24,704 bases of DNA from a virus. Where the stretch lies: IMG/VR virus record IMGVR_UViG_3300031857_001306, positions 1 to 24,704 of that record. One strand, 5' to 3'. Below are positions 1 to 24,704 of this stretch, piece after piece. Within the stretch, counting starts at the first letter, position 1. Each line of letters starts with the position of its first letter. The notes below the pieces were generated by a model that was not told the DNA's origin, made no database searches, and saw only the letters and a program-made list of their open reading frames with translations. The translations under genes and the position numbers were made by a program.

Positions 1-29
1 AATTCCATGTCACGCGGCGCGGATTTCAT
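1..29 (-). CDS. N-terminal codons of the next late gene (possibly terminase large subunit), cut by the window edge
   Basis: An ATG at 29-27 overlaps the TGA of the preceding gene (28-26) in an ATGA junction, the same coupling used throughout this block. Nine codons remain open to the edge (MKSAPRDME). Nothing in nine residues identifies a family. A large terminase subunit is suggested only because a ParB-like gene and a small DNA-packaging-like gene lie just upstream. It could be any gene or a chance start. Confidence 0.4.
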
Positions 30-361
30 TTGAACACGTCCGGCCCCAAACCCTCAATGTATTTGATCGGTGATTGCGCCGCGCTGTTGCCCTCCGTCGG
101 CATGTCGGCGCGCGCGATTCGATCCGCCGCCACCACGCGTTCCAAGTTATGCCGCAACGCCGCCAACGCCAATTTCACCGCGGATGCCTGAATGCGCGGC
201 GAATCCGCGCGCATCAATCGCGCAATCACAACGGGAATGGCCGCCGCCAATTCCGGCGGAACAGGAACGCCACGGGCGTGCATGTCATCCAACGCCGCAA
301 CAACCGCGTTGACGTTCGCCCGCGTGTTCCGCCCGTCCGCGATTTCATCCGCCATCCGCAT
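26..361 (-). CDS. Small phage protein, candidate terminase small subunit
   Basis: A 111-residue protein. The ATG at 361 is preceded by a purine-rich GGGGTG site and is followed in frame by a second ATG two codons later. The sequence is mostly helical and alanine/arginine rich, with a conserved-looking core (residues 35-75, AAIPVVIARLMRADSP onward) and a charged tail. It has no signal peptide or membrane segment. Placement after a ParB-like gene and immediately before a coupled downstream gene at the window edge is typical of the packaging region, so a terminase small-subunit role is plausible. No HTH is clear enough to prove it, and the function remains inferred from position. Confidence 0.6.
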   Translation of the reverse strand: MRMADEIADGRNTRANVNAVVAALDDMHARGVPVPPELAAAIPVVIARLMRADSPRIQASAVKLALAALRHNLERVVAADRIARADMPTEGNSAAQSPIKYIEGLGPDVFK

Positions 362-411
362 TCAACACCCCGCGTCCCATCATTGTGATGATGTAAAACA
401 CAACCGCAATC

Positions 412-1125
412 TCAACCGCGGAACATTTCGCACACTCGCGCCAACGCGTTCCCGTCGGCATCGTCATTCCCCGAATCGACAAACGGCCCCAACCGCGCCG
501 CGGCATCCAACGCGCCGCGCACCGCGTCCAATTGTTCGCGGGTGAGGCGCACCGTGAACCGTTCCAAACCGTCCGCCGGATCCGCGGCGGAATCGTCCGC
601 GGCCAACGGGTCACCCTCAATGCCCGCCAACAACGATGCGATGTCAGCGTCATCGAAACCCGCATCCGCCGCGGCATCGACACCCAACGCATCCAACGCC
701 TCCAACAGCGCGGGCGCGTCCCATTCCGCCAATTCCGCCGTGCGGTTGTCCGCGATTGCAAACGCCACCGCGGTTGAATCGGATTCATCGATGACCACCG
801 CGGCCAAATGTGACCAACCCAACGAATGCGCCGCGGCCAATCGTCCGTTCCCTGCGCGGACGATCAACCCGCCATCCGTCATCCGTTGCGCCACAATCGG
901 AACGCGTTGGCCGAATACGCGCAACGATGTTGCGATGGCATCGATGTTCCTGGGGCCGTGCGTGCGCACGTTGCCAGGATCCGCCAACAGCGCGCCCAAC
1001 GGTTGCAACATGTCGCGCAATTCCGACGGCCCAACCCACACCGTCCCCCCTATCCCCCCACCGGGCGCGGCGTTTGTTTCGTGTGTCGCGCTAATTTGCA
1101 AATTTGTATCGGTTCCGTTTGACAT
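412..1125 (-). CDS. ParB-like nuclease-domain protein
   Basis: A 237-residue protein with a ParB/Srx N-terminal-like domain. Residues about 45-70 hold the LADPGNVRTHGPRNIDAIATS segment (start of the fold), residues 92-104 the AGNGRLAAAHSLGW core, and residues 125-136 an ADNRTAELAEWD segment, all typical of phage ParB-like proteins. The C-terminal third is acidic and ends in a region rich in Asp and Ala. Such proteins are common next to phage terminase genes, sometimes fused to a methyltransferase; here there is no fusion. The start is uncertain: ATG at 1125 is preferred because it is the first ATG, but an in-frame TTG at 1188 would add 21 residues of low-complexity sequence. Neither has a strong ribosome-binding site. 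It could act as a DNA nuclease or in DNA partition/packaging; I cannot choose between these. Confidence 0.85.
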   Translation of the reverse strand: MSNGTDTNLQISATHETNAAPGGGIGGTVWVGPSELRDMLQPLGALLADPGNVRTHGPRNIDAIATSLRVFGQRVPIVAQRMTDGGLIVRAGNGRLAAAHSLGWSHLAAVVIDESDSTAVAFAIADNRTAELAEWDAPALLEALDALGVDAAADAGFDDADIASLLAGIEGDPLAADDSAADPADGLERFTVRLTREQLDAVRGALDAAARLGPFVDSGNDDADGNALARVCEMFRG

Positions 1126-1286
1126 TCGCGTTTTGCCCACATAGGAAACCCACGTTTCGTTTGTTCCGTTGGTTTCCAACACCGACAAACCGCGAACGGC
1201 AACAAACCCGAAACAACAACCAACACCACCGAATCAACTTGCGCGGCATGCGCCGCGATGAATCACCGCGGATGCGCGTTGGCGCG
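1126..1286. other. Short non-coding gap with a GC-rich dyad
   Basis: The 161-base gap between the XhlA-like gene and the ParB-like gene contains a 6-bp perfect stem (CGCGGC, ATGC, GCCGCG) near 1242-1257 without a T-run, so it is not a convincing terminator. If the ParB-like gene used the TTG at 1188, the gap would shrink to 98 bases. A 52-codon minus-strand frame through the gap overlaps the ParB-like gene out of frame and is very rich in Arg, Cys and Trp, so I did not call it. Confidence 0.4.
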
Positions 1287-1598
1287 TCACGGTGTTCCGA
1301 ATACCTTAGCCCACAACGCCGCGATGACGGACACCACCGCCCCGCCCATGGCATACCACGCCCAATTCCTCACCGCGGTGTAGTCGTTGCGGATTTGTTC
1401 AACATGTTGTTCAACGTTGCGCATTCGCAACACCAACCCGCGTTCCGGTTCCGATTCGCCCGTGATGATGCGGCGGACGGTTTCAATGTCGGATGTCATC
1501 CGCCGTTGGGCATCATGCCCAAGGGTTTGGGTCATTTGAATTTCGTTGAGGGTTCGTTGCATTGCGGCAACCGCCCGCGCCAAATCGTTTTCGTTCAT
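1287..1598 (-). CDS. XhlA/holin-like small membrane protein
   Basis: A 103-residue protein with an N-terminal heptad-like amphipathic region (residues about 5-75, coiled coil likely) and one C-terminal hydrophobic segment (about 78-97, WAWYAMGGAVVSVIAALWA). This architecture, coiled coil then a single membrane helix near the C terminus, is that of XhlA-type haemolysin/holin-accessory proteins of phages. The ATG at 1598 overlaps the TGA of the 41-residue membrane protein gene (ATGA), so translation is coupled. It lies in a three-gene membrane cassette with that protein and a lipoprotein, which supports a lysis or superinfection-related role. Homology is judged by architecture only. Confidence 0.7.
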   Translation of the reverse strand: MNENDLARAVAAMQRTLNEIQMTQTLGHDAQRRMTSDIETVRRIITGESEPERGLVLRMRNVEQHVEQIRNDYTAVRNWAWYAMGGAVVSVIAALWAKVFGTP

Positions 1599-1720
1599 CG
1601 GTCACCGTCCGAATCGTCAATGTATTTCCCGCGCATCAAATGCGCGACGTGAACCGCGGCGATGACTACGAAACATGCCGCAATCACGAACGCCAAAGGG
1701 ATGAAAACGGCATCCCACAT
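1595..1720 (-). CDS. Tiny single-pass membrane protein (candidate holin-type)
   Basis: A 41-residue frame exactly fills the gap between the lipoprotein gene and the XhlA-like gene. Its ATG (1720-1718) overlaps the lipoprotein stop as TGATG, and its TGA (1597-1595) overlaps the next ATG as ATGA. The product starts MWDAVFIPLAFVIAACFVV, has one membrane helix (residues about 4-27) and a charged tail ending DDSDGDR. The double stop-start overlap is strong evidence that it is a real gene. Size, hydrophobicity and neighbours fit a holin or pinholin, but nothing proves this. Confidence 0.75.
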   Translation of the reverse strand: MWDAVFIPLAFVIAACFVVIAAVHVAHLMRGKYIDDSDGDR

Positions 1721-2454
1721 CACGAATTTTGCACCCGGTCAACAAGGTTGACACCCTGCGGCCCCATCCAATCCGTCAGCAATTTGCCGTGTTCCTTGAA
1801 TGCCGCGGCCACCGCGGGGTTTTGTTGTTTCAACACGTCGATTGCATCGATGACGCGCGCCGCGGCGGTCATCGTTGATGCCGCGTCCCGTTTGCCTTTC
1901 AATCCGAACACCAAACCGCCCGCGCCAATCAACGCGGATGCCAAACCGCCGACCGGGCCGAACAAACCGCCGATTGATTCAGCCGTGCCGACAATGGCGG
2001 TTGCCCATTCCTGACGGTTGCGAATATCCGCCAACGCGGATTCAATCGCCGCGTGCCGTTCAGCGCGTTTGGTTTCGATGTCCGACATCCTGGCATTTGC
2101 CGCGGTGACGATTGCCGCAAACGTTGCGTCCGCGTCCGATTGCTGTTGTTCCAATTCCGCGGCGACGGTTCGCAGTTTTGTTTGTGCTTCACCCTCAATT
2201 TGGGCCGCGGCCATGTCGAATGCGCGTTTGGCCCGGGCGCGTGTCGCCTCCGCGGTTCGTTGCGCGGAATCCAATTCCCGTTTGATCGTGGATTCGGATT
2301 GTTTGTCGGCGGCATCCGCGGCCCGTGATTCCTGCGCCAATTGTTCCGCGTTGACTTCGCGCCCGGTGATCGGTGATTGCGTTTTGAACCAACCGCAACC
2401 ACCAACGGTGGCGGCAATTGCGATGACGATTGCGCGTGCGATGTGTGTTTGCAT
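1720..2454 (-). CDS. Coiled-coil lipoprotein with internal membrane segment
   Basis: A 244-residue protein. Residues 1-20 form a lipoprotein signal with a lipobox ending VGGC, so Cys20 would be lipidated. Residues 35-145 are Ala/Glu/Arg/Gln rich and predicted coiled coil. Residues about 151-185 are glycine-rich and hydrophobic (AIVGTAESIGGLFGPVGGLA...), long enough to span or insert into a membrane. The C-terminal 55 residues are amphipathic. The start is the ATG at 2454 because upstream in-frame sequence is arginine-rich and lies in the control region; no good ribosome-binding site precedes it. Coupled to two membrane-protein genes, it may be an outer-membrane spanin-like lysis protein, but the internal hydrophobic segment is unusual for an o-spanin, so a superinfection-exclusion or structural role is also possible. 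Confidence 0.75.
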   Translation of the reverse strand: MQTHIARAIVIAIAATVGGCGWFKTQSPITGREVNAEQLAQESRAADAADKQSESTIKRELDSAQRTAEATRARAKRAFDMAAAQIEGEAQTKLRTVAAELEQQQSDADATFAAIVTAANARMSDIETKRAERHAAIESALADIRNRQEWATAIVGTAESIGGLFGPVGGLASALIGAGGLVFGLKGKRDAASTMTAAARVIDAIDVLKQQNPAVAAAFKEHGKLLTDWMGPQGVNLVDRVQNS

Positions 2455-2549
2455 GCGCCGAATATATCGCCGCGGAACGCGATTGCACGCCCGCGGTTTT
2501 CGTTCGCATTGCGCCGCGGTGTTATTCCTATCTTGTGCCGTCGCGATTG

Positions 2550-2570
2550 TGTTACGCTGTTGGCGTAACA
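2550..2570. repeat. Perfect 8-bp inverted repeat
   Basis: Arms TGTTACGC and GCGTAACA are separated by 5 bases, and the plus strand continues with ATTTTTCG. It could be an operator for the leftward operon or a small rho-independent terminator read rightward. No gene upstream on the plus strand needs termination here, so an operator is the more economical reading. Confidence 0.6.
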
Positions 2571-2620
2571 TTTTTCGTACAACCGCGTTACCTACAACAG
2601 AGAAAGAATATGTTGCTGAT

Positions 2621-2643
2621 GTTGTGCGCATGCGCGCAACAAC
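2621..2643. repeat. Imperfect inverted repeat
   Basis: GTTGTGCGC on the left faces GCGCAACAAC on the right, with one extra base in one arm. It is centred on GCATGC and forms part of the dyad cluster in the control region. Confidence 0.4.
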
Positions 2644-2649
2644 GAACCG

Positions 2650-2680
2650 CAACCCGGCGGAACCGATCCGCCGCGGGTTG
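2650..2680. repeat. Long imperfect hairpin
   Basis: CAACCCG pairs with CGGGTTG and the inner GCGGA pairs with TCCGC, with a two-base bulge and a short loop. It is GC-rich and lacks a T-run, so it is better read as a structured control or origin element than as a terminator. Confidence 0.45.
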
Positions 2681-2764
2681 TGCGTTTCCGTTCCCGTGTT
2701 GATATTCGTTGCGGATTGTTTGCGAACCCGCCACGATGCGCCACGACGCGCCGCGGATGCCAAC

Positions 2765-2792
2765 CCTACCGACGCATAGGCGCGGCGGTAGG
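2765..2792. repeat. Perfect 7-bp inverted repeat
   Basis: CCTACCG (2765-2771) and CGGTAGG (2786-2792) are separated by 14 bases. Symmetry and location in the control region suggest a protein-binding site. Confidence 0.45.
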
Positions 2793-2831
2793 ATGCAACC
2801 GAACGGATTTGCGGGCGGTTTGCGGGCAAAT

Positions 2832-2840
2832 TGTGGACAA
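2832..2840 (-). promoter_or_regulatory. DnaA-box-like site
   Basis: The plus-strand TGTGGACAA is the reverse complement of TTGTCCACA, a close relative of the bacterial DnaA box (TTATCCACA) and the form often seen in GC-rich genomes. It lies directly after two TTTGCGGGC direct repeats. A phage protein resembling DnaA domain IV is encoded at 6942-7223. A single 9-mer can occur by chance, so this is suggestive only. Confidence 0.4.
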
Positions 2841-2867
2841 CGGTACGGTTTGCACGAACCCAACCCG

Positions 2868-2886
2868 AACGGAATGCAATTCCGTT
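2868..2886. repeat. Perfect 8-bp inverted repeat, 3-nt loop
   Basis: AACGGAAT (2868-2875) and ATTCCGTT (2879-2886) enclose GCA. It sits 30 bp upstream of the -35 box of the early promoter, a position suited to an activator or repressor. Confidence 0.5.
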
Positions 2887-2915
2887 GAAATTCTTTGCAA
2901 ATATGTTGCAGTGTG

Positions 2916-2943
2916 TTGACAACCGATGCCGATAGGGTATGAT
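2916..2943 (+). promoter_or_regulatory. Sigma70-type promoter of the early operon
   Basis: A perfect -35 box TTGACA (2916-2921) is followed 16 bp later by TATGAT (2938-2943), five of six matches to the -10 consensus. Transcription would start near 2950 and run into the gene at 2991 and the whole rightward operon. It is the best match to a promoter that I found in the window. Confidence 0.75.
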
Positions 2944-2953
2944 CATGCATCGG
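2923..2953. promoter_or_regulatory. Candidate operator flanking the -10 box
   Basis: CCGATGC (2923-2929) and GCATCGG (2947-2953) form a perfect 7-bp inverted repeat, 17 bases apart, that brackets the -10 element. A dimeric repressor or a DNA hairpin here would control entry into the early operon. No repressor gene is obvious in the window. Confidence 0.5.
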
Positions 2954-2990
2954 CGCGAATGGGCGCACCGACGAAACGAAAGGGTTTGCA

Positions 2991-3164
2991 ATGAACGACG
3001 CGACACTGAACGAATTCCGGAACATCGCCGATCAAATGCGCGGCAACGAACCCGCCGATTGGCAATGGATCGGCAAATGGGAATCCCAACGCATGTTTGG
3101 GATCACCGAAAAACGCGCGAAGGAATATGCCGCGCGCCACGGTGGTGAGGCCAAAAAGATGTGA
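2991..3164 (+). CDS. Small hypothetical protein, first gene of the early operon
   Basis: A 57-residue protein with a GAAAGGG ribosome-binding site at 2978-2984. It is hydrophilic, with a Trp-rich middle (residues 24-30, WQWIGKW) followed by a helix-like basic segment (FGITEKRAKEYAARHGGEAKK) that might form half of a helix-turn-helix. Its position directly behind the early promoter is that of first-expressed phage genes, which often encode host-takeover or regulatory proteins. Family not recognised. Confidence 0.75.
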   Translation: MNDATLNEFRNIADQMRGNEPADWQWIGKWESQRMFGITEKRAKEYAARHGGEAKKM

Positions 3165-3242
3165 TCCAAACGCGGCCATGGGGGAAACCCCGCGGCCACG
3201 ATTCAACCGCGGCGCGTGCCGCACAACATGAAAGGGAATGCA

Positions 3243-3428
3243 ATGACGATGACCGACACCAACACGATTCGCGCCGCGGCCAAGGCGGTGGGCGCACACT
3301 ACCGCCTCACAAAAACACAAATCAAATTCATTGCATTCATGTATCAAAACGCACGGTTGGCACAATGGGACCGGGCGTTGGAATCCGCAATGCAAATCGA
3401 AATCAACCGCATTGAATCGGCAAAGTAA
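3243..3428 (+). CDS. Small hypothetical protein
   Basis: A 61-residue protein starting at the ATG at 3243, chosen because GAAAGGG lies at 3230-3236 at the usual distance; an in-frame ATG six bases later is an alternative. Residues 10-45 are predicted helical with an aromatic cluster (KFIAFMYQNARLAQWDRALE), like a short amphipathic helical bundle. It ends with TAA. No family recognised. The 78-base gap upstream holds nothing else that I can support. Confidence 0.7.
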   Translation: MTMTDTNTIRAAAKAVGAHYRLTKTQIKFIAFMYQNARLAQWDRALESAMQIEINRIESAK

Positions 3429-3452
3429 ACCACAACACGAAAGGGAATCAAC

Positions 3453-3704
3453 ATGCAAACGTTTCAGAATATCACCAACAGCGGTACCATTCGAATCGAC
3501 GCATTGGGCGCGATTCATTGCAAACGCGGCATTGTCGCCCGGGTGTTTGCGTCCGACATCGCCCGCGCCATTCACACATTGCGCGGTGTCAAATTCCCGC
3601 GCGGTACTCACAACGCACGAAATGTGTTCCGCGATGACATCCGCGCCCGATTGTTGAATGCGGGCATTCCGATTCGTTTCTTTCGGAATGACGATGCCGA
3701 ATGA
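3453..3704 (+). CDS. Small hypothetical protein
   Basis: An 83-residue basic protein with GAAAGGG at 3439-3445. The N-terminal half looks like beta-strands (residues 1-30, alternating polar and hydrophobic), the C-terminal half helical and arginine-rich, ending IRFFRNDDAE. The charge pattern could suit nucleic-acid binding, but no known motif is present. It lies in the early cluster of small genes ahead of the lysozyme. Confidence 0.7.
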   Translation: MQTFQNITNSGTIRIDALGAIHCKRGIVARVFASDIARAIHTLRGVKFPRGTHNARNVFRDDIRARLLNAGIPIRFFRNDDAE

Positions 3705-3730
3705 ATCGACACTACACGAAAGGGAACACC

Positions 3731-4150
3731 ATGAATAGCACGAAACGAATTGCATTGATGTTCGCGGCATGCGCCGTCACAACCGCCGCGGCATTCGCGG
3801 GGCCGCGCCCGCCCGCGTTGACCGATTCGCTTTTGGATGCCATCCGTCATGTTGAATCGGGCGGCGATGATTCCGCGGTGGGTGACGGTGGCCGCGCAAT
3901 CGGCCCGTATCAAATCCACCGCGCCTATTGGGTTGACGCATGCGCCGCGGATCCGTCTTTGAAATCGGGAACCTATGCCGATTGTTTCGATCCGGTCTAT
4001 TCGCGCCGCGTTGTTGTGGCGTATTTGTCGCGGTACGGGCGCGGTTGCACCGCCGCGCAATTGGCGCGGATCCACAACGGCGGGCCGCGCGGTCACCGCA
4101 AATCCGCGACGGTGGAATATGCCGAAAAGGTTTTGGACGCGATGAAATAA
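3731..4150 (+). CDS. Secreted i-type (destabilase-like) lysozyme
   Basis: A 139-residue protein. Residues 1-23 are a Sec signal peptide (basic start, hydrophobic core, AFA cleavage site). The mature part matches the i-type lysozyme/destabilase family: the HVESGG segment gives the catalytic Glu42, the GDGG segment Asp52 as likely second acid, then GPYQIHRAYWVDA (58-70), a Cys-containing middle (Cys71, Cys85, Cys106) and ARIHNGGPRG (112-121), the family's ARIHNGGP motif. It would cut peptidoglycan between MurNAc and GlcNAc after export. GAAAGGG lies at 3718-3724, favouring this ATG over one 30 bases upstream. It ends with TAA. It is oddly placed in the early operon, away from the membrane-protein cassette at 1287-2454. 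Family assignment is firm; timing of expression is inferred. Confidence 0.88.
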   Translation: MNSTKRIALMFAACAVTTAAAFAGPRPPALTDSLLDAIRHVESGGDDSAVGDGGRAIGPYQIHRAYWVDACAADPSLKSGTYADCFDPVYSRRVVVAYLSRYGRGCTAAQLARIHNGGPRGHRKSATVEYAEKVLDAMK

Positions 4151-4246
4151 ACGTGGGCCGCGTTGACCCGCGCCGAATCGGTGTTGCCTCCGTGGATGGG
4201 AATAACACCGAAACGGCATGCGCCAACGCATGGGAAAGGGTTTTGA
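4151..4246. other. Short gap, no gene seen
   Basis: Ninety-six bases hold only the ribosome-binding site of the next gene (GAAAGGG at 4234-4240) and a weak GCATGCG/CGCATG repeat around 4217-4231. No terminator or promoter is convincing. Confidence 0.4.
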
Positions 4247-4510
4247 ATGAATGACAACGTGAACAACAGCGAACCGCAACCCCCCGCACCGGATACCGTT
4301 CCAATTGAACGGTTGGTGGATGATATTTTGGGCGTGCAATGGCGCAAACCGGACGCGCACCCACAAACGCAAATCCTCCAAATGTTGATCGGGCGCGCCG
4401 TCACCAATTTGGTGATTGCGCACCAAACCAATTCCAACGCGGAACGTTTCGATGCAATTTCACGCGCACACGCCATCGTCACGCGTTTGGCGGTGGAGGG
4501 TCACCGATGA
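4247..4510 (+). CDS. Hypothetical protein coupled to the RecE-like gene
   Basis: An 87-residue acidic-to-neutral protein with GAAAGGG at 4234-4240. The first 20 residues are proline-rich and disordered; residues 20-85 are predicted mostly helical. Its stop overlaps the start of the exonuclease gene as ATGA, so the two are translationally coupled. Small genes in this position sometimes encode accessory recombination or replication factors, but this one is not recognisable. Confidence 0.75.
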   Translation: MNDNVNNSEPQPPAPDTVPIERLVDDILGVQWRKPDAHPQTQILQMLIGRAVTNLVIAHQTNSNAERFDAISRAHAIVTRLAVEGHR

Positions 4511-5343
4511 AACCAACCGGGCAAATCTTGGAATGTTCCGAATCGGAATACCGCGCCATTCGCGCCGCGAATTATTCCACGTTGAAACACGCGAACCGTT
4601 CCGCCGCGCACATGTTGGCGGCAATGTCGCCGCGTGATGCAACACCCGCCATGTTGTTGGGTTCATTGGTTGATGCAATGCTTTTCAGCCCGGACGATTT
4701 GGCGTTGCGTTTCGTTGCCGCGCCCGATGTTGATCGGCGCACCAAGGCAGGGCGCGAACAATGGGAAGCATTCAACAACGGATTGGCGGAAGGTTGCCGC
4801 GCCGTCGATTCCGAAACATGGGAAAAGGCGCAACGCATGGTTGACGGGATCCGCGCCAATCGCACCGCGCGCGCGTTGTTGAATGGCCATCGATACCAAA
4901 CGCCAATGGTGTGGGTTGACCAGGATACGGGCGTGCGTTGCAAGGCAATGTGTGATTCCGTGTTGCCTGGTGTCACGGTGACGGATTTGAAAACAACAAC
5001 CTGCGCGGATGCGCGCGAATTTGCACGCGCCGCGGCATCGATGGCGTACCACATGCAAGCGGCGTTTTATTGCGACGGTTGGCGCGAATGCACGGGTGAG
5101 GAGTTACCCTACACATTCATTGTTGTTGAATCCGCGGAACCGCATGCCGTCGCGGTGTATCGGTTGGATGATGCCGCGATTGATGCGGGCCGCGCCCGAT
5201 ACAAATCGGCATTGCAAATGTTCGCGGAATGCACGCGTTCCGGTGTGTGGCCGGGGTATGCCGATCATTTGCAAACGTTGGAATTGCCGCGTTGGGCCTT
5301 GGGCGGGGTTGCGATGGTCACAGCGGATGACCATCCGTTTTGA
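4507..5343 (+). CDS. RecE-like PD-(D/E)XK exonuclease
   Basis: A 278-residue protein resembling the catalytic domain of RecE/exodeoxyribonuclease VIII (the DUF3799 type). In order: a LLGSLVDAMLFSP segment (50-62), the DRRTKAGREQWEAF stretch (76-89) that is highly characteristic of the family, a TGVRCKAMCDSV segment with the metal-binding Asp150, DLKTTT (160-165) as the D-x-K core, and YHMQAAFYCDG (181-191) as the conserved Tyr/Gln helix. It is expected to digest one strand of dsDNA 5' to 3', making 3' tails for the RecT-like protein encoded next. The ATG at 4507 overlaps the upstream stop. Length fits the stand-alone nuclease domain. The identification is strong. Confidence 0.92.
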   Translation: MKPTGQILECSESEYRAIRAANYSTLKHANRSAAHMLAAMSPRDATPAMLLGSLVDAMLFSPDDLALRFVAAPDVDRRTKAGREQWEAFNNGLAEGCRAVDSETWEKAQRMVDGIRANRTARALLNGHRYQTPMVWVDQDTGVRCKAMCDSVLPGVTVTDLKTTTCADAREFARAAASMAYHMQAAFYCDGWRECTGEELPYTFIVVESAEPHAVAVYRLDDAAIDAGRARYKSALQMFAECTRSGVWPGYADHLQTLELPRWALGGVAMVTADDHPF

Positions 5344-5414
5344 ATGCTTCACATCGTCACCGCGGAAACGCGTTGATGATGTTTGCGGCAACGTCGCCGC
5401 GGAAAGGGAATGCA

Positions 5415-6314
5415 ATGAATGACAATGCGAAACGTGCGGGCAACAAACCCGCGAAACCCTCCCCGGACATGTTCACGGAATCCGCGGTTCAACCGCGCCC
5501 GACAATCGTCGCGGACGCGCCAACCGCGCCCGAACCCGTTGCGGTGGATGACATCGAAACCGCGGCGCAACCTGCTGTTGATGTTCCGGTGACCATCGAA
5601 ACAACAAACGAATTTCGCGCCCCGCCCGCGGCCCGCGGCGCAATCGTCGCGCACGATGGGTCATCGGTGTTGGCCGCGCCGGACACATCGCCGCGCATCG
5701 TCAACGGTGGCGTTGTGTGCGCATCGATGCGCGACGTGATGAACATGGCGCGCCACTATATCCGCGGCGCAATGGTTCCCCGCGGTTTGGATGGGCGTTC
5801 ACAAATCGAAACCGAATCACGCGTTGCCATTGCGATTGAATTCGGTTTGAACCTTGGCCTGACACCGCTCCAATCCCTGCAATCCGTGATGGTCACCAAT
5901 GGCCGCCCGTGTTTGTGGGGAGACGCGCCCATGGCGTTGGTGTCTCAACACAAGGCATTTGAGGGAACGAAAACAGAATGGGCGGGCGACGGTGACAAAT
6001 TCGGGTGTACGTTCACCGTGTTCCGTTTGGTCAAAAACAAATCGGTTCCGCATGCGTGGACGTTCACCATTGAGGATGCGAAACGCGCGGGGTTGTGGGG
6101 GAAAACGGGGCCATGGTCAACGAACCCCAAACGTATGTTGATGATTCGCGCGCGTGCGTTTGCGTTGCGTGATGCGTTCCCTGACGCGTTGCGCGGTTCC
6201 GGAATCGCGGAGGAAATGGAAGACATCCAACCCGCAACGGACAAAACCGCCGCATTGCAATCGCGCCTTGAATCCGTGGGGGTGTCGCGTGGCGTGGATC
6301 AAAATGAGGGTTGA
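5415..6314 (+). CDS. RecT-like single-strand annealing protein
   Basis: A 299-residue protein. Residues 1-100 are a Pro/Ala/Glu-rich, probably disordered extension. Residues 105-275 hold the RecT core: IAIEFGLNLGLTPLQSLQSV (139-158), a NGRPCLWGDAPMALV segment (162-176), DAKRAGLWGKTGPW (221-234) and PKRMLMIRARAFALRDAFPD (238-257), ending with an acidic EEMED. It anneals complementary single strands and pairs with the RecE-like exonuclease 72 bases upstream in a two-component recombination module used in phage replication and repair. GAAAGGG lies at 5402-5408. The N-terminal extension is longer than in many RecT proteins. Its stop overlaps the next gene by 11 bases. Confidence 0.92.
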   Translation: MNDNAKRAGNKPAKPSPDMFTESAVQPRPTIVADAPTAPEPVAVDDIETAAQPAVDVPVTIETTNEFRAPPAARGAIVAHDGSSVLAAPDTSPRIVNGGVVCASMRDVMNMARHYIRGAMVPRGLDGRSQIETESRVAIAIEFGLNLGLTPLQSLQSVMVTNGRPCLWGDAPMALVSQHKAFEGTKTEWAGDGDKFGCTFTVFRLVKNKSVPHAWTFTIEDAKRAGLWGKTGPWSTNPKRMLMIRARAFALRDAFPDALRGSGIAEEMEDIQPATDKTAALQSRLESVGVSRGVDQNEG

Positions 6315-6897
6315 ATTGGTCACCGCGCCACAAATTATGGCAATTGCGAACGCGTGCAAATGTCACCCGTTGCATGCCGTCGGTGGTTGTTTCGCGTTGT
6401 GGGCTTTGGCCGATACGCACACCACCGACGGCAACCTGCCAGGATATTCCGCGGATTGGTTGAACGCGCATGTTGGCATCAACGGATTCGCCGCGGCATG
6501 CGTGCGGGTTGGTTGGTTGGCGGTGACCGATGACGGTTTGCAGGTTCCGCGTTTCGATGAACACAACAGCCAAACCGCGAAATCACGCGCACAATCCGCG
6601 TTGCGGGTTGCACGCAAACGCGCCGCGGGCAAATCGGTTGCGGCAATCGATGCGCCACCGCCAACACCCGAAATGGTTTCGTGGGCCGCGGCGCAATCCA
6701 AACGCCCGGATTGGTTGCCCGAAACGAAACCGTGGATTGACTCGGACACATGGTTGGCGTTGGCGCGGCAATGTCCGACGTTGACCGCGGATGCGTTCCA
6801 AAAGATCATCCAATCGGCGCGACGTTCGCGCAACACATTGGACAACCCCGCGGGTTTCATCATTGCCAAAATTCGTGAACATGTTGGCCCGGTTTGA
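6304..6897 (+). CDS. Replication-initiator-like winged-helix protein
   Basis: A 197-residue protein. The N-terminal ~100 residues match a common phage domain: HAVGGCFALWALADTHTTDG (20-39), a turn-and-helix region, FAAACVRVGWL (61-71), a VPRFDEHNS segment and a following arginine-rich helix (SALRVARKRAA). This pattern belongs to phage replication-protein-like winged helices. The C-terminal part (from about 115) is helical and includes NPAGFIIAKI, recalling the C-terminal helicase-loader region of some phage initiators. It overlaps recT by 11 bases and lacks a strong ribosome-binding site, so it is probably coupled. A replication initiator or helicase-loading role is inferred. Confidence 0.75.
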   Translation: MRVELVTAPQIMAIANACKCHPLHAVGGCFALWALADTHTTDGNLPGYSADWLNAHVGINGFAAACVRVGWLAVTDDGLQVPRFDEHNSQTAKSRAQSALRVARKRAAGKSVAAIDAPPPTPEMVSWAAAQSKRPDWLPETKPWIDSDTWLALARQCPTLTADAFQKIIQSARRSRNTLDNPAGFIIAKIREHVGPV

Positions 6898-6941
6898 CGG
6901 GCGGGAAGGTTTGTTGTATGTTGACCAAAGAAAGGGAACAA

Positions 6942-7223
6942 ATGAATTGCGATGTGATCGCCAACGAAATATTGGCGCGCGTGCTGTTGATGACGGGATA
7001 CGAACGGGCGGTGTTGGCCGCGGATCGATCACCCGGCAACGTTCGCGCCCGTGCGCAAATCGTGGCGTTGATGCGTGCGTGCGTTCACCCGCAATGCGCA
7101 CAATTATCGTTGCGGCGGATTGGCGCGGTTTGCGGAATGGATGTTGCCTCCGTTCGCAAACGAATCGCGGCAACCGAACCCGTTGCGCAATGGTCATTCA
7201 GGGAGGCGGTGGCCAATGGTTGA
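6942..7223 (+). CDS. DnaA domain IV-like DNA-binding protein
   Basis: A 93-residue protein with GAAAGGG at 6930-6936. Residues about 35-75 run ARAQIVALMRACVHPQCAQL then SLRRIGAVCGMDVASVRKRI, the layout of the DnaA C-terminal DNA-binding domain (helix, basic loop, helix-turn-helix, signature helix). The usual DHxTV signature is replaced by DVASV. No AAA+ ATPase part is present; only the DNA-binding part exists. Such stand-alone proteins could bind DnaA boxes in the phage origin or in the host chromosome. One DnaA-box-like site lies at 2832-2840. A generic helix-turn-helix regulator is the alternative reading. It overlaps the next gene by 8 bases. Confidence 0.65.
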   Translation: MNCDVIANEILARVLLMTGYERAVLAADRSPGNVRARAQIVALMRACVHPQCAQLSLRRIGAVCGMDVASVRKRIAATEPVAQWSFREAVANG

Positions 7224-7569
7224 CGATTTGTTTTCGTTGGCCGCGGCGCGTGCGGCGCGTGATGTCGGCATTGAACGCGCGGCAAAAGCGGCGGCAAATT
7301 GCGAATTGATGAACGCGGCATTTGATGTGTTGTGGAATTTGATCCATGAACAACCCACAATCACATCGGATGACGTGTGGCGAGTGTTGCAATCGCGGGG
7401 CATGCCATCGGGCAACAAAAAAGCGTTGGGCGTTGTGTTCAAGGATGCACGCCGCGCCGGGTTGATCGAACCAACCGAACGTTTCGTGACATCGGAACGG
7501 GCGGTAGCACACGGACACCCGATCCGGGTTTGGGCATCGAAACGATTTGAAGAAAGGGTTTCACAATGA
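7216..7569 (+). CDS. Winged-helix-like phage protein
   Basis: A 117-residue protein. The ATG at 7216 has GGGAGG at 7201-7206, somewhat far, and overlaps the upstream stop. The middle (residues 45-95) has the pattern of a small family seen in many phages: TSDDVWRVLQSRGMPSGNKK, then ALGVVFKDARRAGLIEPTER, then a segment ending HPIRVWAS. This looks like a winged helix whose wing carries the Gly-His-Pro turn. Function is unknown; in other phages such proteins sit among replication and recombination genes, as here. Confidence 0.75.
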   Translation: MVDDLFSLAAARAARDVGIERAAKAAANCELMNAAFDVLWNLIHEQPTITSDDVWRVLQSRGMPSGNKKALGVVFKDARRAGLIEPTERFVTSERAVAHGHPIRVWASKRFEERVSQ

Positions 7570-7739
7570 CAACGGAAATGCGTTTGTTGGCGGTGTTGTT
7601 TTGGTTCCTGTTGTGGGTTTGCATTGGCGCAACGGGCGGACACAAACACGGGCGCGCCACGTTGGGCGCGTTGGTTGGTTTGCTGTTGGGGCCGTTTGTG
7701 TTGTTTCTATTCTTTTGGCCGCGCGGGAACAATGAATGA
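7566..7739 (+). CDS. Two-helix small membrane protein
   Basis: A 57-residue protein with GAAAGGG at 7552-7558 and an ATG overlapping the upstream TGA. Two hydrophobic segments, residues 6-24 and 33-51, are separated by a short charged loop containing HKHGR; the tail is PRGNNE. This is class II holin topology, but the gene is in the replication cluster and far from the other membrane genes. It could be a holin, an anti-holin or an unrelated membrane protein. Confidence 0.75.
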   Translation: MTTEMRLLAVLFWFLLWVCIGATGGHKHGRATLGALVGLLLGPFVLFLFFWPRGNNE

Positions 7740-7750
7740 AAGGGAATGCG

Positions 7751-8317
7751 ATGACCACGGATGAACAAACGGAATTAGATTTGGCATGGCGCACGTTGGT
7801 TGAGGCGGTTGGATTGGAACCGAAATGGATTCCGGAATTGCATGAACGCGGTTTGTTGAACGTGCAATCAGTGGAGGCAATCACCGCGGTTGCAAAGGCG
7901 GTGATTGAAAACAACCGCCAATGGGTGATTGATCAACATTTGGTTGGCCCGTTCAACGCGATGGCGGACGAAATCAAATCGTGGCGTTTTCACTCGCACA
8001 TTGAAACGGACGGGCAATCCGTCAGATATGTGTTCCCGGTTGGCAATGCGCGGCAATTGGCCGCGGCCCAACGCGCCACCGACACATCCGGCGCGTTGAA
8101 CACATCGCGCGTTGAACAAACGGCAATCATGCGCACCATGCAACGCGATATTGAATTGTTGCGGAATGAGGTTGAATCGTGGCGTTATGCCGCGTTATCG
8201 ACCGGGGGAGGTTGGCGGTTCCAAACGGGTTCAGAATTGTTGCGCCGATTGGATGCCGCATGCGAACAAACGGACGCGCAGATTTCAACACCGTTCCCGG
8301 AGGAAATCAGCGAATGA
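7751..8317 (+). CDS. Hypothetical protein, likely coiled coil
   Basis: A 188-residue protein with GAAAGGG at 7738-7744. It is soluble and acidic in its first third, with a helical middle (VAKAVIENNRQWVIDQHLVG), a short beta-like stretch around SVRYVFPVGNARQLAA, and a heptad-like helix in residues about 120-150 (MRTMQRDIELLRNEVESWRY). No catalytic motif is visible. Its stop overlaps the start of the following zinc-ribbon-like gene as ATGA. Confidence 0.75.
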   Translation: MTTDEQTELDLAWRTLVEAVGLEPKWIPELHERGLLNVQSVEAITAVAKAVIENNRQWVIDQHLVGPFNAMADEIKSWRFHSHIETDGQSVRYVFPVGNARQLAAAQRATDTSGALNTSRVEQTAIMRTMQRDIELLRNEVESWRYAALSTGGGWRFQTGSELLRRLDAACEQTDAQISTPFPEEISE

Positions 8318-8535
8318 CCTGCAACACATGCCATGGCCGCGCCGCGGATCGGAACAGGGTTTGTCAATGCGCACGCGACATCGGCGCATTGGTTGACACC
8401 ATGCACGAAACCGCACGCGCGTTGGATCCGTCAACGGGAACCAATACGGCCAACATCGTTGAATTGTTCCGCATCGTCAATCGATACAACGCGGCAATGG
8501 CCGCGGTGGATTGCATCACGCGGCCAACCAAATGA
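8314..8535 (+). CDS. Small protein with Cys-rich N terminus
   Basis: A 73-residue protein preceded by GGAGGAAA. Residues 3-19 hold four cysteines as CNTC and CQC (Cys3, Cys6, Cys17, Cys19), consistent with a small zinc-binding knuckle, followed by a helical region. Both ends overlap neighbouring genes by four bases, as ATGA. Function unknown; single-knuckle proteins of this kind are common in phage early regions. Confidence 0.75.
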   Translation: MTCNTCHGRAADRNRVCQCARDIGALVDTMHETARALDPSTGTNTANIVELFRIVNRYNAAMAAVDCITRPTK

Positions 8536-8840
8536 ACATCAATTGGGAAACCTTGGAACGGTTGATGCAAAACGACGGCATGCGGGCGTTGCGTCATTCG
8601 CGCCCGCGTGCCGCGCTGTTGGTCATTGAAATTGCCATGGCCGGGTTGCGCAACCGCGTTCCGGATGGCGGCATTGTTCGGGATATCACCGTGCAGGTTC
8701 CCGTTGGTGTGTTGACACCGCCAGGACGCACGCGCCAAAATACAATTGACATGGCCAAACACGCCCGCGCCGCGGGGTTGTTGACATGGGAACAACGGTT
8801 TGACGGCCGCGGCAATGTATACACCGTGCATGTGGGATGA
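8532..8840 (+). CDS. Hypothetical protein, possible winged helix
   Basis: A 102-residue protein coupled by ATGA overlaps at both ends. After a helical N terminus (ALRHSRPRAALLVIEIAMAG), residues 60-102 read like a wing-type fold (TPPGRTRQNTIDMAKHARAA, then GLLTWEQRFDGRGNVYTVHV), resembling the end of a small replication or regulatory winged helix. No enzyme motif. Family not named. Confidence 0.7.
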   Translation: MNINWETLERLMQNDGMRALRHSRPRAALLVIEIAMAGLRNRVPDGGIVRDITVQVPVGVLTPPGRTRQNTIDMAKHARAAGLLTWEQRFDGRGNVYTVHVG

Positions 8841-9328
8841 CGATGAAACACGACAACGAAATGTTCCGAATTGAACAGCGCAAAACCGCCGCGGTGATTG
8901 CGCGCACATGGGGCGTTCCGCATTTGGTGGAGGGTGAGGAATTCGCGTTCATAGACTACACCGCGCAACGCACGCCCGATGGCCCCACGGTTTGCGCAAT
9001 CGAAATCAAAAACCTATCGAAGAAATACCCGCGCCAAATGGTCGATTTGCACAAGGCGCGCGCGGTGTTGGATTGGGACGTGAAACACAATCGGCCCGCG
9101 TTTATCGTTTGGCGTTGGCCTGAACGCGGTGGTTGGGATATTCGTTGGGCGCGTCCGCGTGATTGGGATTGGTGTTGGATCACGAAACGCCCTGTTGATT
9201 TGCGCCTTTCCTATTTCAAACGCAATGACCGCGCAAACGATCCGGACGATCCAACCGATTTGGTGGTGTGGATTCCCAATGAATTGTTGCGGCCAATCGC
9301 GGTGAATCCGTTGGAGGCGGTGGAATGA
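8837..9328 (+). CDS. PD-(D/E)XK-type nuclease-like protein
   Basis: A 163-residue protein. Residues 25-70 carry the layout of a PD-(D/E)XK nuclease: HLVEGEEFAFIDYTAQ (possible Asp), then TVCAIEIKNLSKKYPRQM with E-I-K as the catalytic core, then a helix with VDLHKARAVLDWDVKHNRPA and a strand FIVWRW. The C-terminal half is rich in Trp and Arg (ERGGWDIRWARPRDWDWCW). It overlaps the upstream stop as ATGA; an ATG two codons later is an alternative start. It lies just before the RusA gene, so a structure-specific nuclease role in phage recombination is plausible. Confidence 0.7.
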   Translation: MTMKHDNEMFRIEQRKTAAVIARTWGVPHLVEGEEFAFIDYTAQRTPDGPTVCAIEIKNLSKKYPRQMVDLHKARAVLDWDVKHNRPAFIVWRWPERGGWDIRWARPRDWDWCWITKRPVDLRLSYFKRNDRANDPDDPTDLVVWIPNELLRPIAVNPLEAVE

Positions 9329-9453
9329 ATGACGCATTGGAAATCGTGCTGTTGGTTGCACTCGGATTGCCCGTTGCGTTCGTGGCATCACATGCGTTGA
9401 TGTTTGGGAAGGGAGGCGCGGCATGTTTTTCGTTCCGTTCCCGCCATCGGTGA
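9325..9453 (+). CDS. Very small membrane protein overlapping the RusA gene
   Basis: A 42-residue frame. Its ATG overlaps the upstream stop as ATGA, giving MNDALEIVLLVALGLPVAFV, a single hydrophobic segment (about 5-27), then a basic tail. It overlaps the first 31 bases of the RusA gene in another frame and contains that gene's ribosome-binding site. The coupling and clean membrane segment suggest that it is real, but a frame this short could be chance. Confidence 0.5.
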   Translation: MNDALEIVLLVALGLPVAFVASHALMFGKGGAACFSFRSRHR

Positions 9454-9872
9454 ATCAATATTGGCGGTTTGTGCGCATGCGTTTCGGGGCGCGCGTGTTG
9501 ATATCGCGGCGCGGGCGTTCATTCCGTGAACAGGTTGTGATGTCGTTGCGGTGTCATTTCGATAGTTTCACACCGTTGGATCAACGGTTGCGCGTGCATT
9601 TGACGTTGCATCCACCGGACAAACGCAAACGCGATTTGGACAATTTCACCAAAGCGTTGTTGGATGCGTTGACACACGCGGGCGTGTGGAATGATGATGA
9701 ACAAATTGATGAATTGACGATAACACGCGGGCATGTGATGCGCGGCGGGCGTGTGTATGTAAAGATCGGAATCATTGATGCGCCAACGAAAACCAACATT
9801 GCGCCCGTTGATGACGTTGGGGGAGGCGGCCCGTCAAATGGGAATCAATCGCAACCTTGCGGGGCGGATTGA
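9423..9872 (+). CDS. rusA: RusA-like Holliday-junction resolvase
   Basis: A 149-residue protein. It opens with FPPSVNQYWR (6-15), the RusA N-terminal signature, and has KRDLDNFTKALLDALTHAGVWNDD in pieces from 69 to 92, including Asp71 and Asp73 (the D-L-D-N motif) and Asp91/Asp92, matching the catalytic acids of RusA. It cleaves four-way junctions, clearing branched DNA before packaging. A GGGAAGGGAGG site lies 7-17 bases before the ATG. The last 35 residues (from about 115) are low-complexity and overlap the next gene. The protein is somewhat longer than E. coli RusA, by this tail. Confidence 0.9.
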   Translation: MFFVPFPPSVNQYWRFVRMRFGARVLISRRGRSFREQVVMSLRCHFDSFTPLDQRLRVHLTLHPPDKRKRDLDNFTKALLDALTHAGVWNDDEQIDELTITRGHVMRGGRVYVKIGIIDAPTKTNIAPVDDVGGGGPSNGNQSQPCGAD

Positions 9873-10011
9873 ACGGGACGCGATACGAAAGATTCAGGAA
9901 GGTTTGCGGGCGGCCATTCGCGCCGATCCGCGGTTGGCCCGGCTTTATGGGCATGTGATCGGAAGGGAATCGAATGAAACGAATTGCGATGAACGCGACG
10001 ATGACGGATGA
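9811..10011 (+). CDS. Sigma region 4-like helix-turn-helix protein A
   Basis: A 66-residue protein. Residues 2-29 (TLGEAARQMGINRNLAGRIER onward to DAIRKIQ) follow the layout of sigma-70 region 4.2 (helix-turn-helix then an E-x-x-A-I-x-K helix). It resembles the protein encoded directly downstream, with about 16 identities over 53 aligned residues including GHVIG, so the two are tandem paralogues. The start is uncertain: 9811 keeps the first helix, 9838 would use a GGGAGG site at 9821-9826 but cut the helix, and an ATG at 9778 is also in frame. It overlaps RusA by 62 bases and the next gene by 38. It may bind DNA or RNA polymerase; no region 2 exists. Confidence 0.65.
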   Translation: MTLGEAARQMGINRNLAGRIERDAIRKIQEGLRAAIRADPRLARLYGHVIGRESNETNCDERDDDG

Positions 10012-10186
10012 AACGCCGCAAATGACATATGCCGACATCGGGCGACGGTTGAACATGTCCGCGGGCGCGGTGTATTGGGTTGAACAGCGGGCATTGCGAA
10101 TGATCCGCGACACCCTGCGCAATGACATTGAACGCACGCCCGCATTGCGTGACCGTTTCGGCCATGTCATCGGCGGTGACCAATGA
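9974..10186 (+). CDS. Sigma region 4-like helix-turn-helix protein B
   Basis: A 70-residue protein with a GGAAGGGA site 7-13 bases upstream. Residues 17-50 (MTYADIGRRLNMSAGAVYWV then EQRALRMIRDTLR) closely follow sigma-70 region 4 (TxxEIGxxLxxSxxxVxxxExxALxxLR). The C terminus ends FGHVIGGDQ, matching the GHVIG of the upstream paralogue. Without regions 2 and 3 it cannot be a full sigma factor; it could be a transcription regulator, an appropriator of host polymerase or a small DNA-binding protein. The stop overlaps the next start as ATGA. Confidence 0.75.
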   Translation: MKRIAMNATMTDETPQMTYADIGRRLNMSAGAVYWVEQRALRMIRDTLRNDIERTPALRDRFGHVIGGDQ

Positions 10187-10338
10187 CCAAATGCCCGTAT
10201 TGCGACAACACCGGAAGGCGCACAATCGGCAAATGGCGCAACGGCAAACGCAACACCGCGCCATGTGCGGTGTGTGACACCCGCGCCAAACAACAACAAC
10301 GAAAGTTTGAACGCATGTTGCGATTGAAAAAGGGTTGA
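10183..10338 (+). CDS. Small zinc-ribbon-like protein
   Basis: A 51-residue, strongly basic protein. Two CxxC pairs (CPYC at 4-7 and CAVC at 28-31) spaced 20 residues apart form a likely zinc ribbon, similar to the zinc motifs of DnaJ-like and many small phage proteins. The tail is a basic helix (AKQQQRKFERMLRLKK). It is coupled by ATGA overlap to the upstream sigma-like gene and lies three bases before the methyltransferase start. Function unknown; nucleic-acid binding is plausible. Confidence 0.75.
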   Translation: MTKCPYCDNTGRRTIGKWRNGKRNTAPCAVCDTRAKQQQRKFERMLRLKKG

Positions 10339-10341
10339 ACA

Positions 10342-11544
10342 ATGGTTGATCACCATGGGGGTTTTGATGTGGATTCATATTCCAACAACGTGTTGTCATT
10401 GTGTTCCGGCGTCGGTGGACTTGACATCGGATTTGCACTCGGAACGTTTGGCCGAAATCGCACAATCTGTTACGTTGAACGGGAAGCCTACGCGTGCGCG
10501 TTATTGGCAAAACGCATGGCGGAAAAAACCGTGGATGAAGCACCTATATGGACTGACGTTCACACATTCGATGGCCGCCCATGGCGCGGCATCGTGGATT
10601 CAATCTGTGGCGGCTACCCGTGCCAACCGTTCAGCACCGCCGGAAAACGACATGGTGCAAATGATCCGCGCCACCTATGGCCGTCAATTGTTCGAATCAT
10701 TGAAGAAATCCAACCGCGAATTGTGTTTTTCGAAAATGTGTCGGGACATCTCACACTCGGATTCGATACGGTTTGCAAAGATTTGGAACGATTGGGTTTC
10801 AACGTTGCGGCGGGTTTGTTCAGCGCGGCGGAAATCGGCGCGCCGCATGAACGCCAACGGTTGTTCATCGTCGGGTTGGCCCACGGTAACAGCGGGCGCA
10901 CCGGAGGCGCGTGCATTGACGGGCGCACCACGCGGCACGCGCAAAAATCCGACGATCATGGATGCGGTGCAACAATGGCACACGCCGCGCGCGTCGATGG
11001 CGGGCAACGAAAATCCAACAACATTTGTGACGCGCAATGCGGATCGGTCACCGGAATGTTTCCCGGGCCTTCCTGCGCAGGCGGAACGGTGGCCGACACC
11101 GTGTGTGAGTTCAGCGAACGGCGCATGGCATCCCAAGAGCGGGAAAGACTATCGACATTTGAACACAACGGCGGAATTGTGGAAGATGCCGACGGAATCC
11201 AATTGTTCCCACCAGGACCAAAAGATTTCGACATGGCCGACACCATGTCAAACGGATCACAAAGGATCGATGAAACTTGGACAACGGAAGGGACAACTAA
11301 GCGAGGCAACAGAAGTGAAATTCCATTGTTCCCACCTGGCCCAAAAGATTTCGGACAATGGGAACGAATCCTCCGCGACAACCCCCACATCGCGCCCGCG
11401 ATTGAATCCGAATTTCACGGAATGGTTGATGGGTTTTCCAATCGGGTGGACAGACTGCGCGCATGCGGAAACGCCGTGTTCCCATTGGTGGCCGCGTATG
11501 CGTTCGCGTCTTTATTTCCTGTTGTCGCAACAAATCCGCGATGA
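10342..11544 (+). CDS. DNA cytosine-5 methyltransferase
   Basis: A 400-residue C5 methyltransferase with all key motifs: I, LSLCSGVGGLDIGF (18-31), for SAM; IV, GGYPCQPFS (90-98), with catalytic Cys94; VI, ENV (131-133); VIII, QRLFIVG (172-178); X, near the C terminus, RLRACGNAVFPLVAAYAF. The segment between VIII and X (about 180-340) is the target-recognition region, with VADT/MADT repeats and two copies of LFPPGPKDF. AAAAAGGG lies 7 bases before the ATG. It methylates cytosine in a short target that cannot be read from the sequence, probably protecting phage DNA from restriction. A second long frame runs through the same DNA (10355-11572). ApG/CpT dinucleotides are more frequent in its recognition region than in most of the window. 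Confidence 0.92.
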   Translation: MVDHHGGFDVDSYSNNVLSLCSGVGGLDIGFALGTFGRNRTICYVEREAYACALLAKRMAEKTVDEAPIWTDVHTFDGRPWRGIVDSICGGYPCQPFSTAGKRHGANDPRHLWPSIVRIIEEIQPRIVFFENVSGHLTLGFDTVCKDLERLGFNVAAGLFSAAEIGAPHERQRLFIVGLAHGNSGRTGGACIDGRTTRHAQKSDDHGCGATMAHAARVDGGQRKSNNICDAQCGSVTGMFPGPSCAGGTVADTVCEFSERRMASQERERLSTFEHNGGIVEDADGIQLFPPGPKDFDMADTMSNGSQRIDETWTTEGTTKRGNRSEIPLFPPGPKDFGQWERILRDNPHIAPAIESEFHGMVDGFSNRVDRLRACGNAVFPLVAAYAFASLFPVVATNPR

Positions 11545-11572
11545 CATCTCCGAAACGTTGTTTGATGATTGA
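10355..11572 (+). CDS. Overlapping frame with WPTP-repeat / NPxFxEWLMGFPxGWT protein
   Basis: A frame of about 405 codons, shifted by one base from the methyltransferase frame, is open across that whole gene and 28 bases beyond. Its product has the features of a phage family often seen near methyltransferases: a KIWNDWVSTLRRVCSARRKS segment, then WPTV, WHTPRAS, WPTPCVS and WPTPCQT repeats, then NPNFTEWLMGFPIGWTDC. These correspond base for base to conserved methyltransferase parts: WPTP is VADT read one base off, and the MGFPIGWTDC region is the DGFSNRVDRLRACGN region read one base off. The ATG at 10355 has no ribosome-binding site, so expression by frameshift or not at all is possible. I am confident of the pattern, not of translation. 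Confidence 0.45.
   Translation: MGVLMWIHIPTTCCHCVPASVDLTSDLHSERLAEIAQSVTLNGKPTRARYWQNAWRKKPWMKHLYGLTFTHSMAAHGAASWIQSVAATRANRSAPPENDMVQMIRATYGRQLFESLKKSNRELCFSKMCRDISHSDSIRFAKIWNDWVSTLRRVCSARRKSARRMNANGCSSSGWPTVTAGAPEARALTGAPRGTRKNPTIMDAVQQWHTPRASMAGNENPTTFVTRNADRSPECFPGLPAQAERWPTPCVSSANGAWHPKSGKDYRHLNTTAELWKMPTESNCSHQDQKISTWPTPCQTDHKGSMKLGQRKGQLSEATEVKFHCSHLAQKISDNGNESSATTPTSRPRLNPNFTEWLMGFPIGWTDCAHAETPCSHWWPRMRSRLYFLLSQQIRDDISETLFDD
11202..11353 (+). repeat. In-frame direct repeat inside the cytosine methyltransferase
   Basis: A 29-base unit at 11202-11230 recurs at 11325-11353 with 27 of 29 bases identical. Copies are 123 bases (41 codons) apart, so both encode LFPPGPKDF in the methyltransferase frame and NCSHQDQKIS / HCSHLAQKIS in the overlapping frame. 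It suggests a duplication within the target-recognition region. Confidence 0.8.
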
Positions 11573-11588
11573 ACGAAAGGGAACATCA

Positions 11589-12758
11589 ATGAACACGCCG
11601 CACGCAACAGGGAAGATGTGGGAATTGTTCAACGGTGATTGTTTGCACGTCATGCGCGGCATGGCCGCGGAATCGTTTGATTCGATTGTTACCGATCCTC
11701 CCTACGGGTTGTCGTTCATGGGAAAAGATTGGGATCGTGGCGTACCGGGTTCACCGTTTTGGGTTGAGGCGTTGCGCGTTGCGAAACCCGGCGCGCATTT
11801 GTTGGCGTTCGGCGGAACGCGGATGTTTCATCGGTTGGCCTGCGCGATTGAGGATGCGGGTTGGTAAATCCGCGATTGCGTGATGTGGGTTCATGGGATG
11901 GGTTTCCCGAAATCGCACGATATCGCGAAGGCTATAGACAAATCCAATGGTTCATGGCGCGGACGATCAACCGACAAATCAACCGAAAAAAACCGTGCAA
12001 TGCAAGGCGCAAACTATGTTCGTGTTCCCAAAGGCGAACCTATTTGTTCGCATGCACATCAATGGAATGGATGGGGAACCGCGTTGAAACCCGGATGGGA
12101 ACCCGTGTTAGTGTGCCGCAAACCTATCGCCGCGGGCATGACCGTTGCGGGCAATGTTGTTGAACACGGATGCGGCGCGTTGAACATCGATGGTTGTAGG
12201 ATTCCGATGGGCGCGGAATACGATCCGACAAAAATACAACGGCAACAGCGCGCCAACGGATCAGTGCAATTCGGTTCATCAGGTTTGATCGGAACCGAAA
12301 TTCCAACATACAACGCGAATGGCCGATGGCCCGCGAACGTTGTTCACGATGGTTCGGAAGAGGTTGTGCGGTTGATGCCGGACGATGGCAACGGTTCAAC
12401 CGCGCGTTTCTTTTATTGCGCCAAGGCGGATGCGACGGATCGGGATGAGGGTTGCGAATCGTTGCCGTTGCGTGATGCGGGCGCATTGACCGGAAACGTT
12501 GATGGTTCATTGCGTGATGATCGATTGCAACGCCGCAACAACCATCCGACCGTCAAACCCAATGATTTGATGCGGTGGTTGTGTCGATTGGTCACACCAC
12601 CCGGCGGAACCGTGTTGGATCCGTTCATGGGTTCAGGTTCAACGGGAAAGGCGGCCATTGCGGAAGGGTTCCGTTTCGTTGGCATCGACCTATCAACGGG
12701 CTTTTGTGACATCGCCGCGGCCCGGATCGGATCCGCGCACAACCTGTTCAATGCGTGA
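11589..12758 (+). pseudogene. N4/N6 (DPPY-type) DNA methyltransferase interrupted by in-frame TAA
   Basis: Two parts lie in one frame. Part one (11589-11867, 92 residues, GAAAGGG at 11575-11581) has GDCLHVMRGM, then VTDPPYGLSFMGKDWD with the catalytic DPPY. It stops at TAA (11865-11867) right after IEDAGW. Part two continues IRDCVMWVHGMGFPKSHD and carries FFYCAKA, HPTVKPNDLMRWLC, TPPGGTVLDPFMGSGSTG (SAM-binding motif I) and VGIDLS. Relatives read AGWEIRD here, so one G-to-T change of GAA to TAA explains the break. Order (DPPY before the SAM motif) is that of beta-class enzymes. Restart at GTG 11880 or ATG 11883 is possible without a ribosome-binding site. Without readthrough or complementation of the two halves the enzyme should be inactive. 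Sequencing error or a mixed population is not excluded. Confidence 0.88.
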
Positions 12759-13137
12759 CCGATGACCAACGCGCCCGCGGGCATGATTCGGACGCAACAA
12801 CAACCTTCCCCGCGGGTTCAATCGGGTTGCCGTCGCGGGTGATGCCGACCAAACAACCGCATGTTGGCCCTGATGCCGTCGCGGTTCCCGTGCCGCAATA
12901 AACAGCGCACAAACCCGCACGCGATGTTTTCACCGTGTCCGCGGCATCACACGCCGCGCATGTTCGGACGCGTTGCGAGGCGGTTGCATCGTCGGCAACA
13001 TCTCCCGCGGCCACTGCCCACACATACCGCCAACCGCCGCGAACCGCGGCCCACAACCAACGCGTTTCCAAACGCCCATCACGCGCCAAACCAATGACGC
13101 GTTCCAAACCAATTTGTGTCAGCGTGTGCGGATCCAA
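12748..13137 (-). CDS. Cys-rich protein with zinc-ribbon-like C terminus
   Basis: A 129-residue protein, last gene of the structural operon. The start appears to be TTG at 13137, directly after the TGA of the upstream gene; no ATG occurs in the first 60 codons, so TTG or an internal GTG is required. Residues 59-115 contain CAAC, then LCAVYC, then TCGC, then CPRARW, a pattern like small phage and bacterial zinc ribbons (CxxC ... CGC ... CPxxxW). The N-terminal half contains a Trp-rich segment. Its stop overlaps the methyltransferase gene by 11 bases tail to tail, and I see no terminator between the two converging operons. Function unknown; a structural or tail-tip accessory role is inferred from position. 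Confidence 0.65.
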   Translation of the reverse strand: MDPHTLTQIGLERVIGLARDGRLETRWLWAAVRGGWRYVWAVAAGDVADDATASQRVRTCAACDAADTVKTSRAGLCAVYCGTGTATASGPTCGCLVGITRDGNPIEPAGKVVVASESCPRARWSSVTH

Positions 13138-14400
13138 TCACAACCCCGGTTGTTGGCGGCATGGAATGCATGACAAATCAATACGCGGTTTCGTTTGGTC
13201 GATGGTGTTGATGATGTTGTTTGATGGCCCATTGCGGCCCAACGGATCAATGTTGCATTCGATGATCGGGCAACGGTCATCATCGATATTGTAATATCGA
13301 TAATACAGGCTTTGGCGCAAACGATAATAACGCCGCAACCGTGAACCGTCGGATTTCACGCAATGTTCGGTGAACCCGTCCTCGGTGTACACTATTTGCC
13401 CGCCTTGGCATTGAATGTTCCCGACAACGCGTGCGCGTGTTTCCTGTTCATTCACGCCATCGTTGTTGATATCGATTTCCCAAACCTGTTCACCATCACA
13501 AATCGAATACCCCGGCGCGAAACCCGGCGGTGTTTCACGTTCGCGCAAATACAAATATGCCATCGGATACATCCCGAAATCCATGCGGCCAATGTGCAAC
13601 GATGTTGGATGGCCTTCGATTCGATCCAATGACCATGACGTGTTCATGTCAACCCGTCGCGGGTTGATCGGCACAATATCATCCCCGATGATTTCGGAAC
13701 CGTCATCGGTGTAGTACGAACCCGTTTGCACGAAATCCGTTGTTCCAAGATAACCAAACCCGCCACCGCTACCACATTCGCCGCTCGTGCGTCCGCGAAT
13801 CGTGCGAATCTGATCGATTTGATATATCGGCGCGAATATATCGAAAAACCGCGGTGAACAGAAATCATCAACCCGCGTTTGGCCCGTGTATCCCCATTCA
13901 ACGAAATTGAACCGTTCGATTTTCTCAATTGAATGGCCGGAACCATGCACGCAACATCGCGCCTCTTGTGGCAATGTTGGCGTGAAATCGGCATTCAACC
14001 GACATGGTTGGCGCGTCGTCAGGAAACAACAATCGGCGGGTGGGATTGGCGGACATTCCGGACAAAAACCCGATTCACGCAACGACACACATCGACCATT
14101 CAACAACAACATATCGTCCGGAATACTTCCGAACCACTCGGTATCTGACGCATCCAAATCGGTGACCAATGCGGTCACCTCTGTACGGTAGAAACATTTC
14201 CCCCGAAAACTCACATTGGTGATTTGTGGATTCGATACCAATGTGGTCAACAACCACAACGTGTCGTTTGCATCACAACACCCGCGGAACACCAATGCGC
14301 GTGTTTCGGGACAACAACACGATGTGCCGTTGGTATCGACCAACAAACGATTGTTGCGCGTGTTGATGCGCGTTTGGCGTTGTAATATTTTGCGGCCCAT
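13138..14400 (-). CDS. Cysteine-rich putative tail-tip or fibre protein
   Basis: A 420-residue protein with about 23 cysteines, unusually many for a virion protein. The N-terminal third has clusters CCCP, GCCD and CPECPPIPPADCC; the C-terminal third has regularly spaced single Cys and Tyr-rich strands (RRYYRLRQSLYYRYYNI). A DINNDGVNEQ segment (about 317-326) resembles a calcium-binding EF-hand-like loop. The ATG at 14400 overlaps the stop of the beta-helix gene as TGATG. Position after tail and fibre-like genes suggests a distal tail protein, perhaps stabilised by disulfides or metal. No family recognised. A perfect AT-rich palindrome lies near its 3' end. Confidence 0.75.
   Translation of the reverse strand: MGRKILQRQTRINTRNNRLLVDTNGTSCCCPETRALVFRGCCDANDTLWLLTTLVSNPQITNVSFRGKCFYRTEVTALVTDLDASDTEWFGSIPDDMLLLNGRCVSLRESGFCPECPPIPPADCCFLTTRQPCRLNADFTPTLPQEARCCVHGSGHSIEKIERFNFVEWGYTGQTRVDDFCSPRFFDIFAPIYQIDQIRTIRGRTSGECGSGGGFGYLGTTDFVQTGSYYTDDGSEIIGDDIVPINPRRVDMNTSWSLDRIEGHPTSLHIGRMDFGMYPMAYLYLRERETPPGFAPGYSICDGEQVWEIDINNDGVNEQETRARVVGNIQCQGGQIVYTEDGFTEHCVKSDGSRLRRYYRLRQSLYYRYYNIDDDRCPIIECNIDPLGRNGPSNNIINTIDQTKPRIDLSCIPCRQQPGL
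13282..13301. repeat. AT-rich perfect palindrome inside the Cys-rich gene
   Basis: ATCGATATT and AATATCGAT form 9-bp arms around GT. The coding sense is Tyr-Arg-Tyr-Tyr-Asn-Ile-Asp, and alternating Tyr/Asp/Ile codons can produce such symmetry. It could be a binding site, but coding explains it well enough. Confidence 0.5.
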
Positions 14401-15263
14401 CAAATCGGCCCGACGTTTGGATCTTTCCGATATGTATTGGTGATCGTCAATGGCGCACCGTTCGGACGCGCGGTGAATTGCGCGCCAAATTGGCGGATAT
14501 ATGTTGCGATTGTTGTGTCAACACGCAACCGCGCGGGGTCAAACAAACCACCATTGTGGTTGTAGGTTGTGATTCCGTTGTTGCCGTGCGCCAACAACAC
14601 CACCGTTCCGCCGAATTGGTTGATTGTCGCGGATGCCGCGGCGGCCTGCGTCACATTGATTGTCAAAACGCCACCATAAACATTGATCGTTGTAAACGGA
14701 CGCGCAATCGTCGCCGCGCCACCGTATATGTTCAACAGCGTTCCGGCGGTATTTGAAACCGATTTGGCAACGATGTTCGCGGTTCCGCCCATCACCGTGC
14801 AATTGGTCACCGTTGACGCGCCCGTGTTTTGGAACGTGCCGCGTTGCACTCGCACATATGTTGCGGTTCCGTCGGTCAACAGCGTGCGGCCCGCGCCGTT
14901 TTGCATCACGTTATCCAACCCGTTGGTGTCGCCTTTGATGAACAGCGTTCCCGTGCCGTTGTGTTCAATTCGGCCTTCCGTGTTGTCGCTTCGCCATTCC
15001 GCCGCGGTTCCGTCGGTGGCCTCCGTGATCAACGGTGTTGACGCATCACCAACGTTGCCGGAATAACTTTCGGAAATGATCAAATACCGAATGCCCGTTG
15101 ATGTCGCCGCGGATTGATCCAACGCGGCGGTGATCGATGCGCCACCACCCGGAACAATCAATTCCGCGGTGTTGGTGAACCCTGAACCCGCGGAACCGGA
15201 TGCGGTCACCCATGATGTGGTTGTGAAACTTGTTGCGCCGTCTACTAAGTATTCAATTGCCAT
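14400..15263 (-). CDS. Beta-helix putative tail fibre / receptor-binding protein
   Basis: A 287-residue protein rich in Thr, Gly, Asn and Ala. Residues 90-240 show short strand-turn repeats (GTGTLFIKGDTNG, GTANIVAKSVSNTAG, GAATIARPFTTINVYGG, GTVVLLAHGNNG), the hallmark of a right-handed parallel beta-helix as in phage tailspikes. GGGGTGAA precedes the ATG at 15263. No hydrolase residues can be named. It follows a lectin-like gene and precedes the Cys-rich protein, fitting a host-surface recognition module. It may lack a trimerisation domain of the usual size. Confidence 0.75.
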   Translation of the reverse strand: MAIEYLVDGATSFTTTSWVTASGSAGSGFTNTAELIVPGGGASITAALDQSAATSTGIRYLIISESYSGNVGDASTPLITEATDGTAAEWRSDNTEGRIEHNGTGTLFIKGDTNGLDNVMQNGAGRTLLTDGTATYVRVQRGTFQNTGASTVTNCTVMGGTANIVAKSVSNTAGTLLNIYGGAATIARPFTTINVYGGVLTINVTQAAAASATINQFGGTVVLLAHGNNGITTYNHNGGLFDPARLRVDTTIATYIRQFGAQFTARPNGAPLTITNTYRKDPNVGPI

Positions 15264-15337
15264 TGTTCACCCCGCTGTTCATTGCCAATCGGCCCGTGCC
15301 GACATTGGCACACGCCCAATATACCAACACGAATCGA

Positions 15338-15517
15338 TCATGCCCCGGCCAAATCCGCCACAATCAAATCAATTGCCTTGTGTTCCGCGGGTTCAATCGC
15401 GGAATATTTCGCGCCCCACGCCACGGGATCCGACCAAAATTCGTCAACGTATGGTTGTGAATCGGAATCAACCAACGAATGGTCACGAATGCACGCGATG
15501 ATCCACAACACGGGCAT
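15338..15517 (-). CDS. Small hypothetical structural-operon protein
   Basis: A 59-residue protein starting at the ATG at 15517, overlapping the lectin-like gene's stop as TGATG; GGGGGATAGG lies just upstream. It begins with a short hydrophobic stretch (MPVLWIIACI) and continues acidic and hydrophilic. It may be a small tail accessory protein; no family recognised. The 74-base gap downstream contains only the next gene's ribosome-binding site. Confidence 0.65.
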   Translation of the reverse strand: MPVLWIIACIRDHSLVDSDSQPYVDEFWSDPVAWGAKYSAIEPAEHKAIDLIVADLAGA

Positions 15518-16218
15518 CACCTATCCCCCTGAATGTTTGCCACGAAATATGTGTAGTCTACAACAAATTGACGCAATGTTGTTCCCGCGCTTTTTATAAT
15601 GGAATAACCCATGCCCGTGGCGCGATTGGAACCCGTCGGCCCCGCTGAATGCGTTGCCACCGTTCGCCCGTCGATGCTGAAAACAATGCGCGTTCCCGAT
15701 GATGCAACCTCAATGCGGAAAACCGAATACGGTTCTCCCGATGTCAACGCAACCGCGGTGATCGTTGTTTGTGTCAATGTTTCAACGCCATTGTTGCGCG
15801 TGACGCATTCCCAACGCCCGGAGTTTGCGCCGTGCGAATACCGGAAATAATGACCGTCCGTTGAATCGCCCGTGGCCGAATCCATGAAACCGAACCGCAC
15901 GGTGTATGTGTTGGTTGCATCCGATAGATTCAACAGCCCGGCGCGTGATTCAAACGTGTACCGCGTTGAACCGAACCACAACCCGTCAACATGCGACAAC
16001 ACCGCAATTCGGCCCGTGGTTGTTGCGCCCGTTGAAAATGAAACCGTTCCGATTGATTTGTCAGACACCGCCGCGCCCGATTGCAACACCGCGCCACCGG
16101 ATGCCGTGCTGTTGCCCCATGAAATCGTTGTGGCCAAATGATCATCAAACAACACGGATGCCGTGCGCCGTGTCGCACCGGGCGCGGATTCGTCCGGTGA
16201 TTTGCGCGTGAATGTCAA
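15517..16218 (-). CDS. Lectin/jelly-roll-like tail protein
   Basis: A 233-residue protein of beta-strand character. Residues 95-200 (YTVRFGFMDSATGDSTDGHY, GRWECVTRNNGVETL, YSVFRIEVASSGTRIVFSID) resemble a concanavalin A-like jelly-roll domain of the kind found in phage fibres and appendages. The likely start is TTG at 16218, because a GGAGG lies 7 bases upstream and the TTG overlaps the previous stop; an ATG is not available nearby. It probably binds a host surface glycan; the family assignment is by fold-like pattern only. Confidence 0.7.
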   Translation of the reverse strand: MTFTRKSPDESAPGATRRTASVLFDDHLATTISWGNSTASGGAVLQSGAAVSDKSIGTVSFSTGATTTGRIAVLSHVDGLWFGSTRYTFESRAGLLNLSDATNTYTVRFGFMDSATGDSTDGHYFRYSHGANSGRWECVTRNNGVETLTQTTITAVALTSGEPYSVFRIEVASSGTRIVFSIDGRTVATHSAGPTGSNRATGMGYSIIKSAGTTLRQFVVDYTYFVANIQGDR

Positions 16219-16574
16219 ACTAAAACCTCCTGACCAATCGCGGATCGGCGCGTATGCACTCGGACATCAACGCGACATTCCGCGCCGGGTGTTGTTGTAA
16301 CTTCACACCGCACATATCGCCCGACATGCGCGGCCAATCCGGTTGTTCTATCGGCACTTGTGAAACGCAAATTGTTTGTGAAATCAACCCATGGCCCGGT
16401 CAATGCGTTGGCATAGTGAATATGAACCACCGCGGTTGACCATGAACCCGTCACCAATTCAATGGTGATGTTGAACACGTCATCCGTTCCCATGTCCACG
16501 ACCACCAACCGTTCGGCCAAATCACGCATGCAACCCATGCGGTTCAAATCGCATGCTAAGAATTCGTATTCCAT
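16215..16574 (-). CDS. Small beta-rich tail-region protein
   Basis: A 119-residue protein. The ATG at 16574 overlaps the previous stop as TGATG and has GGGGAGG 6 bases upstream. Residues 50-115 look like a beta-sandwich (WSTAVVHIHYANALTGPW, AAHVGRYVRCEVTTTPGAEC). The reading frame is open for 53 codons upstream of the ATG, but that stretch overlaps the preceding gene and is not needed. Tail fibre or baseplate accessory by position; no family recognised. Confidence 0.7.
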   Translation of the reverse strand: MEYEFLACDLNRMGCMRDLAERLVVVDMGTDDVFNITIELVTGSWSTAVVHIHYANALTGPWVDFTNNLRFTSADRTTGLAAHVGRYVRCEVTTTPGAECRVDVRVHTRRSAIGQEVLV

Positions 16575-17032
16575 CACGCCTCCCCGGGTGCTGTTGTTGT
16601 GTCGCCCGTTGGTGGTGCTGTTGGCGTTCCCGGTGTTCCGGGTGTTGTCGGTTGCACCGGGCCGACGGTTCCGCCTTGTGCCGCATTCAACAACGTTTGT
16701 GCAATCCCATATCGCGACGTGGGCGCGCCACATGCGGACAACGCGGGCGGTTCAACAAATTCCCAACGAATTTTGTTCATCACCAACACGCCAAGAATTG
16801 AATTGCCAACCAATCGCGCCGCGTCCAATTCGATTGCACCAACAAACAACCGCGTTTGCGGCAATTGCCTTCGCATGCGCACAATGCCCTGTTGCGGTAT
16901 TGCCACATCGACATCATACGAAACGGTTTCAGCAGGATAGAAACCGTCGGCATTGCGTTCGCCATTCACCGCGACGATGCGCCCAATGACCAATTGCGGT
17001 GTTGAATCGAATTTTTCGGGAATCGTGATCAT
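16574..17032 (-). CDS. Hypothetical tail-tip protein
   Basis: A 152-residue protein starting at the ATG at 17032, which overlaps the upstream stop as ATGA; a GTG 30 bases earlier is less likely. Residues 5-80 are beta-rich (TPQLVIGRIVAVNGE, VDVAIPQQGIVRM). The C-terminal 30 residues are a Pro/Thr/Gly linker (TPGTPGTPTAPPTGD), probably flexible, as at the end of appendage proteins. It may connect the tail tip with fibres. No family recognised. Confidence 0.65.
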   Translation of the reverse strand: MITIPEKFDSTPQLVIGRIVAVNGERNADGFYPAETVSYDVDVAIPQQGIVRMRRQLPQTRLFVGAIELDAARLVGNSILGVLVMNKIRWEFVEPPALSACGAPTSRYGIAQTLLNAAQGGTVGPVQPTTPGTPGTPTAPPTGDTTTAPGEA

Positions 17033-17922
17033 AGGTTGGGCATCCCCGGCAAATCGCGCCACCCGTCCGCGTCAACGAACAATTCCGACCATTCGATGCA
17101 CCGAGGCGATAGGGTCACATTTTCGTTGGCTATCAAATCCAATCGATAATAGGGATACCGTAACAACACCCCGCCATCCTGATCGGGTTCCGCGCCTTGT
17201 GTCAACGGGATATAGGCGACACCATCAACCGCGGCCACCCGCGATTCATCAAACCGAATGAATTGCGTTTGGCCATCGAATGGCATATAGGTTCCCTGAT
17301 CCCATTCCCATGTGTATGTGATCACAAAACGCGTTTGGTCTTTCGGATCTTGCGACACATCCGCGCCGATGAAATGATACCGTTGGCCCTGAATGACATG
17401 CACGTTGTCTTCCTGCGCCGCGATGACATCCAAATCGCGGGTGTTGGATGTTTGGAATTCAACGCGCAACGTGCGACGGATCCGGCGTTCGGTGATTTTG
17501 CGCACGCCCGCGCGCCAAATCGCAACCGATTCGCCGGTGTCCTCATTCGTCGCGGGCAATATCTTTTCGCCCCAACACCATGGAATTTCAACCTCAACCT
17601 TTGCGCGTTCCCATCCGAAAAACGGTTGCGCCGGAATCGATGTCGGATCCGTTGCGCGTCGTCCGCCGCGGAATGTGGAATAGGTCGCGTTGATGATGTA
17701 GTGTGAACCACCGCCGCGGCCCTCAATATCGATCCGATCCAACACCAATCCGAAATCCGTTGCGCCCGGGAATTGCGAAGAATCCGGGTGTTGTTCAAAC
17801 GCAACACGCGCCGAATGTTCATTCGCCGCATTCAAACAAATGAACGTCCGTGATGCGGCAACCGTGCCGTTCGCGTCCCGTGTGTATTTGCGCCCGTCTA
17901 CTTTTTCCGTGATGGTTGCCAT
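17029..17922 (-). CDS. Putative distal tail / baseplate protein
   Basis: A 297-residue protein, mixed alpha/beta, Trp- and Asp-rich, located directly after the tape measure gene, where siphoviruses encode the distal tail protein. A RTFICLNAANEHSARVAFEQ segment and the acidic aromatic YTWEWDQGTYMPFDGQTQF segment are notable. No catalytic motif. The ATG at 17922 overlaps the tape measure stop by one base. Identification rests on position, not on a recognised domain. Confidence 0.65.
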   Translation of the reverse strand: MATITEKVDGRKYTRDANGTVAASRTFICLNAANEHSARVAFEQHPDSSQFPGATDFGLVLDRIDIEGRGGGSHYIINATYSTFRGGRRATDPTSIPAQPFFGWERAKVEVEIPWCWGEKILPATNEDTGESVAIWRAGVRKITERRIRRTLRVEFQTSNTRDLDVIAAQEDNVHVIQGQRYHFIGADVSQDPKDQTRFVITYTWEWDQGTYMPFDGQTQFIRFDESRVAAVDGVAYIPLTQGAEPDQDGGVLLRYPYYRLDLIANENVTLSPRCIEWSELFVDADGWRDLPGMPNL

Positions 17923-19610
17923 TATCTACCGTCCCCGGTCTTTTGTATCAACACTTCCAACAGCGAACCCAAACGATTGATGCCAACCTCGATGTTGCCC
18001 GCGTTGAACAACGAATTGATTTCGCCGCGCAATTGCGCAAATTGTTCCTGAACCTGCCGGGCCTGTTCCGCGGCTAATTCGTTTTGCGCCTTTCGTTCCT
18101 CTTGCGCCTCTCGGTCAATGTTGCGCAACGTTTGTTGGTGTGTCTCTTCCAACAATTGCATTTTGCCGTTCAACGCGTATTTGGTTGCCTGATCCGTTTC
18201 GGCGGCAATCTCTTTTTCCAATCGTCGTTTGTTCGCCTGAAATTCCTCTTCAGCACGTTTGCGCGGATCTTCAATCAACGCGATTCGTGCGGCCTCATTT
18301 TCATCGCGGATGTTTTGTAACCGTTCATCGCGCCGTTCGCGTTCGCGTTCCTTCTCTTCCCGTTGCCTATCGGTTTCGGTGTCGGCCTTTTCCTGTTCCG
18401 ACTTTTGGAACGCGTCGATATCGTCGCGGTAGTTTTGATACAACAATTGTTTTTGTTGTTCCAAACTTTGGCGCGTTGCGTCATCCTTTTCCGCGTCAAT
18501 GCGTTTGTTCAATTGCCGCAAATCTTCGCGGAATTTCAAATCCAATTTGTCGGCCTCGGTTTTTGCGCCCGCCATTTGCAACCGCAAATTTTCCGATTCA
18601 ACCATTTCCCGGCGTTTGTCGCGTTGCGCCTCAATTTCGCGTTGCGCAATCGCGTTCACCTGATCAAGGTTTGGTTGCAACAAATCATTCAATTCTTTTT
18701 GTTTGTCTTTTAGTTTTTCCATCGTCACGCCCTGCAATCGCAGGAACGTGGCATCAATTTCCGCGGCGGTCAATGGAATACCGGCCAACCGTTTCGTTGC
18801 AATTTCAAACGGATCCGCTTCGGACAACAACGCCATTTGCGCGTTCACGTTGTCCAATTCGGTTTGATACGATTTCACGCGTGACAACGCGTCATTGGGC
18901 AATAGGTTTTCCGAAAACTTTTTGACCTCTTCCGCGCCAGTGGTCAAATGACCAATCACGAATTCGCGGATTGCCTGCCCAAGGTTGTACGCGTCCATTG
19001 CAACCTGTTTGAAAATGGCCAATTTGCCGAATGCGGCAAAAAGTTTCGTGGCCTCTTTCAAATCATCGTTGAAAAACTTGGTGAACGCGTTCGGCCCGCC
19101 AACCTGTTCCCCGTTTTTCGCAATGTCATCGACCGCCGCGGCGGTTTCTTTCGTCGCGGTTGTGGTTTGCTGTTGCGTTTGCAAACTTTGCTTTTGCACG
19201 TTTGCGATTTGTTGCCTATCCGTCAACTCGGCTTTGCGCATTTCGCGCAACCGTGTTTCATACGCGGTTTGTTCCGCCAACGCGGCCTCCTCCGCGTCGC
19301 GCTTTTCTTTTCCTATTTCAAACAATTTCTTTTGATATGCATCCTGTTCCAACAACGCGGTTGTTGTTTCGGATTGCGTCCGGCGCGACAATTCCGCCAA
19401 TTGTTCCCGGTATCTCAATTCCTCTTGTGCGGCCAATGCGCCTTGATATTGTTCCTCATCACCGCCAAGATTGGCCGCGATGGTTTCCATCGATGCCGTT
19501 TGCGATTGCACCGATGATTTGGCCGCGGCCATGCCCGCATCCAATTTGGACGTGTCCACGCCCAATTCGATGTTTGCCGCACCGATGGTTCCGCCGCCAC
19601 CCGTTGCCAT
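17922..19610 (-). CDS. Tape measure protein
   Basis: A 562-residue protein, almost entirely helical. Residues 1-50 begin GAANIELGVDTSKLDAGMAAA, the N-terminal motif of many tape measure proteins. Residues 60-150 and 320-500 are Glu/Gln/Arg/Lys-rich coiled coil (REEKERERERRDERLQNIRDE). A hydrophobic stretch about 190-225 (FFNDDLKEATKLFAAFGKLA) and further helices follow. It sets tail length; at about 0.15 nm per residue the tail would be near 84 nm. There is no fused lytic domain. No tail-assembly chaperone gene or slippery frameshift lies between it and the tail tube gene (13 bases). Ends with TAA. Confidence 0.85.
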   Translation of the reverse strand: MATGGGGTIGAANIELGVDTSKLDAGMAAAKSSVQSQTASMETIAANLGGDEEQYQGALAAQEELRYREQLAELSRRTQSETTTALLEQDAYQKKLFEIGKEKRDAEEAALAEQTAYETRLREMRKAELTDRQQIANVQKQSLQTQQQTTTATKETAAAVDDIAKNGEQVGGPNAFTKFFNDDLKEATKLFAAFGKLAIFKQVAMDAYNLGQAIREFVIGHLTTGAEEVKKFSENLLPNDALSRVKSYQTELDNVNAQMALLSEADPFEIATKRLAGIPLTAAEIDATFLRLQGVTMEKLKDKQKELNDLLQPNLDQVNAIAQREIEAQRDKRREMVESENLRLQMAGAKTEADKLDLKFREDLRQLNKRIDAEKDDATRQSLEQQKQLLYQNYRDDIDAFQKSEQEKADTETDRQREEKERERERRDERLQNIRDENEAARIALIEDPRKRAEEEFQANKRRLEKEIAAETDQATKYALNGKMQLLEETHQQTLRNIDREAQEERKAQNELAAEQARQVQEQFAQLRGEINSLFNAGNIEVGINRLGSLLEVLIQKTGDGR

Positions 19611-19623
19611 GTCGCCCCCGGTA

Positions 19624-20502
19624 TTACGTCACCGTGAATGTGGTTGCGTCGTTCAAACGCAATGAACCAGAAACCTTGATTGGTTGGCCAGGTGAAACCT
19701 CAATTGACAACGATTTCAGGAACGCCTTCGCGTTGTATGCATGCGTTGTCGCGCCAACAAACGTGTTGAACACCACCGCCACATCCGGCACACCGTCGCC
19801 GTCGGTGTCCCAATCGGGCGTTCCAATTGCGCCCGTTGTGGCGCGCACCAATGGCGGCAATGTTGATCCGACGGTTTCGGTCAATGACCCCGTGCCTTGG
19901 AACGTGTATGCCAAGGCCTGCTTTTCCGGTTTGCGGATCGGATTTGAAATTTGCGTGACAAACGCGGATCCGCTAAACGCCGGATCATTTGCGCCATCTT
20001 CCGTGATTTTGAACGTCGCGGTTGCCGCGGTTGCGTGCAATGCCGACGGAACGCGATATGCCACGGTTGTGTTGTCGTTCACCGCATGCGCGGTGTACGA
20101 ACCAGACCATTGGTATATCCCGTTCGGCATGTATCGTTTCGCCGTCGGCGCGGTGGCGTTGAATGCGGTTATTTCGATTTCGCCGAAATCAACATCCAAT
20201 TTCCAATCCTGCACATATTGCGCGTATCCGTTTGATGAACCCCATGTGACCAATCCGCTGTTGCCCGTGCGCGGCGCGGTCTTTGGGAAATGCCCGGTGA
20301 ATGACATCGTGCCGGATTGCAACCCCATCATTCGTTCAACACCTGCGCCCGATCCGGACAATTCGGTGATATCGAATGATTCGTTTTCGATTTGGAACGT
20401 GACCTCTTGAATTTTCAGCGCGGTCACCAACAACCGATTCAAATCGGTTGCGGATGTCACACTCGACAATGTTGCTGTTGATCCGGTGATGATGTATGGC
20501 AT
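19624..20502 (-). CDS. Major tail (tube) protein
   Basis: A 292-residue beta-rich protein between the tail terminator and tape measure genes. Typical features are an N-terminal beta-rich core with SGSGAGVERMMGLQSGTMSF and a C-terminal domain ending IKVSGSLRLNDATTFTVT. GAGGGAA lies just before the ATG. Residues about 240-250 contain WDTDGDGVPD, a calcium-binding loop like that of thrombospondin type 3 repeats, unusual in a tail tube. It would polymerise into the tail tube. Order and fold type support the call. Confidence 0.8.
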   Translation of the reverse strand: MPYIITGSTATLSSVTSATDLNRLLVTALKIQEVTFQIENESFDITELSGSGAGVERMMGLQSGTMSFTGHFPKTAPRTGNSGLVTWGSSNGYAQYVQDWKLDVDFGEIEITAFNATAPTAKRYMPNGIYQWSGSYTAHAVNDNTTVAYRVPSALHATAATATFKITEDGANDPAFSGSAFVTQISNPIRKPEKQALAYTFQGTGSLTETVGSTLPPLVRATTGAIGTPDWDTDGDGVPDVAVVFNTFVGATTHAYNAKAFLKSLSIEVSPGQPIKVSGSLRLNDATTFTVT

Positions 20503-20512
20503 TTCGATTCCC

Positions 20513-21013
20513 TCAAACGTTCACGGCCTGATTTCCAACCCGGCCCGCGAACGTCACGGTTGCCGTGTTTACCTGCAACGATTCACCGGGCGCGATGTCC
20601 GAACCTATCAACGTCCACCGTTCCGACGTCGCGCCCTGCACGTTTGTTGTTCCCACACTTGGCAACGCCAACAAATGGTTGTGAAACCCATACGTCGGCG
20701 TTGATCGGTTGCCGGATGCAATCATGGCATCACCAATCAACCGATCAATCAAAACCTCAATGCGATCCAATCCGCGTGCGTCTTCATCATAAACGGTGAA
20801 CGTCAAATTGCACACGCCCTCAATGCCCGTGAAATTGTTGTCCGCCGTCCATGTGATGCCGTAGACAATGAACGGGAACACCAATGCCGACGGGTTGCCG
20901 CGATTGAACGCGACACCTCCCGCACATGCGGACGTCCACGCACCGCCGGAATACAACGTGGAATCCGCCTGAATGCGTGTGAGTACCGCCCGCGCTACAA
21001 CCGCGCCGTTCAT
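20513..21013 (-). CDS. Tail terminator-like protein
   Basis: A 166-residue protein with an N-terminal MNGAVVARAVLTRIQADSTL helix and FPFIVYGITW, YDEDARGLDRIEVLIDRLIG and a beta-rich C-terminal half, the layout of tail-terminator (lambda gpU-like) proteins. The gene lies between a gp10-like gene and the tail tube gene, where terminators usually sit. It is coupled to the upstream gene by ATGA. Function is to cap the tail tube and join it to the head. Confidence 0.75.
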   Translation of the reverse strand: MNGAVVARAVLTRIQADSTLYSGGAWTSACAGGVAFNRGNPSALVFPFIVYGITWTADNNFTGIEGVCNLTFTVYDEDARGLDRIEVLIDRLIGDAMIASGNRSTPTYGFHNHLLALPSVGTTNVQGATSERWTLIGSDIAPGESLQVNTATVTFAGRVGNQAVNV

Positions 21014-21675
21014 TCAACCCCCCGAATCTTCGCGGTGTACCCCGCCCGTTTGAATCCGAAATTGATCCCGCGAACAAACGCATTGCGCATGTCCGCGTTG
21101 TTGCGTGACCATTCCAACGCGGGCCGCATGAACGGGCGTTTGGGCATTTGCACCAATGGTTTCAGCACGAACACGGGCGCATTGGAACGGATTTGTTCAA
21201 CGCGTTTGCCCGCGGCATTCGTGAAATATTGCCGCGATTTCTTCGCGTCAACGCCAACCGCCATCAAATTCCCGCGTTTGGATTTGAATATGCGGAACGG
21301 CCCAACATCACGAATCGATTTCGTACCAATTTGCAGGTTCAATTCTTTCGCCTGATCATTGACGGCAACGCGCAAAAACTTTTTGGTGACGGGCCGAATC
21401 GTTCCGCCGAATTCGTGCAATGCCCCGTATTTGATAGATGACCCCACACGCGCCACAACCGGGTTGCGCATTTGGTATGTGATCGAATCGCGCAATGCGC
21501 CACGTTTTTTTGCGGGCGGTGAACCTACGGGTGACGGTTTGTATTTTCCCATTGCCGGGAATGATTCCTGCACATGCCGCACAACGCGTTCCGCCATCCG
21601 TTGCACGCCAAACCCCGCGGCAATTTTGGTAGCCTGAATGAACGGTTGCCATTGTGCGAAATCAAACCGCGGCAT
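21010..21675 (-). CDS. HK97 gp10-like tail completion protein
   Basis: A 221-residue basic protein. The conserved core is PPAKKRGALRDSITYQ (about 53-68), KYGALHEFGGTIRP (82-95) and KRPFMRPALE near the C terminus, matching the HK97 gp10/tail-component family (PGxLRxSI ... YAxxxEFG ... PFLRPAL). A segment around VGPFRIFKSKRGNLMAVGVD is an insertion. The ATG at 21675 overlaps the upstream stop. It takes part in head-tail joining. Confidence 0.88.
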   Translation of the reverse strand: MPRFDFAQWQPFIQATKIAAGFGVQRMAERVVRHVQESFPAMGKYKPSPVGSPPAKKRGALRDSITYQMRNPVVARVGSSIKYGALHEFGGTIRPVTKKFLRVAVNDQAKELNLQIGTKSIRDVGPFRIFKSKRGNLMAVGVDAKKSRQYFTNAAGKRVEQIRSNAPVFVLKPLVQMPKRPFMRPALEWSRNNADMRNAFVRGINFGFKRAGYTAKIRGVE

Positions 21676-22047
21676 TCATGTTTCCCGGAATACGTTCAAT
21701 TGATATACGCGCCCTGCTGAACACAAATTCAACGGTTCGCCCGTCACCTGATACACCACACCATCAACCGTGATGGTTGCAATGTGGTTGATGATTGAAC
21801 CCGTGTTGGTTCCCGTTGATGTTGTCGGCGCAAGAAAGATCGTGATTTGTGTTGTGCCCGTTTCGCGTTTGTAGATCGCGGAATCGGATGTGCTACTCGG
21901 TTGCACGAAACAACGAACGGTGTACGTTGTCGATGCCGTCAATTCAAACGCGCCGGATGTTTCTTGCCCCGCTGTTCGCGTTGTCACCGTCGCGGATTGT
22001 TGCAACAACCCCAACGGAATCGGCATTGATGACCCGGCAATCGGCAT
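21676..22047 (-). CDS. Head closure / head-tail adaptor protein
   Basis: A 123-residue beta-rich protein with SATVTTRTAGQETSGAFELT (18-37) and VDGVVYQVTGEPLNL (94-108), the sandwich pattern of head-closure proteins of the SPP1 gp16 / Hc1 type. It sits between the gp6-like and gp10-like genes, the usual place. The start is ATG at 22047, with a second in-frame ATG seven codons later. It would plug the connector after DNA packaging. Confidence 0.75.
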   Translation of the reverse strand: MPIAGSSMPIPLGLLQQSATVTTRTAGQETSGAFELTASTTYTVRCFVQPSSTSDSAIYKRETGTTQITIFLAPTTSTGTNTGSIINHIATITVDGVVYQVTGEPLNLCSAGRVYQLNVFRET

Positions 22048-22048
22048 T

Positions 22049-22666
22049 TCAAATCACCCCCGCGCCGCGGAACGTGCTGAACAAATGCAATTGCGCGCGC
22101 GCCGCCTCATCCGGTGTGGCGTATGTGACGGAATACGCACCCAACGATTGCGAACGCAACGCGGTATCACGCCCGATAGATGAATACAACCCATCAACCA
22201 TTCGGCAAATCGCGCCCTTCACATCCGCCGCGGGCGCGGCGGTGACGTATACCACACGCACGCGGCCCCACCGCGGCATCCATTGCCATGTTGAAATCAC
22301 TTCACGATCCGAATCGGCATCACGAACAACGCGTCCGTTTTGCGTTCCGTTGTATGTGACGATTCCGAACCGCGCATCCAATCGGTATTTGGTGGAATCA
22401 ATCGCATCACCCAACGTGTTGTCATCGTTGATCGGTGTTATCGATGTGACCGATGACACCGGGAATTCACGCAATGACAATTCCCCGGAATCGGTTTTAT
22501 AATCTTCCGTCCGCGTTGCCGCCTCAAACCCGTTTGACAAATCACGGTCACACATGCGGCGCAATGCCGCGTGCGCCTCATCAAGTATGTTTTGCAACCG
22601 GCTATCGTCCGCGGTTCCGGTGATCCCTGCATGCGTTTTGTATTCGGCCAACGTGACGATTGCCAC
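22049..22666 (-). CDS. Gp6-like head-tail connector protein
   Basis: A 205-residue protein. The N terminus (VTLAEYKTHAGITGTADDSR, then LQNILDEAHAALRRMCDRDL) is the standard opening of phage gp6-like connector proteins; LSLREFPVSSVTSI and the segment starting WGRVRVVYVTA are further conserved parts, and a C-terminal helix follows. The start is GTG at 22666 with GGGGTGAA just upstream. It forms a ring under the portal. Confidence 0.9.
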   Translation of the reverse strand: MAIVTLAEYKTHAGITGTADDSRLQNILDEAHAALRRMCDRDLSNGFEAATRTEDYKTDSGELSLREFPVSSVTSITPINDDNTLGDAIDSTKYRLDARFGIVTYNGTQNGRVVRDADSDREVISTWQWMPRWGRVRVVYVTAAPAADVKGAICRMVDGLYSSIGRDTALRSQSLGAYSVTYATPDEAARAQLHLFSTFRGAGVI

Positions 22667-22680
22667 GGTTCACCCCACGT

Positions 22681-23295
22681 TCACGCGAATGGCGCGGCGG
22701 TCATCGGAACATAATTGACGAACGCAATTTCCAATTGAACGGTTGAACCCGTTCCCGTGATCGATGCCGCGGCGGTTGTGGTCAACGGCAACACCCATGA
22801 ACACCCGCGCAAATCGAAACCGCAACCAACCTGCAAATTGGTTCCGCTGATTTCGCCGTTCACGTCGGTGTATTTGTATACCGAATCCCTGATGTTATTT
22901 GTTCCGTCGATACCGTAACTTGTGCCAACGGTACTCATGGTCACCGAATCCAACCGCATGAATCGCATTGTGCCATCATTGGCAAATGCGCCCGTTGATT
23001 CCGTGTATCCCGACTCCGGCCCATATACACCATACAACGAAACCGCCGCGGGCGTTGCAATCGCGGTGATTCCCACCGAATACCGCGCACGCGCCAACAC
23101 GCGATTTGCCCACGGTGGCACACGGCACGGTTTCACATTGCTGTTGGAATATGTCGCGGGTGTGCGCAACACCGTTGATGTTTCAGCGGTTGCCGTCAAA
23201 TCGGAATGAACAACAACCCAATCCGTTTGAGCGTATCCGGCATAGCACACCGGGCCGCCCGTAATGTTCCCACCAATTCGCACGCCCGCGCCCAT
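22681..23295 (-). CDS. Putative head protein, beta-rich
   Basis: A 204-residue protein made mostly of short strands, Thr/Ala/Gly rich, with a LARARYSVGITAIATPAAVS segment and a VQLEIAFVNYVP C-terminal end. AAGGGGAA lies 5-12 bases before the ATG at 23295. It lies between the capsid genes and the connector, where head decoration or head fibre proteins usually are. No family recognised with certainty. Confidence 0.65.
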   Translation of the reverse strand: MGAGVRIGGNITGGPVCYAGYAQTDWVVVHSDLTATAETSTVLRTPATYSNSNVKPCRVPPWANRVLARARYSVGITAIATPAAVSLYGVYGPESGYTESTGAFANDGTMRFMRLDSVTMSTVGTSYGIDGTNNIRDSVYKYTDVNGEISGTNLQVGCGFDLRGCSWVLPLTTTAAASITGTGSTVQLEIAFVNYVPMTAAPFA

Positions 23296-23338
23296 GTTGT
23301 TCCCCTTGTTGCAATGTCAACGGTTGATCAAATCCCGC

Positions 23339-23358
23339 GCCGCGATTTTCACCGCGGC
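23339..23358. other. Small hairpin in the gap between two head genes
   Basis: GCCGCG (23339-23344) and CGCGGC (23353-23358) form a 6-bp stem with an 8-base loop. On the coding (minus) strand a pyrimidine tract (CTCTTCCCTTTCTTTCG) lies upstream of it. It could modulate mRNA stability between the highly expressed capsid genes and the following ones. It has no terminal T-run, so it is not called a terminator. Confidence 0.35.
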
Positions 23359-23382
23359 AACGGGCGAAAGAAAGGGAAGAGT

Positions 23383-23799
23383 TTACGGGATCAACTGTTG
23401 CGCCAATCCGCGTTCGGATGCGGTGGTGGGCGTGACTTCCGCGCGGTGCAACAGACACACCGAAGAAACCAACGATGCCGCCGCGCCCGGATCCGCAACC
23501 AATTTCAAATATCGCTTGGTTTTGCGCAAATCGATGAACGCAACAAACACCTTGTTGTCATCGGTTGACGTGACCGGATCAACGAACGTTCCGCCCGTGA
23601 TGGCCGCGAAACCTGAACCCGATGTGTCGGAATGGCCCACGGACAATTCATCCATGGTTGCACCCAACAGGCCCGATTGAACAATGACCGTGGCGTAGTC
23701 AAAACCAAGGGTATCAACCTCGGTGGTTGTGGCCGCGGTTCCGTTCACGCTGATCGGTGACAACATCGCCGCAAATTTGATGTTTTGTGTATCAATCAT
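23383..23799 (-). CDS. Conserved phage head protein (downstream of capsid)
   Basis: A 138-residue protein with the pattern of a family often encoded directly after phage capsid genes: VDTLGFDYATVIVQSGLLGA, TDDNKVFVAFIDLRKTKRYL and SERGLAQQLIP. GAAAGGATTTCAGAA directly precedes the ATG at 23799, the strongest ribosome-binding site of the late operon. Its role is unknown; a capsid decoration or stabilising protein is plausible given its position and high-expression start site. Confidence 0.75.
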   Translation of the reverse strand: MIDTQNIKFAAMLSPISVNGTAATTTEVDTLGFDYATVIVQSGLLGATMDELSVGHSDTSGSGFAAITGGTFVDPVTSTDDNKVFVAFIDLRKTKRYLKLVADPGAAASLVSSVCLLHRAEVTPTTASERGLAQQLIP

Positions 23800-23820
23800 T
23801 TCTGAAATCCTTTCAATATG

Positions 23821-24704
23821 TTACGACGTGGCCAAACACACAACCGCGCCCGGGACGCGTGATGCGGGCGTTCCCGATGCGTTGCCGACATCGTGAACGG
23901 TGACACCGAAACGGTTCACACCGCGGAACGCGGTGGTGTCGGATTGGAAACCAACGGACGCATCCGTGGCGATTTGCATTCCGCCACCAACCTGAATCGC
24001 CTTGGCCGCAAGGTTGAACGCGCCATACAACGCGCAAATTTGCGTTCCGGCGGTGATGCGCGGCATGACCTGCGAAAACACAACGGGCGCGCCAAGGAAA
24101 ATCGGTTGGCGGATTCCGTTTGCAATTTCAATCGACGTGACACCGCCCGCGGCCAACGCAAGGCGCGCCATCACGTTCCAATAGAATTCCTTGTGAACAA
24201 CCCACACCGGGTTGGCGGAATCGACATAGGAAGGCGCGCGGCCAACCACCGCCTCAAAATCGGCCAACGTCAACGCGGAATAGGATGAACCTGAACCGAC
24301 AACGTATCCGGCGATATTGGCAACCGTTCCCGAAAGACTTGCAATCTTGGAACGGAATCCGGTGTGGCCGCCATAGGTTGACGTGCCATCACCGTTGAAC
24401 ACCGCCTCATCTTCCTTGTCGGCCATTGCATACGCGTGTTCACGCGCCACGAAATCCGCGAACGAAATCGCGGAATCGTTCAACAATTCGTTGGACACGG
24501 TGGTGAACGCGGTCATCTTATTTGCGACAACCTGCACGTTGTTCAACGTCGGATCGGACGCGGTGATTGAACCCGCTTCACCCGGCCAATACACCGTCAC
24601 GCCACCCGTGCGCCGCGGCATTTGCACAACGTCGGAACCAACGGTCATCACGTCCAACACCTGACGCGCCGCGCCGCGGACTTCGCGCAAATCGATCAAT
24701 TGCG
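23821..24704 (-). CDS. HK97-type major capsid protein (5' end outside window)
   Basis: About 294 residues of an HK97-fold capsid protein; the start lies beyond the window edge and the TTG near 24699 is internal, since the frame is open upstream (QLIDLREVRGAARQV). Diagnostic features are VQVVANKMTAFTTVSNELLN followed by DSAISFADFV, KEDEAVFNGDGTST, a VWVVHKEFYWNV segment, GVTSIEIANGIRQPIFLGAP and VVFSQVMPRI, as in the Phage_capsid family. The missing part would include the N-terminal arm or scaffold region. It ends with TAA, followed by the coupled head gene 21 bases on. It forms the capsid shell. Confidence 0.93.
   Translation of the reverse strand, partial: QLIDLREVRGAARQVLDVMTVGSDVVQMPRRTGGVTVYWPGEAGSITASDPTLNNVQVVANKMTAFTTVSNELLNDSAISFADFVAREHAYAMADKEDEAVFNGDGTSTYGGHTGFRSKIASLSGTVANIAGYVVGSGSSYSALTLADFEAVVGRAPSYVDSANPVWVVHKEFYWNVMARLALAAGGVTSIEIANGIRQPIFLGAPVVFSQVMPRITAGTQICALYGAFNLAAKAIQVGGGMQIATDASVGFQSDTTAFRGVNRFGVTVHDVGNASGTPASRVPGAVVCLATS

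Follow-up and report, generated by a model that had tools for sequence, protein, structure and literature searches.

A widespread phage C5-cytosine methyltransferase gene with two conserved overlapping frames that may encode two subunits of one enzyme

Two overlapping frames at a phage methyltransferase locus

The window analyzed here, a 24,704-nucleotide stretch of viral DNA (IMG/VR record IMGVR_UViG_3300031857_001306), carries on its plus strand a methyltransferase gene with two long overlapping frames, which we designate P0 and P1. The frames, their candidate start sites and the end of P1 map as follows.

10342..11544, plus strand: P0, catalytic part of a C5-cytosine methyltransferase; frame 0, 400 aa from ATG 10342
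10357..10361, plus strand: GGGGG, Shine-Dalgarno-like, 5' of the P1 ATG; predicted anti-SD pairing of -9.1 kcal/mol
10367..10372, plus strand: ATGTGG, nested start combining the P1 ATG at 10367 with a P0-frame GTG at 10369
10369, plus strand: GTG, alternative start of P0 in frame 0
10367..11572, plus strand: P1, second protein and proposed recognition subunit; frame +1, ATG 10367 to TGA 11572, 401 aa
11552..11569, plus strand: ETLFDD, C-terminal tail of P1, where some relatives have a sliding-clamp motif (QLALF)

In profile searches, P0 matched PF00145 (E 3e-36) over residues 16-183 only. P1 matched phrog_1008 (E 1e-24), with residues 87-375 aligned to positions 41-285 of the 329-position profile, and also phrog_27243 (E 1e-12); the same searches returned no Pfam or NCBIfam family for P1, and no HNH match was found for it in Pfam or PHROGs.

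The initial annotation had described an open +1 frame of about 405 codons, and the frame is indeed open from 10346 to 11572 (408 aa counted from a TTG, 401 aa from the conserved ATG 10367). The WxTP repeats and the segment RLNPNFTEWLMGFPIGWTD attributed to it are both present, and the coincidence of VADT with WPTP, and of RLRACGN with the GWTDC region, was confirmed as overlaps read one base apart. The length of the frame, also taken as a mark of a second protein, is only moderate evidence. Permutation of the synonymous codons of the window gene yielded zero +1 stops in 0.12% of trials (mean 4.3 stops), and the window contains a 416-aa antisense ORF elsewhere, so we dismissed ORF length by itself as evidence. 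This other ORF (19160-20410, plus strand) is longer than P1, lies antisense to minus-strand structural-gene ORFs (17922-19610 and 19624-20502) and is probably a chance shadow ORF. The window gene alone is thus only moderately surprising, and relatives were needed to decide.

The surroundings are those of a tailed phage: the plus strand carries genes of the exonuclease VIII-like and RecT-like kinds (4339-6314), and the minus strand encodes major head, head-tail adaptor, neck and tail proteins (19627-24699). Directly 3' of the P0/P1 gene lies another gene for a DNA methyltransferase (phrog_67, DPPY motif; 11592-12758), which is broken between two frames near 11867-11880 and corresponds to a single open frame (1055-2659) in the relative L005; the interruption is either a real break or a sequencing error. 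On the 5' side (9775-10186), two short tandem ORFs (LGEAARQMGIN... and ADIGRRLNMSA..., each ending in GHVIG) resemble related helix-turn-helix proteins and are possibly duplicated.

Distribution of the second frame and selection upon it

A +1 ORF overlapping the methyltransferase was present in all 164 viral loci first examined, 80 of which had been found through P0 patterns only, and P1 is kept in about 370 loci overall. Frequent second-frame stops in relatives, which the initial annotation had named as evidence against dual coding, did not materialize: the 164 relatives contain 342 +1 stops against 954 expected under synonymous-codon permutation, whereas the +2 control frame contains 2415 against 2398 expected. 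An AT-rich P1 type (LNPRFVAEMMGFPxNW), which we had presumed might be a stand-alone family, was identified in 120 further viral loci; the methyltransferase overlaps P1 on all 120 of these viral contigs, which rules out a stand-alone family. The +1 frame also lies over the methyltransferase in 80 loci on bacterial genome contigs, assigned by record title to Alphaproteobacteria, Myxococcota, Chloroflexota, Bacteroidota, Bacillota and others, and under a stricter model the scored partner was missing only from two fragments at contig edges. Among the viral and genome loci, no P1 was found without a C5-methyltransferase. Both frames are likewise open in Synechococcus phage Ssp-JY39 and Erwinia phage vB_EhrS_59. 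The dual-frame arrangement is thus present in hundreds of phages and prophages from many bacterial phyla. In four loci (L330, L347, L284 and L044) two ORFs that lie in different frames share the P0 profile between them, through indels or sequencing errors. Klebsiella aerogenes and Citrobacter plasmid matches, considered as possible EaeI-type systems, turned out to be phage-like or fragmentary.

At motif IV, ordinary C5-methyltransferases show weak shadows resembling P1, indicating that part of the P1 similarity at this motif is imposed by P0, and the window gene taken alone, with a P of about 0.001 for zero +1 stops, leaves some room for P1 as a passive shadow ORF whose similarity merely mirrors methyltransferase conservation. 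Ordinary C5-methyltransferases, however, show no depletion of +1 stops (884 versus 872), and their longest +1 ORF covers 17% of gene length versus 72-99% in P1-bearing groups. The absence of both depletion and a long +1 frame from ordinary enzymes indicates that P1 is a feature of one large clade rather than of C5-methyltransferases at large, and a full P1 was detected in 2 of 47 methyltransferases taken by PF00145 alone.

We measured selection with our own simplified OLGenie-style count, in which differences between aligned relatives are classed by their effect in each frame; as doubly synonymous sites are few, we relied on the contrast with flanking genes and with the +2 frame. Across 137 independent pairs, the catalytic part of the gene gave a dNN/dSN of 0.25 for P0 and a dSN/dSS of 0.50 (95% interval 0.44-0.57) for P1. 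Over the middle of the gene, P0 is neutral (dNN/dSN 0.98, 0.81-1.19) and P1 strongly constrained (dNN/dNS 0.23, 0.19-0.28), with 63% of differences falling at the first codon position of P0, which is the third position of P1, and at the end both are constrained (0.31 for P0, 0.27 for P1). The two +1 tests yielded 1.32 and 0.99 in the flanking ordinary genes used as controls, and +1 constraint was also recovered in the first data set (68 pairs), in the AT-rich set alone and in the genome set alone. A close relative (IMGVR_UViG_3300042691_006772; L004/L005), in which both frames are kept at 77% identity in the best segment, illustrates the same behavior: in its most variable stretch (codons 200-320) differences are distributed 15:6:3 over codon positions 1:2:3, as expected if the +1 frame is the selected one.

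A further property of P1 is the occurrence of sliding-clamp motifs. Of 367 P1s, 54 carry a motif of the Q[LI]xLF type within their N-terminal 60 residues and 25 carry one within their C-terminal 25, against 0.24 and 0.17, respectively, expected from shuffling; the enrichment exceeds 100-fold, although the counts are not independent, some motifs being shared by related sequences. The window P1 does not contain the Q-L-x-L-F motif, its tail reading SETLFDD versus AQLALFG in Synechococcus phage Ssp-JY39. This enrichment, together with selection tests that exclude +1 neutrality, leaves the passive shadow ORF hardly tenable.

The initial annotation's proposal that the gene encodes two conserved proteins is supported by purifying selection in both frames over the 137 pairs, read against the flanking-gene and +2 controls, and by the recurrence of P1 in all relatives, and P1 is almost certainly a real, selected protein. 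The separate phage protein family that the initial annotation saw in the second frame is not an unrelated one: P1 was seen only where it overlaps a C5-methyltransferase, and it resembles that enzyme's missing half.

Allocation of methyltransferase motifs and translation starts

The conserved elements of the two products interleave along the gene as follows.

10393..10431, plus strand: P0 motif I region (LSLCSGVGGLDIG), aligned to ordinary C5-methyltransferases
10475..10552, plus strand: P1 N-terminal conserved module (KPSxxxxWxxxWxxxxWxxxLxG), alignment consensus
10604..10684, plus strand: P1 segment facing P0 motif IV (ANRSAPPEND...ATYGR), conserved and partly imposed by P0
10609..10635, plus strand: P0 motif IV with the catalytic PCQ (GGYPCQPFS), aligned to ordinary C5-methyltransferases
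10729..10740, plus strand: P0 motif VI (ENV), aligned to ordinary C5-methyltransferases
10781..10849, plus strand: P1 helix (IWNDWVSTLRRVCSARRKSARRM), AlphaFold helix 137-171, pLDDT about 90
10852..10872, plus strand: P0 motif VIII (RQRLFIV), aligned to ordinary C5-methyltransferases
10877..11251, plus strand: P1 WxTP-type repeats, proposed target-recognition region; repeats at 10877, 10976, 11090, 11180 and 11234
11399..11455, plus strand: P1 motif-IX-like segment, aligned by hhalign onto motif IX of ordinary C5-methyltransferases (E 0.08)
11452..11478, plus strand: P0 motif X (RLRACGNAV), within a confident C-terminal helix (366-397) of the AlphaFold model

Motifs I, IV (PCQ), VI (ENV), VIII and X identify P0 as a C5-cytosine methyltransferase, but P0 does not combine a recognition domain and motif IX in one chain, as a monomeric C5-methyltransferase does. 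Its profile aligns with ordinary C5-methyltransferases over motifs I-VIII only (hhalign, E 6e-36), and no profile match to motif IX was found in it. The AlphaFold model has a core (7-183) with pLDDT above 90 and the confident motif-X helix, separated by a mostly disordered stretch (184-323) in the middle, which is the part under neutral evolution, and its Foldseek matches to M.HaeIII and M.HhaI align about 170 columns of these 324-327-residue enzymes.

The P1 consensus LNPxxVEWLMGxPxGWT finds its best match among ordinary methyltransferases in motif IX, at a weak E of 0.08, and the motif-IX profile scores P1 above shuffled sequences but below threshold. The AlphaFold model of P1 shows no confident fold (mean pLDDT 59), and neither a PDB sequence search nor Foldseek returned structural relatives. 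Motif regular expressions matched only 7 and 8 of 27 ordinary methyltransferases; given this insensitivity, we dropped a regular-expression tally of motif IX in P1 and not in P0 as proof and used profile tests in its place. By simple pattern, 315 genes had motif X exclusively in P0 and 9 exclusively in P1, and no gene had it in both frames; these counts are lower bounds because the pattern matched 8 of 27 ordinary enzymes. In the Bacilli loci L457-L461, P0 stops after motif VIII, and a single P1 frame holds the repeats together with the IX-like segment and motif X; motif X also lies in P1 in L094, L102 and L144. P1s that contain motif X align with the C-terminal portion of the methyltransferase family phrog_363. 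The occurrence of motif X in either chain, and its detection never in both, is as predicted for two parts of one enzyme.

Taken together, these data suggest, with a probability of about three in four, that P0 and P1 are complementary parts of one C5-cytosine methyltransferase, P1 being a separately initiated second subunit. P0 would be the catalytic subunit, with motifs I-VIII and, in the window, X, and P1 would supply the target-recognition region (the WxTP repeats) and the motif-IX-like segment; translated P1 would form a heterodimer with P0 and confer its DNA specificity, and the associated pair would methylate DNA during infection or lysogeny. In lineages with the QLxLF motif, P1 may in addition be recruited to the sliding clamp. 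P1 could instead be a real overlapping protein that is no enzyme subunit, such as an independent regulator or clamp-binding factor, since selection and clamp motifs show only that it is a protein and no fold or PDB match ties it to methyltransferases. This alternative is unlikely, as P1 was never seen without a methyltransferase, P0 lacks its recognition domain exactly where only P1 is selected, and motif X can reside in P1s that resemble the phrog_363 C-terminus.

The translation starts bear on how two subunits would be produced. ATGTGG (Met-Trp) opens P1 in 84 relatives and creates a P0-frame GTG two bases after the P1 ATG; in 23 relatives a P0-frame ATG or GTG lies four bases 5' of the P1 start, and in 36 a P1-frame stop immediately precedes the ATG. 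Predicted Shine-Dalgarno pairing averages -6.7 kcal/mol at P1 starts versus -3.4 for internal ATGs. P1 of Firmicutes-type genes begins within P0 and in most cases has a Shine-Dalgarno of its own; in AT-rich Bacteroidota-type genes the P1 start often has none. P0 and P1 would thus begin at nearly one site, either at the nested AUG/GUG of AUGUGG or at starts a few bases apart. The frameshifting that the initial annotation entertained would have ribosomes move to the +1 frame after motif VIII and make one fused polypeptide, possibly shifting back for motif X. At L457-L461, where P0 ends just past motif VIII, such a shift would indeed produce an ordinary full-length enzyme, but P1 has its own start and Shine-Dalgarno, with a TTG at -7 to -12 kcal/mol in most split loci, the part of P1 located 5' of any shift site is under selection (dSN/dSS 0.50), and the window would need a second, opposite shift to include motif X. 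We consider the fusion distinctly improbable, and separate initiation of P1 appears likelier in view of its conserved start, the accompanying Shine-Dalgarno and the selection on its N-terminal part.

Taking the two-subunit reading further, it is somewhat more likely than not that these genes form a phylum-spanning class of phage enzymes, with catalytic and recognition subunits in two frames of a gene of about 1.2 kb, AUGUGG co-initiation by which they are made together, a motif-X module that can switch frames and a second subunit that, in many lineages, couples methylation to the clamp used in replication. The two-subunit reading would explain the missing recognition domain of these methyltransferases, and in lineages with the clamp motif it suggests replication-coupled methylation. 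Many database records hold only one frame, so that hundreds of phage methyltransferases have probably been described with half of the enzyme missing, and recoding the "MTase ORF" for expression would abolish the remaining half. The clade would also provide many natural examples of extended same-strand dual coding in which the two partners belong to a single enzyme, and would allow a direct test of the reasons for keeping two subunits in one DNA stretch.

Relation to known two-chain methyltransferases

The label of phrog_1008 reads only "DNA methyltransferase" and phrog_27243 is without function; neither label mentions an overlapping frame. Some phage annotators have already recorded the internal frame, as "g50 internal gene" in Redbud and as both frames in PhiXhv-28, and our searches of an open-access library returned no description of clade-wide dual coding. 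A term search of PMC3711429 and PMC5009743 returned no passage on a recoded phage C5-methyltransferase. In the out-of-frame HNH insertion of the ShiLan type, too, a phage methylase gene holds an additional protein in a different frame, but that insertion is mobile and encodes an HNH nuclease; P1 gave no match to HNH proteins, extends over nearly all of the gene and occurs in every member of the clade.

In the two-chain enzyme M.EcoHK31I (YGGCCR), the small chain is reportedly translated in a different frame of the gene that encodes the large chain (Lee et al. 1995, Nucleic Acids Res). PMC8936443 describes M.BatI, a prophage enzyme, as a small C5-methyltransferase whose motif I reads CxGxxG and whose recognition domain is short; it is toxic to E. 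coli, and remains so when catalytically mutated. M.BatI may belong to the clade, as a lead only, and if it does, an overlapping P1 frame could be one reason for its toxicity.

PMC3404938 places motifs I-VIII of M.AquI on chain one and IX-X on chain two, a split like that of loci L457-L461. M.AquI differs from the window gene in having part of the variable region in its first chain, and motif X of the window stays in the first chain. The same paper assigns motifs I-VIII and X of M.EcoHK31I to the large chain and IX to the small one, with the recognition domain predicted in the large chain. M.EcoHK31I is part of a restriction-modification system, unlike the window gene, its predicted recognition domain contrasts with the neutral middle of the window P0, and in the window gene the second frame begins at a nested start and runs through almost the entire gene. 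The motif split is nevertheless the same if the weak motif-IX assignment in P1 holds, a likeness drawn from published motif allocation, and calling the system "undescribed", as the initial annotation did, was too strong. By this putative motif allocation, the window gene would fall in with the two-subunit C5-methyltransferase type, as a widespread variant of it.
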